Translations under genes and position numbers: made by a program | Source of the DNA: Achromobacter insolitus | GTDB lineage: Bacteria > Pseudomonadota > Gammaproteobacteria > Burkholderiales > Burkholderiaceae_B | Direction of reading: 5' to 3' | DNA length: 64,000 nt | Assembly (NCBI RefSeq): GCF_002209555.1 | Contig: NZ_NJIF01000002.1 | Coordinates: 558,001 to 622,000, forward strand | Shown: positions 1 to 64,000 of the stretch, piece by piece | Numbering within the stretch: position 1 is the first letter of the stretch | How the letters are laid out: the number at the start of each line of letters is the position of its first letter | Notes under the pieces: generated by a model | What the model was told of the DNA's origin: nothing | Database searches by the model: none | What the model saw: the letters and a program-made list of their open reading frames with translations, nothing else

Positions 1-476
1 GAGGCGCAGGTCAGCTTGCCTGGATGCGTCTTGGCGTAAGCCACGTATTCCTGCACGGTCTTGACCGGCAGCTTGGGGTTGACGACCAGAATGTTCGGAA
101 TGGTCGCCAGAAGGCCCACGGGTTCAAAACCCCGCACAAAGTCGTAATTGAGCTGGCTGTACAGCGTGCGATTGATGGTATTGGCGATGGAACCCACGTA
201 CAGCGTGTAGCCGTCGGGCGCGGCGCGCGAGACGATTTCCGCGCCGATGTTGCTGTTGGCGCCGGTCTTGTTCTCGACCACGATGGTCTGCCCCAGTTCT
301 TCCGAAAGGGATTTCGCCATCAGGCGCGCCACGATGTCGGTGGCGCCGCCCGCCGCATAGCCGACGACCAGCGTCACGGGCCGCTCGGGATAGGGCTTGG
401 CCGCCTGGGCCATGGCCGAGACCAGCGCGCCGATGACGGCTGCCGCGAAGGCCCACCGCTTGCTCTGCTTCTTCAT
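1..476 (-). CDS. Bug-family tripartite tricarboxylate transporter receptor (C-terminus beyond window)
   Basis: Periplasmic solute-binding protein of the Bug (TctC-like) family, which captures small carboxylates. Only the first 158 residues are present; the gene runs off the left edge. The start at 476 gives a clear Sec signal peptide (MKKQSKRWAFAAAVIGAL..., cleavage after AMAQA), then the family pattern YPERPVTLVVGYAAGGATD, a GANSNIGAE motif and the PDGYTL motif. It is divergent from the IclR-type gene at 579, and two matching palindromes lie in the shared promoter, so IclR control of this receptor is likely. The ligand is unknown. No TctA or TctB permease is visible, which is normal for orphan Bug receptors. 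Confidence 0.93.
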   Translation of the reverse strand, partial: MKKQSKRWAFAAAVIGALVSAMAQAAKPYPERPVTLVVGYAAGGATDIVARLMAKSLSEELGQTIVVENKTGANSNIGAEIVSRAAPDGYTLYVGSIANTINRTLYSQLNYDFVRGFEPVGLLATIPNILVVNPKLPVKTVQEYVAYAKTHPGKLTCA

Positions 477-494
477 TGTTGTCTCCGTCCTGTT

Positions 495-511
495 TGTCTA
501 ATATTTGGACA
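495..511. promoter_or_regulatory. Candidate IclR operator 1
   Basis: The 17-bp inverted repeat TGTCTAATATTTGGACA has the form TGTC-n-AA-n3-TT-n-GACA. It lies just upstream of the Bug receptor start (476). It matches a second palindrome at 569-585; both fit TGTCCAA-n3-TTGGACA with a few changes. Confidence 0.6.
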
Positions 512-568
512 GCTCTGCGTCTGCCCGGCTTCATATTGGGCTTTGATAGAGGCCTCATCAACGCAATC

Positions 569-585
569 TGTCCAAAAATTGAACA
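569..585. promoter_or_regulatory. Candidate IclR operator 2
   Basis: The 17-bp inverted repeat TGTCCAAAAATTGAACA has arms TGT-n-CAA and TTG-n-ACA. Its centre is 74 bp from that of operator 1, close to seven helical turns, so both would lie on the same DNA face. It overlaps the TTG at 579, one of the possible start codons of the regulator. Confidence 0.55.
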
Positions 586-1376
586 AGCCAGAATCCGAAG
601 AATCGGGGCCGCGCGTGTTGCGCCGCGGGCTGCGCGTGCTGGGCGTGCTGCGACAGGCGGGGGCGGCCGGCATGCACGTCGTCGACATCGCGCGCGCAGC
701 GGGCATGCAGCGCAGCACCGCCTATCGCTATCTCGATGTGCTGGTGCAGGAGGGTTACGCCTTGCGCGAGTCCGACGCGCCGCGCTGGCGCGTTGCCGAG
801 CTGGGCGTAATGATGGCGGGCGACCCGCATGCGCAGGCGGTGCGAGGCCTGCGGCCGGTACTGCGCCAGATCAGCGATATCAGCGGCGATTCCGCATTTC
901 TCATCTGCCGCGCCGGGAACGATTCGCTCTGCCTGCATCGCGAAGTGGGCAATTACCCCGTGCAGGTGCTGGCGGTCACGGTGGGGCACCGCCAGCCGTT
1001 GGGCGTTGGCGCAGCCGGGCTGGCGCTATTGGCGGCGTTGCCGCCAGGCGAATCGGACGAGGTGATTGCACAGAATGAACAAGCGCTGCGTGCCTATGGC
1101 GGCATGACGGTTGCGCAGATGCGGCGCCTGGTGGAGAACACGCGCAACCGCGGCTGGTCCGTGGTGGGCAACGCGGCCGTGCCGGGCGTGTTGGGCGTGG
1201 GGGTGGCCCTGTGCGACGCGGGCGGGTATCCGCGTCTGGCCGTCAGCGTGTCCAGCCTGATCAGCCGCATGCAGGCGGCGCGCCAGCATAATATCGCCGA
1301 CCTCATCCGAGCCCAGCTGGCCCAGGATGAGATCAGGACGCAACGCTGGGCGCTGCCGGGGTTTCCCGCCGCCTAG
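579..1376 (+). CDS. IclR-family transcriptional regulator
   Basis: DNA-binding regulator of the IclR family. An N-terminal winged helix (residues about 13-62, containing RGLRVLGVLRQAG and MQRSTAYRYLDVL) is followed by the GAF-like effector domain ending in an IclR-type C-terminus (AVSVSSLISRM). No ATG exists near the 5' end. The TTG at 579 gives 265 residues; the GTG at 615 gives 253 and begins directly at the helix; neither has a strong ribosome site, so the start is uncertain. It is divergent from the Bug receptor gene, the usual arrangement of an IclR regulator and its target. Its TAG stop shares the palindrome CTAG (1373-1376) with the stop of the convergent DUF934 gene. Confidence 0.88.
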   Translation: MNKPESEESGPRVLRRGLRVLGVLRQAGAAGMHVVDIARAAGMQRSTAYRYLDVLVQEGYALRESDAPRWRVAELGVMMAGDPHAQAVRGLRPVLRQISDISGDSAFLICRAGNDSLCLHREVGNYPVQVLAVTVGHRQPLGVGAAGLALLAALPPGESDEVIAQNEQALRAYGGMTVAQMRRLVENTRNRGWSVVGNAAVPGVLGVGVALCDAGGYPRLAVSVSSLISRMQAARQHNIADLIRAQLAQDEIRTQRWALPGFPAA

Positions 1377-1918
1377 GCGGCTGCCGCGGTCGGCACGCGG
1401 TAGGTCTTCTGGTAGTGGACCGTGAAGGTCTTGAAGGCTTCCAGTGCCTTGTGAGGATCGTGGCCGGGCTTGACCAGGAAGCTGTCGAAGCCCACGCGCG
1501 CCTGGTAGTGGATGGTGTCGATCATCACGTCTCCGACCGCGCGCAGCTCGCCTTGCCACTGGTAGCGCGTGCGCAGCAGCTGCGCCAGCGAATAGCCCCG
1601 GCCGTCCGTGTAGACCGGGAAATCCACGGCGATGAAGGCGATGCCGGCGGGATCCAGCGTGCCGTCGGCCTCGGCCAGATCGCGCAGGTCGGCGTCGGAT
1701 TCCAGCTGGACGGCCACAGGATGCCGATGGCGGCGCAGCGTGGCGCGCGAGGCCTTCCAGGTGGCCAGCGGCACGACCCAGCCCGGCGCGTCACTCGGCA
1801 CCTGGCCTTCGGCGGGGACCTCGGGTTCCGGCGTGAAAAGGCGCGAGGTGTCGGCTTCCAGGCGGCCGTTGCGGATCAGGTGCGGGCCGGGGGCGTCGTG
1901 CGGATAGATTTCAGACAT
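1373..1918 (-). CDS. DUF934 family protein (sulfite reductase partner)
   Basis: Conserved proteobacterial protein of the DUF934 family (181 residues), almost always encoded directly after cysI and thought to assist assimilatory sulfite or sulfate reduction; its biochemical role is not established. The start at 1918 (MSEIYPHDAPGPHLIRNGRL) is chosen because it overlaps the cysI stop by 8 bp (ATGTCTGA), implying translational coupling. An upstream in-frame ATG would add a Pro/Ser/Thr-rich stretch that is merely cysI in another frame. The conserved C-terminal half contains VDFPVYTDGRGYS, LRTRYQWQGELRAVGDV and SFLVKPG, typical of the family. The cysH, cysD and cysN genes often found next to it are not here. 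Confidence 0.9.
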   Translation of the reverse strand: MSEIYPHDAPGPHLIRNGRLEADTSRLFTPEPEVPAEGQVPSDAPGWVVPLATWKASRATLRRHRHPVAVQLESDADLRDLAEADGTLDPAGIAFIAVDFPVYTDGRGYSLAQLLRTRYQWQGELRAVGDVMIDTIHYQARVGFDSFLVKPGHDPHKALEAFKTFTVHYQKTYRVPTAAAA

Positions 1919-3653
1919 GGGCGGCCTCGGCGTGTTGCGTGGGTTTGGCGAAGGCGGGATCGGAGTAGACGTCCTGCTTGAAGGGGTCGATGCCGACACG
2001 GTCCACGACGTCGATGAAGCGTTCTTCTTCGCTGTCGCGCAGGCCCAGATAGGTGCGGATCAGGCGGTCCACCACGCCGGCGACCTGGTCGCGCGCGAAC
2101 GACGGGCCGATGATGCGGCCGATGGCGGCGCCGCCGCCGCGTGTGGATTCGATATCGGGCAGCGGCTTGGCGGCGCCATTCTGGCGTCCGCCGATGGTGA
2201 CCTGATACCACTCTTCGCCGGCCTTATCGACTCCGAGGATGCCGATATGACCCACGTGATGGTGGCCGCAGGAGTTGATGCAGCCCGAGATGTTCAGGTC
2301 CAGTTCACCGATTTCAAACAGGTAGTCGAGATTGTCGAATTGGCGCTGGATGGCCTCGGCCACGGGAATGGAGACGGCATTGGCCAGCGCGCAGAAGTCC
2401 CCGCCCGGACAGGCGATGATGTTGGTCAGCAAGCCGATATTGGGCGTGGCCAGGTTCAGTTCCTGCAGGGCGAGCCACAGCTCGTGCAGGCGGGCGCGGC
2501 GCACGTCGGCCAGGATCAGGTTCTGCTCGTGCGAGACGCGCAGCTCGCCGAAACCGTAGTCATCGGCCAGGTCGGCCACCGCGTCCATCTGGTCGGCGGT
2601 AATGTCGCCCGGCGGCACGCCGGTGGGCTTGAGCGACACGGTAACGGCGGCATAGCCGGCCACTTTGTGCGGATGCACGTTGGTGCGCAGCCAGCGCGCA
2701 AAGCGCGGATCGGCGGCAGCCAGCGCAGCGGTGTTGTCGACGTCCTGCGCGGCGGCGGCGTCGTATTGCGGCCAGACAAAACGGGCCCGGATGCCGTCGA
2801 CAAACTCCTGGGTGATGGTGTCCGGGCCGCCCTTGATGAGCTGCCACTGTTCATCCACCTGCTGCGCATAGACTTCCGGCGTCAGGTCCTTGACCAGGAT
2901 CTTGATGCGCGCCTTGTACTTGTTGTCGCGGCGGCCGTGCAGGTTGTAGACGCGCAGCGCAGCCTGCAGATAGGTCAGCAGGTCTTGCCATTCGACAAAG
3001 GGATTGATCAGCTTGCCCACGATGGGCGTGCGGCCCAGGCCGCCGCCCACCCAGACGCGAAAGCCCAGCTTGCCGTCGCGTTCGACGGCCTGCAGGCCGA
3101 TGTCATGCACGCCCACGGCCGCGCGATCCTGCACCGCGCCGCTGACGGCGATCTTGAATTTACGCGGCAGGAACGCGAATTCGGGATGCAACGTGGACCA
3201 TTGGCGGATGATCTCGCACCACACCAGCGGATCCACCAGCTCGTCCGGCGCAACGCCGGCGAAGTGGTCGGTGGTGGTGTTGCGGATGCAATTGCCGCTG
3301 GTCTGGATGGCATGCATCTGGACGGTGGCAAGCTCGGCCAGGATGGCGGGCACATCTTCAAGCTTGGGCCAGTTGAACTGGATGTTCTGGCGGGTGCTGA
3401 AATGGCCGTAGCCTCGGTCCCATTTACGGGCGATGTGCGCCAGCGTGCGCAACTGGCGCGACGCCAGCATGCCGTAGGGGATGGCGACGCGCAGCATGGG
3501 CGCGTGGCGCTGGATGTACAGGCCGTTCTGCAAGCGCAAAACACGGAATTCATCTTCCGTTAGTTGGCCATCGAGGAAGCGGCGCGTCTGGTCGGAGAAT
3601 TGCGCCACGCGTTGCTCGACTAGCTGCTGGTCGACGGGGTCATACACGTACAT
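1911..3653 (-). CDS. cysI: Sulfite/nitrite reductase hemoprotein (assimilatory sulfite reductase beta)
   Basis: Siroheme and 4Fe-4S enzyme reducing sulfite to sulfide for cysteine synthesis; 580 residues. Two ferredoxin-like half domains and two siroheme domains are present. The cluster ligands are visible as CPGGDFC (C-x5-C, about residues 414-420) and CINSC (C-x3-C, about 456-460) followed by GHHH. The repeated helix motif near the N-terminus (RWDRGYGHFSTRQNIQ) is the substrate and siroheme region. The start at 3653 (MYVYDPVDQQLVEQ) follows AAGGGCAG; the frame is open further upstream but without family similarity. It heads a two-gene operon with the DUF934 gene and lies about 130 bp from the tandem repeat array at 3787-4421. 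No flavoprotein subunit CysJ is adjacent. Confidence 0.96.
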   Translation of the reverse strand: MYVYDPVDQQLVEQRVAQFSDQTRRFLDGQLTEDEFRVLRLQNGLYIQRHAPMLRVAIPYGMLASRQLRTLAHIARKWDRGYGHFSTRQNIQFNWPKLEDVPAILAELATVQMHAIQTSGNCIRNTTTDHFAGVAPDELVDPLVWCEIIRQWSTLHPEFAFLPRKFKIAVSGAVQDRAAVGVHDIGLQAVERDGKLGFRVWVGGGLGRTPIVGKLINPFVEWQDLLTYLQAALRVYNLHGRRDNKYKARIKILVKDLTPEVYAQQVDEQWQLIKGGPDTITQEFVDGIRARFVWPQYDAAAAQDVDNTAALAAADPRFARWLRTNVHPHKVAGYAAVTVSLKPTGVPPGDITADQMDAVADLADDYGFGELRVSHEQNLILADVRRARLHELWLALQELNLATPNIGLLTNIIACPGGDFCALANAVSIPVAEAIQRQFDNLDYLFEIGELDLNISGCINSCGHHHVGHIGILGVDKAGEEWYQVTIGGRQNGAAKPLPDIESTRGGGAAIGRIIGPSFARDQVAGVVDRLIRTYLGLRDSEEERFIDVVDRVGIDPFKQDVYSDPAFAKPTQHAEAAHV

Positions 3654-3786
3654 GTCTACTGCCCTTGAAGTCTTCTCGGTCTGAGCCCCTGCGGTCGCCC
3701 GGCGCAATGCGGCAGGGGAAAGGGGTTCATAACCGTAACAGGCAGCTGTGGCGAGCGTCTAAGTCATTCTGGTAATAAGGTAATTA

Positions 3787-4421
3787 GGCCCCCACGCTGC
3801 GCGCGCCTTGCGCGCTTGCTGCCCCCCGAGGGGGCTGTCCCGCCTTGGGGCGGCCCGGCGGCGGGACGGGCCCCCACGCTGCGCGCGCCCTGCGCGCTTG
3901 CTGCCCCCCGAGGGGGCTGTCCCGCCTTGGGGCGGCCCGGCGGCGGGACGGGCCCCCACGCTGCGCGTGCTTTGCGCGCTTGCTGCCCCCCGAGGGGGCT
4001 GTCCCGCCTTGGGGCGGCCCGGCGGCGGGACGGGCCCCCACGCTGCGCGTGCTTTGCGCGCTTGCTGCCCCCCGAGGGGGCTGTCCCGGCCTTGGGGCGG
4101 CCCGGCGGCGGGACGGGCCCCCACGCTGCGCGCGCCTTGCGCGCTTGCTGCCCCTCGAGGGGGCTGTCCCGCCTTGGGGCGGCCCGGCGGCGGGACGGGG
4201 ACCCACGCTGCGCGCGCCGTGCGCGCTTGCTGCCCCCCGAGGGGGCTGTCCCGCCTTGGGGCGACCCGGCGGAGGGACGGCCCCCACGCAGCGCGCGCCC
4301 TGCGCGCTTGCTGCCCCCCGAGGGGGCTGTCCCGGCCTTGGGGCGGCCCGGCGGCGGGACGGGGCCCCACGCTGCGCGCGCTTTGCGCGCTTGCTGCCCC
4401 CCGAGGGGGCTGTCCCGCCTT
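3787..4421 (+). repeat. Tandem array of an 82-bp GC-rich unit, seven full copies and one truncated
   Basis: Copies begin near 3787, 3869, 3951, 4033, 4116, 4198, 4279 and 4362; the last stops after about 60 bp. Each unit reads GGCCCCCACGCTGCGCGC, then a short variable loop, GCGCGCTTGCTGCCCCCCGA, GGGGGCTGTCCCGCC and TTGGGGCGGCCCGGCGGCGGGAC. Three potential hairpins are built in: GCGCGC around the variable loop, CCCCCCGAGGGGG, and GTCCCGCC with GGCGGGAC. Differences between copies fall mainly in the loop of the first hairpin (CCT, CCC, CTT, CCG). The array sits in the gap between DUF2970 and cysI. A single diverged copy, inverted, occurs at 48711-48779, where it looks like a terminator. Open reading frames across the array are repeats of the same low-complexity peptide and are not credible genes. 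Confidence 0.95.
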
Positions 4422-4454
4422 CGGTGTTCTTCCGAAGGTCGGTGCCTTCCGTTC

Positions 4455-4646
4455 TTACAACGCGGCGTTTACCGCCCAGCGGGCGACCAGTACCAGGATG
4501 ACTACCAGGCAAAGCGCCATCAGCAGCCCCGTCAATATCAATGGGGCCGGCTTGTTGTTGGCAATGTCGGCATCGTAGCCGCGGCCGCGGCGCACGCCGA
4601 AGAATCCCCACAGCACGGATTTGGCCGTGCGCAAGAAACTGAGCAT
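4455..4646 (-). CDS. DUF2970 small membrane protein
   Basis: A 63-residue protein of the DUF2970 family, found in beta- and gamma-proteobacteria; function unknown. The N-terminal half (MLSFLRTAKSVLWGFFGVRR) carries the conserved FFGVR motif. A single C-terminal transmembrane helix spans about residues 35-58 (PLILTGLLMALCLVVILVLV). The start at 4646 is preceded by GGGAG at good spacing. It is most likely an inner-membrane protein. It lies downstream of the LysR gene on the same strand, with about 75 bp between them, and is followed by the repeat array. Confidence 0.88.
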   Translation of the reverse strand: MLSFLRTAKSVLWGFFGVRRGRGYDADIANNKPAPLILTGLLMALCLVVILVLVARWAVNAAL

Positions 4647-4722
4647 GTTGTTTCTCCCGGGGTGGTGGCGGATGCTGCCAATGTAGGCTGCCGCAGGTCG
4701 GGGAAACAGATGCAGATCCGCC

Positions 4723-5658
4723 TTACTCGACCGTATCAGTCGCCGGCGCGGCAGTGGCGCCGATGCCGCGCACGATGTGGTCCAGCAGCTCGCGCGCGGC
4801 GGGCGAGACGTGGCGGCCGGCGCGGCTCAGGACATGCAGACTGCCCTGGTTGAGGATGGGATTGGCCAGCGGCAGGCTGGCCAGGCGCTGGGTGCGCATG
4901 TCGGCCGTGACGGCAATGGGTGGCGTCAGGGCGTAACCGATGCCGGCGGCGGCGAACTGCCATAGCGCCTTGAAGGAGGATGTGGTCAGCACATTGCGCA
5001 GCCTGACCTGCTCGCTGATTTCCGCGGCCTGGATATGCTGGCGCACGCCGAAGCCCTCCTGCATTGACGCGCCGGGATAGTCGGCCAGGTCGGTCAACAA
5101 CAGCGGGCGGCGCAGTTGGGTCAGCGGGTGATCCTCGCGGACGATGGCGCGGATAGGTTCGGGGCGCGAGTAATGGGTGCGCAGCCGGGCATCATTGGGC
5201 GGTTGGAACACCAGGCCGATATAGGCGCGGTCGTCGACGATGCGTTGCACAATCTCGGAAGTGCGGGCAACGTCGATATCCAGGGTGACTTCTGGATGGC
5301 TGCGCCAGTAACCGGGTAGCACGCGTTCGAACATCAGTTCCACGAAGCCCTCGCCCAGCACCAGGTCGATATGTCCCCGCTCGGCTTTGCGCAGGCTGTC
5401 GATCTCGGAGAAGAAGCTTTCCTGGATATCTTGCTGGCGCTTGATGTAGCGGGCCAGGATGTGGCCCGCGTCCGTCGGGACCACGCCGCGTCCGCGGCGT
5501 TCGAACAACGCGATCCCGCAATCGCGCTCCAGCGCGGCGATGGCGCGGCTGACGGCAGAGGGGTCCATGTCCAGCACTTCGGCTGCGCCGCGCACCGACC
5601 CGCGGCTCATGACCTGCATGAAGTAGTGAGTGCGTCGGGCGTCGAGTTTTTCGTCCAT
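4723..5658 (-). CDS. LysR-family transcriptional regulator
   Basis: 311-residue LysR-type regulator. The N-terminal winged helix (residues 8-66, SVRGAAEVLDMDPSAVSRAIAALE) is followed by a periplasmic-binding-protein-like effector domain (about 92-300). It is divergently oriented to the DUF3100 gene at 5950, so that membrane protein is the most likely target. The 291-bp intergenic region holds two inverted repeats (5705-5722 and 5765-5783) that could be LysR boxes. The start at 5658 (MDEKLDARRTHYF) fits the family length; a GAG element lies just upstream. The effector is unknown. Confidence 0.92.
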   Translation of the reverse strand: MDEKLDARRTHYFMQVMSRGSVRGAAEVLDMDPSAVSRAIAALERDCGIALFERRGRGVVPTDAGHILARYIKRQQDIQESFFSEIDSLRKAERGHIDLVLGEGFVELMFERVLPGYWRSHPEVTLDIDVARTSEIVQRIVDDRAYIGLVFQPPNDARLRTHYSRPEPIRAIVREDHPLTQLRRPLLLTDLADYPGASMQEGFGVRQHIQAAEISEQVRLRNVLTTSSFKALWQFAAAGIGYALTPPIAVTADMRTQRLASLPLANPILNQGSLHVLSRAGRHVSPAARELLDHIVRGIGATAAPATDTVE

Positions 5659-5704
5659 GGCGGAGCTCCGTGAGAGGAGTGCGGCGGCAGATCCACAGAT
5701 ACAA

Positions 5705-5722
5705 ATAAGGGTTTACCCTTAT
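5705..5722. promoter_or_regulatory. Inverted repeat, candidate LysR operator
   Basis: Perfect 7-bp arms ATAAGGG and CCCTTAT around TTTA, 47 bp upstream of the LysR start and on the promoter side of the DUF3100 gene. The symmetry and position fit an autoregulatory LysR recognition site. Confidence 0.5.
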
Positions 5723-5764
5723 CAAAATTGGGATCATGCAAAATTTTCCCTGGAAAAGCCTGTC

Positions 5765-5783
5765 CGTTGCATTTTACGCAACG
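5765..5783. promoter_or_regulatory. Second inverted repeat in the LysR/DUF3100 promoter
   Basis: Arms CGTTGC and GCAACG around the AT-rich ATTTTAC. It could be an activation site or simply a hairpin in the leader of the DUF3100 transcript. Confidence 0.35.
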
Positions 5784-5949
5784 TTTATGCGCCAACCCTG
5801 TCATGGTTGCTCGCGGAACCCCCGGCGAAAATCGCCCCTGCTGCGCGCGCCGTCGCCGCCGCCGCGTTGCGACGCCCTTTCCGGGCGCCGGCCGGCCGGG
5901 ATCGCGGCGGGCAGCCACGACGACTATTCACGTTCATCAGGGGAATCCG

Positions 5950-7290
5950 ATGTCTCACGCCAGCGCCAGTCTGGCCGCGCCCTCCATGCCGCTATCCGGG
6001 CGCATCCGCATGCTCGCCGCCATCCTGCTGGTGGTTGTCATCTCCGAAGCGATCGGCAGCGCGACGTTCAACGTCGGTCCGGGCAAGATCATTTTGCAGC
6101 CGATGCTGTGGGCTATTTTCATCGGCGCCATCGTCGCCGCCTTCGGCCAGCGCCTGCCGGCCGGCCTGGGCATCGACACCGCCATGCAGACGCGCATCAG
6201 CGGCTATCTGCAGTACGCGCTGCTGCCGTTCCTGGCCAAGCTGGGCCTGATGGTGGGCGGTGCCCTGCCGCAGGTTCGCGAAGCCGGCTGGGCCCTGGTG
6301 TTCCAGGAGTTCGGCCACTTTTTCGGCACCATGGCCGTCGGCCTGCCGTTGGCCTTGTTGCTGGGCATCAAGCGCGAAGCCATCGGCGCCACCTTCTCGG
6401 TGGGCCGCGAGCCCAGCCTGGCCATCATCGGCGAGCGCTACGGCATGAACTCGCCTGAAGGCCGCGGCGTGATGGCCGAGTACATCACGGGGACCGTGAT
6501 CGGCGCGCTGTTCGTGGCGCTGATGGCCGGCTTCATCACCAGCCTGAACATCTTCGATCCGCGTTCGCTCGCCATGGGCGCCGGCGTGGGCTCGGGCAGC
6601 ATGATGGCGGCCGGCGTGGGTGCAATCGCGTCCCAGCAGACGCCCGAAGTCGCGCACCAGGTGGCCGCCCTGGCCGCCGCGGCCAATCTGCTGACCACGG
6701 TGGTGGGCGTGTATTTCACGCTCTTCATTTCGCTGCCGACCACCATCTTCCTGTACGGCAAGCTGGAGCCCATCCTGGGCCGTTTCTCGCGCGGCAAGGC
6801 CGAGGCCATCGCAACCGAAGACGAGGCGGCCGCTCAAGAGGCGCCGGCGCATGGCGTCAAAATGGGCTTCGGGGACCGCCTGACCGCCTACGTCATCTGC
6901 GGCCTGTTCGCGCTGGTGGGCAACCGCCTGGGCTACAACGTGCCGTTTGCCGACGCCCTGCCGGGCATGGGCATCATCATCCTGCTGGTCGTCATCACGG
7001 ATCTGGTGCTGCGCGTGGTGCCCAAGCTGCCGGCCGTGTTCGTGCTGTCGCTGATCGCCATGACGGCGGGCTGCCCCGGCGTGCTGCCGTACTCGGACCA
7101 GATCATCGCCATGGTCGGCAAGGTAAACTTCCTGCCGTTCACGACCGTGATCCTGGCCATGGCCGGCCTGTCGATCCTCAAGGACCTGCCGGCCTTCCGC
7201 AAGCTGGGCTGGAAGATCGTGGTGGTGTCCCTGGCCGCTAACGCGGGCACCTTCCTGGGTGCGACCATGATCGCGGAATTCTTCCACTGA
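5950..7290 (+). CDS. DUF3100 family integral membrane protein (putative transporter)
   Basis: 446-residue polytopic inner-membrane protein of the DUF3100 family, presumed to be a transporter; no substrate is established. About eleven hydrophobic segments are visible, with a hydrophilic loop near residues 275-310 (KAEAIATEDEAAAQEAPAHG) dividing two halves. Conserved stretches include FQEFGHFFGT, the charged SVGREPSLAIIGERYGM and GVGSGSMMAAGVGAI. The start at 5950 is preceded by AGGGGAA; the frame is open 220 bp further upstream without similarity. It is divergent from the LysR gene and followed by a strong terminator, so it is probably a single-gene unit. DUF3100 genes often neighbour amidohydrolases elsewhere, but none is adjacent here. 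Confidence 0.87.
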   Translation: MSHASASLAAPSMPLSGRIRMLAAILLVVVISEAIGSATFNVGPGKIILQPMLWAIFIGAIVAAFGQRLPAGLGIDTAMQTRISGYLQYALLPFLAKLGLMVGGALPQVREAGWALVFQEFGHFFGTMAVGLPLALLLGIKREAIGATFSVGREPSLAIIGERYGMNSPEGRGVMAEYITGTVIGALFVALMAGFITSLNIFDPRSLAMGAGVGSGSMMAAGVGAIASQQTPEVAHQVAALAAAANLLTTVVGVYFTLFISLPTTIFLYGKLEPILGRFSRGKAEAIATEDEAAAQEAPAHGVKMGFGDRLTAYVICGLFALVGNRLGYNVPFADALPGMGIIILLVVITDLVLRVVPKLPAVFVLSLIAMTAGCPGVLPYSDQIIAMVGKVNFLPFTTVILAMAGLSILKDLPAFRKLGWKIVVVSLAANAGTFLGATMIAEFFH

Positions 7291-7315
7291 TCGCGTGCCT
7301 GCGCCTTGATGTCAG

Positions 7316-7345
7316 AAAGCCGCCTGTGGTCAGGCGGCTTTTTTT
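7316..7345 (+). terminator. Rho-independent terminator of the DUF3100 gene
   Basis: The stem AAAGCCGCCTG / CAGGCGGCTTT with loop TGGT runs straight into a T-run. It lies 25 bp after the DUF3100 stop and just before the stop of the convergent gene at 7355. Confidence 0.92.
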
Positions 7346-7354
7346 ATTGTTTGC

Positions 7355-7858
7355 TCAGGGTGCGAAGCGCGGACGATGCCGGGCGTCGTCCGTGACGTTC
7401 TCGGTGGCGCCGATGTTGGCAACCTTGGGGATGCCCAGGCCCGCAGCTTTCGCGGCCACGGCCGTCTGCAGTTCCTGCACCTGCGGATTGCCCATGGCGA
7501 TGCGGTAGGCTTGCAGCGGCATCAGCCCTTCGATGGTGCCCAGGTCATTGGCGGATCCGGCTCGCTGCGTCACGGGATCGGGCGGCGCGGTGAAATCTTC
7601 TATCGCGCGGCGCATGCGGGAATCTGCATGCAAGTCGCGCAGCGCGTCCGTGTTGGGGGCGCTGAAGACGTTCAGGGGCAGCGGCAGGCGGTCCCTTTCG
7701 CGGATGGCTGCCGCGGCGTGCGCGGCGGCGGCTCGCGCAGCCTGGACATCGGCGACGCGCCGGGCTTCAGGAAACGGCCGCGTGGCGTCCAGCGCGGCAG
7801 AGCGCGTCGGGTAGGGGGCGTCAGCCCGGTGGATGGCGGAGATCGCAGCGACGTCCAT
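7355..7858 (-). CDS. Hypothetical alanine-rich protein
   Basis: 167-residue protein that I do not recognise. The N-terminal half is Ala/Arg-rich and probably helical (VQAARAAAAHAAAAIRERDR, about residues 38-57). The C-terminal half (PLQAYRIAMGNPQVQELQ, about 112-130) looks like a short amphipathic helix followed by a polar tail. There is no signal peptide, transmembrane segment or cysteine. A plausible ribosome site (AAGGGG) precedes the ATG at 7858, and the codon pattern resembles neighbouring genes. It stands alone, convergent with the DUF3100 gene. It could be a small cytoplasmic or secreted accessory protein; nothing in the context assigns a role. Confidence 0.6.
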   Translation of the reverse strand: MDVAAISAIHRADAPYPTRSAALDATRPFPEARRVADVQAARAAAAHAAAAIRERDRLPLPLNVFSAPNTDALRDLHADSRMRRAIEDFTAPPDPVTQRAGSANDLGTIEGLMPLQAYRIAMGNPQVQELQTAVAAKAAGLGIPKVANIGATENVTDDARHRPRFAP

Positions 7859-7936
7859 GCGGTACCCCTTCTAGTGACAGCCGGCGGTTCAGCCGGCCCG
7901 GCAGATTCACTGTAACAGCTGGGGACGATCATGGCG

Positions 7937-7963
7937 AAAAAAAGCCCCCGCGTGGGCGGGGGC
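7937..7963 (-). terminator. Rho-independent terminator ending the GST-distal operon
   Basis: On the minus strand GCCCCCGC / GCGGGGGC with loop CCAC is followed by seven T. It lies about 95 bp downstream of the GST stop and closes the long minus-strand operon that begins at 17430. Confidence 0.88.
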
Positions 7964-7995
7964 CGAGCGACGCTGCCCAAGGGCCGCGCCGTACC

Positions 7996-8048
7996 GGGCA
8001 GGCGATGGCCAGGGAGCCCGGCGGGTTCTCCCGGCCCCGCGCCTGCCC
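7996..8048. other. Nested stem-loop in the GST 3' region
   Basis: The outer 9-bp arms GGGCAGGCG and CGCCTGCCC enclose a second stem GGGAG / CTCCC with a CCCGGCGGGTT loop. It directly abuts the GST stop codon region and precedes the terminator, so it would be the last structured part of that mRNA. Confidence 0.5.
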
Positions 8049-8056
8049 AAACCGGA

Positions 8057-8656
8057 TCAGGGCTTGGTCGCCTGCATCGACGGACGCTGGCTGAAGGTTT
8101 CATACCAGGCGGCGGTGGCCGGGTGGCCGGCGCGCCAGTCCAGGTCGGGGAAGCGGAAATCCAGGTAGCCCAGCGCGCAGCCGATGGTGATGGTGCCGAT
8201 GTCCAGGCGGCCTGCCAGCGCGGCGGCGTTCTTCTCCACCAGCGCGAGGCCGTCGCGGACCTTGCCCAGCTGGCCTTCGTACCAGCCATCCCAGCGCAGG
8301 GCTTCGGGACGCAGCACGGTTTCATAGCGGGCCAGCAGCGCTGCGCCCAGCATGCCGTCAGCCATGGATTGTTCCGTCAGCACTTGCCACCGCGCCGGGC
8401 CGGCCGGGAACAGCGCGCCGCCGCCCAGATCGTTCAGGTATTCGCAGATGACGCGGCTGTCGTACAGGACTTGGCCGTCGTCGGTGATGAAGGTGGGCAC
8501 CTGGCCCAGCGGGTTGCTGGGGATGATGGTCTGGTCGCGCGCGACGGGGCCGGCTGCGCTGGGCAGCTTTTCGATGCGCTCGGCCAGGCCGAGTTCATGG
8601 GCGATGACCATGCATTTGCGTACGAACGGCGAAGCGGGCGAGTAGAAGATTTTCAT
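8057..8656 (-). CDS. Glutathione S-transferase family protein
   Basis: 199-residue cytosolic GST-like protein. The N-terminal thioredoxin fold (MKIFYSPASPFVRKCMVIAH) carries the glutathione-site Ser in SPASPFVRK. The cis-Pro region NPLGQVPTF and the DSRVICEYL motif (about residues 49-70) complete the G-site, and an all-helical C-terminal domain follows. The start at 8656 is preceded by AAGGA; an upstream in-frame ATG would overlap the preceding gene heavily. It is the last gene of the operon, after the FAD dehydrogenase, so a role in handling an electrophilic intermediate is plausible but inferred. Confidence 0.9.
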   Translation of the reverse strand: MKIFYSPASPFVRKCMVIAHELGLAERIEKLPSAAGPVARDQTIIPSNPLGQVPTFITDDGQVLYDSRVICEYLNDLGGGALFPAGPARWQVLTEQSMADGMLGAALLARYETVLRPEALRWDGWYEGQLGKVRDGLALVEKNAAALAGRLDIGTITIGCALGYLDFRFPDLDWRAGHPATAAWYETFSQRPSMQATKP

Positions 8657-8681
8657 GAGGATCCTTGTCGGTGGAGAGGCG

Positions 8682-10388
8682 TCAGTGTTGTGCATGGGCC
8701 AGATGTTGTCCAGCAATCCAGCCGAAGGTCAGGGCCGGGCCCAGGGTGATGCCGGGGCCGGGATAGGCGCCGCCCATCACGGACTGCATGTCGTTGCCGG
8801 CCACATAGAGGCCCGCAATGGGAACGCCGAGGGCGTCCAGCGCCTGGGCATCCGGACTGGCGGCGATGCCGCAGGCCGTGCCGATGTCCCCCGGATACAC
8901 CTTGACTGCGTAATAGGGGCCTGCGGCCAGCGGTGCGAGGCAGGGATTGGGTTCGTGCTCCGGATCGCCCAGATACCGGTTGTAGGCGGTGGAGCCTTTG
9001 CCGAAGTCCGGGTCGCGGCCCTGGGCCGCGTGGGCGTTGTAGCGATCGACCGTGGCCTGCAGGGCATCGGCGGGCACGGCCAGCCGGGCGGCCAGCGCCG
9101 CCAGCGTGTCGCCCTGAAGCAGATAGCCGGCATCGATCAGATGCTGGCGCGGCCTGCCTCCCGGTAACGCAAGGCCCAGGCCCCAGGTGTCGATGAAGCG
9201 TTGGTCGCAGATCAGGAAGGCGGGAACGCTGGGCACCGTGTCATTGCTGCGGTACATGGCCTGCACGAACTCATGGTACGAGGTCGATTCGTTCACGAAG
9301 CGCTTGCCCGCGCCATTTACCGCAATGAGGCCCGGTTTGGCCCGGTCCCATACCAAGTGCGGATAATGCAGGCGCTTGCCGTCCGGGGATTCCAGCAGGG
9401 AGACTGGCGCCCAGAACGCCGGGCTGGCATGGCCTGTGCCAAGCGCCGCGCCTGCGGCTTCGGATAGCCGGATGCCGTCGCCGGTATTGTCCTGCGGCGA
9501 CATCGACCACTGATCGGACGGCTTGGGATAGGTCTGTGCGCGGCGCTCCGGGTCCCAGGGGAAGCCGCCTGTGGCCATCACCACGCCGCGCCGGGCGCGG
9601 ATGTTCAGCGTCTTGCCATTGCGCTGAACGGCGGCGCCCAGCACGCGGCCGCTCGCATCACGGTGCAGCGTCAGCGCTGGCGTGTCGAGCCAGTACTCGA
9701 TCTTGCGCGCCAGCAGGCCGTGGAACAGTTGGGCGGCCAGCGCGTTACCCAGTAGCAGCCGGGTGCCGCGGTGATAGCCGCGGGCGCGGTCCAGGGCGTA
9801 GCGCAGCACCAGTTTCATGCTGTGGCGCCAGGCGGTGAACGAACGCGTCGCGCCCAGCAGGTGGCGCACGTCGGTGATGTTGACCATCATGCCGCCCAGC
9901 ACTGTGAATTCTTTCAATGGATCGCGCAGCAGACGGAACTTCCGGCCCAGCTTGCGGCCGTCGAATTCCAGTGGATCCAGCGAGCGGCCGCCCATCGCGG
10001 CGCCGGGCAGGTCGGGGTAGTAATCGGGCGAGGCTGTGCGCGCGGCCACATCCAGGATGCCGCGCGACACCAGGTAGTCCATCATGCGCGGGCCGGCTTC
10101 CAGATAGGCGCGCTTCATGTCGTCCGGCGCCGCCGCACCCACCGTTTGCTCCAGATAGGTCCAGACCCGATCGAAGCTGTCGGGATGGCCGGCGCCCGCA
10201 CTCTGCGCGTTCAGGGGAATCCACAGGGCGCCGCCGGAGATCGCCGTGGAGCCGCCGATGCGGCCGGTCTTCTCCACCAGCAGCACGTCCAATCCTTCTT
10301 CCCGCGCCGTCAGCGCCGCGGCCATGCCGCCCGCGCCCGAGCCGACGACCAGCGCGTCGACTTCCTTGTCCCAAGTGATGCCTTCCAT
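8682..10388 (-). CDS. FAD-dependent oxidoreductase, fumarate reductase / 3-ketosteroid dehydrogenase-like
   Basis: 568-residue flavoprotein of the FAD_binding_2 family, which contains fumarate reductase flavoproteins and 3-ketosteroid delta-1-dehydrogenases. The FAD-binding Rossmann motif GSGAGGMAAAL is near residue 17, with the partner acidic residue in LLVEK. The following GGSTAISGG motif is typical of this family. The C-terminal FAD-contacting region reads GLYVAGNDMQSVMGGAYPGPG, with the terminal GPALTFGWIAG. This favours a dehydrogenase acting alpha,beta to a ketone. It is encoded 5 bp after an SDR gene in the ABC-importer operon, so oxidation of a cyclic or aliphatic ketone substrate is a reasonable inference. 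The actual substrate is unknown. Confidence 0.88.
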   Translation of the reverse strand: MEGITWDKEVDALVVGSGAGGMAAALTAREEGLDVLLVEKTGRIGGSTAISGGALWIPLNAQSAGAGHPDSFDRVWTYLEQTVGAAAPDDMKRAYLEAGPRMMDYLVSRGILDVAARTASPDYYPDLPGAAMGGRSLDPLEFDGRKLGRKFRLLRDPLKEFTVLGGMMVNITDVRHLLGATRSFTAWRHSMKLVLRYALDRARGYHRGTRLLLGNALAAQLFHGLLARKIEYWLDTPALTLHRDASGRVLGAAVQRNGKTLNIRARRGVVMATGGFPWDPERRAQTYPKPSDQWSMSPQDNTGDGIRLSEAAGAALGTGHASPAFWAPVSLLESPDGKRLHYPHLVWDRAKPGLIAVNGAGKRFVNESTSYHEFVQAMYRSNDTVPSVPAFLICDQRFIDTWGLGLALPGGRPRQHLIDAGYLLQGDTLAALAARLAVPADALQATVDRYNAHAAQGRDPDFGKGSTAYNRYLGDPEHEPNPCLAPLAAGPYYAVKVYPGDIGTACGIAASPDAQALDALGVPIAGLYVAGNDMQSVMGGAYPGPGITLGPALTFGWIAGQHLAHAQH

Positions 10389-10393
10389 GCTGC

Positions 10394-11122
10394 CTATGCT
10401 CCCGAGCCGCCCAGCGATTTGCCGCCGTCCACGAAGATGACCTGGCCGGTGATGAAGTCCATGTGCGGCGCGGCCAGGAAGGACACGGCATTGGCGATGT
10501 CTTGCGGCTGGCCCGCGCGCCCGGTGGGCTGCAGGGACAGCTGGGCCGCCAGGCGCTCGGGCGTCAGGTTGCGCAAGAGCGGGGTATCGATGAGACCGGG
10601 GGCGATGGCGTTGACCAGGATGCCGCGCTGGGCGAGCTCCATGGCCGAGGCGCGCGTATAACCCACCAGGGCGGCCTTCGATGCCACGTAATGCGGATGA
10701 TTCTTCGCGCCCAGGTAGGCGCGCGATGCGATGTTGACGATCTTGGCGCCCGGCGCCATGTCGCGCGCGGCTTCCTGTGTCAGGGTCGCCACCGCCAGCA
10801 GGTTTACGTCGAAGGCGCGGCGGTAGTCGGCGCTGTCCACTTCGAAGAACTTGCGCTCATCGAAGAGTCCGGCGTTGTTGACCAGCGCGGCCAGGGGCGC
10901 GAGCGACCGCGCCAGCGCTCGGGTAGCGGTTTCGTCCGTCAGGTCCACCACGCGGTATTCCACGTCCAGCCCCTGCGCTTGCAGCGCCTGCGCTTGTGTT
11001 GCGGCCAGCTCCGCGTTGCGGTCGGCCATGACGACGCGAAAGCCGTCGCGCGCCAGCCGTTCCACGATCGCAAGGCCCATGCCGCTTGCGCCACCCGTGA
11101 CCAATGCCGTTCCCAGATCCAT
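10394..11122 (-). CDS. SDR-family oxidoreductase
   Basis: 242-residue short-chain dehydrogenase/reductase. The cofactor motif TGGASGMG spans residues 9-16, NNAG 82-85, and the catalytic residues are S133, Y145 and K149 (YVASK). The C-terminal FVDGG closes the fold. The GASG cofactor loop followed by ADRN suggests NAD(H) preference, as the Asp after the second strand would repel NADP. It lies 9 bp from the next SDR and 5 bp before the FAD dehydrogenase, so the three are probably consecutive oxidation steps. Substrate unknown. Confidence 0.93.
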   Translation of the reverse strand: MDLGTALVTGGASGMGLAIVERLARDGFRVVMADRNAELAATQAQALQAQGLDVEYRVVDLTDETATRALARSLAPLAALVNNAGLFDERKFFEVDSADYRRAFDVNLLAVATLTQEAARDMAPGAKIVNIASRAYLGAKNHPHYVASKAALVGYTRASAMELAQRGILVNAIAPGLIDTPLLRNLTPERLAAQLSLQPTGRAGQPQDIANAVSFLAAPHMDFITGQVIFVDGGKSLGGSGA

Positions 11123-11131
11123 GATGTGTCC

Positions 11132-11884
11132 TTATACGGCGAGGTAGCCGCCGTCCACGGGCAGCACTACGCCGTTGACGTAGCTGGCCATGTCCGAAGC
11201 CAGGAAAAGAACCGGGCCCACGATTTCGTCGGCCCGTCCCGCGCGCGCCATGGGGGCGCGCTTCATGTACCAGTCCGTGCCCTGTGCCTGCGCGCGCTGG
11301 CCCGCGGTCATCTCGGTTTCCATCAGACCGGGGGCCACGGCGTTCACGCGCACGCCATGCGGCGCCAAGTCACGCGCCAGCACCTCGGTGAACGAGCGCA
11401 CGCCGCCCTTGGATACGACGTAACCCGCGGTTGAGATGCTGCAGCCGTAGGCCACGATGGAGCACAGGTTGACGATGGCGCCACGCGTGGCCTTCAGCTG
11501 CTCGACAAAAGCGTGCGTGACGTTGAAGGTGCCTTGCAGGTTCACGCTCATCAGGCGCTCCCAGATCTCGGGCGTGTTCGGATCGTCGAAGGGGGCGCGG
11601 GCGGAAATGCCGGCATTGTTGATCAGGATGTCCAGGTTGCCGTGTTCGGTGGCGGACCGCTGCGCGTAAGCCCGGACTGCGGCCGCATCCGTCACATCCA
11701 GCACAGCGGGCAAAGCCTTGCCGCCCGCGCCGCGGATGGCCTGTGCGGTGGCCTCGGCCAGCGCCGCGTCCACATCCGCCACGATCACGGCCGCGCCCTG
11801 GTTGGCAAAGCCTTGCGCAATGGCTGCGCCCAGGCCGCGGCCCGCGCCCGTGACGAGCACCCGCTTGTCTTGCATCGATATCAT
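11132..11884 (-). CDS. SDR-family oxidoreductase
   Basis: 250-residue short-chain dehydrogenase of the FabG-like classical type. TGAGRGLG spans residues 12-19, NNAG 89-92, and the catalytic residues are S142, Y155 and K159. The acidic residue in VADVD after the second beta-strand indicates NAD(H). The start at 11884 is chosen for its AAAGGA ribosome site at 6-7 bp; a second ATG nine bases later is possible. Encoded 19 bp after livF of the same operon, it begins the enzyme portion of the cluster. Confidence 0.93.
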   Translation of the reverse strand: MISMQDKRVLVTGAGRGLGAAIAQGFANQGAAVIVADVDAALAEATAQAIRGAGGKALPAVLDVTDAAAVRAYAQRSATEHGNLDILINNAGISARAPFDDPNTPEIWERLMSVNLQGTFNVTHAFVEQLKATRGAIVNLCSIVAYGCSISTAGYVVSKGGVRSFTEVLARDLAPHGVRVNAVAPGLMETEMTAGQRAQAQGTDWYMKRAPMARAGRADEIVGPVLFLASDMASYVNGVVLPVDGGYLAV

Positions 11885-11903
11885 GATTAGTCCTTTCGGC
11901 GCC

Positions 11904-12623
11904 TCAGGCGCCCAGATAGGCGCGCTGCACGCCTTCGTCGCTGGCCAGCGCGGCCGACTCGCCTTCCAGGGCAATTTCGCCGTTCTCGAGGATGTACGCG
12001 TAGCTGGACACCGACAGCGCCAGCTTCACGTTCTGTTCCACCAGCAGGATGGTGATGCCTTGCTCGCGATTGAGCCGCAGCACGATGTCGAAGATCTGCT
12101 CCACCACCAGTGGCGACAGCCCCATCGACGGTTCGTCCAGCAGGATCATGCGAGGGCGCGCCATCATGGCGCGGCCCGTGGCCAGCATCTGCTGCTCGCC
12201 GCCGGACAGCGTCGCGGCCTTTTGTTCGTAGCGTTCGCGCAGGCGCGGAAAGGTGTCGCACACCATCTCCAGGTCCTGCTTGACCGCGGCGCGGTCGCTG
12301 CGCAGGTAGGCGCCCATTTCCAGGTTTTCGCGCACGCTCATTTCACGGAAGATCTCGCGGCCTTCCGGGACCTGCACAATGCCGCGCCCCACGATGGCAT
12401 CCGCCGGCAGGCGGTGTATGGGTTCTCCGGCGAAACGCACGCTGCCCGCGGTTGGCGCCACCAGCCGCGAAATCACATTGAGCGTGGTGGACTTGCCAGC
12501 GCCGTTGGCACCCAGCAGCGCAACGATGGCGCCTTGCGGCACCTTCAGCGACACGTCCTGCAAGGCGCGGATGTTGCCGTAGGCGGCGGATACCGCGTCG
12601 ACTTCAAGCAGATAGTCAGCCAC
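11904..12623 (-). CDS. livF: Branched-chain-type ABC transporter ATPase (LivF-like)
   Basis: 239-residue ATPase of a hydrophobic amino-acid/carboxylate-type (HAAT) importer. Walker A GANGAGKST ends near residue 45, the signature is LSGGEQQ, and Walker B is MILLDEPSMG followed by the LivF-typical LLVEQN. The GTG start at 12623 overlaps the livG stop by 8 bp and gives the family length; upstream in-frame codons lie within livG. It forms the ATPase pair with livG on the cytoplasmic face. The operon context with SDRs and an FAD dehydrogenase suggests import of a catabolic substrate, not leucine. Confidence 0.94.
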   Translation of the reverse strand: MADYLLEVDAVSAAYGNIRALQDVSLKVPQGAIVALLGANGAGKSTTLNVISRLVAPTAGSVRFAGEPIHRLPADAIVGRGIVQVPEGREIFREMSVRENLEMGAYLRSDRAAVKQDLEMVCDTFPRLRERYEQKAATLSGGEQQMLATGRAMMARPRMILLDEPSMGLSPLVVEQIFDIVLRLNREQGITILLVEQNVKLALSVSSYAYILENGEIALEGESAALASDEGVQRAYLGA

Positions 12624-13380
12624 CAGCGGCTCCCTTGCCCAGATAGGCTTCAATGACCCGGGGGTTGCTGCGCACCTCCGCGGGCGTGCCTTCGGCGATC
12701 TTCTCGCCAAAGGACATGACGGTGATGCGATGCGAAATCGACATCACCAGCTGCATGACATGTTCAACCAGCAGCACCGTGATGCCGTCGCGCTCGCAGA
12801 GCTCGTTCAGAAGACGGTCCAGCGTTTCGATTTCGCGGTTGCGCAAGCCGGCCGCCGGTTCGTCCAGCAACAGCAGCTTGGGCGATATCGCCAGGGCGCG
12901 CGCCAGCTCCAGCATCTTCTGGCGGCCGAAGTCCAGGCTGCATGCCGGCGTGTCGAGGAAATCGGCCAGCCCCACGCGCTCCAGCAGATGCTCGACCCGT
13001 TCGCGGGTTTGCGCCGCAGCCGGCCGCAGCAGTTTCCCGGTGCTGTCGGCGCCATGGGCATAGGTGCCCAGCAGGGCGTTCTCGCGTACGGTCAGCGCAC
13101 CGAACAGCTCCAGGTTCTGGAAGGTGCGGGCCACGCCCAGCGCCGCCATTTCGTGTGGCTTCTTGCGGGTGATGTCCGCGCCATCGAACAGGATGCTGCC
13201 GCTGCTGGGCCGGTAGTAGCGGGAGATGCAATTGAATGTGGTGGACTTGCCCGCGCCATTGGGGCCGATCAGCGCATGGATGCGGCCGCGTTCCACCTGC
13301 ATCGACAAGCCGTTGATGGCGGTGAGGCCGCCAAACTTCACGGTCAGGCCCTGGACGTCCAGATAGGGATGGTTGCTCAT
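12616..13380 (-). CDS. livG: Branched-chain-type ABC transporter ATPase (LivG-like)
   Basis: 254-residue ATPase. Walker A GPNGAGKST ends near residue 46. The signature region SLDFGRQKMLELARAL departs from LSGGQ, as is common in LivG proteins. Walker B is LLLLDEPAAGL, followed by LLVEHVM with the switch His. The start at 13380 overlaps the livM stop as ATGA, indicating coupled translation. It works with LivF (11904-12623) to power the LivH/LivM channel. Confidence 0.95.
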   Translation of the reverse strand: MSNHPYLDVQGLTVKFGGLTAINGLSMQVERGRIHALIGPNGAGKSTTFNCISRYYRPSSGSILFDGADITRKKPHEMAALGVARTFQNLELFGALTVRENALLGTYAHGADSTGKLLRPAAAQTRERVEHLLERVGLADFLDTPACSLDFGRQKMLELARALAISPKLLLLDEPAAGLRNREIETLDRLLNELCERDGITVLLVEHVMQLVMSISHRITVMSFGEKIAEGTPAEVRSNPRVIEAYLGKGAAGG

Positions 13381-14375
13381 GCCGCGCTCCTTTGGGTCGG
13401 CTTGGCCGCAGCCTGGCGCGATGCCGAGGGCAGAGGCGCGGCGGGAGATGGCGCGCGTGCGCGCGCGCCGCGGCCAGCGAACAGGCCTTTGGGCGCGAAC
13501 ATCATGAAGCCCATCAGGATGAAGCCGTAGATGATTTCCTGGAACGACAGCGCCTGGCGCAGCAGTTCGGATATCAGGCCGAAGACCAGCGCGCCGGCGA
13601 TGGCGCCGCGCACCGAACCGATGCCGCCGACCACCACCATGGTCAGGATCAGAATGGTGGTCTGGAAACCCAGGCTTTCCGGATGGATGAAGGAGGCGAA
13701 GGTCGTGTACATACCGCCGGCGATGCCGGCATAAGCGGCGGACAGGGTAAAGGCGGTGCGCTTGATGGCGTTGATGTTCACGCCCATGGCCTGGGCCGCG
13801 ACATCGCTTTCCCGTACGGCACGGAAGGCCGAGCCAAGCTGCGAGCGTGACAGGGCGATGGTGGCCCATAGCAGCAACGCGGCAATTAGCACGACAAAGG
13901 GATAGGCCTTGGCATCCGACACCAGCTCGTAGCCGAACAGCGTGGCGGGGGAAATCCGGAAGCCGTTCGATCCGTTGGTGACAGATTGCCAGTTCAGGAA
14001 AACCCATTGCATCGCTTCGCCGAAGGCGAAGGTCGACAGTGCCAGGTAGATGTCCCGCATGCGCAGGGCCAGCGCGCCGATCACATAGCCCAGCGCGGCG
14101 GCCAGCAGCCCGCCCGCGATGATGGAAATGAAGAAAGGCGGATGCCAGAGATTGTTGATAAGGCCGGCGGTATAGATCCCCACGCCGTAGAAGGCCGCGT
14201 GCGACAGCGCAAACTGTCCGGTTTCGCCGATGACCAGGTGCAGGCCCAGCGCCAGCACCACGAACACCATCAGCAGGTTCACCACGTAGATGACATAGCC
14301 GCTGGCCGCGAAGGGCAGGATGGCCAGCACGACGGCCATCAGCGCCAGCAGCGCATGGTCGATTTTCTTGCTCAT
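13377..14375 (-). CDS. livM: Branched-chain-type ABC transporter permease (LivM-like)
   Basis: 332-residue inner-membrane permease with about nine hydrophobic segments. Family motifs are GETGQFALSHAAFYGVGIY near residues 50-68, SLGFQTTILILTMVVVGGIGS (about 235-255), and the EAA-like cytoplasmic loop RAVRESDVAAQAMGV that contacts the ATPases. The start at 14375 overlaps the livH stop as ATGA. The C-terminus carries an unusually basic, Ala/Pro-rich tail (GRGARARAPSPAAPLPSASR) of about 35 residues beyond the family fold. Confidence 0.94.
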   Translation of the reverse strand: MSKKIDHALLALMAVVLAILPFAASGYVIYVVNLLMVFVVLALGLHLVIGETGQFALSHAAFYGVGIYTAGLINNLWHPPFFISIIAGGLLAAALGYVIGALALRMRDIYLALSTFAFGEAMQWVFLNWQSVTNGSNGFRISPATLFGYELVSDAKAYPFVVLIAALLLWATIALSRSQLGSAFRAVRESDVAAQAMGVNINAIKRTAFTLSAAYAGIAGGMYTTFASFIHPESLGFQTTILILTMVVVGGIGSVRGAIAGALVFGLISELLRQALSFQEIIYGFILMGFMMFAPKGLFAGRGARARAPSPAAPLPSASRQAAAKPTQRSAA

Positions 14376-15274
14376 ACTTTCTTCACCTGCAGTTTTCCGC
14401 CCAGCAGTCCTTGCGGACGCAGCAGCAGCACGACCATGATGGCGACGAAGGGCGCGACCACGATGGCATTGGTAGAAATGAACAGCCCCACCAGGTTTTC
14501 GGCCACGCCGATCACGAACCCGCCCACCACCGCGCCGGGCAGGCTTGTGATGCCTCCCACGATGGCGGCGGCATACGCCAGGATGGCGATGTGGCCGATG
14601 TCTGGGGTGATGAGGATCTTCGGCGTGATGAGCAGTGCCGCGACCGCGGAGATCAGCCCGGCCAGCGCCCATACCAGCATGCGGATGCGGGTCAGGTTCA
14701 CGCCCACCAGCCGGGCGGCTTTGGGATTCATGCCGACTGCGCGCATGGCGCGTCCCACGCGGGTGTAGGTGAACATGCAGAAGAGCAACAGCATGACCGC
14801 CACGGCGACCGCGAAGATCACCAGGTCGAGCTGGGTCAGCACCGCGTCGCCGATGATGATGGCGTCGGTCGAGGCCAGCGGCGGCAGCGAGCGCGGCGTG
14901 TCGCCCAGGCCGGTCTGGCGCACCAGGCCTTTCAGCGCATAGGCCAGGCCCAGGGTGGCGATCACCATTTGCACGCCCACTCCCTTGGAAGCGATGACGC
15001 GTTCCATGACGACGCGCTGGAAGAGGCCGGACAAGACGGCCACTGCTACGAGCGTGATGGGAATCACGGCCAGGTAGGGCCAGCCCATTACCAGGGTAAG
15101 AAAAAGGGCGATGTAGCCGCCGACCATGAAGATTTCGCCCTGGGCGAAATTGGGCACGTCGGTGGTTTTGAAAATAATCACTACGGCGACTGCCAGCAGC
15201 GCGTACACGCTGCCCGTCACCAGTCCCGACAGCACCCCCTGCTGCAGGAACAGCCAGATATCGGCAAAGCTCAT
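14372..15274 (-). CDS. livH: Branched-chain-type ABC transporter permease (LivH-like)
   Basis: 300-residue integral membrane permease. It begins MSFADIWLFLQQGVLSGLV, with the LivH landmark VPNFAQGEIFMVGGYIA near residues 40-56 and the coupling loop RAMRAVGMNPKAARLVGV before the conserved AYAAAIVGGITSLPGAVVGG. The start at 15274 has a GGAGAA ribosome site. It is separated from the upstream receptor gene by a 12-bp perfect hairpin (15289-15318), a layout that typically lets the receptor be made in excess over the permeases. Confidence 0.94.
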   Translation of the reverse strand: MSFADIWLFLQQGVLSGLVTGSVYALLAVAVVIIFKTTDVPNFAQGEIFMVGGYIALFLTLVMGWPYLAVIPITLVAVAVLSGLFQRVVMERVIASKGVGVQMVIATLGLAYALKGLVRQTGLGDTPRSLPPLASTDAIIIGDAVLTQLDLVIFAVAVAVMLLLFCMFTYTRVGRAMRAVGMNPKAARLVGVNLTRIRMLVWALAGLISAVAALLITPKILITPDIGHIAILAYAAAIVGGITSLPGAVVGGFVIGVAENLVGLFISTNAIVVAPFVAIMVVLLLRPQGLLGGKLQVKKV

Positions 15275-15288
15275 GATGTTCTCCGGCA

Positions 15289-15318
15289 GCCCGCGCGCTG
15301 CTGCGCCAGCGCGCGGGC
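15289..15318 (-). other. Stem-loop between receptor gene and livH
   Basis: A perfect 12-bp stem, GCCCGCGCGCTG / CAGCGCGCGGGC with loop CTGCGC, and no T-run. It is best read as an mRNA processing or stabilising hairpin at the 3' end of the upstream receptor message. Confidence 0.7.
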
Positions 15319-15341
15319 CAGACCCGTCGCGGGCCGCTGGT

Positions 15342-16553
15342 TTACTTCTGGTACTGCCAGACGCTCTTGAAGGCGCCGGGCACGAGCGACATGTTGGTGC
15401 CGTCGAACTTGATGTAGATGGCGGATTCCTGCGCGGCACGGTCATTCGGGCCGAACTCGATCGGGCCTGCCATGACGCCGGAGTCGAACTTCATGGTTTC
15501 AAGCGCCTGCAGGACTTTTTCACGCGTGGGCTGCGGGCCGGCGGCCTTCAGCGCGTTGACCACCGCCATGGCCGGCGGCAGGCCGTAGGGCATGTAGGTC
15601 TGCGGATGCCCCGGCTTGGCGGCCAGGTCGGGGTAGGCCTGCTTGTACATGTCATACACCCAGCTCAGCTTGGCGCCGCCCGGCATGTCGGACAGGACTT
15701 CCTGGATGTAGACGTTCTTGAAGGCGTCCTTGTTGCCGACGTTTTCGACCAATTGCTTCAGGTCGGCCGTGCCGTTTACCGCCAGGACGATGGGCTTGTT
15801 CCAACCCAGTTCCTGCGCCTTCTTGATGATGAGCGCGGCCGGACGGGCATACGTGGTCAGCAGCAGCACGTCGGCATTGGCCGCGCGGATCTTCAGCATG
15901 GGCGCGGTCACGTCGGTGATATTGGGATTCACCGACTGGACTTGCAGGGCCACTTCCCCCAGCTGCTTGACCTGGGCCTGCGCGGCTTCCAGGTTCCAGC
16001 CGCCATAGGCGTCGTCATGGTTGATGTAGCCGATTTTCTTGGCCTTCAGTTGCTCGGCGGCGAACTGCACCATCGAGCCGCCGACGGCGTGCTGCGAAAT
16101 CGAGAACGCGCCATAGATGTATTTGGATGGCGGATAAAGCGCGCCGTCGCCCGATGCGTTGAGCATGACGAGCGGAACCTTTTCGCGCTCGACATATTCG
16201 CGCGAGGCCACTACCGCGGCCGAGCAGGATCCGCCGTTCAACAGGAAGACCTTGTCCTGTTCGTTCAGCTTCTTGACCGCGGCAACCAGGTCGTTGGCAT
16301 TGCAGCGGTCATCCTCGATCACCAGCTCGATCTGGCGGCCATGCACGCCGCCTTCCTTGTTGACCTTGGCGTACCACATCTTTGCGGCGTTCAACACGTC
16401 GAAACCATAGGCCATGCCGCTGCCGGACAGCGGCGCGAAGAGGCCGATCTTGATGGTTTTGTCGGTGATGCCTGGTTCTTGCTGCGCGTGCGCGCCGGTG
16501 CTCAGCGCCCATGCGCACAGCGCGGCGGCTGCGTAGCGACTGCGATTCTTCAT
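15342..16553 (-). CDS. Branched-chain-type ABC transporter substrate-binding protein
   Basis: 403-residue periplasmic receptor of the Peripla_BP_6 (LivK-like) family with a Sec signal peptide (MKNRSRYAAAALCAWALSTGAHA, cleavage near residue 23). The family opening KTIKIGLFAPLSGSGMAYGF, the GGVHGRQIELVIEDDRCN motif and GGSCSAAVVA are present. At about 380 mature residues it is slightly longer than amino-acid-binding LivK proteins and resembles receptors for aromatic or aliphatic acids. It precedes livH, with 67 bp between that contain a hairpin. Ligand unknown. Confidence 0.94.
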   Translation of the reverse strand: MKNRSRYAAAALCAWALSTGAHAQQEPGITDKTIKIGLFAPLSGSGMAYGFDVLNAAKMWYAKVNKEGGVHGRQIELVIEDDRCNANDLVAAVKKLNEQDKVFLLNGGSCSAAVVASREYVEREKVPLVMLNASGDGALYPPSKYIYGAFSISQHAVGGSMVQFAAEQLKAKKIGYINHDDAYGGWNLEAAQAQVKQLGEVALQVQSVNPNITDVTAPMLKIRAANADVLLLTTYARPAALIIKKAQELGWNKPIVLAVNGTADLKQLVENVGNKDAFKNVYIQEVLSDMPGGAKLSWVYDMYKQAYPDLAAKPGHPQTYMPYGLPPAMAVVNALKAAGPQPTREKVLQALETMKFDSGVMAGPIEFGPNDRAAQESAIYIKFDGTNMSLVPGAFKSVWQYQK

Positions 16554-16635
16554 CTTTGTCTCCCGTTCTTTTTAGTGCGCGCCTTTGTTTGTGCGTGGCG
16601 CTTTGCTGCGTTGCCGGCCTGGCCGCCGGAGAGCC

Positions 16636-17430
16636 TTACTGCATGCGGTAGCCGCCGTTGACGTCGATGACGCTGCCGGTGATGTAGCCGGCTTCCTCGG
16701 ATGCCAGGAAGCGCACGGCCGCGGCCACGTCGTCCACCGTGCCGATGCGGCCCAGTGGAATGGCTTGCGCTGCGGCGGCCAGGGCCCCGCTGCTGGTTAC
16801 GGTGCTGCGCAGCATGTCGGTGTCGATGAGGCCCGGCGCAATGCCATTGACGGTGACGCCCAGGTGCGCGGATTCGCGAGCCATGGCCTTGGTCAGGCCG
16901 AGCACCGCGGACTTGGCCGCGATGTAGGAAGCGCTGGAGCGGTAGCCGCCCAGTTGCGCCGCCACCGAGGTGAACGTGACGATGCGGCCGTGCGCCAGCG
17001 GCGCGGCCTCGCGCCGTCGCAGGTACGCGCGGCCGCAAAGAAAGACGCCGCGCGCGTTGACCGCGAAGCTGCGTTCCCAGATGTCCAGGGAGGTGTCCTT
17101 GATGAGCGGACGTTCGCCGTTTTCCTGGAACAGCAGCAGACCGGCGGCGCTGACGAGCACCGCAATAGGGCCATGCTGTGCTTCGATCCGCTCGAAGGCG
17201 TTGTCGACAGAGGCTTCGTCGCTGACGTCGAAGGCGTGCGAGGCATGCGGGGCGCCCAGTTCATCTGCCACGCGGCGAGCGCGCTCCGCGTCCAGATCCG
17301 AAACCACGACGCGCAGGCCGGCGCGTGCGAGCTCATGGCAAATGCGAGCGCCTATGCCGCCGCCGCCACCCGTGACGAGCGCAAGGCGGGAGGCCGGTGC
17401 CGTGCTGGCCGGCGTGGATACATTGGACAT
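16636..17430 (-). CDS. SDR-family oxidoreductase, first gene of the operon
   Basis: 264-residue short-chain dehydrogenase. TGGGGGIG spans residues 20-27, and the catalytic residues are S155, Y169 and K173. The usual NNAG motif is replaced by SAAG (94-97), an uncommon change at a position that positions the active-site water. The C-terminal VIDVNGGY is intact. It starts the minus-strand operon and is divergent from the GntR gene, with two GntR-type palindromes in the 205-bp gap. About 80 bp separate it from the receptor gene. The context says it acts in the same pathway as the imported compound. Confidence 0.92.
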   Translation of the reverse strand: MSNVSTPASTAPASRLALVTGGGGGIGARICHELARAGLRVVVSDLDAERARRVADELGAPHASHAFDVSDEASVDNAFERIEAQHGPIAVLVSAAGLLLFQENGERPLIKDTSLDIWERSFAVNARGVFLCGRAYLRRREAAPLAHGRIVTFTSVAAQLGGYRSSASYIAAKSAVLGLTKAMARESAHLGVTVNGIAPGLIDTDMLRSTVTSSGALAAAAQAIPLGRIGTVDDVAAAVRFLASEEAGYITGSVIDVNGGYRMQ

Positions 17431-17499
17431 GCTGTCTCCTGGTAGCGTGCTGTCCGCCTAGGGGTGGGACATGGCCGCGGTGTTGAATTTTTTGCGATT

Positions 17500-17509
17500 A
17501 TGTATACAT
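17500..17509. promoter_or_regulatory. Candidate GntR operator 1
   Basis: The perfect 10-bp palindrome ATGTATACAT lies 70 bp upstream of the operon's first SDR. FCD-type GntR regulators commonly bind ATGTATACAT or TTGTATACAA. Confidence 0.7.
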
Positions 17510-17618
17510 GGGTGTGGTGCAGGTATAGGGGCTTACCCTCGGTGTCGCTTGATTTACATCGTGTTTTACGGAGATGTTCCGAAATTCACATTGCGTTCTG
17601 GCACCCTATGTATTCTTC

Positions 17619-17628
17619 ATGTATACAA
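17619..17628. promoter_or_regulatory. Candidate GntR operator 2
   Basis: ATGTATACAA, one base from the upstream palindrome and sharing the central TGTATACA. It ends 7 bp before the GntR start codon, so bound regulator would sit over its own leader, suggesting autorepression. Confidence 0.65.
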
Positions 17629-17635
17629 TGCCGCT

Positions 17636-18313
17636 ATGGACACGCTATCTCAACACGTTACCGACACGCTGCGGGACTGGGTGCTGCACGGCAAGTTCAG
17701 CCCTGGCGCCCGCCTGGAAGAAATCCCGCTGGCGGAAAAACTGGGGGTGTCGCGCACGCCGGTGCGCGCCGCGTTGGCCACACTGGGCAACGAGGGTTTG
17801 CTGGAGCATCTGCCCAAGCGCGGCTATACGGTGCGTGCGTACGACATCGGTGAAATCGTGGCGGCCTACGAGGTGCGCGCGGCGCTGGAAGGGCTGGCCT
17901 GTCGCCAGGCCGCCATGCGCGGGTTATCGAACGATGCCGTCGCGGTATTGAAGAACTGCCTGGACGAGGGGGATCGGATCCTGGGCAAGGGGGTCTTGCT
18001 GGCCGAGGATCATCTGCCGTACCAGCAGGTGAACATCACCCTGCACAACGGCATCCTGGAAGCGGCGGGCAACCCCTGGGTGCGGCGTTTTGCGACGCAG
18101 GCGCAGGCCATCCCCTACGCGTCGGACCGGATCATCCTGTGGGAGGACCACGGGATCATCTTGCGATCGCACGACGACCATCACCGCATCGTCAATGCGA
18201 TCATCGCCCGCGACGGCGCGCGGGCCGAGGACCTGATGCGCGAACACGTGTATTACGCGGGCATCATCCTGAAGAACAACTACGAAAGGCTGGCGCAGGC
18301 GTACCGGGTATGA
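17636..18313 (+). CDS. GntR-family (FCD) transcriptional regulator
   Basis: 225-residue regulator. The winged helix (residues 5-65, LEEIPLAEKLGVSRTPVRAAL) is followed by an all-helical FCD effector domain with metal-ligand-type His residues (ITLHNGIL, DDHHRIV, MREHVYY). The start at 17636 gives the normal family length; the frame is open upstream through the operator region, but that extension shows no similarity. It is divergent from the ABC-importer/SDR operon, the expected arrangement for a repressor released by the imported substrate. It is followed by a GC-rich 14-bp tandem repeat. Confidence 0.92.
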   Translation: MDTLSQHVTDTLRDWVLHGKFSPGARLEEIPLAEKLGVSRTPVRAALATLGNEGLLEHLPKRGYTVRAYDIGEIVAAYEVRAALEGLACRQAAMRGLSNDAVAVLKNCLDEGDRILGKGVLLAEDHLPYQQVNITLHNGILEAAGNPWVRRFATQAQAIPYASDRIILWEDHGIILRSHDDHHRIVNAIIARDGARAEDLMREHVYYAGIILKNNYERLAQAYRV

Positions 18314-18319
18314 GGCAGC

Positions 18320-18403
18320 CTGGCCGGCCGCGCCTAGCCGGCCGCGCCTAGCCGGCCGCGCCTAGCCGGCCGCGCCTGGCCGGCCGCGTCTAGCCAGCTG
18401 CCG
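18320..18403. repeat. Tandem 14-bp repeat CTAGCCGGCCGCGC
   Basis: Five consecutive units plus a decayed sixth fill the gap between the convergent GntR and carbonic anhydrase genes. Units 1 and 5 begin CTGG instead of CTAG. The CTA of the sixth, degenerate unit supplies the carbonic anhydrase stop codon (18390-18392). Each unit contains the palindrome GCCGGCCGCG, so the array can form alternating hairpins. Confidence 0.9.
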
Positions 18404-19040
18404 GCGCTTCCAGGCAGGGCTTGAATTCGCCAGTGGCGGGGTCGCGCAGGTACAGCAGGCCGGTGGCCACGCCGAAGTAGGTGCCGTGCAGTTCCAGATC
18501 GCCCTTTTCCACGCGGCGGCGGATGGACGGGAAGGTCATCAGGTTGTTCAGGCTGTGTTCGACCACGGCCAGTTCCAGACGCTTCAGGTTGGCTTGGCGG
18601 TCGCCCGTGCCGGGACCCAGGCGTTCGGCCACGGGTTCGATCTGCGACATCCACTTGCCGATGAAATCGCCCTTGGTCAGGGGCTTGGCGTCGTCGAAGA
18701 AGGAGCGGATACCGCCGCAGGACGCATGTCCCAGCACGACGATGTGTTTCACGTTCAGGCCGTTGACCGCGAATTCGATCGCGGCGCTGGTGCCGTGGTA
18801 TGAGGATTCCGAATCCGGGTCACAGGGCGGGACCAGATTCGCGACGTTACGCACGACGAACATTTCGCCGGGCCCGGCGTCGAAGATGACTTCAGGCGAC
18901 ACGCGGGAGTCGCAGCACCCGATGATCAGGATTTCCGGGTTTTGTCCCGATTCGGCCAGCTTCTGGTATCGGCTGCTTTCTGAAGGGAAACGGCCCCCCA
19001 GGAAAGATTGATAGCCTTCGGTAAGTCTTTTTGGAAACAT
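18390..19040 (-). CDS. can: Beta-class carbonic anhydrase
   Basis: 216-residue zinc enzyme interconverting CO2 and bicarbonate. The ligands are C42 (in CCDSR with D44 and R46), H105 and C108 (GHASCGG). The EMFVVRNVANLV segment and the C-terminal helix are typical of the family. The start at 19040 has GAGGAAG upstream; a longer frame lacks similarity. It is a stand-alone gene. The C-terminus (LEAPAAG) ends inside the 14-bp repeat. Its probable role is to supply bicarbonate for carboxylations at ambient CO2. Confidence 0.95.
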   Translation of the reverse strand: MFPKRLTEGYQSFLGGRFPSESSRYQKLAESGQNPEILIIGCCDSRVSPEVIFDAGPGEMFVVRNVANLVPPCDPDSESSYHGTSAAIEFAVNGLNVKHIVVLGHASCGGIRSFFDDAKPLTKGDFIGKWMSQIEPVAERLGPGTGDRQANLKRLELAVVEHSLNNLMTFPSIRRRVEKGDLELHGTYFGVATGLLYLRDPATGEFKPCLEAPAAG

Positions 19041-19096
19041 GATCTTTTCTTCCTCGTAGCTGGAGCCAGGCGTGCTGGCGCGTCGGCGCACGCAAC

Positions 19097-19123
19097 AAGG
19101 GGCTTCGTGTGGAAGCCCCTTTT
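19097..19123. terminator. Bidirectional terminator-like hairpin
   Basis: GGGGCTTC / GAAGCCCC stem with TTTTATT on the plus side and TTGTTG on the minus side. It lies downstream of the FxLYD gene (minus strand), which it may terminate, although the better T-run faces plus. Confidence 0.55.
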
Positions 19124-19175
19124 ATTGAGTCGACAAACGGAATTTTCCCATATTTGACCTTGCGCCACGCTGTCT

Positions 19176-19202
19176 AAACCCTGAAGTAATCAGGGTTTTT
19201 TC
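19176..19202 (+). terminator. Terminator-like hairpin facing plus
   Basis: AAACCCTGA / TCAGGGTTT with loop AGTAA, continuing into T-residues. No plus-strand gene ends here. On the minus strand it lies 25 bp after the FxLYD stop with only a short T-run, so the direction of use is unclear. Confidence 0.5.
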
Positions 19203-19227
19203 CGGCGGGCAGGCCGTAACGGAAAGC

Positions 19228-19566
19228 CTAGCGGGCGTCGACGTCCAACGCGGTGACGCGGGTGAATTGCAACGGGGTGACGGCCCGGATCTGCTTGATC
19301 TGGCCGGGCGCCAGCGGGCCGACGACATCGTCGCGCACGCGTCCGATTTCGCGGTTCTGCGCGTCGTACAGCACGAAAGTCAGCATGGCGCTGTTGATGT
19401 GCCTGGCAGATTGATTGGACAGCAGACCGGTGATGGCCGACACATTCTGGTTGACGTCGCGCACGGCCTGGACATTGCCCAGCGTGACGCCATAGACCAG
19501 GCTCTGCGCGGCGGCGGCGCCGGACAGGCCCGCAAGCAGCGCGAACGAAGCTAGGGCAAGTTTCAT
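19228..19566 (-). CDS. Secreted FxLYD-domain protein
   Basis: 112-residue protein with a Sec signal peptide (MKLALASFALLAGLSGAAAAQS) and an FxLYD domain. The diagnostic FVLYDAQNREIG (about residues 64-75) follows LLSNQSARHINSAML, and the terminal strand QFTRVTALDVDAR completes an immunoglobulin-like sandwich. It is predicted to be periplasmic or extracellular. The family function is unknown. It is monocistronic, with hairpins on its 3' side. Confidence 0.85.
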   Translation of the reverse strand: MKLALASFALLAGLSGAAAAQSLVYGVTLGNVQAVRDVNQNVSAITGLLSNQSARHINSAMLTFVLYDAQNREIGRVRDDVVGPLAPGQIKQIRAVTPLQFTRVTALDVDAR

Positions 19567-19926
19567 CGTGGTCTCCTGTACTGCCGCGCTGTCGGGCGCC
19601 GGGCGCCTGCAGGGCGGTCATCGCCATCTCTGGGTTGAGGCATGCTTATCTCACACCTTTCGCGTCCGGCGCACAACGGGGCAAAGGGATGAATGGGTAA
19701 CAGGTTGCTCGGATTGGTCGCAAATTCGCCAGCGGGTCGGGCTTGCAGAGGGGGAAGCCGCCAAGCGGTTCAGGGCCCCGTAAGGCCTTGGCGATTCTTG
19801 ACTTTCCGCGCTCTTGCGAAGGCGTCTGGATTGTTCGATCATGACCGGGCCGGCGATTGGGCCGGCGGATCGTGCGGCCCGCCTTTGCGACTGAATCCAG
19901 GCGCGCGGGCGCCAAGGGAGGAACCC
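19567..19926. other. Intergenic region between FxLYD and psiF genes
   Basis: A 360-bp divergent promoter region without a credible gene. It contains a GCCGGC-rich inverted repeat near 19850-19867 and GC-rich palindromes near 19596-19606. I see no clear Pho box, promoter consensus or riboswitch. Confidence 0.5.
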
Positions 19927-20262
19927 ATGCTTTCCCGTACCAGCCAATTGGCCTCGGCCTTTCTGTTGACCGCTTGTTTCGCCGGGGCAGCCCTTGCCCA
20001 AACCCCCGCAGCGCCTGCCCCCGCAAAGACGCCCACGCCGCAGCAGCAGCGCATGGCCGATTGCAACAAGTCGGCGGAAGGCAAGAAGGGGGATGAGCGC
20101 AAGACCTACATGAGCAGCTGCCTGAAGGGCGAAACAGCCGCGCCGGCCAAGGAACTCACGCCGCAGCAGCAGAAAATGAAGGACTGCAACGCCAAGGCCA
20201 CGTCGCAGCAGCTCACGGGCGACAAGCGCAAAACCTTCATGAGCACCTGCCTGAAAGGCTGA
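19927..20262 (+). CDS. psiF: PsiF family protein
   Basis: 111-residue periplasmic protein with a signal peptide (cleavage after AGAALA) and two tandem PsiF repeats: QQRMADCNKSAEGKKGDERK followed by TYMSSCLKG (about residues 41-69), and QQKMKDCNAKATSQQLTGDK followed by RKTFMSTCLKG (about 80-111). Each repeat holds two Cys that could form a disulfide. PsiF was named for phosphate-starvation induction in Escherichia coli; its biochemical role is unknown. The start at 19927 has a strong GGAGG site. A bidirectional terminator follows. Confidence 0.92.
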   Translation: MLSRTSQLASAFLLTACFAGAALAQTPAAPAPAKTPTPQQQRMADCNKSAEGKKGDERKTYMSSCLKGETAAPAKELTPQQQKMKDCNAKATSQQLTGDKRKTFMSTCLKG

Positions 20263-20341
20263 TGCCTCGGGAGCGGCATAGCGCCTGAGGCCCGGGGCAA
20301 GCGTCCGGTTTCCCAGCGTGCTCAAGCCATAATCTCCACCC

Positions 20342-20379
20342 AAAAAGACGCCAGCCTGTAGCAACGGCTGGCGCTTTTT
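20342..20379. terminator. Bidirectional terminator between psiF and amidase genes
   Basis: CGCCAGCC / GGCTGGCG stem with a 9-base loop, flanked by AAAAA on the left and TTTTT on the right, so it can end both convergent transcripts. Confidence 0.9.
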
Positions 20380-20410
20380 CATGCAGTTGCCGCGCGCGGC
20401 GCTCAATCCT

Positions 20411-21886
20411 TCAACCGCCCGAGCGCCCGGGCCCTTGCAGCCGGCCCAGCACGCCTTCCAGCGCCAGACCGACCGCCAGCACCTTGCGGTCCTCGCCCGG
20501 CAATCCGTCGACCTCCAGTCCCACCGGCAGCCCTTGCGCCGACAAGCCCGCGGGCACGCTCAGCCCGGGCAGGCCGGCGTTGCTGCCGGGATCGACGTTG
20601 CGCGCCAGGCGGCCGAAGCTCTCGAAGCTGCTGGCGTCCGGCGTCGCGGCCATGGGCGGGATCGGCACGGTCGGAAACAGCAGGCCGTCAAGGGCATGGT
20701 CCTGGAATGCCCGGCGGTACACGTTGATAAGTTCGTCGCGGTGCGTCGTCATGGCGCGTTCATACAGGGGTTGCAACGGCAGCACTTCGCCCGTGGGCAG
20801 GGGAAGCACGCCCGGCACGATCAGCCCTTCAAAGATTCCTTTGACGTCCGCGCTGGATATCTGCGCGACGACTTGCTCAAAAGTGACTCCGGTTCCATAG
20901 CGGCTGAGATAGTCCGTCAGATCGGCTTTCTGCTCGTACAGGCAGACAGGCATGCCCACCGCGGCGTTGCTGGCCTCCAGGCCGGGCATATCCAGCTCCA
21001 CCAGTTGCACGCCGGCCGCGCGCAGCTTGGCGAGCGCGGCGTCCATCACGTCCTGTACCTGTGGGTCCAGGTCTTTCCAGAAATAGCCGCACAGGCCCAG
21101 GCGCATGCTTGTAAGCGGCAGCGCGGTCAGGGGCTGGTGGTCACCCGTCAGCACGGCATCCAGCAGCACGATGTCGTCCATGCTGTTGGCGATGGGCCCA
21201 GGTGTGTCGCGGGTATGCGAGATGGGCGTAATGCCGGCGCCGTCATAGCGCCCGACGGAGGGGCGAAATCCCACCGCGCCGTTGACCGCCGCCGGCAGGC
21301 GCACCGATGCGCCCGTGTCCGTGCCGAGCGCGGCCGGCGTCAGGCGCGCGCCCACGGCAGCGCCGCTGCCCGAGGATGAGCCGCCGGCGATCAGGCTGGC
21401 GTCGTATGCGTTGCGCGTGCCCTCGCCGCGCGTGCCGGGGAAAGCGGTGTTGTAGCCCGACACGCCGAACGCCAGTTCATGCATGTTGGTCTTGCCCACG
21501 ATGACGGCGCCTGCCTCGCGCAGGCGGCGGACGACCGGCGCGTCCTGGGCTGGCCGGAAGTTTTTCAAGGCGGGCGTGCCTGCCGTATTGGGCAGGCCGG
21601 CGACATGGATATTGTCCTTGATGGCGATGGGCACGCCGGCCAACGGCAGCGCGGCCTGGCTCGCCTGGCCCCTGGCCGCATCGCTGGCGCGGGCCTGGGC
21701 CAGCGCACCCTCGCGGTCCACGGTGATGAAGGCGTTGAGATCTTCCCGGGCGGCGATGCGATCCAGGCAGGCCTGGGTCAGCGCAAGGCTGGTAAGGCGG
21801 CCCTGCCGGATCTGGGCCGCGGCCTCGGCGACGGTCAGGTCCGCCAGCGACGCGGCGGATAGTGGCTGTTTGGACGTATCGGACAT
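20411..21886 (-). CDS. Amidase-signature hydrolase (indoleacetamide/mandelamide hydrolase-like)
   Basis: 491-residue amidase with the Ser-cisSer-Lys triad: K90 (PIAIKDN), the cis-Ser in GGSSSGS (about residues 168-174) and nucleophile S194 ([10 protein letters not shown]). The segment [20 protein letters not shown] closely follows indoleacetamide and mandelamide hydrolases, which release ammonia from aryl-acetamides. GatA is unlikely because no gatB/gatC is adjacent and the C-terminal half is shorter. The start at 21886 gives [20 protein letters not shown], the usual amidase N-terminus. It is a single gene, cytoplasmic. Exact substrate unknown. Confidence 0.88.
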
Positions 21887-21977
21887 GGCGCTTCCTTACC
21901 TGTGCGGGATTCTGACGAACCCGTACCTATACAGGTCGGAAGGGACGCTGTCGAGCGGTCCCGGCGCCGGCGGCGTA

Positions 21978-22748
21978 TCAGCCCGGTTTTCTCACCACGA
22001 TGGTCGCCGTGTCGCTGGTGAAGGAAGCGTCTTCCTGCACATCGAAGTGGGTGCGCACCACGTCCGGCGCGATGCCGAACATATGGCGCAGCGCCGCGAC
22101 CAGCGTGTCCGGGGTACGCATGCGCGTGACCCAGGACTGGAACTCCAGCGGCAGGCGGCGCGGCACCAGGCCCTGCAAAGTGAAGCCGGCCTCGGTCAGC
22201 ATGCGGGTCCATTCGGCGACCGAGTAGTCGCGCACGTGCGAGGTGTCGCGCAGCACTTCGATGGTCTGCAGCCAGGTGTCCAACAGCGGTTCGCCCGGAG
22301 ACACCACGTCGGCGAACACGGCGATGCCGCCTGGCTTCAGCACGCGAAAGGCTTCGCGCAGGCCGCGCCCGGCGTCCTGCCAGTGATGGGTGGAGTAGCG
22401 CGACATCACCAGGTCGAACTCGCCGTCGCCAAACGGCAGGTACTCGGCCTTGCCCTGGCGCGTGGCGAGATTGGCCAGCCCGCGCTTGGCGGCTTCGCCT
22501 GCAACCACGTCCAGCATCTGCTGGGACAAGTCATATGCGGTCACTTGCTTGACGCGTGGCGCCACGTGAAAGCTCACGTGGCCGCCGCCACAGCCCAAGT
22601 CCAGCAGCCGGGCTTCGGGATGCTGCGCGGCAATGTCGGCCATCTGCAGCAGGTCTTCGCCCTGGGCGTGTACGGCGCTGGTCAGGTAGGCGGTTGCGCG
22701 GGGGCTGAATTGGCGGTCGACGGCGGCGTCATGGGTGGTGGAGGTCAT
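21978..22748 (-). CDS. Class I SAM-dependent methyltransferase
   Basis: 256-residue methyltransferase. Motif I is LLDLGCGGGHVSFHV (about residues 47-61), the SAM-ribose acidic residue sits in AYDLSQQML, and EYLPFGDGEFDLVMSRYSTH and FRVLKPGG complete the Methyltransf_11 core. It resembles UbiE/YcgJ-type enzymes; the substrate is unknown. The start at 22748 follows AAGGA. It is divergent from the MmyB-type regulator at 22864, which by analogy with other MmyB pairs may control it. Confidence 0.88.
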   Translation of the reverse strand: MTSTTHDAAVDRQFSPRATAYLTSAVHAQGEDLLQMADIAAQHPEARLLDLGCGGGHVSFHVAPRVKQVTAYDLSQQMLDVVAGEAAKRGLANLATRQGKAEYLPFGDGEFDLVMSRYSTHHWQDAGRGLREAFRVLKPGGIAVFADVVSPGEPLLDTWLQTIEVLRDTSHVRDYSVAEWTRMLTEAGFTLQGLVPRRLPLEFQSWVTRMRTPDTLVAALRHMFGIAPDVVRTHFDVQEDASFTSDTATIVVRKPG

Positions 22749-22863
22749 GGGAGTCCTTGGATGGCCGGGCCCGGCACGGATTGGGTAAGCGTTTGGAAGT
22801 GGCGGCCCAGGCGCTAAGATAGGCGGCCGCCCATACACGTACAAGCCCATTGCTCATCCTGGT

Positions 22864-23700
22864 ATGACTACTTCCCCCCAGACGGCCGCCGCCGGCCACG
22901 AAGGTTCTCCCCTGCGCCGCCAGGCGCTCGGTGAATTCGTGCGCAGTGCCCGTTCACGCATCACACCCCAGATGGCGGGCTTGCCCGAAGGCATGCGCCG
23001 CCGCACCCCTGGGCTGCGACGCGAAGAAGTCGCCCAGCTTTGCGGCATCAGCGTCACTTGGTACACGTGGATCGAACAGGGACGGGAGGTGTCGGTATCG
23101 CCTTCGGTCTGGTCGCGCATCGCGGGCGTGTTGCAGCTGGCCCGTGCCGAACGTGCCTATCTGTTCGACCTGGCCGACTGCGCGGATCCGCAGCACGCGC
23201 GCGACGATGCCGGCGCGCCGGGTCCCTTGCAGGAATGCGTGAACGCGATCAATGCCCCGGCGTATGTGCTGGACCGCGCCTGGAACGTGCTTGCCTACAA
23301 CGAGCCCCTGCGCGATCTGTTCGACAATTGGCCGGCGCGCGACGCTGAGCCCAATCTGCTGAGCTACATCTTCCTGGATCCCGCCGCGCGCGAGTTGGTG
23401 GTGGACTGGGACCAGCGCGCCCGCCGCGTGGTGGCGGAGTTTCGCGCCGATGCCGGCGCGCACCTGGATGAGTCGGCGGTGCTGGCGCTGCTGGACAACC
23501 TGAACCGGCAGAGCCCGGTGTTTGCGCACTGGTGGACGCGACATGCCGTGGTGGAGCGCGAAGGCGGCCTGCGCGAATTCCAGCATCCGCGCCGTGGCAA
23601 GCTCGCCTACCAGCAGATCACGTTCCGGCTCGCGACGCACCCGGATCTGAAACTGGTGATGTTGCTGGGAGCGGGCGGGGAACCCGCGGATGCCGGCTAG
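22864..23700 (+). CDS. Helix-turn-helix regulator with MmyB-like ligand domain
   Basis: 278-residue regulator. The XRE-type helix-turn-helix covers about residues 20-90 (RRTPGLRREEVAQLCGISVTWYTWIEQG). It is followed by the MmyB-like PAS-related domain (about 105-270: VLDRAWNVLAYNEPLRDLF, the DLDESAVLALL-like stretch and a C-terminal FQHPRRGKLAYQQITFRL). MmyB-type domains can bind fatty acids, and many members regulate a divergent oxidoreductase or methyltransferase gene; the divergent gene here is the methyltransferase at 21978. The start at 22864 gives the typical short tail before the domain. Confidence 0.9.
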   Translation: MTTSPQTAAAGHEGSPLRRQALGEFVRSARSRITPQMAGLPEGMRRRTPGLRREEVAQLCGISVTWYTWIEQGREVSVSPSVWSRIAGVLQLARAERAYLFDLADCADPQHARDDAGAPGPLQECVNAINAPAYVLDRAWNVLAYNEPLRDLFDNWPARDAEPNLLSYIFLDPAARELVVDWDQRARRVVAEFRADAGAHLDESAVLALLDNLNRQSPVFAHWWTRHAVVEREGGLREFQHPRRGKLAYQQITFRLATHPDLKLVMLLGAGGEPADAG

Positions 23701-23715
23701 GCATTTGCCGGCGCG

Positions 23716-24393
23716 TTAATTCACGAGCCCGTGTTCCGTGAGATAGCGGATCAGGAATTCGCCATGGCCTTCGATATCGCGGCGGATTTCACGCACGACG
23801 GCCTCGGTATCGCCAGCTTCCAAGGCCGCGATGATGCCTTCGTGCGGATGTCCGTCGGGCAGGACGGGGAAGGGCGGGGTATAGAGGTACGACAGGTATG
23901 AAGCCGTCTGCACCCATAGATTCTCGATCATGAACAGCAGATGCGGCATCTGCGCGGCCGAGTACAGCGCGAAGTGGAAATCGAAGTTCCGGGCCAGTAC
24001 CGGGGCCATCAGCTGTTGCTTGCGGCTATCCATCAGGCTGGCATGGATGCCGCGCAGTTCGGCGATCAGCGCCGGGGTTGCGTGAGGCACGGCGCGACGG
24101 GCGGCGAAGCACTCCAGTTCCAGGCGGATGCTGCGCAATTCCTGCAGCTGGGCCACGGTGAGTTCAGGCACTTTGACCGATTTGCCCGGGCTGAGCGTGA
24201 GCGCGCGTTCGGACACCAGTTGCAGCAAGGCCTCGCGCACGGGCGTCTGGCTCACGCCCAGCGTATCGGTAATCGAGCGCAGCGTAATGGTGTCGCCGGG
24301 CCGTAGCTCACCCATCATGATCTTCTGCTTGATTTCACGATAGATGCGGGCGGTCATGTTTTCCCGCTGCATCGGCGCCAAATTCATGGTCAT
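23716..24393 (-). CDS. GntR-family (FCD) transcriptional regulator
   Basis: 225-residue regulator with a winged helix (residues about 12-75, TITLRSITDTLGVSQTPVREALLQL) and a helical FCD domain (NFDFHFALYSAA, GHPHEGIIAALEAGD). The start at 24393 has AGGAA upstream; a second ATG lies two codons downstream. It is divergent from the TPP-enzyme/SDR/Bug operon, and two AT-rich palindromes lie between them (24482-24498 and 24529-24546), so it probably represses that operon and itself. Confidence 0.91.
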   Translation of the reverse strand: MTMNLAPMQRENMTARIYREIKQKIMMGELRPGDTITLRSITDTLGVSQTPVREALLQLVSERALTLSPGKSVKVPELTVAQLQELRSIRLELECFAARRAVPHATPALIAELRGIHASLMDSRKQQLMAPVLARNFDFHFALYSAAQMPHLLFMIENLWVQTASYLSYLYTPPFPVLPDGHPHEGIIAALEAGDTEAVVREIRRDIEGHGEFLIRYLTEHGLVN

Positions 24394-24481
24394 TCTGTGT
24401 TCCTGGTCGGCCGGGCCGCGTGGGTCGGCGCGGGGCTGGCCGCGCATGGCTGATTTTACCGTCGCCCCGGTCGTCGAATTT

Positions 24482-24498
24482 ATATTTTGTAAAAAATA
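24482..24498. promoter_or_regulatory. Candidate GntR operator, proximal to the regulator
   Basis: ATATTTTGTAAAAAATA is an imperfect copy of the palindrome at 24529-24546. The centres are about 48 bp apart. Confidence 0.55.
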
Positions 24499-24528
24499 AA
24501 ATGATTGACCGCCATTCGAGACGCCGTC

Positions 24529-24546
24529 TATATTTTATAAAATATA
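24529..24546. promoter_or_regulatory. Candidate GntR operator, perfect 18-bp palindrome
   Basis: TATATTTTATAAAATATA is a perfect palindrome in otherwise GC-rich DNA. It ends 13 bp before the TPP-enzyme start codon, so occupancy would block transcription or initiation. Confidence 0.7.
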
Positions 24547-24559
24547 AACAGGAGACGAG

Positions 24560-26287
24560 ATGTCGACGTTGCACCCCTTGGCCGCGCCCGGCCTCACCAA
24601 CCATGGCACGGTGGCTCACCTGATCGCGAAAGCGCTCATCCGTCACGGCGTCACCCATGTATTCGGCCAAAGCCTGCCCAGCATGCTGCACCTGGCTTGC
24701 GAAGAGCTCGGCCTGACCCAAGTGGCGTACCGCAGCGAAAACGCCGGCGGCTACATGGCGGACGGCTATGCCCGCATTACCGGCAAGCCCGCTATCGTCA
24801 CGGCCCAGAACGGCCCTGCTGCGACCCTGCTGGTGCCGCCTCTGGCCGAGGCCCTCAAGGTATCGATACCGGTGATTGCGCTGGTGCAGGATGTCAATCG
24901 CGATCAGACCGACAAGAACGCTTTCCAGGAGTTTGACCATCTAGGCTTGTTCTCGTCCTGCACCAAGTGGGTACGCCGTGTCACCGAGGCCTCGCGGGTC
25001 GAGGACTACGTGGACCAGGCATTCGCGATTGCCTGCTCTGGCCGGCCGGGGCCGGTCGCGCTGATGCTGCCCGCGGATCTGCTGACCGAGGCCGCGGCCG
25101 CGACGCAGCGGCAGGCGAACCTGGGGTATTTCCCCTTGGACCGCAATGTGGCGGCCGATGATGCGGTCCAGGCCGCAGCCGACCTGCTTGCCGGGGCTCA
25201 ACGGCCCGTGATCATCGCCGGGGGCGGTGTGCATGTGTCCGGCGCCAGCCAGGCCCTGGCTGCCTTGCAGGAATCAGCGCATCTGCCGGTGGGCACCACT
25301 GTGATGGGCAAGGGCAGCGTCGACGAGCGGCATCCGCTTTCGCTGGGCGTGGTCGGCTACTTCATGGGCCCCAACAGCGCCAGTCGCGACCTGCGCCCGT
25401 TGATCACCGATGCCGACGTGGTGTTGCTGGTGGGCTCGCGCACCAACCAGAACGCGACCGACTCCTGGAAGCTCTATCCGAAGAACGCCCGCTACATCCA
25501 TATCGATGTCGACGGCGCTGAAATCGGCCGCAATTACGAAGCGCTGCGCCTGGCGGGAGACGCGAGGGAAACGCTGCTGGCCTTGCAGCGCGCGCTTGCC
25601 AGCCGCGACCTGTCGGCCGCCCAATCGCGCCGGGCGGGGCTCGAGGCCGCCATCCAGGCCGGCCGCGCTTCCTCCTGGGAAGCATCGCGCGCCGTGCGCC
25701 TGTCCGACCAACAACCGATTCGCCCCGAACGCCTGCTGGAGGAGATCCGCCAGGACGTGGACCAGGACACGATCGTGGTGGCGGATGCGAGCTATTCGTC
25801 CATCTGGATCGCCAACTACCTGACGTCCCTGGCGCCGGGCATGCGTTTTCTGACGCCGCGGGGCTTGGCCGGTCTGGGTTGGGGCTTCCCCATGGCCATG
25901 GGCGCCAAAGTGGCCAGGCCGGACGCGCACGTGGTCTGCGTCGTGGGCGACGGCGGCTTCGGCCATGTCTGGTCGGAGCTGGAAACCGCAAGACGCATGG
26001 GCATCAAGGTCACGCTGGTCGTGATCAACAACGGCATTCTCGGCTTCCAGAAGCATGCCGAAAACGTCAAGTTCGGCACCCATACGTCCGCCGTGCATTT
26101 CCACCCTGTGGATCATGCTGCGGTAGCGCGGGCGGCCGGCTGCCTGGGCGTGCGCATCGAGGCGCCGGCTGATCTTGCCGGCGCGCTGCGCGAGGCCCGC
26201 CGTGCCGAGCTGACTACCCTGATCGAAGTCATGTGCGATGAAAACGCGTTCCCCCCGATTACCTTTTTCACGGCGGAACAGGCATGA
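24560..26287 (+). CDS. Thiamine-diphosphate-dependent enzyme, acetolactate synthase-like
   Basis: 575-residue enzyme of the POX/ALS family. The catalytic activating glutamate is E60 (YRSENAGGYMADGYAR). The central Rossmann-like domain (about 190-330) contains PVIIAGGGVHVSG. The C-terminal TPP motif begins GDGGFGHVWSELETA near residue 463 and ends VVINNGILGF. There is no regulatory small subunit gene and no biosynthetic context. It is followed with ATGA overlap by an SDR and then a Bug receptor, so a catabolic decarboxylase, lyase or cyclohexanedione-hydrolase-type activity is more likely than branched-chain synthesis. It is controlled by the divergent GntR. Confidence 0.9.
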   Translation: MSTLHPLAAPGLTNHGTVAHLIAKALIRHGVTHVFGQSLPSMLHLACEELGLTQVAYRSENAGGYMADGYARITGKPAIVTAQNGPAATLLVPPLAEALKVSIPVIALVQDVNRDQTDKNAFQEFDHLGLFSSCTKWVRRVTEASRVEDYVDQAFAIACSGRPGPVALMLPADLLTEAAAATQRQANLGYFPLDRNVAADDAVQAAADLLAGAQRPVIIAGGGVHVSGASQALAALQESAHLPVGTTVMGKGSVDERHPLSLGVVGYFMGPNSASRDLRPLITDADVVLLVGSRTNQNATDSWKLYPKNARYIHIDVDGAEIGRNYEALRLAGDARETLLALQRALASRDLSAAQSRRAGLEAAIQAGRASSWEASRAVRLSDQQPIRPERLLEEIRQDVDQDTIVVADASYSSIWIANYLTSLAPGMRFLTPRGLAGLGWGFPMAMGAKVARPDAHVVCVVGDGGFGHVWSELETARRMGIKVTLVVINNGILGFQKHAENVKFGTHTSAVHFHPVDHAAVARAAGCLGVRIEAPADLAGALREARRAELTTLIEVMCDENAFPPITFFTAEQA

Positions 26288-27039
26288 AAAAAGACCCTAG
26301 CAAAGTCGCGCTGGTAACCGGCGCGGGACGCGGCATCGGCCTGGAGGTTGCGCGTCTTCTATTGGACAAGGGCTACCGCGTCGTGGCGGTCAGCCGTGAG
26401 GGTGTCGACGCGCAAAAGCTGGGAGGTCCATCCGATCGGCTGCGCACGGAATGCGCCGATGTGACCGATTACCCCGCCATGCAGGCACTGGTGGAAAGTG
26501 CGCGCGAAACCTGGGGGCCGGTGTCGGTATTGATGAACAACGCGGGCATTTCGCCCAAACAGGCGGACGGCAACTCCTCGGGCATTCTGGACATCACACC
26601 GCAGGAATGGGAATCCGTGTTGCAGGTCAATCTGACGTCCATACTCCGGCTATGCCAAATGGTGTTGCCCGCCATGCGAGACCAGGGTTGGGGGCGCATC
26701 GTCAACGTGTCTTCGCTGGCTGGCCGGGCTAAATCCCTGGTAGCCGGCGGCAGCTACATGGCCTCCAAGGCGGGCGTGCTGGGCCTGACCCGCGCGATCG
26801 CGGCGGAGATGGGCCCGCACGGTATTACCGCCAACGCGATTACGCCGGGCCGGATCCTGACGGAGATGGCGCAGCAGGCCGCGCCGTCGGTGAACGAAAA
26901 CTACGCGGCGCAGATTCCCGTGCGCCGTTTGGGCACTCCCGAGGAAGTCGCGTCGGCCATGGTTTTCCTGGCCGGGGAAGAGGCCGGATTCATCAATGGC
27001 GCAATCCTCGATATCAACGGCGGCTTCTACATGCCTTGA
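26284..27039 (+). CDS. SDR-family oxidoreductase (FabG-like)
   Basis: 251-residue short-chain dehydrogenase with TGAGRGIG at residues 12-19, NNAG at 85-88 and catalytic S143, Y158 and K162. The basic residue in AVSREG after the second strand suggests NADP(H), unlike the acidic SDRs elsewhere in the window. The start overlaps the TPP-enzyme stop as ATGA, so the two are translationally coupled and probably act on consecutive intermediates. The last residues are NGGFYMP. Confidence 0.93.
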   Translation: MKKDPSKVALVTGAGRGIGLEVARLLLDKGYRVVAVSREGVDAQKLGGPSDRLRTECADVTDYPAMQALVESARETWGPVSVLMNNAGISPKQADGNSSGILDITPQEWESVLQVNLTSILRLCQMVLPAMRDQGWGRIVNVSSLAGRAKSLVAGGSYMASKAGVLGLTRAIAAEMGPHGITANAITPGRILTEMAQQAAPSVNENYAAQIPVRRLGTPEEVASAMVFLAGEEAGFINGAILDINGGFYMP

Positions 27040-27077
27040 GCAGACAGCCCCTATACAAAAACCAACAGGAGACAAGC

Positions 27078-28037
27078 ATGAAAGGAGTATCGATGCTGGC
27101 GGCGTTCGCCGCCGCCACTGCGCTGTGCGCCGCAGCCGCGCCAGCCTGGGCATGGCCCGACAAGGAGGTCACGCTGACAGTCAATTACGGGGCAGGCGGC
27201 AATACCGACGTTGCGAGCCGTGAGCTGGCGCGCGCGATGGAAGCGGATCTGGGACGCGCGGTGGTGGTCTTCAACCGCCCTGGCGCCTTGGGCACCATCG
27301 GCCCGGCCTATGTGGCCAAGCAGCCCGCGGACGGCTACAACGTGGGCGTGGTGACGCTGTCGTCCATTGCCATCATGCCGCATCTGATGACCATCCCCTA
27401 TGCCGCCCGCGACTTCGAATTCGTTGTGGCCTACGGCCGCTACCGCTATGGCGTGGTGGTGCGAGCGGATTCTCCCTACAAGAGCGTTGCCGACTTGGTC
27501 GCGGCTGCCAAGCAAGGTCCTGGCATTTTCTTTGGCGCGCCTTCCGCGCCCAACAACCTCGCCATGTTCGACCTTGGACGCGTTACCGGTGCAAAGTTCG
27601 AGCAGGTGTCGTACAAGTCCGGCAGCGAGACCGTATCGGCCCTGCTGGGCAAACAGGTCGATGCCATTGTGCAGAATCCTTCGGACGTGACGAGCTACAT
27701 CCAATCCGGCCGGTTGCGCCTGCTGGCATCCGCGAGTCCCATTCGCTGGCCCGAGTTTCCGGACGTGCCCACGCTGAAAGAAGCTGGCTACGACGTGGAA
27801 ATCGATTCCTGGCTGGGGCTGGCGGTGCCCAAAGGCACACCGGAACCGGTGCGCACGCGCCTGGAACAGTCGGCAAAAGCGGCGGTGGCTTCGGATCGTC
27901 TGCAGCAGACCTACAAGCAATTGGGCGTGGACCCGGTGTGGCTGTCGGGGCAGGACTACGCCAAGATGGTCGATACGACCTACGAGCAAATGGGCAGAGC
28001 CATCAAGGCAGCCAATCTGCCGCGCATGACCAACTGA
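27078..28037 (+). CDS. Bug-family tripartite tricarboxylate transporter receptor
   Basis: 319-residue periplasmic receptor with a signal peptide (MKGVSMLAAFAAATALCAAA, cleavage near AWA). The family elements WPDKEVTLTVNYGAGGNTD, PGALGTIGPAYVAKQPADGY and the Venus-flytrap second lobe are intact. The start at 27078 has AGGAG at good spacing. As the last gene of the GntR-controlled operon it is the likely scavenger of the pathway substrate. No permease genes are nearby. Confidence 0.94.
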   Translation: MKGVSMLAAFAAATALCAAAAPAWAWPDKEVTLTVNYGAGGNTDVASRELARAMEADLGRAVVVFNRPGALGTIGPAYVAKQPADGYNVGVVTLSSIAIMPHLMTIPYAARDFEFVVAYGRYRYGVVVRADSPYKSVADLVAAAKQGPGIFFGAPSAPNNLAMFDLGRVTGAKFEQVSYKSGSETVSALLGKQVDAIVQNPSDVTSYIQSGRLRLLASASPIRWPEFPDVPTLKEAGYDVEIDSWLGLAVPKGTPEPVRTRLEQSAKAAVASDRLQQTYKQLGVDPVWLSGQDYAKMVDTTYEQMGRAIKAANLPRMTN

Positions 28038-28052
28038 ACGACGCGCCGCCGC

Positions 28053-29123
28053 TCAGTCCCTGAACAAGCTGTCCTGCACGCCCGCTTCGACCAGCCCCTG
28101 CAACAGCTTCTTCACGGGCGCCGGCAGCGCCACTGAGCCCAGTTCTTGCGCCGGCACCCAGCGTTCCGGCCTTGCCGATTCGCGCAGGCCGGCGGCTCGC
28201 ACGGCCACGAGCCAGGGGCGGATGTGCAGGCGGTAGTGCGTGAAGGTATGGGCGAAAGCGGCCAGTTCGAAGCGCTGTTCAGGTTCCAGGCCCAGTGCGC
28301 GCGAAGCGCTTTCCGGGTCTTGCGACACGTCGAACTCCGGCAGGCTCCAGAGCCCGCCCCAGATGCCGGGCTCGGGCCGTTGCTGCAGCAGGAACGCGCC
28401 CTCGTGCCGAAGCACCAGCATACAGGTCTCGCGTTCCGGGATCGCCTTGCGCGCCTTGGGCGTGGGCAGTTCGGCCTGGCGGCCTTCGCGCTTGGCCACG
28501 CAACTGGTCGCCACGGGGCAGGATTCGCAAGCGGGCTTGCCGCGGGTGCATAGCGTGGCGCCCAGGTCCATCAACCCTTGCGTATAGGCTGCCATGTCCA
28601 GCCCGGGCGCGGCCTCGACCTGCGCGTCGGCCAGCGCCCACAGCTTCTGTTCGACCTCACGCTTGGCCGGATCGCCGGCGATGCCGAAGTGCCGCGTGAA
28701 CACGCGTTTGACGTTGCCGTCCAGGATGGGAGAGCGCTCGCCATAGGCAAACGCGGCGATGGCCGCGGCGGTGGAGCGGCCGATGCCGGGCAGCGTGGCG
28801 ATCGCTTCGGCCGTGGGCGGAAAACGGCCGCCCCAGTCGCGCGCGATTTCCTGCGCGCAACGGTGCAGGTTGCGCGCCCGGGCGTAATAGCCCAGCCCGG
28901 CCCAATAGGGCATGACGTCTTCCTGGGCGGCTGCCGCCAGCGCGGCTACGTCCGGGAACCGCTGCAGGAAGCGCTCGTAATAAGGGATGACCGTCGCCAC
29001 CTGCGTCTGCTGCAGCATGATCTCCGAGAGCCAGATGCGGTAAGGATCCCGGGTGTTTTGCCAGGGGAGGTCGTGGCGGCCGTGTTGGCGCTGCCAGTCG
29101 ACGATACGAGGGGCGAAGTTCAT
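28053..29123 (-). CDS. mutY: A/G-specific adenine DNA glycosylase
   Basis: 356-residue base-excision repair enzyme removing adenine opposite 8-oxoguanine. The helix-hairpin-helix is LPGIGRSTAAAIAAFAYGER. The catalytic residues are E34 (SEIMLQQTQ) and D135 (ILDGNVKR). The 4Fe-4S cluster ligands are C192, C199, C202 and C208 (C-x6-C-x2-C-x5-C). The C-terminal NUDIX-like domain (about 225-350) recognises 8-oxoG. The start at 29123 fits the family. It is a housekeeping gene, convergent with the preceding Bug gene and divergent from the ferredoxin oxidoreductase. Confidence 0.97.
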   Translation of the reverse strand: MNFAPRIVDWQRQHGRHDLPWQNTRDPYRIWLSEIMLQQTQVATVIPYYERFLQRFPDVAALAAAAQEDVMPYWAGLGYYARARNLHRCAQEIARDWGGRFPPTAEAIATLPGIGRSTAAAIAAFAYGERSPILDGNVKRVFTRHFGIAGDPAKREVEQKLWALADAQVEAAPGLDMAAYTQGLMDLGATLCTRGKPACESCPVATSCVAKREGRQAELPTPKARKAIPERETCMLVLRHEGAFLLQQRPEPGIWGGLWSLPEFDVSQDPESASRALGLEPEQRFELAAFAHTFTHYRLHIRPWLVAVRAAGLRESARPERWVPAQELGSVALPAPVKKLLQGLVEAGVQDSLFRD

Positions 29124-29291
29124 GGCGGCAATTATCGCATCGCCCTATTGCCCGGGGTGGGGCGACCGGTTACAACCGATGGAAACAGAAGCGCGCCAGC
29201 GCCCGCAATTCACGTCCCTTGCTCGCCCGCGTGCGCTTCAAGAGGGTGTCGCGCGAAGCCGGCCGGGGTTCCTGGATCCCTTGGAGTAGAC

Positions 29292-32200
29292 ATGAACGCT
29301 CCTGTTACGCCTGCCTTGCGTGCCGCGCTTGAATCCGTGCAACTGGACGACAAGTACACCCTGGAGTCCGGGCGCGCCTGGATGAGCGGCATCCACGCCC
29401 TGGTCCGCCTGCCCATGATGCAGCGCGTGCGCGATGCGCGCGCCGGCCTGAACACCGCGGGCTTTGTGTCCGGCTACCGAGGTTCTCCGCTGGGTGGCGT
29501 CGACCAGAACATGTGGAAGGCGGCCAAATACCTGAAGGCCCACCACATCGAATTCCAGCCCGGCATCAACGAAGACCTGGCCGCCACCGCAGTGTGGGGA
29601 TCGCAGCAGGTCAATCTGTTTCCCGGTGCCAAGTATGACGGCGTTTTCGGGATGTGGTACGGCAAGGGACCCGGCGTGGACCGCTGCGGAGACGTCTTCA
29701 AGCACGCCAACGCGGCGGGCACGTCGCGCCACGGCGGTGTGCTGGTGGTGGCGGGGGACGACCACCCCGCCAAGTCCTCGACGCTGCCTCACCAGAGCGA
29801 CCACATCCTCAAGGCCTGCATGATCCCCGCCTTGTTTCCTTCCAGCGTCCAGGAAGTGTTGGACTATGGCTTGCATGGCTGGGCGATGAGCCGCTATGCG
29901 GGCGTATGGGTGGGTATGAAGTGCATTACCGACATCGTCGAGGTATCGGCTTCCGTGGACGTGGATCCTCACCGCGTGGAGATCGTGCTGCCGCAGGACT
30001 TCCTGTTGCCGGCCGACGGCCTGAACATCCGGTTGCCCGATACGCCGCTACAGCAGGAAGCCCGCCTGCTGGACTACAAGCTCTATGCCGCGCTGGCCTA
30101 TGCCCGCGCCAATAAGCTCAACCGCGAGCTCTGGCAGGTGCCGCAGCGCGATGCGCGCTTCGGCATCATGACGTCGGGCAAGGCTTACCTGGACACGCGC
30201 CAGGCGCTGTCGGACCTGGGCCTGTCCGAAGCGGTGTGCCAGCGCATCGGCCTGCGTCTGTTCAAAGTAGGCATGGTCTGGCCGCTGGAGTCCACCGGCA
30301 TGCAGCGTTTTGCGGAAGGCCTGGACGAGATCCTGGTGGTCGAGGAAAAGCGCCAGGTGCTGGAATACCAGCTGAAGGAGGAGTTGTTCAGCTGGATCGG
30401 CAGCGGCAAGAAGATTCCGCGCGTGGTGGGCAAATTCGACGACAAGGACGGCGGGGAATGGTCGGTGCCGCAAGGCAATTGGCTGCTGCCGGCGCATTAC
30501 GAGTTCTCGCCCGCGATGGTGGCGCGCGCGATTGCCGCGCGTTTGCTGCGCTTCGAATTGCCTGAAAATGTGCGCGCCGGTATCGAGGCTCGTCTGGCCT
30601 TCATCAGCGGCCGTGAACAGGCGCTGGCGCGCCCGCGTGTCGTCGAAGAACGCAAACCCTGGTTCTGTTCGGGGTGTCCGCACAATACCTCGACCCGCCT
30701 GCCGGAAGGCTCGCGCGGGATGGCGGGCATAGGCTGTCATTACATGGTCCGGTGGATGGACCGAAGCACCGACGTCTACACGCAGATGGGCGGCGAGGGC
30801 GTGCCGTGGGTTGGGCAGGCGCCGTTCACCGAGGAAAAGCACGTCTTCGCCAACTTGGGGGACGGCACGTATTTTCATTCGGGCCTCTTGGCGATACGCG
30901 CGGCGGTGGCGGCCAAGGTACCCATCACGTACAAGATCCTGTTCAACGATGCGGTGGCGATGACGGGCGGGCAGCCGGTAGACGGCCCCTTGAGCGTGCC
31001 GATGATCAGCCGCCAGATGGCGGCCGAAGGCATCGACAAGATCATCGTCGTCACCGACGACACAGAGAAGTATCAGCGCATCGAAGGCATGGCGCCCGGC
31101 GTTCCGGTCAGGCACCGCGACGAGCTGGACGCGGTGATGCGCGAACTGCGCGAGCATCCCGCGGTGTCGGTGCTGATCTATGACCAGACCTGCGCCACCG
31201 AGAAGCGCCGCCGCCGCAAGCGCAACGCGTACCCCGACCCGGCTCGCCGCGTGCTCATCAATGAGCGCGTGTGCGAAGGCTGCGGAGACTGCTCGCAGAA
31301 ATCCCATTGCCTGTCGGTGGAACCCTTGGATACAGAGTTCGGCCGCAAGCGCACGATCAACCAATCCAGCTGCAACAAGGATTTTTCCTGTCTGAAGGGC
31401 TTTTGCCCCAGCTTTGTCACGGTGGAAGGCGGCAAGCTCAAGAAGCCGGGCGCGCTGGCTCAAGACGGCGCCATCGACGACGACGTGCCGCATCCGGCCG
31501 CGCGAGAACTGCATCAGCCATACGGCGTCTTCATTGCGGGCGTGGGCGGAACGGGCGTGGTGACCATAGGACAGCTCTTGGGCATGGCCGCGCACCTGGA
31601 AGGCAAGGGTTGTTCAGTGCTGGATATGGCGGGGCTGGCGCAGAAGGGCGGCGCGGTGTATTCGCACGTGGTGCTTGCGCAAACGCCCGACCATCTGCTG
31701 AACACCCGCGTCGCCATGGGCGAGGCCGATCTGCTGCTGGCTGGCGACCTGGTCGTAGCCACCAGCGCGGAATCCATGGCACGGGTGAATCCTGAGCGCA
31801 CGCGTGTGCTGCTCAACAGCGACACGGCGCCCACCGCCGCTTTCGTCAGCAACCCTGACTGGACGCTGCCGGGCGCCAACCTGACCACGGACCTGGCGGC
31901 TGCCTGCGGCAAGGAGCACCTGGCCACTGTCGACGCGGCCGCGCTGGCCGTGGGCCTGTTGGGCGACGCGATCTATTCCAATCCGCTGATGATGGGCTAT
32001 GCCTATCAGAAGGGCTGGATTCCGCTGTCGCAGGATGCGCTGTTGCGCGCCATCGAGCTGAACGGCCAACAGGTGCCAAACAACCTCGCGGCCTTCGCCT
32101 GGGGCCGCCGCGCCGCGCACGACCTCACAGACGTGAAGCGCCTGATCGCCAATGGCGGCGCGCCCTCTCAGCCGGAGGGCATCATCGAGCTCAAGCGTCC

Positions 32201-32903
32201 ACGCGCACCCAGCCCCGTGCTGGAACTGAAGAAACCGGCCGGCGAGCTGGAACGGTTGGTGATGGTGCGCAAGGCTTTCCTGACCGACTATCAGAACGAG
32301 GCCTACGCCCGGCAATACACCGAACTGGTGGACAAGGTGGCACGGGCCGAGCGCGAGGCCACAGGCACCAACCGGCTGGCGCTGGCGGTCGCACGCTACT
32401 ACTTCAAACTGATGGCCTACAAGGACGAGTACGAGGTGGCGCGGCTGTACACGGACGGCGAGTTCCTCAAGCGCGTGCAGGCGCAGTTCGAAGGCGATTG
32501 GAAGCTGCGCTTCCACCTGGCGCCGCCGCTGTTTGCGCGCCGCGACAACGACGGCCATCTGATCAAGCGCAGCTACGGTCCCGGAATGCTGCGAGTCTTT
32601 GGGCTGCTGGCGCGGATGCGCAGGCTGCGCGGCTCAAGATTGGACCCTTTCGGCTACACGGCCGAGCGCCGCGCGGAACGCGAACTGATCCGCGAATATC
32701 GCGAGACGGTGACGGCGATCCTGTCGAAATTGAATCGCGGCAACCTGGAGCGCGCGGTGGCATTGGCTAGCTTGCCCGAGGACATACGGGGGTATGGGCA
32801 TGTGAAGGAGGCGGCGATGGCGAAAGTGGCGTTGCGGAGGGAGGAGTTGCTGAAGGGGTTTAGTGCGACGGTGGTTTCTATCGGGGGGGCTAGGGTGGCT
32901 TGA
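29292..32903 (+). CDS. Indolepyruvate ferredoxin oxidoreductase family protein (fused)
   Basis: 1203-residue single-chain 2-oxoacid:ferredoxin oxidoreductase of the kind found in aerobic proteobacteria for aromatic 2-oxoacid oxidation to acyl-CoA. In order: an N-terminal pyrimidine-binding domain (GFVSGYRGSPLGGVDQNMW near residue 58), CSGCPHNTS (about 460), the TPP motif GDGTYFHSGL (about 523) with NDAVAMTGGQPV, a ferredoxin-like segment CEGCGDCSQKSHC (about 660), and the gamma domain GVGGTGVVTIGQ (about 749) with DMAGLAQKGGAV. The start at 29292 (MNAPVTPALRAALESVQL) follows GGAG. The last 40 codons are strikingly poor in C, continuous with the C-depleted flank of the structured repeat at 32941. 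Confidence 0.93.
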   Translation: MNAPVTPALRAALESVQLDDKYTLESGRAWMSGIHALVRLPMMQRVRDARAGLNTAGFVSGYRGSPLGGVDQNMWKAAKYLKAHHIEFQPGINEDLAATAVWGSQQVNLFPGAKYDGVFGMWYGKGPGVDRCGDVFKHANAAGTSRHGGVLVVAGDDHPAKSSTLPHQSDHILKACMIPALFPSSVQEVLDYGLHGWAMSRYAGVWVGMKCITDIVEVSASVDVDPHRVEIVLPQDFLLPADGLNIRLPDTPLQQEARLLDYKLYAALAYARANKLNRELWQVPQRDARFGIMTSGKAYLDTRQALSDLGLSEAVCQRIGLRLFKVGMVWPLESTGMQRFAEGLDEILVVEEKRQVLEYQLKEELFSWIGSGKKIPRVVGKFDDKDGGEWSVPQGNWLLPAHYEFSPAMVARAIAARLLRFELPENVRAGIEARLAFISGREQALARPRVVEERKPWFCSGCPHNTSTRLPEGSRGMAGIGCHYMVRWMDRSTDVYTQMGGEGVPWVGQAPFTEEKHVFANLGDGTYFHSGLLAIRAAVAAKVPITYKILFNDAVAMTGGQPVDGPLSVPMISRQMAAEGIDKIIVVTDDTEKYQRIEGMAPGVPVRHRDELDAVMRELREHPAVSVLIYDQTCATEKRRRRKRNAYPDPARRVLINERVCEGCGDCSQKSHCLSVEPLDTEFGRKRTINQSSCNKDFSCLKGFCPSFVTVEGGKLKKPGALAQDGAIDDDVPHPAARELHQPYGVFIAGVGGTGVVTIGQLLGMAAHLEGKGCSVLDMAGLAQKGGAVYSHVVLAQTPDHLLNTRVAMGEADLLLAGDLVVATSAESMARVNPERTRVLLNSDTAPTAAFVSNPDWTLPGANLTTDLAAACGKEHLATVDAAALAVGLLGDAIYSNPLMMGYAYQKGWIPLSQDALLRAIELNGQQVPNNLAAFAWGRRAAHDLTDVKRLIANGGAPSQPEGIIELKRPRAPSPVLELKKPAGELERLVMVRKAFLTDYQNEAYARQYTELVDKVARAEREATGTNRLALAVARYYFKLMAYKDEYEVARLYTDGEFLKRVQAQFEGDWKLRFHLAPPLFARRDNDGHLIKRSYGPGMLRVFGLLARMRRLRGSRLDPFGYTAERRAERELIREYRETVTAILSKLNRGNLERAVALASLPEDIRGYGHVKEAAMAKVALRREELLKGFSATVVSIGGARVA

Positions 32904-32940
32904 GGTGTTGGCTATTTGCTTTTGGCTCTGTTGCGGGGAG

Positions 32941-33257
32941 GGTTCTTAACGCGCCCGCCGCTTCGGGGGCGTGCGGGGCGCGGGGCAACGATTGCGGTCC
33001 GGAGCCTACGCTCCGGACTCCCCCTGCGTCATCCTCGTCCGCCTTCGGCTCCCTACGGATTCCCTCGGGCTTATCGACGCCCCGCGCCCCGCACGCCCCC
33101 GAAGCGACAGGCTCGGCCGGAGTATCTTCCCGGCCGTTGGGGCGAGTCGTTTGCTTGGCGTTTTTGCACGCACCTGGGTGTGGTGGCGTGTCTTGCGGGG
33201 CCCGCCCCAGGTCGGCCGCGCGGGCGGCCTTTTGGGGCTTACGCGATGTCTTGCGTC
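32941..33257 (+). repeat. Structured interspersed element, copy A
   Basis: A 317-bp element beginning GGTTCTT and ending TTGCGTC. A perfect 28-bp clamp stem (32959-32986 with 33079-33106) encloses a 92-base core that contains the hairpin GTCCGGAGC-CTAC-GCTCCGGAC (32997-33018). A second domain (33204-33238) has outer GCCCC / GGGGC around GGCCGC / GCGGCC followed by TTTT. Copy B (33357-33679, inverted) has nearly the same core but different, still complementary, clamp arms. It lies 38 bp after the ferredoxin oxidoreductase gene in the same orientation, so it would be in its 3' untranslated region. Confidence 0.9.
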
Positions 33258-33356
33258 CAAGGATGACGCTGCGTGCTGGTGTGAGTCCGCTTCCTATTAT
33301 TCATACTGCGCCCCTGCTGGCAGCCGCAGCGAATCAAGCCATCGACGCCCTCGTAT

Positions 33357-33679
33357 GACGCAAGACACTGCGTATGCTCCCAGAGGCCGCCCGCGCGGCC
33401 GGCCGGGAGCGGGCCCCGCAAGATCTTTCGCCAAACCCCGCCGGTGGCGAGTACCCCGCGCAAGCCTTTCGTCCCAGCACCCGTGAAGATGGATGCAACG
33501 GAGCCCGGTGTAGCGGTGGCCTGCGGGACGCGGGGCGTCGATAAGCCCGAGGGAATCTGAAGGCAGCCGCCGCAGGCGGCAACGAAGATGACGAAGGGGG
33601 AGTCCGGAGCGTAGGCTCCGGACCGCAATCGTTGTCCCGCGTCCCGCAGGCCACCGCTACATCGGGCGTCTAAAGAACC
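33357..33679 (-). repeat. Structured interspersed element, copy B (inverted)
   Basis: Copy B of the element at 32941-33257, on the opposite strand. Its clamp is 33503-33534 with 33636-33667 (about 32 bp, one wobble). The core between is almost identical to copy A. The 3' domain (33376-33410) has outer GCTCCC / GGGAGC instead of GCCCC / GGGGC around the same GGCCGC hairpin. About 100 bp without a gene separates the two copies. Its 5' side in element sense faces the LysR start at 33757. Confidence 0.9.
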
Positions 33680-33756
33680 ACAATCGCGACTGAACAAATC
33701 CCCTCTATCCAAGCACTACCTCTATACAATCGACCGACACACCAAGGAGCCCCCCT

Positions 33757-34638
33757 ATGTCCCTGAACTCTGACGCGCTGCGCCTCTTCCTGGGCGTGGT
33801 GGATGCCGGGTCTATCAGCGCCGCCGCGGAGCTGCTGGGGCACACGGCATCCGGCGTCAGCCGCGGGCTGTCGCGCCTGGAGGAAGACCTTGGCGTGATC
33901 CTGTTGAACCGCACCACCCGGCGCATGGAACTGACCGAGGAGGGCAAGCACTTCCTCCCCAAGGCCAGGCATATCGTTGCGTCGCTGGATGAGGCTGAAG
34001 ACTGCATGCGCATGGTGCACCAACGTCCGGCGGGGCGCTTGCGGATCGATGCTTCTGTGCCCGTCATGTTGCATTGCGTGGTGCCGCTGGTGGCGGAGTT
34101 CCGGCGCGAGTATCCGGCCATTACGCTGGAACTCACCAGCAACGACCGCATCGTGGATCTCATGGAACACCGCACCGATGTCGCGCTACGCATGGGGCCG
34201 CTCACGGACTCTACCTTGCATGCGCGCCCGTTGCGCCCTTCGCCGCGTTGGGTGATGGCCAGCCCGGATTATGTGGCCCGGCGCGGCGCGCCGGAGACTG
34301 TCGAGGACTTGGCGGCGCATGAGCTCTTGGGATTCACCCAGCCCGAAAGCCTGAATGTCTGGCCCTTGCGTCACGCAGGAGGATCCAGCTACCTGGCGGT
34401 CCCCACGTTGGCCACCTCCAGCGGCGAGACGCAGCGGCAGCTGGCGGTGCGCGGCGTGGGCATCGCTTGCCTCTCCGATTTCGTGGTGCGAGAGGACGTC
34501 AAGGCGGGCCGGCTGGTGAAGCTGATGGAATCCGCGCACTCGGACTACCTGCAGCCCATGCACGCGGTGTATCACCGCAATACGCAGCTTTCGCGGCGCA
34601 TTGCCTGCTTCCTCGATTTCTTCGCGGCGCGGATCTGA
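33757..34638 (+). CDS. LysR-family transcriptional regulator
   Basis: 293-residue LysR regulator. The winged helix (residues about 5-63, GSISAAAELLGHTASGVSRG and LSRLEEDLG) is followed by the CrgA-type effector domain (about 90-290). The N-terminal NSDALRLFLGVVDAG and the sequence ADVALRMG-like segment (TDVALRMGPL) place it with regulators of small oxidoreductase genes. The start at 33757 has AAGGAG at good spacing. It has no obvious divergent partner, since copy B of the structured element lies upstream, and it converges on lpdA. Target unknown. Confidence 0.92.
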   Translation: MSLNSDALRLFLGVVDAGSISAAAELLGHTASGVSRGLSRLEEDLGVILLNRTTRRMELTEEGKHFLPKARHIVASLDEAEDCMRMVHQRPAGRLRIDASVPVMLHCVVPLVAEFRREYPAITLELTSNDRIVDLMEHRTDVALRMGPLTDSTLHARPLRPSPRWVMASPDYVARRGAPETVEDLAAHELLGFTQPESLNVWPLRHAGGSSYLAVPTLATSSGETQRQLAVRGVGIACLSDFVVREDVKAGRLVKLMESAHSDYLQPMHAVYHRNTQLSRRIACFLDFFAARI

Positions 34639-34663
34639 TCCCGCGCCGCGCCTTGCCTTGCGC

Positions 34664-36061
34664 CTAGGCGTGCAGGGCTCGGCCGAAGGCCGATAGCACC
34701 GACTCGTGCAGCGTTTCCGACAACGTCGGATGGGCGAAAACGGTGTGCATCAGGTCTTCCTCGGTGGCTTCCAGCGACGCCGCCACGCCATAACCCGTGA
34801 TCAGCTCGGACGCTTCAGGGTGGATGATGTGCGCGCCCAGCAACTCACCGCTCTTGGCGTCGAATACCGTCTTGACCAGCCCCTGGTCTTCGCCCATGGC
34901 GATCGCCTTGCCGTTGCCGGCGAAGGTGAACTTGCCCACGCGGACGTCGCCGCCGGTCTTCGCGGCATGTTCGCGGGCGCGAGCCTCGCTCATGCCGATG
35001 CTGGCGACCTGCGGATACGAATACGTGCAGGCGGGAATGCGCAGCGGATCGATGGGGTGCACGGGCTTGCCGGCGATGGCTTCCACGCACAGCACGGCTT
35101 CGTGGCTGGCCTTGTGGGCAAGCCACGGAGCGCCGGCCACGTCGCCGATGGCGTAGACGCCGGGTTCGCCCGTGCGGCAGTGGCCGTCGGTGACGATATG
35201 CGTCTTTTCCACCTTGACCCGAGTCTGCTCCAGGCCCAGGTTCTCGACGTTGCCAACGATGCCGGCAGCGACGATGACGCGGTCGATTTCAAGCTCGCTG
35301 CGCTTGCCCTGCTGATCCAGCACCACCTTGACGCCGCTTGCCGTGAGCGAGGACGAAGTCACCGCGCATTGCGTCATGACGCGGATTCCCTGCTTCTCAA
35401 AGGATTTTCGCGCCAGCGCCGAGATCTCCGCATCTTCCTGCGGCAGGATCTCCGCGGTCATGTCAATCAGCGTGACCTCGGCGCCCACGGCGCGATAGAA
35501 GCTGGCGAACTCCGCGCCGATGGCGCCTGCGCCAACCACCAGCAAGGACCTCGGGATCTCGGTGGGGACCAACGCCTGGCGGTACGCCCAGATGCGTTCG
35601 CCCACGGGCAACGCGGGCAGTTCGCGCGCACGCGCACCGGTGGCCAGCACGATGTGCTTGGCCGACAGCGCAGTGCCATTGTCCAGCGTCAGACGGCCGG
35701 CGCCGGCCAGCTTGCCGCTGGAGGCAAACACGGTCACACCGTTTTTCTTCATCAGGTGCGCCACGCCCTGGCCCAGGCGGCCCGCTACCTTGCGCGACCG
35801 CGCCACCATGGCGGCCAGGTCCGGGCGCGCATCGCCTGCGCCCGATACGCCATAGTGCGCGGCTTCACGGCACGCGCGCAGTACGGTGGCGCTGTGCAGC
35901 AGCGCCTTGGTGGGTATGCAGCCCCAGTTCAGGCAGATGCCGCCCAGCTCGGCGCGTTCCACCAGCGCGACCGACATGCCGAGCTGCGCCGCGCGTATGG
36001 CGGCGACGTAGCCGCCGGGGCCGCCGCCCACCACGGCAAGATCAAACGTAGTCTTGGTCAT
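34664..36061 (-). CDS. lpdA: Dihydrolipoyl dehydrogenase (E3)
   Basis: 465-residue FAD enzyme re-oxidising dihydrolipoamide with NAD. The FAD motif GGGPGGYVAA spans residues 12-21, the redox disulfide is C43/C48 (GGICLNWGCIPTK), and the NAD-binding GAGAIGAEFA is near residue 180. The C-terminal HPTLSE supplies the catalytic His-Glu pair. The ATG at 36061 is preferred; a GTG at 36073 that overlaps the E2 stop is possible. It is the last gene of the E1-VOC-E2-E3 set and thus a pathway-dedicated lipoamide dehydrogenase. Confidence 0.95.
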   Translation of the reverse strand: MTKTTFDLAVVGGGPGGYVAAIRAAQLGMSVALVERAELGGICLNWGCIPTKALLHSATVLRACREAAHYGVSGAGDARPDLAAMVARSRKVAGRLGQGVAHLMKKNGVTVFASSGKLAGAGRLTLDNGTALSAKHIVLATGARARELPALPVGERIWAYRQALVPTEIPRSLLVVGAGAIGAEFASFYRAVGAEVTLIDMTAEILPQEDAEISALARKSFEKQGIRVMTQCAVTSSSLTASGVKVVLDQQGKRSELEIDRVIVAAGIVGNVENLGLEQTRVKVEKTHIVTDGHCRTGEPGVYAIGDVAGAPWLAHKASHEAVLCVEAIAGKPVHPIDPLRIPACTYSYPQVASIGMSEARAREHAAKTGGDVRVGKFTFAGNGKAIAMGEDQGLVKTVFDAKSGELLGAHIIHPEASELITGYGVAASLEATEEDLMHTVFAHPTLSETLHESVLSAFGRALHA

Positions 36062-36069
36062 GGCTGGTC

Positions 36070-37332
36070 TCACAGCAGGATGCGCACGGGGTTTTCGATC
36101 AGCGCGCGGAAGGCGGCCAGCCAGCGCGCACCCACCGCGCCGTCCACGACGCGGTGATCGGCCGACAAGGTCACTGTCATGACGGTAGCAGCGACGAGTT
36201 GGCCTTCGCTGTCCACGACCGGACGCTTTTCAGCCGCGCCCACTGCCAGGATGGCCGCCTGCGGCGGATTGATGATGGCCGCGAATTGGCTGATGCCGTA
36301 CATGCCCAGGTTGCTCACGGTCAGCGAACCGCCCGTGAATTCCTCAGGCTTCAGGCGATTTATCTTGGCACGGCCGGCCAGCTCGACGATTTCGCCGGCG
36401 ATTGCGGACAGCGGCTTGACGTCCGCGTCGCGCACGATGGGCGTGACCAGGCCGCCGTCGGTCGCCACCGCCACGGAGATGTCGGCGCCAGCGTGGTATT
36501 CGACGGCGTCCTCTTGCCAGCTGGCATTCACTTCCGGCACTTCGCGCAGGGCCAGCGCGGCCGCGCGCACGATGAAGTCATTGACCGAGAGCTTCACCGT
36601 TCCGCCCTGGTTCGCTTGGGCGCGCAGCGCCAACAGCGCATCCATCCTGCAATCCACGGTCAGGTAGAAGTGCGGCACGTTTTGCTTGCTTTCGGTGAGG
36701 CGGCGCGCGATGGCGCGGCGCATGCCGGTGTGCGGCACGCGGCGCGACGCCGCACGGCCAGCCAGCGGAGCCGCGGCAGAGGCCGGAGCGCGGTCACGGG
36801 CGGCCTCCACGTCGCGGCGCACGATGCGTCCATGCGGGCCGGTGCCGGTCACGCCCAGCAGGTCGACATGCCATTGCGCGGCCAGGCGGCGCGCCAGCGG
36901 ACTGGCGAACAGGCGTCCGCCGGGCACCGGAGCGGCGCTTGGCGGATTCGAGATTTGTGACGGAGTGGCGGGAGCCGTCGGCGCTGGGGCCGTGACAGCG
37001 GCGGGCGCCGGTTCAGGCGCGGGCGCCGCCGCAGGCTGCGCCGCAGCGCCGGCTTCCGCCAGGGCGCGGTCAATGGCGGATGCATCTTCGCCTTGGGCCA
37101 GCAGTACGCCGATCACCGTGTTCACCGGCACGGACGCCGCGCCGGCCTGAATCACGATCCGGCCCAGCACGCCGGCTTGCTCGGCGTTGATTTCGACGAT
37201 GGCCTTCTCGGTTTCGATTTCAGCCAGCGCGTCGCCCACGGCGACTGTATCGCCTTCTTTCTTGAGCCACTGGTGCAGCGTGCCGCCCGAGGTGTCGGCG
37301 GCAACGGAGGGGAGCTTGATAAGGTGTGCCAC
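36070..37332 (-). CDS. 2-oxoacid dehydrogenase E2, dihydrolipoamide acyltransferase
   Basis: 420-residue acyltransferase. The N-terminal lipoyl domain (1-77) carries lipoylated K43 (IETEKAIVEI), followed by an Ala/Pro linker, a peripheral-subunit-binding domain (about 145-180, ASPLARRLAAQWHVDL) and the catalytic domain with H393 and D397 in SADHRVVDG. The GTG start at 37332 is supported by AGGACG and full alignment to lipoyl domains; no ATG fits. A single lipoyl domain and single binding domain resemble acetoin or branched-chain dehydrogenase E2. The substrate is set by the neighbouring E1. Confidence 0.93.
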   Translation of the reverse strand: MAHLIKLPSVAADTSGGTLHQWLKKEGDTVAVGDALAEIETEKAIVEINAEQAGVLGRIVIQAGAASVPVNTVIGVLLAQGEDASAIDRALAEAGAAAQPAAAPAPEPAPAAVTAPAPTAPATPSQISNPPSAAPVPGGRLFASPLARRLAAQWHVDLLGVTGTGPHGRIVRRDVEAARDRAPASAAAPLAGRAASRRVPHTGMRRAIARRLTESKQNVPHFYLTVDCRMDALLALRAQANQGGTVKLSVNDFIVRAAALALREVPEVNASWQEDAVEYHAGADISVAVATDGGLVTPIVRDADVKPLSAIAGEIVELAGRAKINRLKPEEFTGGSLTVSNLGMYGISQFAAIINPPQAAILAVGAAEKRPVVDSEGQLVAATVMTVTLSADHRVVDGAVGARWLAAFRALIENPVRILL

Positions 37333-37342
37333 GATGTTCGTC

Positions 37343-37834
37343 CTATTCTGCGGCGCTGTACAGGTCGGGCCGGTAGCTGGCGGGATCGTCGTACCCGACC
37401 AGTTCCAGCACATTGCCTTCGGGGTCGCGGAAGAACGCCAGCCAGGTGCCGGGCCGCACTTCCATCGGCGCCGGCGCGCTGTCGAAAACCACGCCTTGCG
37501 CTTCCAGGCCGCGCACCACGGCGGGCAGGTCGCGCACGATGAAGGTCAGGTAGGTGGCGCCCTGGCGGTCCAGGATGGCCGCGCCGCGCGCGGCGGCCTC
37601 GGGCGCGGCGGCGGGCTGTAGCAGTTTGATGCGCTCGCCGTAGCTGGTCTGCAGCCGGGCCACGTCGTAGCCGTGGCGCGTCAGGCCGGTGGCCTGGGCC
37701 TTGTCGGCCGGGACGGTCACGCGGTTGATGAGCTTCAGGCCCAGCACGCCGGTATAGAAGGCCAGCAGTTTGTCCAGGTCGGCGCAGCAGATGCCGACCT
37801 CCATCGGCACGGTCATGTGCAGCGGGACGCTCAT
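37343..37834 (-). CDS. VOC-family protein (glyoxalase/dioxygenase fold)
   Basis: 163-residue vicinal-oxygen-chelate protein. The N-terminal module begins MEVGICCADLDKLLAFYTGV and GLKLINRVTVP; the C-terminal module contains GTWLAFFRDPEGNVLELVGY with the metal-ligand glutamate. Members are glyoxalases, epimerases or extradiol dioxygenases. The start overlaps the E1 stop by 4 bp. Its position between E1 and E2 genes suggests an isomerase, hydratase or ring-cleavage step producing or handling the 2-oxoacid. Function not assignable. Confidence 0.9.
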   Translation of the reverse strand: MSVPLHMTVPMEVGICCADLDKLLAFYTGVLGLKLINRVTVPADKAQATGLTRHGYDVARLQTSYGERIKLLQPAAAPEAAARGAAILDRQGATYLTFIVRDLPAVVRGLEAQGVVFDSAPAPMEVRPGTWLAFFRDPEGNVLELVGYDDPASYRPDLYSAAE

Positions 37835-40014
37835 GCCTGCTCTCCCAAGTCGGCCAGCACGTCGGCCAGGCCGGCCATGACTTCCTCGGTGTCCGCGAAC
37901 GCGGCGCGCTCCAGGACCTTGGAAATGCTGGGCGAGGCCTCGCCGCCCGTCACGCGCTTGACGGGCTGATCCAGCCAGTCGAAGTAGCGGCGCTGGATTT
38001 CGTCGGCCAGCATGGCGCCATAGGACGTGCCGCGCGCGCCCTGTTCCACGATCAGCACGTTGTTGGTCTTCATGATGCTGGCGCCGATGGTGTCCCAGTC
38101 CAGGCTGGCGCGGTCCAGCGTGCGCAGGTCGATGACCTCGGCGTCCACACCCGCGGCCTCGGCGGCCTTGAGCGCGCGGCTGACCATGGACAGGTAGGTC
38201 AGGATGGTGACCTTGCCGCCCGCGCGGCGCACGCGAGCCTTGCCGAACGGGATCGCGTAGTCCAGGTCGTCAGCGGGCACCTCGCCCGAGGACGCATACA
38301 GGTCCACGTGCTCGATCACCAGCACCGGGTCCCTGGAGGCCAGCGCGGTGTTCATCAGGCCCACGTATTCATAGGGCGTGGACGGCGCGACGACGCGCCA
38401 GCCAGGAGCCGTTGCGAAGATGCCCGCCGGATCCATCGAATGCTGCGAACCATAGCCCGTGCCCATCGCGACCTTGGTGCGCAGCACGAAGGGCACGTCG
38501 ATGTCGCCGCCGAACATGTGGCGGGCTTTGCCGATCTGGTTGAAGATCTGGTCCGCCGCAACCCACATGAAGTCGGGATACATGAATTCCACGACCGGCC
38601 GATAACGGCCGTCCATGGCCAGGCCGCCGCCCAGCCCGGCAAAGGCGTTTTCGGAAATGGGGGTGCCCAGCACGCGGTCAGGGTACTTATCCTTCAGGCC
38701 GCGCGTAGCGCCGTTGGTGCCGCCCTTCAGGCGGTGCACATCCTCGCCCAGCACCACCACGCCCGCGTCGGTCTCCATGCGGCGGTCCAGCACGTCTGCC
38801 ACCGCATCCACGAACTTGCGGTCGGCGGACTGGCCGGCATAGTCGGCGGCTTCCTGGTAGCGCAGGCCGGTCAGTTCCGAGCCATCGCTGCGCAAGCCCA
38901 CGTCGCGGAAGTCCGGGCTGGGCCAGAGGTCGGCGCGCACGCGGCGCTTGCCGCCTTCGGCGGCTTCGGTCAGGCGGCCGGCCACGTCCTTCATGACGTC
39001 CTTGCAGCGCTGGCGCAAGGCGTCCACTTCGGCCTGCGTGACCAGCTTGCGGCCGATCATCTCCGTAGCGATCTTGTCCAGCGGATCGCGGCCGCGCCAT
39101 TGCGCTTCCTCGTCCTTGCTGCGGTAGCCGAAGGCGCTGCCAGGGAAGGGGCCGTTCTGGTGGAAGAAGCGGTACACGTCGACTTCGACGATGGTGGGGC
39201 CATTGCCGGCGCGCATGTGCGCCACGGCTTCGGACATGGCGATGTGGACCGCCAGCGGATCCATGCCGTCAACCTTCCAGGACGGAATGTTGAAGGCCAG
39301 GCCGCGCGCCGACAGTCGGGGCTCGGCGGTGGACTCTTCCACGGTGGTGGACACGGCGTAGCGGTTGTTCTCGATGAAGAAGCACAGCGGCGTCTTCCAC
39401 GCCGCAGTCAGGTTCATGGTTTCCAGCACTGAACCGATGTTCACCGCGCCGTCGCCGAAGTAGGTCACGGCGACGCGGTCGGTGCCGGCGTGCTTGTGCG
39501 CCCAGCCCGCGCCTGCGGCCAGCGGAACGCCGCCGCCCACGATGGCGTTGGTGCCCAGCGCGCCGGCTTCCAGCCAGCGCAAATGCATGCTGCCGCCGCG
39601 GCCGCGGCAATAGCCTTGGGCCAGGCCCATGATTTCGGCCAGGGTCTTTTGCAGGACCTCGTCGATGGCGGGCGTGAGCGGATTGCGCGGGTCCAGGCCC
39701 AGCGGCGCGACATGTTGCAGGGCCTTCGCCAGGAACTGATGGTGGCCGCGGTGCGATCCGTTGATCTGGTCGCCCGCGCCCAGCGCCAGCACGGAGCCGA
39801 CCGCGCCGCCTTCCTGGCCCACGGACGAATGCGCGGGGCCGTGGACCAGGCCTTCGGCGGCGAGCTCCAGCACGGCCTCTTCAAAGGCGCGGATCCAGTG
39901 CAATTGGGTCAGCATGGTGCCGAGCAGGGCGGGATCCGCCTGCTGCCAGTCCTTGGCATCTACCGTCAGTTGCCGCCAGGGCGCCTGGGGCTCAAGCGGT
40001 TGGTGGGTGGCCAT
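37831..40014 (-). CDS. 2-oxoacid dehydrogenase E1, fused alpha and beta subunits
   Basis: 727-residue thiamine-dependent decarboxylating dehydrogenase with alpha and beta subunits in one chain. The alpha part holds CRGRGGSMHLRW and the TPP motif GDGAVNIGSVLETMN (about residue 181) ending FFIENNRYA. The beta part begins near 395 (FVDAVADVLDRRMETDAGVV) with VLGEDVHRLKGG and a transketolase C-terminal domain (about 600-720). The start at 40014 has GGAG; the frame is open upstream only as an SDR shadow. It forms a complex with E2 and E3 downstream, converting a 2-oxoacid to its CoA ester. Related proteins include acetoin, branched-chain and fused 2-oxoisovalerate E1; substrate unknown. Confidence 0.93.
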   Translation of the reverse strand: MATHQPLEPQAPWRQLTVDAKDWQQADPALLGTMLTQLHWIRAFEEAVLELAAEGLVHGPAHSSVGQEGGAVGSVLALGAGDQINGSHRGHHQFLAKALQHVAPLGLDPRNPLTPAIDEVLQKTLAEIMGLAQGYCRGRGGSMHLRWLEAGALGTNAIVGGGVPLAAGAGWAHKHAGTDRVAVTYFGDGAVNIGSVLETMNLTAAWKTPLCFFIENNRYAVSTTVEESTAEPRLSARGLAFNIPSWKVDGMDPLAVHIAMSEAVAHMRAGNGPTIVEVDVYRFFHQNGPFPGSAFGYRSKDEEAQWRGRDPLDKIATEMIGRKLVTQAEVDALRQRCKDVMKDVAGRLTEAAEGGKRRVRADLWPSPDFRDVGLRSDGSELTGLRYQEAADYAGQSADRKFVDAVADVLDRRMETDAGVVVLGEDVHRLKGGTNGATRGLKDKYPDRVLGTPISENAFAGLGGGLAMDGRYRPVVEFMYPDFMWVAADQIFNQIGKARHMFGGDIDVPFVLRTKVAMGTGYGSQHSMDPAGIFATAPGWRVVAPSTPYEYVGLMNTALASRDPVLVIEHVDLYASSGEVPADDLDYAIPFGKARVRRAGGKVTILTYLSMVSRALKAAEAAGVDAEVIDLRTLDRASLDWDTIGASIMKTNNVLIVEQGARGTSYGAMLADEIQRRYFDWLDQPVKRVTGGEASPSISKVLERAAFADTEEVMAGLADVLADLGEQA

Positions 40015-40049
40015 GAGTGAATCTCCAGAGATAGGTATGCGTTTTGCGG

Positions 40050-40838
40050 TTAGAGGTAGCTGTAGCGGCTCCAACCGCCATCGGCCACCAGGGTGTGTCC
40101 GTTGATGTACGAGGCCTGGCGCGAGGCCAGGAAGACCGCCAGGTCGGCCATTTCGGCCGGTTGGGCCAGGCGGCGCAGCGGCGTGCGCTGCTTGAGGCGT
40201 TCGGGGTCGAGACGGCCGCGAGCGGCCAGGTCGCGAACCAGGTCCGTTTCTACGTAGCCCGGGGCCAGCGCGTTCACGCGCACGCCCGCCGGGCCCCATT
40301 CCACGGCCAGGGTCTCGGTCAGCAGCACCACCGCGCCCTTGGTGGCGCAATAGGCGGCGCGGTCGGGCGCGGCCACGACGCCATACATCGAGGCCAGGTT
40401 GATGATGGCGCCGGCGCCGGCGGGCACCATGCGGCGGCCGGCGGCCTGGGCGCACAGGAACACGCCGGTCAAGTTGATGTCCACGGCGCGGCGCCATTCG
40501 TCCACGGTGACGTCCAGCGTGGGTTTGTTGGCCGATACGCCCGCGTTGTTGACCAGTACGTCGATACGGCCCCAGGCTTGTTCGACCTGGGCAAAGGCGC
40601 GTTCGACGGCGTCGGCGTCGGTGACCGATGCCTGCACGGCCAGGGCCTCGCCGCCCAGCGCGACTAGGCCGGCGACGGCGTCGTCCAGGGCGGCCGCGTC
40701 CATGTCCAGCAGCGCGACGCGCGCGCCTTGCCGCGTGAACGCCTGCGCCGTGGCCAGGCCTATGCCTTTGGCGCCGCCGGTGATGACGACAGTCTGGCCG
40801 CGCAGGTCTGGATGGGTGACTTCCGGGGTGTGATCCAC
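40050..40838 (-). CDS. SDR-family oxidoreductase
   Basis: 262-residue short-chain dehydrogenase with TGGAKGIG at residues 20-27, NNAG at 97-100 and catalytic S150, Y163 and K167 (YCATK). The acidic residue in LLDMD indicates NAD(H). The GTG start at 40838 has AGG eight bases upstream in the context AACATCGTG, identical to the E2 start context. It lies 37 bp after livF and 35 bp before E1, so it likely oxidises an alcohol to the 2-oxoacid or its precursor. Confidence 0.92.
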   Translation of the reverse strand: MDHTPEVTHPDLRGQTVVITGGAKGIGLATAQAFTRQGARVALLDMDAAALDDAVAGLVALGGEALAVQASVTDADAVERAFAQVEQAWGRIDVLVNNAGVSANKPTLDVTVDEWRRAVDINLTGVFLCAQAAGRRMVPAGAGAIINLASMYGVVAAPDRAAYCATKGAVVLLTETLAVEWGPAGVRVNALAPGYVETDLVRDLAARGRLDPERLKQRTPLRRLAQPAEMADLAVFLASRQASYINGHTLVADGGWSRYSYL

Positions 40839-40875
40839 GATGTTTGCCTTTTTGACTATGTATGCGCGCCGGCGG

Positions 40876-41595
40876 TCACACCGCCAGCCATTCCTGGACC
40901 ACGTCCTGGCGTTCATGCAGTTGCGCGGGCGGTCCTTCGAAAACAATGCGGCCATGGCCCATCACGCTGACGCGCGTGGAGACCTTCAGTGCGATGGTCA
41001 GCTTCTGCTCCACCAGCACCACGGAAACGCCGCGCTTGTGGATGTCCCGGATCACGTCGGCGATCACTTCCACAATCTTCGGCGCCAGGCCTTCGGTGGG
41101 TTCGTCGATCAGCATGACCTTGGGGTTGCCCAGCAACGAGCGGCACATGGTCAGCATCTGCTGTTCGCCGCCCGACAGGTTGCCTGCCTTGGTGCCACGG
41201 CGCTCTTTCAGGCGCGGGAAGTAGTCGAACATCTGTTCGGTCGACCAGTAGGGCGCGTCGTCGCGCCTGGGTTGTTCGCCCATGCGCAGGTTCTCGTCCA
41301 CCGTCAGGTTGGCGAATACTTCGCGCTCTTCGGGGACGAAGCCCAGTCCGGCGCGGGAGATTTCGAAGGGGCGTTTGTTGGTGATGTCGCGGCCTTCGAT
41401 GGCGATGCTGCCGCCAGTGACATCCACCAGGCCCATGATGCTCTTCATGGTGGTGGAGCGACCGGCGCCGTTGCGGCCAAGCAGGCTCACGACTTCGCCG
41501 CGGCCGACGGTCAGGTCGATGCCGTGCAGGATGTGGCTTTTGCCGTAGTGGGCATGCACGCCTTGCAGGCTCAGCAATGGGGATTGCGTCGTCAT
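40876..41595 (-). CDS. livF: Branched-chain-type ABC transporter ATPase (LivF-like) with Arg in Walker A
   Basis: 239-residue ATPase. Walker A reads GRNGAGRSTT, so the normally invariant Lys is R46 (codon CGC at 41458-41460). The signature LSGGEQQ, Walker B VMLIDEPTEGL and LVEQKL are intact. The start at 41595 overlaps the livG stop as ATGA. The Lys to Arg change usually abolishes or weakens ATP hydrolysis in other ABC proteins, although rare natural Arg variants occur in this subfamily. The paired LivG has a normal Walker A. The gene otherwise looks intact, with no sign of decay. Confidence 0.93.
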   Translation of the reverse strand: MTTQSPLLSLQGVHAHYGKSHILHGIDLTVGRGEVVSLLGRNGAGRSTTMKSIMGLVDVTGGSIAIEGRDITNKRPFEISRAGLGFVPEEREVFANLTVDENLRMGEQPRRDDAPYWSTEQMFDYFPRLKERRGTKAGNLSGGEQQMLTMCRSLLGNPKVMLIDEPTEGLAPKIVEVIADVIRDIHKRGVSVVLVEQKLTIALKVSTRVSVMGHGRIVFEGPPAQLHERQDVVQEWLAV

Positions 41596-42344
41596 ACCGT
41601 TTCCTCTCCCAGGTAGGCTTCGCGCACGCGGGCATCGCCGCGGATTTCGGCCGGCGTGCCGGTGGCGAGGATTTCACCGTAGACCAGCACGCTGATACGG
41701 TCGGCCAGCGAGAACACCACCTGCATATCGTGTTCCACGATCAGCAGCGTGCAGTCGCGCGTCACGTCCTTGATCAGCTCCACCGTGTAGTCCACCTCAT
41801 GCTGGGACATGCCCGCCATGGGCTCGTCCAGCAGGACGACTTTGGGACGCGAGGCCAGCGTCATGCCGATTTCCAGCGAGCGCTGTTCCGAATAGTTCAG
41901 GTCGCCGGCGGCCGTGTGCTGCTTGTCGGCCAGGCGTACTTTTTCCAGCAGGCGGTCCACGTCTTCGTTGACGGCGCGGTTACGCGCGATCGGACGCCAG
42001 AAGTTGTAGACGAGGCCGTGCATGCGCAGCACCGCCAGGCGCAGGTTCTCGCGTACCGACAGTCGCGGGAACACATTGGTGATCTGGAACGAACGTGCCA
42101 GGCCGAGGCGGTTGATGCGTTCCGGCGGCAGGCCGCCGATGGAGCGCGACCGCAGGCTGATGTCGCCCGAGGTCGGCGCGAACGAGCCCGACATCAGGTG
42201 GAACAAGGTGGACTTGCCCGCGCCGTTCGGGCCGATGACGGCGTGGCGTTCGCCGGCCTGGATGTTCAGGTTCACGCCGCGAATGATCTGCGCGTCGCCA
42301 AAGGACTTGCGCACGTCGGTCAGGGTCAGGATTTCGTGGCTCAT
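41592..42344 (-). CDS. livG: Branched-chain-type ABC transporter ATPase (LivG-like)
   Basis: 250-residue ATPase with Walker A GPNGAGKSTL (K44), a signature region NYSEQRSLEIGM in the LivG style, Walker B VVLLDEPMAGM and LIVEHDMQ with the switch His. The start at 42344 overlaps the livM stop as ATGA. The frame is open far upstream inside livM, which is irrelevant. It is expected to dimerise with the Arg-Walker-A LivF. Confidence 0.95.
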   Translation of the reverse strand: MSHEILTLTDVRKSFGDAQIIRGVNLNIQAGERHAVIGPNGAGKSTLFHLMSGSFAPTSGDISLRSRSIGGLPPERINRLGLARSFQITNVFPRLSVRENLRLAVLRMHGLVYNFWRPIARNRAVNEDVDRLLEKVRLADKQHTAAGDLNYSEQRSLEIGMTLASRPKVVLLDEPMAGMSQHEVDYTVELIKDVTRDCTLLIVEHDMQVVFSLADRISVLVYGEILATGTPAEIRGDARVREAYLGEETV

Positions 42345-43609
42345 TGTGCGGCCTCCAGCGTGGGAGCGGCTTGGGCGTCGTCGCGCCACAGGGCCAGCGC
42401 CCAGCGGCAGGCAACGAGGCCCGCGGCGAACAGCGCCAGCGGAATCAGCCAGGTCGACGGCGCCAGCGGCGCCCAGTCGTGGCCGAACAGCGGAATGTCG
42501 GGCCAGCCGGCTTCGGGATTCATCGCCAGCAGCGAACGGTAGTCGCGGGCGAACATGCGTTGCAGCATTTCCACCGTGAAGACCGTGGCGCAGGTCAGCA
42601 ACAGGCCGCCAGCAACCGACACCGTGGCGCGGGGTAGCCAGTTGGCCAGGCCGCGCTCGCGCAGCGACCGCGCAGCGCCCTGGACCAGGCCCACCAGGCC
42701 ATCCGGCACGAACAGCATCACCAGCACGAACAGGATGCCCTGGTACAGCAGCCACGAGCGGGTGATGTCGGCCAGCGTCTGCGACAGAAAGGTCAGGATG
42801 GATGCGCCGAGCACCGGGCCGAGGAAGGCGTTGACGCCGCCGATGTAGGCGAACAGCACGGCATCTGTGGACAGCTTCACGTCGAACAACACATAGTTGC
42901 CCGCTTCGATATTCAAGGCCTGCAAGCCTCCGGCAATGCCCGCGAACATGGCTGACAGCGCAAACACCAGGGTCTTCAGCGTGTGCGGGCGGTAGCCCAG
43001 GTAACGCAGGCGGTTGGCGTTCTCGCGCAGGCCCAGGGTCAATCGCCCCAGGGGCGTGCGGGTCAGGCCGTAGAGCGCGGCCAACGAGACCAGCACCCAT
43101 GCCAGCACCAGGAAGTAGACCTCGATGTCGGAACCGAAAGTGAAGCCCCAGGCTGGCATGCGCATGGCGGACACGCCCGCCTCGCCGCCGAACACCCCCT
43201 TGAGGTGCGGCGCCAGCGCATGCAGCAGTTCGGCCAATGCCAGCGTGATCATGGCGAAGTACACGCCCGAACGCATGGTGGCGAACCAGCCCGCGACCAG
43301 GCCGAACAACAGTCCGGCCACGCCGCCGGCCAGCGGCATCAGCGGCGTGGGCAAGAGGCCCGCGCCACCCAGCGCATTCATGGCATGGATGGTGGCGAAG
43401 GTGCCTACGCCAAAGTAGGCGGCATGGCCGAAGGACAGCATGCCGCCCTGGCCGGCCAGCAGATTGAATGCGCAGGCGAACAGCGCGGCGATCAGCATCT
43501 GCACCGCTGCCACCAGTTGGCCCGGAGGCAGCAGCCAGGGCAGCGCGCAAAGCGCGGCCACGCACAGGATGAGAAGGAGAATGGCGGAAGTACGGCGGGG
43601 TTGGCTCAT
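42341..43609 (-). CDS. livM: Branched-chain-type ABC transporter permease (LivM-like), extended
   Basis: 422-residue permease, about 90 residues longer than typical LivM. The core has GQGGMLSFGHAAYFGVGT (about 53-70), the coupling loop LRENANRLRYLGY and the VFALSAMFAGIAGGLQAL segment. Beyond the usual end (PDGLVGLVQGA) there are a basic loop and two further hydrophobic stretches (VAGGLLLTCATVF and WLIPLALFAAGLVAC). The extra helices may anchor or regulate. The start at 43609 overlaps the livH stop. Confidence 0.93.
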   Translation of the reverse strand: MSQPRRTSAILLLILCVAALCALPWLLPPGQLVAAVQMLIAALFACAFNLLAGQGGMLSFGHAAYFGVGTFATIHAMNALGGAGLLPTPLMPLAGGVAGLLFGLVAGWFATMRSGVYFAMITLALAELLHALAPHLKGVFGGEAGVSAMRMPAWGFTFGSDIEVYFLVLAWVLVSLAALYGLTRTPLGRLTLGLRENANRLRYLGYRPHTLKTLVFALSAMFAGIAGGLQALNIEAGNYVLFDVKLSTDAVLFAYIGGVNAFLGPVLGASILTFLSQTLADITRSWLLYQGILFVLVMLFVPDGLVGLVQGAARSLRERGLANWLPRATVSVAGGLLLTCATVFTVEMLQRMFARDYRSLLAMNPEAGWPDIPLFGHDWAPLAPSTWLIPLALFAAGLVACRWALALWRDDAQAAPTLEAAQ

Positions 43610-44547
43610 GCCTGTTCTCCCTTCAGGCCGGAGGGCTTGACCAATAGCACCACCAGCATCAGCAGGAACGGCAGGGTGGCCGCCAGGCTGGAAATTTTCA
43701 CGGTCATCAGGCCGCCAACGCTCTCGGCCCAGTCGCCCGCGCCAAACAGGCCGAACAGGGAGGCCAGGCTGGCATCGATGCCCACCGAGAAGGAACTGAT
43801 CAACCCGATCAGCAGCGAAGCGATCATGGCGCCTTCAAGCGAGCCCAGCCCGCCGACGACCACCACCACGAAGACCAGCACGCCCAGCTCGAGCGCCATG
43901 TTGGGATTGGTGGTGTAGAAGGCGCCCGCCACCGCGCCCGCCAGCCCGGCCATGGCCGCGCCCACGCCGAACACGCTCATGAAAACCAGCGGCACGTTAT
44001 GGCCCAGCGCTTCGGCCATGCGCGGACGGTAGATGGCCGAACGCACGACGATGCCCACGCGGGTGCGCGACAGCAGCAGGTAGATGACCGCGAACATCGC
44101 CAGCGACACGCCGCCCATCAGCAGGCGATAGAAGGGATAGTCCGCGTCGAATACACGGAAGGCGGCGAAATTGAGGAACTGCGGCACGCGGTAGTCCACC
44201 GGGAAGTCGCCATAGAACAGCTTGATCAGCTCTGCGACGATGAAGGCCAGGCCGAAGGTCACCAGCAGTTCCTGCGCATGGCCGAACTTGTGGACGCGGC
44301 GCAGGAAAAAGCGCTCGACGCCCATGCCGAGCAGGCCGGCGATGATGGTGGCAAGGACCAGCGCGGTCCAGAAGCCGGTGACCGGCGTCAAGGTATAGGC
44401 GGCATACGCGCCTATCATGTAGAACGATGCGTGCGCGAAGTTGAGCACGCCCATCATTCCGAAAATCAGTGTCAGGCCTGCCGACACCATGAATAGCAGC
44501 AGGCCGTAAATCACGCCGTTCAACAGCGAGACGGTAAAGTATTCCAT
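43606..44547 (-). CDS. livH: Branched-chain-type ABC transporter permease (LivH-like)
   Basis: 313-residue permease with LivH motifs MGVLNFAHASFYMIGAYAA (about 32-50), the cytoplasmic loop SAIYRPRMAEALGHN and VVVVVGGLGSLEGAMIAS near residue 230. The start at 44547 (MEYFTVSLLNGVIYGL) has a GGAG element. It is separated from the receptor gene by 165 bp that include a long stem-loop. Confidence 0.94.
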   Translation of the reverse strand: MEYFTVSLLNGVIYGLLLFMVSAGLTLIFGMMGVLNFAHASFYMIGAYAAYTLTPVTGFWTALVLATIIAGLLGMGVERFFLRRVHKFGHAQELLVTFGLAFIVAELIKLFYGDFPVDYRVPQFLNFAAFRVFDADYPFYRLLMGGVSLAMFAVIYLLLSRTRVGIVVRSAIYRPRMAEALGHNVPLVFMSVFGVGAAMAGLAGAVAGAFYTTNPNMALELGVLVFVVVVVGGLGSLEGAMIASLLIGLISSFSVGIDASLASLFGLFGAGDWAESVGGLMTVKISSLAATLPFLLMLVVLLVKPSGLKGEQA

Positions 44548-44663
44548 GTCCGCTCCAGTATTCGCTAAGACGACGGATGTCTTGCGAGCGATTGCGCACC
44601 GGGTTTTTCCGGCCCGCGCCGGGGGTGCGCTTATTGGGGTTTCCAGGGGCGATGACGGGTTGC

Positions 44664-44706
44664 GCGCGGCCGGACCGTCACGCGCAAGCTGACGATCCGG
44701 CCGCGC
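44664..44706 (-). other. Stem-loop between receptor gene and livH
   Basis: An 11-bp perfect stem GCGCGGCCGGA / TCCGGCCGCGC with an inner CGTCA / TGACG stem and no T-run. It is located 7 bp after the receptor stop, as in the first importer (15289-15318); it probably protects the 3' end of the receptor message. Confidence 0.7.
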
Positions 44707-44712
44707 GGCCCA

Positions 44713-45948
44713 TCAGTTCGGCCGCTGCATCTTGCAGGTCGCCTGCGGCGGCGCCGATACGTCGGCCGCTGCCAGCACCTTTACCGGCTCAAAGCCCATG
44801 TCGGTGCCGTCGGCCTTGTACTTGGCATTCTTGCCAACCTTGGACACCACCATCGGCAGCTGCACCTGATGGTCTTCCGCGCGCATCGTGTAGGTGCCCA
44901 GCGGCGAGGTGTAGGTCACCTTCTCCAGCGCCAGCGCCAGTTGCGGCACGGACAGCTTGCCGTCCTGCGGCTTGACCTGCTTGAGCGCTTCGCCCAGGAA
45001 GTGGATGCCAATGACGGTCTGCGGTTCGGTGTAGCTGGGGTAGTGGCCGGTCTTGGCCTTGTAGTCCTCGGCGAACTTGGCGCCTTCTTCGCCCGCGGCC
45101 TCGATGTTGTAAGGATGAGCGATGTAATGGCCCAGCGCGACGTCGCCGGCATTGGCCAGGTTGCCCACCTGGTCCAGGAATACGGTGGCGAAGCGGACCT
45201 TCAGGCCAGCGGCCTGGGTGGCCTTCATCAGCAGCAGCAAGTCATTGGACCAGTTGCCGGTGATGACCGTGTCGGGCGTTGCCGAGCGGATGCGCGCGAC
45301 GTAGGGCGCGAAGTCCTGGATCTTGTTGACCTCGTGCAGCGTCTTGCCGACTACTTCATAGCCATACTGCTTGGCAAAGCGCTCGGTCGCGCCTTCCATG
45401 TCCTGGCCCCAGGAGTAGTTCTGGTTGATGGCGTACACGCGCTTGCCCAGCGTGCCGTCGGACGACATGACCGAGGCCAGCGCCTTCACGCGCAGGTCGG
45501 CGTTGGTGGTGAAGCGGAAGTGGTAGAAGTGGCACTTCTGGCCGGTCAGTTCCAGCGCCTCGCCGCCGACGTTCAGGAACACGACTTCCTTGCCGGGGTT
45601 GCGCAGGTTGTGCTTGCGCACGTCTTCGGTCAACTGGCCGGAAATGGCCGACGACGATCCTTGCACCAGGATCTGCACGCCTTCGGCGGCGGCTGCGCGG
45701 AAGCGGTCGGACGCGCCGACCGGACCGCCCTGGTTGTCGAACTCGACCAGTTCCAGCGGCTGGCCGTTCCAGCCGCCGGCGGCGTTGATGCGGTCCAGCT
45801 CATACTTGACCGCGGCGCGGAACATCAGGCCGGTGGAAGCCTGGGGGCCGGACAGCGTTTCGATCAGCCCGATCTTGACGGGCGCGGCCTGAGCCGATGC
45901 GGCGATGCCGGCCAGGCACAGCAGGCCGGTGGTGAAAGCCAATTTCAT
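44713..45948 (-). CDS. Branched-chain-type ABC transporter substrate-binding protein
   Basis: 411-residue periplasmic receptor (Peripla_BP_6) with a signal peptide (MKLAFTTGLLCLAGIAASAQ). It opens with APVKIGLIETLSGPQASTGL, and GGWNGQPLELVEFDNQGGPV is the typical first-lobe motif. Two Cys (GQKCHFYHF and the terminal QATCKMQRPN) may form a disulfide linking lobe and tail. The family includes receptors for aromatic and short-chain acids. It begins the transport half of the operon after the AroE-like gene. Confidence 0.94.
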   Translation of the reverse strand: MKLAFTTGLLCLAGIAASAQAAPVKIGLIETLSGPQASTGLMFRAAVKYELDRINAAGGWNGQPLELVEFDNQGGPVGASDRFRAAAAEGVQILVQGSSSAISGQLTEDVRKHNLRNPGKEVVFLNVGGEALELTGQKCHFYHFRFTTNADLRVKALASVMSSDGTLGKRVYAINQNYSWGQDMEGATERFAKQYGYEVVGKTLHEVNKIQDFAPYVARIRSATPDTVITGNWSNDLLLLMKATQAAGLKVRFATVFLDQVGNLANAGDVALGHYIAHPYNIEAAGEEGAKFAEDYKAKTGHYPSYTEPQTVIGIHFLGEALKQVKPQDGKLSVPQLALALEKVTYTSPLGTYTMRAEDHQVQLPMVVSKVGKNAKYKADGTDMGFEPVKVLAAADVSAPPQATCKMQRPN

Positions 45949-46018
45949 GCGTGTCTCCTCCGTGGGACGGGAGTGTGGTGAATTGGTGAATCAAGCAAGC
46001 GCGCGGGCGGAACAGGCC

Positions 46019-46816
46019 CTAGCGCGGCACTTCTATGCCCAGGAACCGGGCAATTTCGGAGATCTGTCCTTCCAGCATGTACAAGCCCGGGTGCGTGCGG
46101 CAGCCGCGCGCGTCGGCGGCGCGCAGCAATGGCGTGTCGACACGGCTCATGACGGCGTCGGCGACGACGGTGCCGGCGGCAAGCGCGTCCAGCTGGAAGG
46201 GCAGGGGATCGGTGTCGTTCAGGCCCAGCGAGGTCGCATTGATGGCGATGTCGCAGGCGTCGGGGGTGGCGCTGGCCACGCTGATGGCCAAGGCCGGATA
46301 CTGGCGCGCGAGATGGGCGGCGAAGGTGTGCGCCTTGTCGGCGCTGCGGTTGTACAGGCGCAGGCTGGCGGGACCGGTATCGGCGATGGCACAGGCAATG
46401 GCCTTGCCCGCGCCGCCCAGGCCGGCCAGATAGACATGGCGGCCGGCCGGGTCGTGCCCCTGGCTGCGCAGTCCGGCCACCAAGCCCAGTCCGTCGAAAT
46501 TGCCGCCCGTGAGCACGCCGTCGCGCAGGCGCACCGCGTTGACCGCCCCGCTCAGTTGGGCGGATGGCGTGAGGGCGTCGCACAGGGCGGCGGCATTTTC
46601 CTTGTGCGGAACCGTCACCACGATGCCGCCCAGATTGGCCAGTCCGCGCATGCCCGAGAACAGACCAGGCAGGGCGGCGGGCGCCACATGGAACGGGACC
46701 ATGACCGCATCCACGCCGCGCTCGCGCAGCAGCGCATTGAGCCGCTGGGGCGTCTTGACGTGCGCGATCGGGTCCGCCGCGATCGCGAAAACGGTAGTGC
46801 TGCCGGTGATTTCCAC
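46019..46816 (-). CDS. Shikimate dehydrogenase-family protein with altered substrate motif
   Basis: 265-residue AroE-fold dehydrogenase, the first gene of the catabolic operon. Catalytic K72 (VTVPHKENAA), D108 (GNFDGLGLV) and the NAD(P)-binding GLGGAGKA (about 131-138) are retained. The substrate-anchoring motif SxSP of true shikimate dehydrogenases is HVKTP here (residues 19-23), losing the two Ser that hold the shikimate carboxylate. The context is an importer and a 2-oxoacid dehydrogenase with no shikimate-pathway genes. A dehydrogenase for quinate or another cyclic hydroxy acid is plausible; a biosynthetic AroE is unlikely. Confidence 0.9.
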   Translation of the reverse strand: MEITGSTTVFAIAADPIAHVKTPQRLNALLRERGVDAVMVPFHVAPAALPGLFSGMRGLANLGGIVVTVPHKENAAALCDALTPSAQLSGAVNAVRLRDGVLTGGNFDGLGLVAGLRSQGHDPAGRHVYLAGLGGAGKAIACAIADTGPASLRLYNRSADKAHTFAAHLARQYPALAISVASATPDACDIAINATSLGLNDTDPLPFQLDALAAGTVVADAVMSRVDTPLLRAADARGCRTHPGLYMLEGQISEIARFLGIEVPR

Positions 46817-46909
46817 CTGTTTGTCCCCTGCCTGGGTAGCGGCTTGCCGCCGTGTCGTTCCTGACTCTCTTGCCTGAAAGCGCCAGTTGCTTTACGCTTT
46901 CAAAATAAG

Positions 46910-46920
46910 TTGTCAGGCAA
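46910..46920. promoter_or_regulatory. Candidate GntR operator, site 1
   Basis: TTGTCAGGCAA fits the FCD-type GntR pattern TTGTC-n-GACAA with one mismatch and lies within the wider palindrome AAGTTG-n5-CAACTT. Confidence 0.65.
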
Positions 46921-46930
46921 CTTTATTAAG

Positions 46931-46941
46931 TTGTCAGATAA
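46931..46941. promoter_or_regulatory. Candidate GntR operator, site 2
   Basis: TTGTCAGATAA is a direct repeat of site 1 (AAGTTGTCAG shared), centred 21 bp away, two helical turns. The pair sits in the divergent promoter of the AroE-like and SDR genes. Confidence 0.6.
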
Positions 46942-47057
46942 ATCATAGGGCAAGCGTTTTTCTCGTGTCAAGCGGCCGGTTCAGGAGTCCAATCGGAATT
47001 TCCGCGGCCGCCGGAAAGGCGCGCGAGCCCGCGTACGAGAGTGCTTCAGGAGACAGA

Positions 47058-47795
47058 ATGATTTCGTTCGAAGGAAAAGTTGCGGCCATCACTGGCGCGG
47101 GCAATGGCATCGGCCTGGCGACGGCGCGGCTGATGGCGGCGCACGGCGCCCGGCTGGTGCTGACCGACATCGACAATGCGCGCCTGGAAGACGTGGCGGC
47201 CGAACTGGATCCCAGCGGGCAGCGTGTTTACACGCGCGCGCTGGACGTGTCGGCGTCCGCGGAATGCGAGCGCGTCTTCGAGGCGGCGGCAAAGCACTTC
47301 GGCGGACTGGACCATCTGGTGCATTGCGCCGGCATCTACCCAGAGCAGATGGTCAAGGACACCAGCGATGAGGCCTGGCGCACGCTGATGCGCGTGAACC
47401 TGGACGGCACCTTCTACGTGTGCCGCGCGGCGCAGCGCCACTTGCGCCACGACGGCTCCATCGTGCTGTTGACCTCATTGGCGGCCCAGCGCGGCAGCTA
47501 TGCGCATGCGGCCTATTCCGCGTCCAAGGGCGCCGTGCAGAGCTTCACGCGCAGCCTCGCGCTGGAACTCGCCCCGCAGATCCGCGTCAACGCGGTGGCG
47601 CCGGGCATCATCGCGACCTCCATGACGCAGGACCTGATCGGGCAAAAGGGCGCGCAGCTGCTCGAAAGCACGCCGCTACGCCGCTACGGCACCGCGGAGG
47701 AAATCGCGGGTTCGATCGCTTTCCTGTGCTCGCCGCTGGCCGGTTTCGTGACCGGCGAGGTCATGCAGGTCAACGGCGGCATCTATATCGCGTAA
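47058..47795 (+). CDS. SDR-family oxidoreductase
   Basis: 245-residue short-chain dehydrogenase. TGAGNGIG spans residues 12-19 and the catalytic residues are S140, Y153 and K157 (YSASK). NNAG is replaced by HCAG (89-92), an unusual substitution. The acidic residue in LTDID suggests NAD(H). The start at 47058 has AGGAGA; the longer frame runs through the operator region. It is divergent from the AroE-like operon and precedes the GntR gene by 105 bp, so it belongs to the same regulon. Confidence 0.92.
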   Translation: MISFEGKVAAITGAGNGIGLATARLMAAHGARLVLTDIDNARLEDVAAELDPSGQRVYTRALDVSASAECERVFEAAAKHFGGLDHLVHCAGIYPEQMVKDTSDEAWRTLMRVNLDGTFYVCRAAQRHLRHDGSIVLLTSLAAQRGSYAHAAYSASKGAVQSFTRSLALELAPQIRVNAVAPGIIATSMTQDLIGQKGAQLLESTPLRRYGTAEEIAGSIAFLCSPLAGFVTGEVMQVNGGIYIA

Positions 47796-47900
47796 AGTCC
47801 AAGGATGGCTCGGCTATCGACGCCGCGGCCGGCCGCCCAGGCATTCCCATAAACACGGGGCGGCGCCCATGCGCCGCCTGCACGTTTTCCACCATTCGAC

Positions 47901-48647
47901 ATGCAGCCCAACCAAGAACAGGATCCGTCGCGCGCCGCGCCCAAGAGTTCGCTTTCAGCGGCGCTGGGTGACGCGCTGGCGGAGCAGATACGCCAGGGTG
48001 TGCTCGCGCCCGGCGATCGCCTGCCCACGGAAAAGCAATTGACCGAAACCTATTCGGTCAGCCGCGCCGTCGTGCGCGAAGCGCTGGCGCGCCTGAAGTC
48101 CGAAGGCCTGATCACGTCGCAGCAGGGCAGCGGGGTCTTCGTCGACCCGAACTTCCAGAAGAACGCATTCCGGATCGCCGCGCCTACCCCGGGCGACAAC
48201 CAGGATCTGGAACACATCCTGGAATTGATGCTCTCCATTGAGGTCACCGCCGCGCGCTACGCCGCGCAGCGCCGCACCGACGCGGACCTGAAGAAGATGC
48301 GCCAGGCGCTGGTCGGAATGGAGTACGCGCTGCTCAATGACAAGCTGGGCGACGAAGAGGACTACCAGTTCCATCATGCCATCGTGCAGGCCACCCACAA
48401 TCCGCATCTGGTGGCCTTGAACGACTACCTGGAAGCCAACGTTCGCCGGGTTATCCGCAGCGCGCGCAACAACACGGCGCGCATGTATACCGAACGCATG
48501 GCCGCTGTACAGAGCGAGCATCAGGCGATCTTCGCGGCCATCGATGCCGGCGACCCGGATGCCGCCGGCCGCGCTGCCGACCAGCACCTGCGCAATGCCG
48601 CCGACCGTCTGCGTCTCTTCCAGGCGGAGCGTCCCGCGCCTGTTTAG
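47901..48647 (+). CDS. GntR-family (FCD) transcriptional regulator
   Basis: 248-residue FadR/LldR-type regulator with a winged helix (residues about 18-82, LPTEKQLTETYSVSRAVVREAL and GSGVFV) and an FCD domain with metal-binding-type residues (DEEDYQFHHAIVQATHN, SEHQAIFAAI). The TTGTCAG sites upstream of the neighbouring SDR are the kind this subfamily recognises, so it likely represses the divergent catabolic operon. The start at 47901 gives the normal length. A terminator-like repeat copy follows at 48711. Confidence 0.93.
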   Translation: MQPNQEQDPSRAAPKSSLSAALGDALAEQIRQGVLAPGDRLPTEKQLTETYSVSRAVVREALARLKSEGLITSQQGSGVFVDPNFQKNAFRIAAPTPGDNQDLEHILELMLSIEVTAARYAAQRRTDADLKKMRQALVGMEYALLNDKLGDEEDYQFHHAIVQATHNPHLVALNDYLEANVRRVIRSARNNTARMYTERMAAVQSEHQAIFAAIDAGDPDAAGRAADQHLRNAADRLRLFQAERPAPV

Positions 48648-48660
48648 GGGTTCTTGCCGC

Positions 48661-48707
48661 GGACGTCAGGGTTCGGTAGCTGCCGGTGTCAGGGTTCTGT
48701 AGCTGCC
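48661..48707. repeat. Short direct repeat
   Basis: Two adjacent 23-24-bp units of the form GG-n-GTCAGGGTTC-n-GTAGCTGCC, directly before the single copy of the 82-bp family. Confidence 0.75.
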
Positions 48708-48710
48708 GAG

Positions 48711-48779
48711 GCTGCCCCAAGGCAAAGAACGCCCCCTTGGGGGGCAGCAAGCCGCAGGCGCGGCGTGGGGGCATTTTTT
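48711..48779 (+). terminator. Single diverged copy of the 82-bp repeat family, probable terminator
   Basis: Inverted relative to the array at 3787-4421. It reads GCTGCCCCAAGGCAAAGAAC, then GCCCCCTTGGGGGGC, GCAGGCGCGGCGTGGGGGC and a run of six T. The GCCCCC-TT-GGGGGGC hairpin and the T-run fit a Rho-independent terminator for the GntR gene ending at 48647. Confidence 0.65.
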
Positions 48780-48816
48780 CTTCGCTCATGGGCAGATGCG
48801 ATGAGGCGGGGGCCGG

Positions 48817-48866
48817 GCGGAGGGATCCGAAGCGCAGCCCCAACGGGGCGAGCATCGGAATCCCGC
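48817..48866. other. Stem-loop in the GntR/SAF-oxidoreductase gap
   Basis: Nested stems: GCGG...CCGC, GGATCCGA with TCGGAATCC (one bulge), and GCCCC-AAC-GGGGC. On the minus strand it is preceded by GGTTCTTGAG, like structured element copy C, so it may be a distant relative. No gene lies here. Confidence 0.45.
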
Positions 48867-48909
48867 AGTCCGGACACCGGCGGCTCAAGAACCCCCGCCT
48901 GATAATGAC

Positions 48910-50247
48910 CTAGGCGAAGGTCTGCTCCATTTCGCGACGGAATTGCACGGCCGGCGCGCGGTCGTCGTATTCGACGTCGCTCCAGCGGATCGCCTGGGAC
49001 TGCCGCACCGGATTCTTCAGCTTGACCTGGTGCGACAGCCCCAGGGGCAGGTAGCCTTCGTCCACCGAGTCGCGCGCCGGCATCAGCCGGCCGTACACCG
49101 TGTAGCCGCCTTCGCCGTCCAGGATCTGGCCGGCCGGCAGGTCGCGCTTGGCGGTGGCGACGACATCGCCATGCCAGCCGGCGGGCGCGCCGGTGGGCTC
49201 GCGCCGCAAGCCTACGCTGGCCACGCTGATACCGAGCTCCAGGCCGATCAGGTGATAGGGCTTGTACATCGCGGTGAAGTTGCCGCTGGGATCCGTGACC
49301 AGGCCATACTCCTTGAAGCAGCGGCGCACATAGTCGCTGTCCGCGGCCAGGGTGACGTATACGCCCCAGCGCAGGTCGCGGAAGACCGGGCGGCCGTCGC
49401 GCTCCAGCGACGAAATAACTTCGACCTGGCCGCGGTGGTGCAGGATGCCGCCGCTATCGCGCGGCCGCAGCACGCGCGCCAGGTCGTCCACCCCGCAGGG
49501 CGGGAAGTGCAGGCCGGACGGCGAGGGCAGCAGTCCGGTCGCGTTGGAGACCGCGGCCATCTCGATGGCGCTCTTGGTGCCATCCAGGAAGCTGTTGAAC
49601 ATCTGGGCATTGAAGTCGCCGGCCGCGACCATTTCGGCGGTGAACCCGTAATAGGGCCAGACGGTGTCCGGCGTGGATGTATGGAATTCCGGCAGGTACT
49701 TGGTGCCCTTGCCTGCCGCCATGACCTCGAAGCCGCTGGCGCGCGCCCAGTCCACCATTTCGCAGATCAGGGCGGGCTGGTCGCCATACGCCAGTGAATA
49801 GACGATGCCGGCTTCGCGGGCGCGGCGCGCCAGCAGCGGGCCGGCAAGCGCGTCGGCTTCGACGTTGACCATGATGATGTGCTTGCCGTATTCGCAGCAG
49901 GCCAGCACATGGCTGATGCCGGCGGCCGCCTGGCCGGTGGCGTCGATGACGATGTCGACGTCCGGGCTGGCGATCACGGCATGGGGATCGTCGCTGAAGT
50001 AGACCTTGCCGTTCTTGAGGGCGTCGCTAATGCTGGCGGCATTGAGGGCGGTGGCGGGCCAACCCACGCGGGTCAGGGCCGCGCGGGCGCGGTCGGGCAC
50101 CAGATCGGCTACCGCGACCAGCCTCATCCCCGGCGTGCGCGGGGCCTGGCTCATGAACATTGCGCCGAACTTTCCGGCTCCCAGCAGTGCAACACGCAAA
50201 GGCTTGTGGTCGGCTTCTCGCTGCTTCAGCAGGCGGTGCAGATTCAT
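48910..50247 (-). CDS. NAD(P)-dependent oxidoreductase with SAF domain
   Basis: 445-residue protein with an N-terminal Rossmann domain of the homoserine-dehydrogenase type (VALLGAGKFGAMFMSQA, about residues 19-35, then VDIVIDATGQAAAG) and a C-terminal SAF-like domain (about 360-430: VVATAKRDLPAGQILDGEGG). Such proteins occur in sugar-acid and tetronate catabolism and are unrelated in role to homoserine synthesis. The start at 50247 has GGAGG. It is a single gene with 70 bp before the nucleotidase; probably its own unit. Substrate unknown. Confidence 0.85.
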   Translation of the reverse strand: MNLHRLLKQREADHKPLRVALLGAGKFGAMFMSQAPRTPGMRLVAVADLVPDRARAALTRVGWPATALNAASISDALKNGKVYFSDDPHAVIASPDVDIVIDATGQAAAGISHVLACCEYGKHIIMVNVEADALAGPLLARRAREAGIVYSLAYGDQPALICEMVDWARASGFEVMAAGKGTKYLPEFHTSTPDTVWPYYGFTAEMVAAGDFNAQMFNSFLDGTKSAIEMAAVSNATGLLPSPSGLHFPPCGVDDLARVLRPRDSGGILHHRGQVEVISSLERDGRPVFRDLRWGVYVTLAADSDYVRRCFKEYGLVTDPSGNFTAMYKPYHLIGLELGISVASVGLRREPTGAPAGWHGDVVATAKRDLPAGQILDGEGGYTVYGRLMPARDSVDEGYLPLGLSHQVKLKNPVRQSQAIRWSDVEYDDRAPAVQFRREMEQTFA

Positions 50248-50316
50248 GGTGCAGGCTCCTCCGGATGGGGGTACAGCAACACAGAATAGTCCCAAATCGC
50301 GGCCGCTGAACAGGAC

Positions 50317-50877
50317 TCACTCATCTGCCGTATATAGCTCTCCGGCAAGCACGTTGCGCCAGTTCTCCCAGTTGATGCGGGGACGGTCCGACACCTCGCG
50401 GTTGTAGGGGGCGTCAAACAGGATGTGCTTCCAGCGCGGCTGCACCGCGCCCTCGATCACGGGCTTGTCGTCGATCAGCAGATGGCCGTGCACCAGTGTC
50501 TTGTCCTTGGTCAGGATCAGCCGGTTGGTGGCATCGCGCCCCAGGTGCTTTTCCACCCACAGGTATTTTTCCGCCACGCAATTCTCGAATTGCGACAGGG
50601 GCGAGGAGCAGATGCGCACGTCCATGCCGAGCGCCAGCAATTCCTTCACGGCTTCCAGCGCGCCGGGTACCGGCGGCAGGTTGCGGATGAAGCCGGGCGC
50701 CGTGTAGATGGCTTCGGCCAGGCCGCGCAGTTCGGGAGCGTAATCCTGGCGGATGTAGAAGGACTTGCGGTCTTCGAACGCTACGGGAGGTATGTTCGGA
50801 TGGCGCTCTTGCCAGGCGTCGATGAAGGCGTGTTCGAAGTCGGCGAGCACGCCGTCTTGGTCCAGCAGGATGATCAT
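50317..50877 (-). CDS. 5'(3')-deoxyribonucleotidase-like HAD phosphatase
   Basis: 186-residue HAD-superfamily protein of the NT5C type, which dephosphorylates (deoxy)nucleoside monophosphates. Motif I is DQDGVLADFEHAF (residues 6-18, nucleophile D6 and acid D8). Motif II is ICSSPLSQF, and motif III/IV are in LTKDKTLVHGHLLIDDKPVI, with the terminal DAPYN. The start at 50877 places motif I at the N-terminus, as in the family. It is adjacent to thpR on the same strand with 46 bp between. Confidence 0.9.
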   Translation of the reverse strand: MIILLDQDGVLADFEHAFIDAWQERHPNIPPVAFEDRKSFYIRQDYAPELRGLAEAIYTAPGFIRNLPPVPGALEAVKELLALGMDVRICSSPLSQFENCVAEKYLWVEKHLGRDATNRLILTKDKTLVHGHLLIDDKPVIEGAVQPRWKHILFDAPYNREVSDRPRINWENWRNVLAGELYTADE

Positions 50878-50923
50878 GGCGATCCCGGAGGTGGCAACGG
50901 GCTGATTGTGCCAGAGCGCAGCG

Positions 50924-51454
50924 TCAGGAGTTCTGCGGCCGGGATTGCGCCACGATGCGATAGCGGCTGCCGCCAGACAGCGATTCGGAGGCCACCAACA
51001 CCATGCGGTCGTAGCGCCAGGACAAGGGCGCGGGCGTATCCGTGGGCGGGGTCGCGTGCTCGATATTGCGCAGCAGGGTGACGTGCGGGCGGAAGGGCTG
51101 GGGCGGCGCTGCCAGGCCGAACCCGTCCAGCCATTGCCAGAGCTCGTCATGGGCGGCCTGCAAGCCCGGTGGCGTGTCGCCGGGGCCGGCCCACAGGATG
51201 CGCTGGCGCCCGAAGACGCCATAGCGGTCCAACGTGATGTCCTCCGGCGCGAGACGGCGCTCGGGCGTGGCGGCGGCAAGTTCATCGGCAAGCGCCGCGT
51301 CGACGGGCCCCAGGAAAGCCAAGGTCAGGTGCAAGGTCTCCGTGCGCATGGCGCGTCCGCCGCAGCTCGGCCGCGCCTGCTCCGCCCAAGTGGCGAGCTT
51401 GGCCGCCAGCGGCGGCGCCGGCCACAGGGCGAAGAACAGGCGTACGGTGGACAT
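50924..51454 (-). CDS. thpR: RNA 2',3'-cyclic phosphodiesterase
   Basis: 176-residue 2H phosphoesterase (formerly 2'-5' RNA ligase) opening 2',3'-cyclic phosphates. It has the two HxTx motifs HLTLAFLG (H42) and HVTLLRN (about residue 129) in two symmetric lobes. The start at 51454 (MSTVRLFFALWPAP) matches the family N-terminus; an upstream in-frame ATG adds an unrelated segment. It lies 46 bp from cheD on the same strand and could be co-transcribed with it. Confidence 0.93.
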   Translation of the reverse strand: MSTVRLFFALWPAPPLAAKLATWAEQARPSCGGRAMRTETLHLTLAFLGPVDAALADELAAATPERRLAPEDITLDRYGVFGRQRILWAGPGDTPPGLQAAHDELWQWLDGFGLAAPPQPFRPHVTLLRNIEHATPPTDTPAPLSWRYDRMVLVASESLSGGSRYRIVAQSRPQNS

Positions 51455-51500
51455 GGGCTGATTGTAGGGGCGCGCGCCGCGCAATGCGCGTCGGGCCCGT

Positions 51501-52214
51501 TCAGTTGCCCGTGGTCTCCGTGCGGCGCCGGCGGGTCAGGGCGGTGTCGAAGCGTTCCACGCCAGGACGTGCCGGGGGGTCGAAGCGCTCCACGCCGGGC
51601 CGGGTGAAACGCTCGACCCGTTGCGGGGTTTCGGTCTTGGCCTGCACGCTTTGGGCGGCCGCCTGTTCGCGCTTGGCGATGATTTCCTCGGCGCGCTGAT
51701 GGTGCGGCGCCATCTTGCGCACCATTACCCGGCCGTCGCGCGGGAAGTAGTTGATGCGGCGCGCGTGCACGTCGCCCAAATCTTGCGCCTTGACCGGAAT
51801 GCCTTCGGTCTTGAGATAGTTCAGCACGAACTGGCCGTTGCGTTCGCCGATGTTCATCTGCTGCATGGCGGACAGCACGGCGCCGCCACCGAACACCTTG
51901 GCTTCCAGCCGGTCGCGGACGGCGCCGGCCTTCAGGAGTTCGTTGATCAGCACTTCCATGGCGAACGCGCCATAGCGCATGGTGGCCGAGGCGGGTGACT
52001 GCATGTCGCCTTCCGGCAACATGAAATGGTTCATGCCGCCCACGCCCGTCACAGGGTCGTGGATACAGGCAGCGACGCAGGATCCCAGCACGGTCGAGAT
52101 CATCAGGTCTTCGTTGGTGACGTAGTACTCGTTGGGCAGTACTTTCACCGCCTGACACTGGAACGCGCTGTCGAAATAGTGGCGCGTCGCACGGGCTTCA
52201 AGACGGGCGGCCAT
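51501..52214 (-). CDS. cheD: Chemoreceptor glutamine deamidase CheD, with repeated C-terminal tail
   Basis: 237-residue CheD, which deamidates receptor glutamines and in some species interacts with CheC. Active-site residues are C46 ([10 protein letters not shown]), H63 (GGMNHFML) and T41. The family core ends near residue 170. The remaining 65 residues form a charged helix ([20 protein letters not shown]) and three VERF repeats (200-203, 208-211, 219-222; RPGVERFD twice). No other che or fla gene is in the window, so it is an orphan here. The tail may be a docking peptide. Confidence 0.93.
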
Positions 52215-52400
52215 GGGACTCGATTAGGGGCAAGAACAGCGATTGGGACACGAAGTTGGCAGCTCGAGAACAGAAATGTATCAAAACATGTAAGAAAATG
52301 TCGCTTTATTCTTGCATACTCAAGCTTCCAGCGGGTGAATGGCTGTGTAACGGACCCCGTAATGTGTCCGCTTTTTGCCGCATGGTTCGCAGCCTGGAGC

Positions 52401-52439
52401 GCCCGCTGGCAGGCATCCAGGCATCCTACACAAGCGGGC
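52401..52439. other. Inverted repeat in the cheD upstream region
   Basis: Arms GCCCGCT and AGCGGGC with an inner AGGCATCC direct repeat. A further hairpin TTCCCCG / CGGGGAA lies at 52448-52466. The 290-bp gap between cheD and ftsX holds no credible gene; AT-rich sequence near 52265-52310 may contain the cheD promoter. Confidence 0.45.
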
Positions 52440-52504
52440 GGGAGTCGTTCCCCGGATCACGGGGAAGAACGGGCTCTATACGGAGCTTTAGGCGGGGGGA
52501 GCCG

Positions 52505-53413
52505 TCAGAAGCGCGTGCTGCGGGTGACCGACCAGCGGGCGGACAGCGCGCCCAAGGCGGCGGAGGCGACGACCGCGCCGATCAGCACGGCGGGGCCGGG
52601 CAAGTGCAGGGCGAATTCGGCCCCGTAGCTGCGCGCCAGCCCGACCAGGGCGTCGTTCAGCGGCGACAGGGCGACCGCCGCCACGCCAATGGCCAGCAGG
52701 GATGCCACGGCGCCCGACAGCGCGCCCAGGTAAAGGAACGGCCGGCGCACGAAGGATTCGGTGGCGCCTACCAACCGGGCCACGCCGATTTCCTCGCGTT
52801 GCGAAAGCGCTTGCATGCGCACGGTGTTGAAGACCGTTGCCAGCACCACCACCGCCACGCAGGCTGCCAGGAAGCCCAGGCCGATGCGCGCGAAGCGCAG
52901 GATGGCCTCCAGGCGTTGCACCCAGGCGCTATCCAACTGCACCAGGTCGACGTGGTTCCATTGCTTCCAGGATGCGGCAAGCTTGTCCGCCCGGCCTGCC
53001 AGGTTGTCGCCGTCGGCCAGCGTCACCACCACGGCGTCCGGCAGCGGGTTGCCGGGCAGCACGGCCAGCGCCTGTTGCCAGGCCGGGTTGGCGCGCAGAT
53101 CGGCCAGGGCATCTTCACGGCCGATCACGCGCACCGCGCGGATGTCGTCCTTGAATTCGTCCTGGATGCGCTTGGCCACGTCCGCGGCGGCGCCCGAGGG
53201 GGCGTCCACCCGCATGAAGACGGTGACTTCGGGTGTGACCGACATCTGGCGCGCCACCGGCTGGACCGAGACCAGGATGGCGCTGCCCAGCAGCGGCAGG
53301 GCGAGGGCCAGGGCCATGACCAGCAGATTGGCCAGGGAAGAGAAGGGTTGCTTGATCAGCCGGCGCAGGGTGACCAGCAGCGCGTAGCGGTGTTGCCGCA
53401 GCCAGGCGTTCAT
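52505..53413 (-). CDS. ftsX: Cell-division ABC-type protein FtsX
   Basis: 302-residue inner-membrane partner of FtsE, coupling cytokinesis to periplasmic peptidoglycan hydrolases. There are four transmembrane segments: residues about 24-45 (LANLLVMALALALPLL), then a periplasmic domain (about 50-165), then three helices (about 175-200, 225-247, 275-295). The NTVRMQALSQREEIGVARLVGA segment is the FtsX signature. The start at 53413 overlaps the ftsE stop as ATGA. Confidence 0.95.
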   Translation of the reverse strand: MNAWLRQHRYALLVTLRRLIKQPFSSLANLLVMALALALPLLGSAILVSVQPVARQMSVTPEVTVFMRVDAPSGAAADVAKRIQDEFKDDIRAVRVIGREDALADLRANPAWQQALAVLPGNPLPDAVVVTLADGDNLAGRADKLAASWKQWNHVDLVQLDSAWVQRLEAILRFARIGLGFLAACVAVVVLATVFNTVRMQALSQREEIGVARLVGATESFVRRPFLYLGALSGAVASLLAIGVAAVALSPLNDALVGLARSYGAEFALHLPGPAVLIGAVVASAALGALSARWSVTRSTRF

Positions 53414-54108
53414 GCGTTTTCTCCCGGGTAGGCCCGGCCGGACGAGGCGCCCTGGGAGTCGGCGAATTTGCCTGGGTCGATCCGCAAAGTGCGGGTGGCG
53501 TAGCGCGCCATGAGTTCCTGGTCGTGCGAGGCGATCAGCGTGGTCACGCCGACGCGGTTGAAGTCGCGGAACACGTTCATGATGCGCTGCGCGTTGTCGT
53601 GGTCGAGGTTGGCGGTGGGTTCGTCGGCGATCAGGATCGCGGGCCGGTTCACGATGGCACGGGCGATGGCCAGGCGCTGCTGCTCGCCGCCGGACAGCTC
53701 GATGGGATTGAGGTCTTCCTTGCCGGACAGCCCCACCTTGTCCAACGCGGCGCGGGCGCGGGCTGCGGCCGAATCCCAGGCATGGCCCGTGACCGCCAGC
53801 GGCAGCATGACGTTTTCGAACGCGCTTCGATCGAACAGCAGGTGTGTGTCCTGCAGGATGACGCCCACGGCGCGGCGCAGGTACGGCCTCGCCCGGGCGG
53901 GCAGCTTGTCCAGCCGCTGGCCGTTGACCTGGATCGATCCCCGGCTGGCGGGCTCCAGCCCGCCAATCAGCTTGAGCAAAGTGGACTTGCCCGCGCCGGA
54001 TGGCCCGGATACGAAAACGAACTCTCCCGCGCTTACGCGGAAGTTGATGTCGGCCAGGATGTTGCGGCCGCGACCATATGATTTGAATACGTGCTGGAAT
54101 TCGATCAT
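53410..54108 (-). CDS. ftsE: Cell-division ATP-binding protein FtsE
   Basis: 232-residue ABC ATPase of the divisome. Walker A GPSGAGKST spans residues 35-43, the Q-loop ILQDTHLL, the signature LSGGEQQRLAIARA and Walker B ILIADEPTANLD, with SHDQ containing the switch His. The start at 54108 (MIEFQHVFKSYGRGRN) is canonical. It is the first gene of ftsEX; a divergent promoter region is shared with aapJ. Confidence 0.96.
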   Translation of the reverse strand: MIEFQHVFKSYGRGRNILADINFRVSAGEFVFVSGPSGAGKSTLLKLIGGLEPASRGSIQVNGQRLDKLPARARPYLRRAVGVILQDTHLLFDRSAFENVMLPLAVTGHAWDSAAARARAALDKVGLSGKEDLNPIELSGGEQQRLAIARAIVNRPAILIADEPTANLDHDNAQRIMNVFRDFNRVGVTTLIASHDQELMARYATRTLRIDPGKFADSQGASSGRAYPGENA

Positions 54109-54194
54109 GGCGGCTGTCAGATGAAGCCGCAATAGTAACTCGGGGACAGTAAGGTGGCCTAAGCCGCCAGGACGAGGCGCGGACAAATTTTTCG

Positions 54195-54221
54195 GCGCAA
54201 GGTATCCGGACACGCTTGCGC
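54195..54221. promoter_or_regulatory. Inverted repeat in the ftsE/aapJ promoter region
   Basis: Arms GCGCAAG and CTTGCGC, 13 bp apart, in the 290-bp divergent gap. Candidate operator or leader hairpin. Confidence 0.4.
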
Positions 54222-54232
54222 TGGCTCAAAAA

Positions 54233-54282
54233 GTGTCCCTTTTTTCGGGGGAAAACAGCGTTTCATTTCACCCAGTGTCCCT
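54233..54282 (+). promoter_or_regulatory. Direct repeat GTGTCCCT in the aapJ promoter region
   Basis: GTGTCCCT occurs at 54233-54240 and as GTGTCCCT at 54275-54282, each followed by a T-rich stretch ending TTTC then GGG. The spacing is 42 bp, four helical turns. Possibly binding sites of a regulator of the amino-acid importer. Confidence 0.4.
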
Positions 54283-54398
54283 ATATTTCAAGGGAATTCC
54301 CGGATGCGCCGCGTACGGCGCGGACGCTACCATCCGCCCCATACGTGGGCCCAACCCGGCCTGCGTGAGACTTCGCCTTATCCCACACGGAGAACACG

Positions 54399-55415
54399 AT
54401 GAAAGTACTGAAACTCGCTGCGATCGGCGCCGCTTTGTTCGCTGCATCGGCCGCAGCCAATGCGGGCGCAACCTTCGATAACGTCAAGAAAAAAGGGTTT
54501 GTCCAGTGCGGGGTTTCGACGGGTATCCCGGGGTTCTCCATCGCTGACAGCAAGGGCGAATACAAGGGCATCGACGTCGATCTGTGCCGCGCCATCGCCT
54601 CGACCATGTTCGGCGACGCCACCAAGGTCAAGTTCACCCCGCTGAACACGCAACAGCGCTTCACCGCGCTGCAGTCCGGCGAAGTGGACGTTCTTACCCG
54701 CAACACCACGGTCACGCTGACGCGCGACACGACGCTGGGCCTGATCGGCGTGGGCGTGAACTACTACGACAGCCAGGGCGTCATGGTCTCCAAGGACCTG
54801 AACGTCAAGAGCGCCAAGGAACTGAACGGCGCCACCATCTGCGTGCAGCCGGGCACCACCACCGAACTGAACCTGGCTGACTGGTTCCGCGGCCAGAAGA
54901 TCGAATTCAAGCCGGTCGTGATCGACAAGTACGACGAGATCATCCGCGCCTTCTCGGCCGGTCGTTGCGATGCCTTCACCACCGACAAGTCGCAGCTGGC
55001 TTCGACCCGCACCACGCTCGAGAACCCGGACAAGTTCATCATCCTGCCGGAAGACTTCTCCAAGGAGCCGCTGGGCCCCATGGTCCGCCAGGGCGACGAG
55101 CAATGGTTCAACATCGTGCGCTGGTCGCTCAATGCCATGCTCGAAGCCGAGGAATACGGCATCACCAAGGCTAACGTCGATGAAATGGCGAAGAGCCCCA
55201 ACCCCAACATCCAGCGCATCCTGGGCGTGACCCCGGGCATGGGCAAGAACCTGGGCGTGGATGACAAGTGGGCCTACAACATCATCAAGAACGTGGGCAA
55301 CTACGGTGAAAGCTTCGAAAGCACGCTGGGCAAGAGCAGCGCGATGAAGCTGGAGCGCGGCTTGAACGCGTCCTACAAGAATGGTGGTTTGATGTACGGT
55401 TGGCCGGTGCGTTAA
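54399..55415 (+). CDS. aapJ: General L-amino-acid ABC transporter receptor AapJ
   Basis: 338-residue periplasmic binding protein (SBP_bac_3) with a signal peptide (MKVLKLAAIGAALFAASAAA, then NAGAT). Family motifs are KKGFVQCGVSTGIPGFSIAD, GIDVDLCRAIASTMFGD and VDVLTRNTTVTL. It binds a wide range of L-amino acids in related bacteria. A terminator-like hairpin (55431-55458) follows, allowing higher receptor than permease expression. First gene of aapJQMP. Confidence 0.96.
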   Translation: MKVLKLAAIGAALFAASAAANAGATFDNVKKKGFVQCGVSTGIPGFSIADSKGEYKGIDVDLCRAIASTMFGDATKVKFTPLNTQQRFTALQSGEVDVLTRNTTVTLTRDTTLGLIGVGVNYYDSQGVMVSKDLNVKSAKELNGATICVQPGTTTELNLADWFRGQKIEFKPVVIDKYDEIIRAFSAGRCDAFTTDKSQLASTRTTLENPDKFIILPEDFSKEPLGPMVRQGDEQWFNIVRWSLNAMLEAEEYGITKANVDEMAKSPNPNIQRILGVTPGMGKNLGVDDKWAYNIIKNVGNYGESFESTLGKSSAMKLERGLNASYKNGGLMYGWPVR

Positions 55416-55430
55416 CACACGGCTGCCTGG

Positions 55431-55458
55431 AAAAACGGAGCCCGGCGCTCCGTTTTTC
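55431..55458 (+). terminator. Attenuating terminator between aapJ and aapQ
   Basis: CGGAGC / GCTCCG stem extended by AAAAA / TTTTT, ending in TTTTTCC, 16 bp after the aapJ stop. Confidence 0.88.
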
Positions 55459-55545
55459 CTCTCCCGCCTGCGGGCGGGTGGCAGGAGTGGGTGGCGCGGC
55501 CCTTCCGGTTTCGCCGCCCGGTGTCCGACTTCTGTAGATTCACTC

Positions 55546-56736
55546 ATGAATACTCCCAATAAAAGCGCGCCTGCATCGGCACCTCCCCGGCGTCTGAACT
55601 GGAACGATCCCGGGGTGCGCTCCGTGGTCTACCAGGTGCTTGCGCTGGCCGCAGTGGCCTGGGCCGTGTGGTTCCTGGTTTCAAACACGCTGCACAACCT
55701 GTCCGTGCGCAATATCGCCACGGGCTTTGGCTTCCTGGACCGCGAGGCCGGTTTCGCGATCGGTGAAACACCCATCGCCTATACCCCCGCGAACACTTAT
55801 GGCCGCGCCATCCTGGTCGGTCTGCTCAATACGCTGCGCGTGGCCGTCATCGGCATCGTGCTGGCTACCATCCTCGGCACGCTCATCGGCATCGGCCGCC
55901 TGTCCAAGAACTGGCTGGTCGCCAAGATCACCTCGGTCTACGTCGAAGTGATGCGCAACGTGCCGCTGCTGCTGCAGTTGTTCTTCTGGTATGCGCTGAT
56001 CACGGAAAACATGCCGGGTCCGCGCCAGGCGCACAATCCGCTGCCAGGCGTCTTCATCTCCAACCGCGGCCTGAAGGTGCCGGGGCTGGAAGGCAATTCG
56101 CTGGACTGGATGCTGGGCGGACTGGGCCTGGCCATCATCGCGATCATCCTGCTGGGCCACTGGGGCAAGAAGCGCCAGGAAGCCACCGGCCGGGTGTTCC
56201 CGCTGGGCCGCGCGGCCATCGGCCTGCTCATCGGCTTTCCCGTCATCGGCTGGCTGGTCAGCGGCGCTTCGCTGACCCTGGACATGCCGGAGCTCAAGGG
56301 CTTCAACTTTTCGGGCGGCCTGACCCTGTCGCCGGAATTCGCTGCCTTGATGGCGGGCTTGGTGATCTACACCTCGGCCTTCATCGCCGAAGTGGTGCGT
56401 TCGGGCATCCAGGCGGTCAATAACGGCCAGTGGGAAGCGGCCGGTTCGCTGGGCCTGCGCCGCAAGCAGGTGCTGCGCCTGGTGGTGCTGCCGCAGGCGC
56501 TGCGCGTGATCATCCCGCCAATGACCAGCCAATACCTGAACCTGACCAAGAACAGTTCGCTGGCCGTGGCCATCGGGTATCCCGATATCGTGTCGGTGGT
56601 GAACACCACGCTGAACCAGACCGGCCAGGCCATCGAGGGCATTCTCATCATCATGGCCGCGTACCTCACGGTCAGCCTGTCGATTTCGATATTCATGAAT
56701 TGGTACAACAAGCGCATCGCGCTGGTGGAGCGTTGA
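55546..56736 (+). CDS. aapQ: Amino-acid ABC transporter permease AapQ
   Basis: 396-residue inner-membrane permease of the general amino-acid importer. The long form has a periplasmic insert (about residues 155-250) and the binding-protein-dependent permease EAA loop GQWEAAGSLGLRRKQVLRLVV (about 299-320). NTLRVAVIGIVLATILGT and the MRNVPLLLQLFFWY motif are typical of HisM/AapQ proteins. The stop is separated by 1 bp from the aapM start. Confidence 0.95.
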   Translation: MNTPNKSAPASAPPRRLNWNDPGVRSVVYQVLALAAVAWAVWFLVSNTLHNLSVRNIATGFGFLDREAGFAIGETPIAYTPANTYGRAILVGLLNTLRVAVIGIVLATILGTLIGIGRLSKNWLVAKITSVYVEVMRNVPLLLQLFFWYALITENMPGPRQAHNPLPGVFISNRGLKVPGLEGNSLDWMLGGLGLAIIAIILLGHWGKKRQEATGRVFPLGRAAIGLLIGFPVIGWLVSGASLTLDMPELKGFNFSGGLTLSPEFAALMAGLVIYTSAFIAEVVRSGIQAVNNGQWEAAGSLGLRRKQVLRLVVLPQALRVIIPPMTSQYLNLTKNSSLAVAIGYPDIVSVVNTTLNQTGQAIEGILIIMAAYLTVSLSISIFMNWYNKRIALVER

Positions 56737-56737
56737 T

Positions 56738-57838
56738 ATGAGCAGCACTTCGCATATCCCCGCCGAAGGCCTGCCGCCGCCCAGCACCCAGGTGGGTCCG
56801 TGGGCATGGGTCAAGTCGCGCCTGTTTTCGTCGCCGCTGAATATCCTCATCACGGTATTGGTGGCGTGGTTCCTGCTGATGGCGATACCGGCGCTGGTGG
56901 AGTGGGCCTTCATCAAGGCGAACTTCTCCGCGACCAATGCCCAGGAGTGCCGTGCCTCGGGCGGCGCCTGCTGGGCCTTCATCATCGAGAAGCACCGGCT
57001 GATCCTGTTCGGAACCTACCCGTACGACGAGCAATGGCGTCCGTTGATCGCGACCATCATCCTGGTGGCCGTGATCGTCTGCAGCGGCATCCGCCGTTTC
57101 TGGAACTGGAAGCTCGCCATCATCTGGACCGTGGGCCTGACGGCCGTGGCGCTCCTGATGTGGGGCGGCGTGTTCGGCCTGACCTACGTGGAAAACGCGC
57201 GCTGGGGCGGCCTGCCGCTGACGCTGATCCTGTCCACGTTCGGCATCGCCTTCGCATTCCCGATCGGCGTGCTGCTGGCCTTGGGCCGGCGTTCCAAGAT
57301 GCCCGCCATCAAGGCGCTGTGCGTTGTGTACATCGAGCTGATCCGCGGCGTGCCGCTGATCAGTTTGCTGTTCATGTCGTCGGTGATGCTGCCGCTGTTC
57401 CTGCCGGAAGGCTTCTCTATCGACAAGCTGCTGCGCGCGCAGATCGCGATCATCATGTTCGCGGCGGCGTACATCGCCGAAACGGTCCGTGGCGGCTTGC
57501 AGGCGATCCCGAAGGGCCAGTACGAGGGCGCCGATTCCCTGGGCCTGAACTACTGGCAGCAGATGCGCAAGATCATCCTGCCGCAGGCGCTGAAGATTGT
57601 GATTCCGCCGCTGGTCAGCATCTTCATCGCGCTGTTCAAGGACACCTCGCTGGTGGTGATCATCGGCATCTTCGACCTGACGCTGGCGGCCAAGGCAGCC
57701 TTGTCCGATGCGGCATGGCGCGGATTCGGGGTGGAGGCGTACCTGTTCATTTCGCTCATCTACTTCGTCTTCTGCTTCTCCATGTCCAAGTACAGCCAGG
57801 CGCTCGAAAAACGCCTGGCCACGGGACACGCACGCTAG
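56738..57838 (+). CDS. aapM: Amino-acid ABC transporter permease AapM
   Basis: 366-residue second permease of the general amino-acid importer. It has the RGVPLISLLFMSSVMLP element, the EAA loop GQYEGADSLGLNYWQQMRKI (about residues 263-282) and LVVIIGIFDLTLAAKAAL. A hydrophobic N-terminus (about 25-50) precedes a cysteine-containing periplasmic segment (ECRASGGACWAF). It forms a heterodimer with AapQ. Confidence 0.95.
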   Translation: MSSTSHIPAEGLPPPSTQVGPWAWVKSRLFSSPLNILITVLVAWFLLMAIPALVEWAFIKANFSATNAQECRASGGACWAFIIEKHRLILFGTYPYDEQWRPLIATIILVAVIVCSGIRRFWNWKLAIIWTVGLTAVALLMWGGVFGLTYVENARWGGLPLTLILSTFGIAFAFPIGVLLALGRRSKMPAIKALCVVYIELIRGVPLISLLFMSSVMLPLFLPEGFSIDKLLRAQIAIIMFAAAYIAETVRGGLQAIPKGQYEGADSLGLNYWQQMRKIILPQALKIVIPPLVSIFIALFKDTSLVVIIGIFDLTLAAKAALSDAAWRGFGVEAYLFISLIYFVFCFSMSKYSQALEKRLATGHAR

Positions 57839-57898
57839 AACTTTGCAGCGCGTCCGCCCCGGGCGGGCGCGCACCGCGATACTTACGGGAGTACAGGC

Positions 57899-58639
57899 AT
57901 GTCTGATGCCATCATCAAATTGCAGGACGTGAACAAGTGGTACGGGCAGTTCCACGTGCTGCGCAACATCAACCTGGACGTCGCGCCGGGCGAACGCATC
58001 GTGGTGTGCGGACCGTCGGGCTCGGGCAAGTCCACCATGATCCGTTGCATCAACCGCCTTGAAGAGCACCAGAAGGGCCACATCATCGTGGACGGCACGG
58101 AGCTCACCAACGACCTCAAGCACATCGAGACCATCCGCAAGGACGTCGGCATGGTGTTCCAGCACTTCAACCTGTTTCCCCACCTGACGGTGCTGGAGAA
58201 CCTGACGCTGGGCCCCATGTGGGTGCTGAAGAAGCCGCGCGCCGAAGCCGAGGCCACGGCCATGAAGTACCTGGAGCGCGTGCGCATCCCCGACCAGGCC
58301 AAGAAATTCCCCGGCCAGCTCTCCGGCGGCCAGCAGCAACGCGTGGCGATCGCGCGTTCGCTGTGCATGAGCCCCAAGATCATGCTGTTCGATGAGCCGA
58401 CTTCCGCGCTGGACCCGGAAATGGTCAAGGAAGTGCTGGACGTGATGGTCAACCTGGCCCAGGAAAGCGGCATGACGATGATCTGCGTCACCCACGAAAT
58501 GGGTTTCGCGCGCAAGGTCGCCAACCGCGTCATCTTCATGGACCGGGGCGAAATCATCGAGCAGAACAGCCCCGACGAGTTCTTCGACAACCCGCAGAAC
58601 GACCGGACCAAACTGTTCCTCAGCCAGATCCTGCACTGA
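57899..58639 (+). CDS. aapP: Amino-acid ABC transporter ATPase AapP
   Basis: 246-residue ATPase with Walker [10 protein letters not shown] (K44), Q-loop [13 protein letters not shown], signature [15 protein letters not shown], Walker [15 protein letters not shown] and [11 protein letters not shown]. It is the canonical polar-amino-acid subfamily ATPase. The start at 57899 ([16 protein letters not shown]) is 60 bp after aapM. It ends the operon at a Rho-independent terminator. Confidence 0.97.
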
Positions 58640-58645
58640 TCCCCC

Positions 58646-58668
58646 AACCGCCTTCGGGCGGTTTTTTC
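58646..58668 (+). terminator. Rho-independent terminator of aapJQMP
   Basis: AACCGCC-TTCG-GGCGGTT stem followed by TTTT, 6 bp after the aapP stop. Confidence 0.95.
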
Positions 58669-58816
58669 ATGGGGCGGCCGGCTTGATTCCCGGCGTTTGG
58701 AATGGGCGCTGTTACGGGAACAGGCGGGCGTTCTGCTGGTATCTCTTTGTTACGCCGTATTCCTTGCTGCGGTATGCTACTGACCGCTATTTATCCGAAG
58801 CGAGGAGAACAACATC

Positions 58817-59833
58817 ATGACGCAGACCCCCCGCCGCGCTGTGCGCCGCGCCCTGTTGCAAGGCGCCGTGGCGCTGGCCGCGACCCTGCCTTTTGGCGCG
58901 CCCGCCCTGGCCCAGGCCACCGATTTCCCGACCAAGCCGTTGCGCTTTGTCGTGCCCTACCCGCCCGGCGGCCCGCTGGACACCATGGCCCGGATGCTGG
59001 CCGAGAAGGTGCGCGGCTCCCTGGGACAGCCCGTCATCGTGGAAAACCGTTCGGGCGCGGGCGGCAACATTGGCGCCGACCTGGTGGCCAAGGCGCCGGC
59101 CGACGGCTACACGCTGGTGATGGGCGCGGTTGCAACGCACGCCATCAATCCGTGGCTGTTCGCCAATCTGCCATATGACCCGGTGAAGGATTTCGCGCCG
59201 GTGACCATCGTGGCTTCGGTGCCCAATGTGTTGGTGATGAACGTCGAGTTCGCGCAGAAGAACAAGATCGAAAAGCTGGCCGACCTGATCGATTACGCCA
59301 AGAAGAATCCGGGCAAACTGAACTACGGTTCGGGCGGCAACGGCAGCGCCGGGCATTTGTCGGGCGAGCTGTTGAAGGCGCGCGCAGGCATCAATGTCGA
59401 GCACATTCCTTATCAAGGCGCGGCGCCTGCGCAGCTGGCGCTGCTGTCGGGCCAGTCGGATTTCATGTTCGACAACCTGGCGGCTTCGGCTCCGCTGATC
59501 AAGGACGGCAAGGTGAAGGCCCTGGCTGTTACCACCGCCAAGCGTTCGTCGTTGCTGGCGGATGTGCCCACGGTCGAGGAATCCGGGATCAAGGGCTTTG
59601 ACCTGGGAACCTGGTTCGGCGTGTTCACGACGGGCGGCACGCCGGCGCCGGTGGTGGCGAAGCTGAACAAGGCTTACTCGGACGCGATGCAGCAGGCGGA
59701 TGTGAAGCAGCGGCTGCTGACGATGGGGTCTGAGGCCGCGCCGATGACGCCTGAGGCGTTTGCTGAGTTCGTTAAGAGCGAGAAGGCGAAGTATCAGGAG
59801 ATTGTGAAGATCTCTGGGGCTAGCTTGAATTGA
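58817..59833 (+). CDS. Bug-family tripartite tricarboxylate transporter receptor
   Basis: 338-residue periplasmic receptor with a twin-arginine-like N-terminus (MTQTPRRAVRRALLQGAVAL) and cleavage after ALAQA. The family motifs FPTKPLRFVVPYPPGGPLD, NRSGAGGNIGADLVAK and APADGYTL are present. A stand-alone gene with GAGGAG upstream. The final 40 codons shift to C-poor sequence, leading into structured element copy C at 59859. Ligand unknown. Confidence 0.94.
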   Translation: MTQTPRRAVRRALLQGAVALAATLPFGAPALAQATDFPTKPLRFVVPYPPGGPLDTMARMLAEKVRGSLGQPVIVENRSGAGGNIGADLVAKAPADGYTLVMGAVATHAINPWLFANLPYDPVKDFAPVTIVASVPNVLVMNVEFAQKNKIEKLADLIDYAKKNPGKLNYGSGGNGSAGHLSGELLKARAGINVEHIPYQGAAPAQLALLSGQSDFMFDNLAASAPLIKDGKVKALAVTTAKRSSLLADVPTVEESGIKGFDLGTWFGVFTTGGTPAPVVAKLNKAYSDAMQQADVKQRLLTMGSEAAPMTPEAFAEFVKSEKAKYQEIVKISGASLN

Positions 59834-59858
59834 TTTTTTTGTCTTGATGGGCGTCTTG

Positions 59859-60067
59859 GGTTCTTGAGACGCCCGGCGCGTCGGTGGCCCGCGGTGCGTG
59901 GGCCACCGACGCGCCAGGCTCTGGCGGTTGAAGCTTGACGTCCGCTGGGGCGATTGGCGTTCTTCTGGTTCTTGCCGGCATTTGTGTTTGGGGGGGCGTG
60001 TCTTGCGGGGCCCGCCCCAGGCCGGCCGCGCGGGCGGCCTTTTGGGGCTTACGCGGTGGCTTGCGTC
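59859..60067 (+). repeat. Structured interspersed element, shortened copy C
   Basis: A 209-bp relative of the elements at 32941 and 33357. It keeps the 5' flank GGTTCTTGAGACGCCC, a clamp hairpin GGCGCGTCGGTGGCCC / GGGCCACCGACGCGCC (59875-59890 with 59900-59915) closed by a 9-base loop, and the 3' domain (60014-60048), which matches copy A in all but one base over about 58 bp. The 92-base core between clamp arms is missing. It follows the Bug gene in sense orientation. The rest of the gap to 60155 holds no gene. Confidence 0.88.
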
Positions 60068-60154
60068 GTGCTGCTGTGTGATTGGTGATTGGTGCTTTGC
60101 GGTGTGGCTTGTGGTCTATGCTGAGCGTCTTTGCTTACTGACGCCGGGGCCTTC

Positions 60155-60517
60155 ATGCATATCCAAGCTGCTATTCCCATCCTGCGCATTTTCTCCGTCG
60201 AGAAGGCGCGCGAGTTCTATCTGGATTTCCTCGGGTTCGAGTGGGACTGGGAGCATCGCTTCGAGCCGGGCATGCCGCTGTATGCGCAAGTGCATCGCGG
60301 CGACCTGACGCTGCACCTGAGCGAACACCACGGCGATGCCACGCCCGGGTCCGCGGTGTTCGTGCGGATGCGGGGCGTGGACGAGTTCCAGGCCGAGGTC
60401 AACGCCAAGGGCTATGGCTATATGCGGCCGGGCGTGGAAGAGATGCCCTGGGGGCGAGTGATGACCGTCATCGATCCGTTCGGGAATCGGCTGAGCTTCT
60501 GCGAATCATCCGACTAG
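60155..60517 (+). CDS. Glyoxalase/bleomycin-resistance-type VOC protein
   Basis: 120-residue single-subunit VOC protein of the glyoxalase-superfamily type. It opens AAIPILRIFSVEKAREFYLD and has LSEHHGDATPGSAVFVRM and the C-terminal DPFGNRLSFCE. At half the size of full glyoxalases it would work as a dimer. The start at 60155 (MHIQAAIPIL) matches the family; an upstream ATG adds eight unrelated residues. The stop shares CTAG (60514-60517) with the convergent livF stop. Function undetermined. Confidence 0.88.
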   Translation: MHIQAAIPILRIFSVEKAREFYLDFLGFEWDWEHRFEPGMPLYAQVHRGDLTLHLSEHHGDATPGSAVFVRMRGVDEFQAEVNAKGYGYMRPGVEEMPWGRVMTVIDPFGNRLSFCESSD

Positions 60518-61206
60518 ACGCCCAGGTAGCGCTGTGCGAGCTCGGGCTGCGCGGCGAGTTCCGCCGGGCTGCCCTGCCACACGACGCGGCCTTTTTCCAG
60601 GACGTGGTGGCGGTCGACGAGGGTGGCCATTTCCTTCAGGTTCTTGTCGATCACCAGAATCGTCTGCCCTTCCTCCTTAAGGCGGCGCAGGCAGTTCCAT
60701 ATCTCCTGGCGGATCAGCGGGGCCAAGCCTTCGGTAGCTTCGTCCAGGATAAGCAGGCGTGGATTGATGAGGAGCGCGCGCCCGACGGCGAGCATTTGCT
60801 GTTCGCCGCCGGACAGGGTGCGGGCGGACTGGGCGCGGCGTTCCTTCAGGCGGGGGAACAGGTCGAAGACGCGGCCCACGTGCCAGCCGGCGCGTGCGTT
60901 GCGGGCGGTGGCGATCAGGTTTTCTTCCACTGACAACGAGCCGAAGACGCGGCGTCCTTCGGGCACCAGGCCGATGCCCAGCTGCGCGATGCGATGCGGC
61001 GGATGCCCCGCTATGGCCTGGCCGTCGAGCAAGATGTTGCCGCCTTGCGCGGGCAGCATGCCCATGATGGTTTTCACGGTGGTGGTCTTGCCCATGCCGT
61101 TGCGTCCGATCAGGGACACGACTTGCCGCGCGGCAATGTCCAGGTCTACGCCGAACAGCACTTTGCTGGCGCCGTAACCGGCTTGCAGTTGCTTGACTTG
61201 CAGCAT
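60514..61206 (-). CDS. livF: Branched-chain-type ABC transporter ATPase (LivF-like)
   Basis: 230-residue ATPase with Walker A GRNGMGKTTT (K40), signature LSGGEQQMLAVGRAL and Walker B LLILDEATEGL. The stretch after Walker B reads ILVIDKNLKEMA, departing from the common LLVEQN. The start at 61206 shares one base with the livG stop (TGATG). Third LivF in the window, terminal gene of a third HAAT importer. Confidence 0.94.
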   Translation of the reverse strand: MLQVKQLQAGYGASKVLFGVDLDIAARQVVSLIGRNGMGKTTTVKTIMGMLPAQGGNILLDGQAIAGHPPHRIAQLGIGLVPEGRRVFGSLSVEENLIATARNARAGWHVGRVFDLFPRLKERRAQSARTLSGGEQQMLAVGRALLINPRLLILDEATEGLAPLIRQEIWNCLRRLKEEGQTILVIDKNLKEMATLVDRHHVLEKGRVVWQGSPAELAAQPELAQRYLGV

Positions 61207-61958
61207 CAGTCCTCCTCGCCCAGATAGGCGGCGCGCACGTCGGGGTGCCGGCGCACCTCGTCGGGTGTGCCGGTGAAGATCGTCTTGCCATAGACCAGCA
61301 CCGTGATGCGGTCGGCCAACGCGAAGACGGCGTCCATGTCGTGCTCTACCAGCAGGATGGCATAGCGGCCTTTTAGTTCCTGCAGCAGGGCGGTCATGCG
61401 TTGTGACTCTTCGGCGCCCATGCCTGCCATCGGCTCATCCAGCAGTAGCAGCGAGGCGTCCAGCGACAATGCCATCGCCAGTTCCAGCTGCCGCTTTTCG
61501 CCATGAGCCAACTCCGATACTCGGACGTGGGCGCGGCCGCCCAGGCCCACGCGTTCCAGCGCCTGTCTGGCAGGCTGGCGCAGTTGCGGCAGGCGGCGGG
61601 CATTCTTCCACAGGTTGAAGCCGCCGGGGCTGTGAGCCTGCACGGCCATGGCGACGTTGTCCTCGGCGGTAAAGGCGGGATAAAGCTGGCTGATCTGGAA
61701 CGAGCGCGCCAATCCGGCGGCGGGGCGCTTGTGCGCCGGCATGCGGGTGATGTCGTGGCCGTCCAGCAGGATGCCGCCCGCATCCGGCAGGATTTCGCCA
61801 CTGATCTGCGACAGCAACGTGGTCTTGCCCGCGCCGTTGGGGCCGATGAGCGCATGCAGTTCTCCGGGCAGGACCTGCAAATTGACGCCTTGGGTTGCGC
61901 GTACCGCGCCGAAGGATTTTTGCAGGTCGCGGATTTCCAGCTTGGGGTGATCAGTCAT
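61206..61958 (-). CDS. livG: Branched-chain-type ABC transporter ATPase (LivG-like)
   Basis: 250-residue ATPase with Walker A GPNGAGKTTL (K45), signature AHGEKRQLELAMAL, Walker B LLLLDEPMAGMG and LLVEHDMDAV. The start at 61958 overlaps the livM stop by 8 bp (ATGACTGA). The frame is open further upstream inside livM, without similarity. Pairs with the livF downstream. Confidence 0.95.
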   Translation of the reverse strand: MTDHPKLEIRDLQKSFGAVRATQGVNLQVLPGELHALIGPNGAGKTTLLSQISGEILPDAGGILLDGHDITRMPAHKRPAAGLARSFQISQLYPAFTAEDNVAMAVQAHSPGGFNLWKNARRLPQLRQPARQALERVGLGGRAHVRVSELAHGEKRQLELAMALSLDASLLLLDEPMAGMGAEESQRMTALLQELKGRYAILLVEHDMDAVFALADRITVLVYGKTIFTGTPDEVRRHPDVRAAYLGEED

Positions 61959-62919
61959 GATGCTTGCCTCCCACCAGCCAACCATAGACGCCACGCTTGC
62001 CGAACAGCACCACCAGCACCAGCACCGGCCCCAGGATCAGCATCCAGTGTTCCGTCCATGCGGTGGCAACCTGTTCCAGGCCCAGGTACACAGCCACGCC
62101 CAATACCGGGCCGAAGATGGAGCCCATGCCGCCCAGGATGACCATGGCCATCAGTTCGCCGGACTTCTGCCAGGACGACATGTCGGGGCTGACGAATAGC
62201 GCGTAGTTGGCCCACAGCGCGCCCGCCAGGCCCGTGCCCGCGGCCGACAGAACGAAGGCGGTGAGCCGGTAGCGCAACGGCGCGAGGCCCAGGCCGATGC
62301 TGCGGCGAGGATTCTGCTTGATGCTTTGCAGCGCCATGCCGAAGGGCGAATTGACGATGCGGCGGCATGCCAGGACCCACGCCGTCATCAGCGCCAGGCA
62401 AACGTAATAGAAGGTGGCGGGGCTGTTCATATCCAGGCCGGGCAGGGTGTTGGGCGTGTCGATGGACAGGCCGTCGTCGCCGCCATACACCATCAGGCCG
62501 ACCAGGATGAAGTACAGCATCTGTCCGAATGCCAGCGTGATCATGATGAACTGCACGCCCGAGGTGCGCAGCGACAGGAAGCCCACCAGCAGTCCCGCCA
62601 GCGCGGCGCCGGCGATGGCCAGCGGCCACATCACCAGCGCCGAGCTGCTGCCGCTCCAGCCGAACAGGGTGTCGCCCTGGCCGAGATGAAATCCCGCGAT
62701 GCCGATCACGTAGCCACCCAGACCGAAGAAGGCGGCATGGCCGAAGCTGACCATGGCGCCGTAGCCCAGAATCAGATCCAGGCTGACCGCCGCGATGGCG
62801 TAGATGAGAAAGCGGGTCATCAGATTGATCAGGAAGCTCTCGCCCGTGGCCGACGCGATGGCCGGCACCAGGACAAACAGCAGCAGCCCGATCGTGTTGA
62901 CGATGGTTTTTCTGGTCAT
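61951..62919 (-). CDS. livM: Branched-chain-type ABC transporter permease (LivM-like)
   Basis: 322-residue permease with the LivM motif GYGAMVSFGHAAFFGLGGYV (about residues 52-71), VQFIMITLAFGQMLYF and the coupling loop QSIKQNPRRSIGLGLAPLRY before GELMAMVILGGMGSIFGPVL. The start at 62919 is 11 bp after the livH stop. Ends GVYGWLVGGKHHD. Confidence 0.95.
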   Translation of the reverse strand: MTRKTIVNTIGLLLFVLVPAIASATGESFLINLMTRFLIYAIAAVSLDLILGYGAMVSFGHAAFFGLGGYVIGIAGFHLGQGDTLFGWSGSSSALVMWPLAIAGAALAGLLVGFLSLRTSGVQFIMITLAFGQMLYFILVGLMVYGGDDGLSIDTPNTLPGLDMNSPATFYYVCLALMTAWVLACRRIVNSPFGMALQSIKQNPRRSIGLGLAPLRYRLTAFVLSAAGTGLAGALWANYALFVSPDMSSWQKSGELMAMVILGGMGSIFGPVLGVAVYLGLEQVATAWTEHWMLILGPVLVLVVLFGKRGVYGWLVGGKHHD

Positions 62920-62930
62920 GGATCTTGTTC

Positions 62931-63845
62931 CTATCGCTGCGCGGGCACGAGGCCGCGCGGCCTGAACAGCAGCACGATGGCCATCAGGATGTAGATGCTG
63001 GCCGAGACCAGGCTGGAACTCGCTGAATCCGACAGCTCCGGCGGCAGCAGCCGCGACATCCAGAACGGAATGTAGGCGCGCCCGAGCGCATCGGTCATGC
63101 CGATCATCAGCGAACCCACAAGGGCGCCGCGCACGGACCCCACGCCTCCCACGACGATGACGACGAAGGTGGTGATCAGGATGCGTTCACCCATGCCGAT
63201 TTCCACGGCCAGCAGCGGCGCCGCCATCACGCCGGCAAAGCCGCAAAGCAGGGCGCCAAGCGTGAAGATCAGGGTGAACAGCCGCTGGATGTTCACGCCC
63301 AGCGCATCGACCATTTCGCCGTCATCCGCCCCGGCGCGCACCAGCATGCCGACTCGCGTGCGCGAGATGAGCAGCCACAGTCCCAGCGCCACCAGCACGC
63401 CGGCGCCGATGAAGGCCAGGCGCATGAGGGGGTAGTTCAGGCCGGGCAGGAGCTCCACCGAGCCCGACAGGAACGGCGGGATGTCCATGAAGGGCGGGCT
63501 GCGGCCGAACAGCACGGTCACCATCTCGTTGGTGAACAAGGTCAGGCCCAGCGTGGCCAGCACCTGGTCCAGGTGATCGCGGCGATATAGATGGCGGATT
63601 ACCAGCAGTTCCACCACCAGACCATAGAGTGCGGCGCCAGCCAGCGCCGCCAGCAGGGCCGCCAGGAATGAGCCGGTTGCGGCGGCCGCGCTGGCGGCGC
63701 AGAACGCGCCCACCATGTAGAACGAGCCGTGCGTCAGGTTGATGACGTTCATGATGCCGAACACCAGCGTCAAGCCCGCCGACAGCAGGAACAGCAAAGC
63801 GCTGTACTGCAGGCCGTTCAAGACCTGCTCCAGGAACATCAGCAT
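62931..63845 (-). CDS. livH: Branched-chain-type ABC transporter permease (LivH-like)
   Basis: 304-residue permease with the LivH motif MNVINLTHGSFYMVGAFCA (about 32-50), the coupling loop AGADDGEMVDALGVNIQRLF and TFVVIVVGGVGSVRGALVGS. The start at 63845 has AAGGAG six bases upstream; an in-frame extension lies in the receptor/livH gap. The receptor gene upstream is cut by the window end. Confidence 0.94.
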   Translation of the reverse strand: MLMFLEQVLNGLQYSALLFLLSAGLTLVFGIMNVINLTHGSFYMVGAFCAASAAAATGSFLAALLAALAGAALYGLVVELLVIRHLYRRDHLDQVLATLGLTLFTNEMVTVLFGRSPPFMDIPPFLSGSVELLPGLNYPLMRLAFIGAGVLVALGLWLLISRTRVGMLVRAGADDGEMVDALGVNIQRLFTLIFTLGALLCGFAGVMAAPLLAVEIGMGERILITTFVVIVVGGVGSVRGALVGSLMIGMTDALGRAYIPFWMSRLLPPELSDSASSSLVSASIYILMAIVLLFRPRGLVPAQR

Positions 63846-63865
63846 GGGGGACTCCTTGTGGAGTG

Positions 63866-63880
63866 GGCCGGCGCCCGGCC
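63866..63880 (-). other. Stem-loop between receptor gene and livH
   Basis: GGCCGG-CGC-CCGGCC, in the 70-bp gap after the receptor stop. It is in the same position as the hairpins at 15289 and 44664, though shorter. Confidence 0.55.
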
Positions 63881-63914
63881 GGACTGCGCGCAATCCGCCG
63901 GGCGCGGCGCGGGA

Positions 63915-64000
63915 CTACATCTTGCAGTCGGCGGCGTGCACGTCGGTATGGTCGCGCGCGATGACCTTAAGGTTTTTGTAGACCAGCTTTCCGTCCGGGC
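63915..64000 (-). CDS. ABC transporter substrate-binding protein, C-terminal end only
   Basis: The last 28 codons of a gene that begins beyond the right edge. The visible end reads LVYKNLKVIARDHTDVHAAD then CKM and stop. The position directly upstream of livH and the cysteine-containing tail resemble Peripla_BP_6 receptors such as the one at 44713 (QATCKMQRPN), so it is most likely the receptor of the third importer. Confidence 0.8.
   Translation of the reverse strand, partial: PDGKLVYKNLKVIARDHTDVHAADCKM

Follow-up and report, generated by a model that had tools for sequence, protein, structure and literature searches.

Between a gene for indolepyruvate ferredoxin oxidoreductase on the left and one for a LysR-type regulator on the right, the 64-kb stretch of Achromobacter DNA analysed here (the window) carries a composite element of 739 bp (32941..33679). 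Two inverted units, A and B, lie on either side of a central spacer (33258..33356) with their constrained strands pointing outward, and the outer end of unit A falls 38 bp past the last stop-codon base of the oxidoreductase gene. No gene was called between these two neighbours with a codon model, and no tRNA gene was found in the 64 kb. Unit A opens with an outer end of GGTTCTTAA type (32941..32952), delimited by comparison with the near-identical unit ends of a related genome, and continues into a minus-strand three-way junction that we call the C-module (32951..33117; 150.9 bits against our covariance model). On the minus, constrained strand, the clamp (P1) of this module pairs a 3' arm (32953..32986) with a 5' arm (33079..33112) around a P3 hairpin with loop GTAG (32997..33018) and a P2 arm (33022..33070) that contains GA-rich internal loops and is tipped by a C(GNA)G triloop. 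The unit also holds a T-hairpin (33204..33238) with a GCCCC/GGGGC stem. Unit B has the same parts in inverted order: a T-hairpin with a GCTCCC/GGGAGC stem (33376..33410), a plus-strand C-module (33498..33669; 189.1 bits) and an outer end of TAAAGAACC type (33668..33679). The plus-strand parts of this C-module are the 5' and 3' clamp arms (33503..33536 and 33634..33667), a P2 arm (33546..33598) whose triloop, GCA, occupies 33572-33574, and a P3 hairpin with loop GTAG (33602..33623). The composite element, its outer ends, spacer and T-hairpins carry no strand assignment. The two ends of a pair often differ in type; both ends in the window are of GATAAGCCC type.

An earlier, sequence-only reading had described copies A and B with a 22-nt hairpin, clamps and separate 3' hairpins (here the T-hairpins), and all of these were found where it had placed them. 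Its core hairpin is specific, in that the pattern with up to three mismatches occurs twice in the 64 kb and never in 100 shuffles. A and B, which it had taken as the copies, are real; the complete pair in its inverted arrangement, rather than the single copy, is the natural unit. The third copy that it had counted also exists, at about 59858..60067 (no strand assigned), with the core gone and the clamp hairpin and T-hairpin domain retained. A short loop closes the clamp hairpin of this copy, as though the P2/P3 core had fallen out.

The C-module spans about 170 nt and runs, on one strand, in the order clamp arm, CGAT, P2, P3, ATCG, clamp arm. It forms a three-way junction at which three helical parts meet: the clamp of 30 bp, the P2 arm, which is interrupted by GA-rich internal loops and capped by a C(GNA)G triloop, and a hairpin of 9 bp whose loop is c(GNAB)g. 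This fold was first proposed by RNAalifold with no structure supplied, and a few pairs were then adjusted by hand; on inspection of the alignment we read three tandem G.A motifs in P2. The cores of A and B differ at few positions, as the sequence-only reading had it. It had further counted six clamp positions at which a change in one arm is matched in the other, and the matched two-sided changes are indeed present, in a corrected number of eight. Comparison of the 39 clamp pairs between A and B gave 29 identical pairs, eight two-sided changes with pairing kept, two one-sided wobbles and no broken pair.

Quantitative analysis of covariation drew on 175 of 207 anchors, retained as distinct and with full flanks. 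In a first alignment (A1) of 50 of 69 diverse copies drawn from the 175, 96.0% of 2865 cells were paired, versus 78.7% in shuffles and 37-47% with slid partners. Two-sided change was seen in 35 pairs in these copies, versus 26.5 in shuffles, and reached 29 of the 30 clamp pairs. The 39 distinct copies from two other genera gave 98.1% pairing versus 65.8% in shuffles and 35-46% in slid controls, in an alignment that was fitted to the covariance model, which favours pairing figures. There, 48 pairs showed two-sided change (38.8 in shuffles), among them the four pairs of P2 helix 5 without exception and five of the nine in P3; a five-genome alignment with L280 in reversed orientation was left out of the counts. 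Both the core and the loops are conserved across genera, and on the constrained strand the c(GNAB)g loop of P3 is present in 168 of 175 copies and the C(GNA)G tip of P2 in 164. The 3' domain, too, varies together with its partner arm, as had been claimed from A and B, with 105 distinct stem sequences among the 159 scorable copies of the 175. Together, the shuffles and slid-partner controls rule out chance or a simple repeat. The covariance model, the searches of genome and family and the comparison of covariation with chance, all proposed in the sequence-only reading, came out in its favour by a wide margin; the original observation is real and stronger than first claimed.

Wobble pairs reveal which strand is under constraint. 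Among clamp mismatches flanked by pairs in the 175 copies, the outward strand carries 168 of G.T type versus 14 of A.C type, with a further 63 of G.A type. On two alignments the G.T to A.C ratio is 65:8 and 22:5. Since the copies are related, these counts are of non-independent events; the direction is nonetheless the same in other genera. Wobble mismatches that fall almost all on one strand identify the outward-pointing strand as the constrained one. This asymmetry bears out, for one defined strand, the suggestion of a selected single-stranded structure. In 170 of 175 copies the constrained strand also has the more stable predicted fold, whether RNA or DNA parameters are used. The T-hairpins lean the opposite way, with 27 A.C versus nine G.T on the strand used for the C-module count.

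The paired arrangement recurs throughout the family. More than one anchor was present at 48 loci, 42 of them distinct, and the distinct ones comprise 39 outward pairs, three direct repeats and no inward pair; pairs in the other two genera (g8 and g9) have the same outward order. What lies between the units differs at other loci, where it may be an additional hairpin, a copy of IS256 or a resident gene. The interiors of the long pairs inspected share no gene, which rejects a hidden coding gene or an autonomous version; they contain an IS256 copy or what we take to be an IS110 fragment, a lysE-like gene or parS-like sites. An IS256-family element occupies the centre of pairs in two genera (L117:2309-3559, L266:784-2076, L267 and L268), a possible target preference. 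In L272 (G097:C21:103200-106000), the interval between two C-modules contains several TGTTTCACGTGGAACA-type sites, which we assume to be parS-like and probably near the origin.

The window's own genome contains 21 end matches, of which four are cut by contig ends and some may be halves of one copy; a 22nd, weak match falls on the opposite strand of a match included among the 21. Contigs C8, C26 and C28 of this assembly start or stop inside core copies, so the repeat seems to break assembly. The family is present in 42 of the 43 genomes of the genus, this one included. Copy numbers from the genus and family surveys are lower bounds, with at most 20 and at most 10 candidates scored per genome, respectively. 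Among the matches listed for a strict pattern against public genomes (80 of 117 stretches), all are from Achromobacter, while the covariance model has matches in three of the 43 genera of the bacterial family, in 50 of its 268 genomes. In a 399-genome sample of the order, three genomes match, all from the same family. This is thus a dispersed family with divergent relatives in two other genera. A phage or plasmid origin was set aside, as phage and plasmid collections gave no match and one exact pattern was absent from viral contigs.

Evidence for mobility comes from a related genome, G097, in which whole units occupy three places with different flanks and abrupt ends, at 95.3% identity over 785 bp and 93.7% over 814 bp. 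No target duplication was visible by eye at the three copies, and additional copies in this genome, partly cut by contig ends, align at 83-94% identity. The sequence-only reading had set a selected structure against a simple repeat; the structure stands, and near-identical units at three places make it a dispersed repeat as well, so the two are not mutually exclusive. At one of the G097 places, none of the eight other genomes of that genus has a copy near the orthologous right-hand gene; the left flank has no match in the stretches compared, so the place is not a clean empty site. At the Achromobacter site between LysR and a gene that we take to be ilvD, L195 and L204 carry the full element, L190 and L200 carry part of it, and L182 and L196 show no trace; both genes are kept throughout, and these states do not separate gain from loss. 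At the L003 site, the element or its remains occur in seven of 30 genomes. The gene upstream of LysR is ilvD in many congeners but the one for indolepyruvate ferredoxin oxidoreductase in the window's genome and in two relatives (L177, L181 and L183 versus L182 and L192). The junction between the two arrangements falls within the element, and these repeats may therefore mark rearrangement breakpoints.

The enzyme that mobilises REPs does not account for these copies in the carriers tested. Y1_Tnp had no match in the window's genome (G000) or in 32 others of the genus's 43, nor in G097 or G104. No P3 and no T-hairpin motif was present at the 17 Y1 loci scanned, where the core pattern matched loosely once (L168) and the model gave six weak matches of at most 30 bits. 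With Y1 missing in three carrier genomes and the modules missing from Y1 loci elsewhere, we rejected REP/RAYT mobilisation; the searches turned up no mobilising gene, gene-carrying version or parent IS. Beside a Y1 gene in G015 (L174) stand seven motifs of a separate REP family, GTAGGATGGGT.

Among units flanked on each side by 400 bp or more and by called genes, which may include orthologous loci rather than independent insertions, our codon-model gene calls place 33 pairs between 21 convergent, 12 co-directional and no divergent neighbours. The corresponding figures for 86 singles are 43, 36 and seven. Selection in place is visible at the L008 site, where one clamp arm differs by a mean of 29% among 12 orthologous near copies and 352 of 360 cells nevertheless pair. 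In this model-fitted alignment, 20 of the 30 clamp pairs show two-sided change, and the mismatches comprise 18 G.T, one A.C and seven others. Clamps that diverge and stay paired indicate that the fold is maintained at resident sites as well as in copies that move, a pattern consistent with either REPIN-like persistence with some host use or action as RNA.

Several known repeat systems offer points of comparison. BIMEs, ERIC and other mosaic repeats or MITEs are non-coding and arrange palindromic modules in alternating orientation near gene ends. The present element resembles MITEs in being non-coding, multicopy and dispersed, with terminal inverted repeats, and differs from all of these in size, modules and its strand-specific three-way junction. 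Bordetella, which belongs to the same bacterial family as Achromobacter, has repeats of its own. Its Bor repeats are intergenic and 26-30 bp long in the accessible text of PMC1590033, and Bor-2 of Bordetella bronchiseptica appears, with a length of 167 bp, 17 members and a structure score of 1.00, in the accessible part of PMC2267715, where ERIC and PU-BIME stand among the repeat families. Like the present element, Bor-1 and Bor-2 are intergenic structured repeats, with neither paired architecture nor covariation reported for them in that part of the source (PMC2267715). By its description, Bor-2 may be a known relative.

According to the accessible sections of PMC3116915, REPs are hairpins of 20-40 bp linked with a RAYT (Y1) enzyme, and REPINs are REP doublets that form hairpins. 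The same sections supply the likeness to the present element, namely an inverted doublet as the unit of dispersal, an extragenic position, arm-compensating changes and single copies as remnants. The present element differs in that its ends are three-way junctions of ~170 nt, the unit measures ~0.75-1 kb, and Y1 genes were not found in three carriers. Tagged REPs (GTAG and CGTC) lie between convergent or co-directional genes, often less than 20 bp from stop codons, as the accessible text of PMC3733652 has it. The present element shares this placement at convergent and co-directional gene ends, and CGTC REPs likewise have no dedicated transposase (PMC3733652). CGTC REPs differ in having stems of 8-9 bp and loops of 4-5 nt. 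The TIRtrons of that source have long TIRs beside Y1 genes, some of them self-complementary and multicopy (PMC3733652). For tagged REPs and TIRtrons alike, its accessible part describes no three-way junction with a conserved core and a freely covarying 30-bp clamp (PMC3733652). We recognised no earlier description of the present element in the accessible parts of the open-licence literature.

Overall, this is a real, selected, strand-specific structured element and a variant of the dispersed palindromic mobile repeats. As to how it works, our leading reading, held tentatively and with somewhat less than even confidence, is that of a non-autonomous mobile repeat akin to REPINs, with ends that function as folded single strands, probably of ssDNA. 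The locus would be an oversized REPIN-style unit, with two inverted structured ends, each a T-hairpin plus a C-module, around a short centre. A protein would recognise the C-module as a folded single strand, most likely ssDNA at a fork or in a transfer intermediate, and the need for both ends would follow from there being one folded recognition site on each strand. New copies would be tolerated solely where promoters stay unsplit. Resident copies appear to be kept folded by selection and so would probably also serve the host in place, and the moving enzyme would not be the REPIN enzyme (Y1/RAYT) in the carriers tested. We prefer ssDNA to RNA because c(GNAB)g and C(GNA)G loops are very stable in DNA, a hint and not proof. 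In its most specific form, this proposal has a non-Y1 enzyme reading the ends as outward-facing ssDNA three-way junctions. It would recognise the fixed core and accept any pairing sequence in the 30-bp clamp, with the fold kept across three genera; taken with all these particulars, we regard it as rather doubtful.

A close rival, which we judge possible without thinking it probable, is a structured non-coding RNA, in which the C-module would work in a transcript, either read through from the far gene or started in the centre, and its fold would be selected as RNA. One-strand wobbles of G.U type with full covariation are typical of RNA families, and transcription along the constrained strand might also bias C-to-T changes. 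The spacer in the window contains one sigma-70-like match (33323-33296, minus strand; 9 of 12, 0.1 expected) that points outward through unit A along its constrained strand, but two other units scanned had no such match, and none of the three had an intrinsic terminator (GC hairpin plus T run). No known RNA family emerged from Rfam, which gave no match over the gathering threshold in the 64 kb; the best below it, MIR1437 (41 bits, E 2.6e-05, 168 bits required), we take for a hairpin look-alike. Singles between co-directional genes, some of whose mates may have been missed by the pattern, lie 21 sense versus 15 antisense, no clear preference, and only one of 175 P3 loops is of the GNRA kind. 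Very improbable, to our mind, is an origin with no function at all, whereby template switching (quasipalindrome correction) would symmetrise the palindromes and mutation alone would generate the covariation. Long hairpins do undergo arm-to-arm correction and the clamps are near perfect, yet a neutral process should be blind to strand, whereas the clamp wobbles fall overwhelmingly on one strand, a bias that has the same direction in other genera. Mutation with a strand bias, for example the kind that transcription brings, could add some asymmetry; the retention of core and loops across genera also speaks against such an origin.

The position of the copies suggests another explanation, a domesticated 3'-end device that would end or insulate transcription, or protect mRNA ends, between neighbouring genes. 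In the 33 pairs, outer ends lie a median of 27 bp (11-124, n=27) from the stop codon of the facing gene on the left and 26 bp (2-116, n=27) on the right. At the L008 site, an intrinsic terminator within 150 nt past the stop was counted in none of 17 genomes with an element end versus seven of 12 without, with one cut-off contig left aside and by a loosened criterion that still misses the L327 terminator visible by eye. Two of the seven terminator-bearing genomes nevertheless contain a core at a greater distance (188 nt in L330, 833 nt in L334), one of the 12 counted as lacking the element (L317) holds a remnant, and element and terminator stand together at the ilvD-LysR site. Moreover, the adjacent gene reads the unconstrained strand of the nearest C-module, the species compared are related, and a neutral insertion would likewise survive best behind genes. 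We consider a 3'-end device unlikely. The REPIN-like mobile reading has its own difficulties: the clamp divergence with pairing at the orthologous L008 site exceeds what transposition alone needs, the T-hairpin wobbles lean the opposite way to those of the C-modules, and no mobilising gene was found, while the G097 and ilvD-LysR sites do not settle gain versus loss. The promoter-like match in the window favours RNA.

What sustains palindromic intergenic repeats, whether mobility, mRNA ends or a chromosome function, is an old question. To our knowledge, few bacterial repeats combine covariation so dense with a clear choice of strand. The family supplies hundreds of natural variants of one fold, sites in full, partial and empty states, derivatives that have lost the core and, in the window's genome, a host that lacks the enzyme usual for REPs, which makes the question testable in one system.

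Contig 1 of G104 starts with a DnaA-like gene, and six of six listed places lie within 1.53 Mb of that start (the 5.53-Mb contig being taken as circular), a weak hint that copies in this genome are placed origin-proximally. A GTAGGATGGGT-type hairpin occurs at the L008 site in L319, L320 and L332, three genomes without the present element there. Finally, intergenic palindromic repeats of GGTGTCnGACnCC type were seen in both genera (L343, L345, L346 and L348; L030 and L184), including four of eight relatives at the L279 site.
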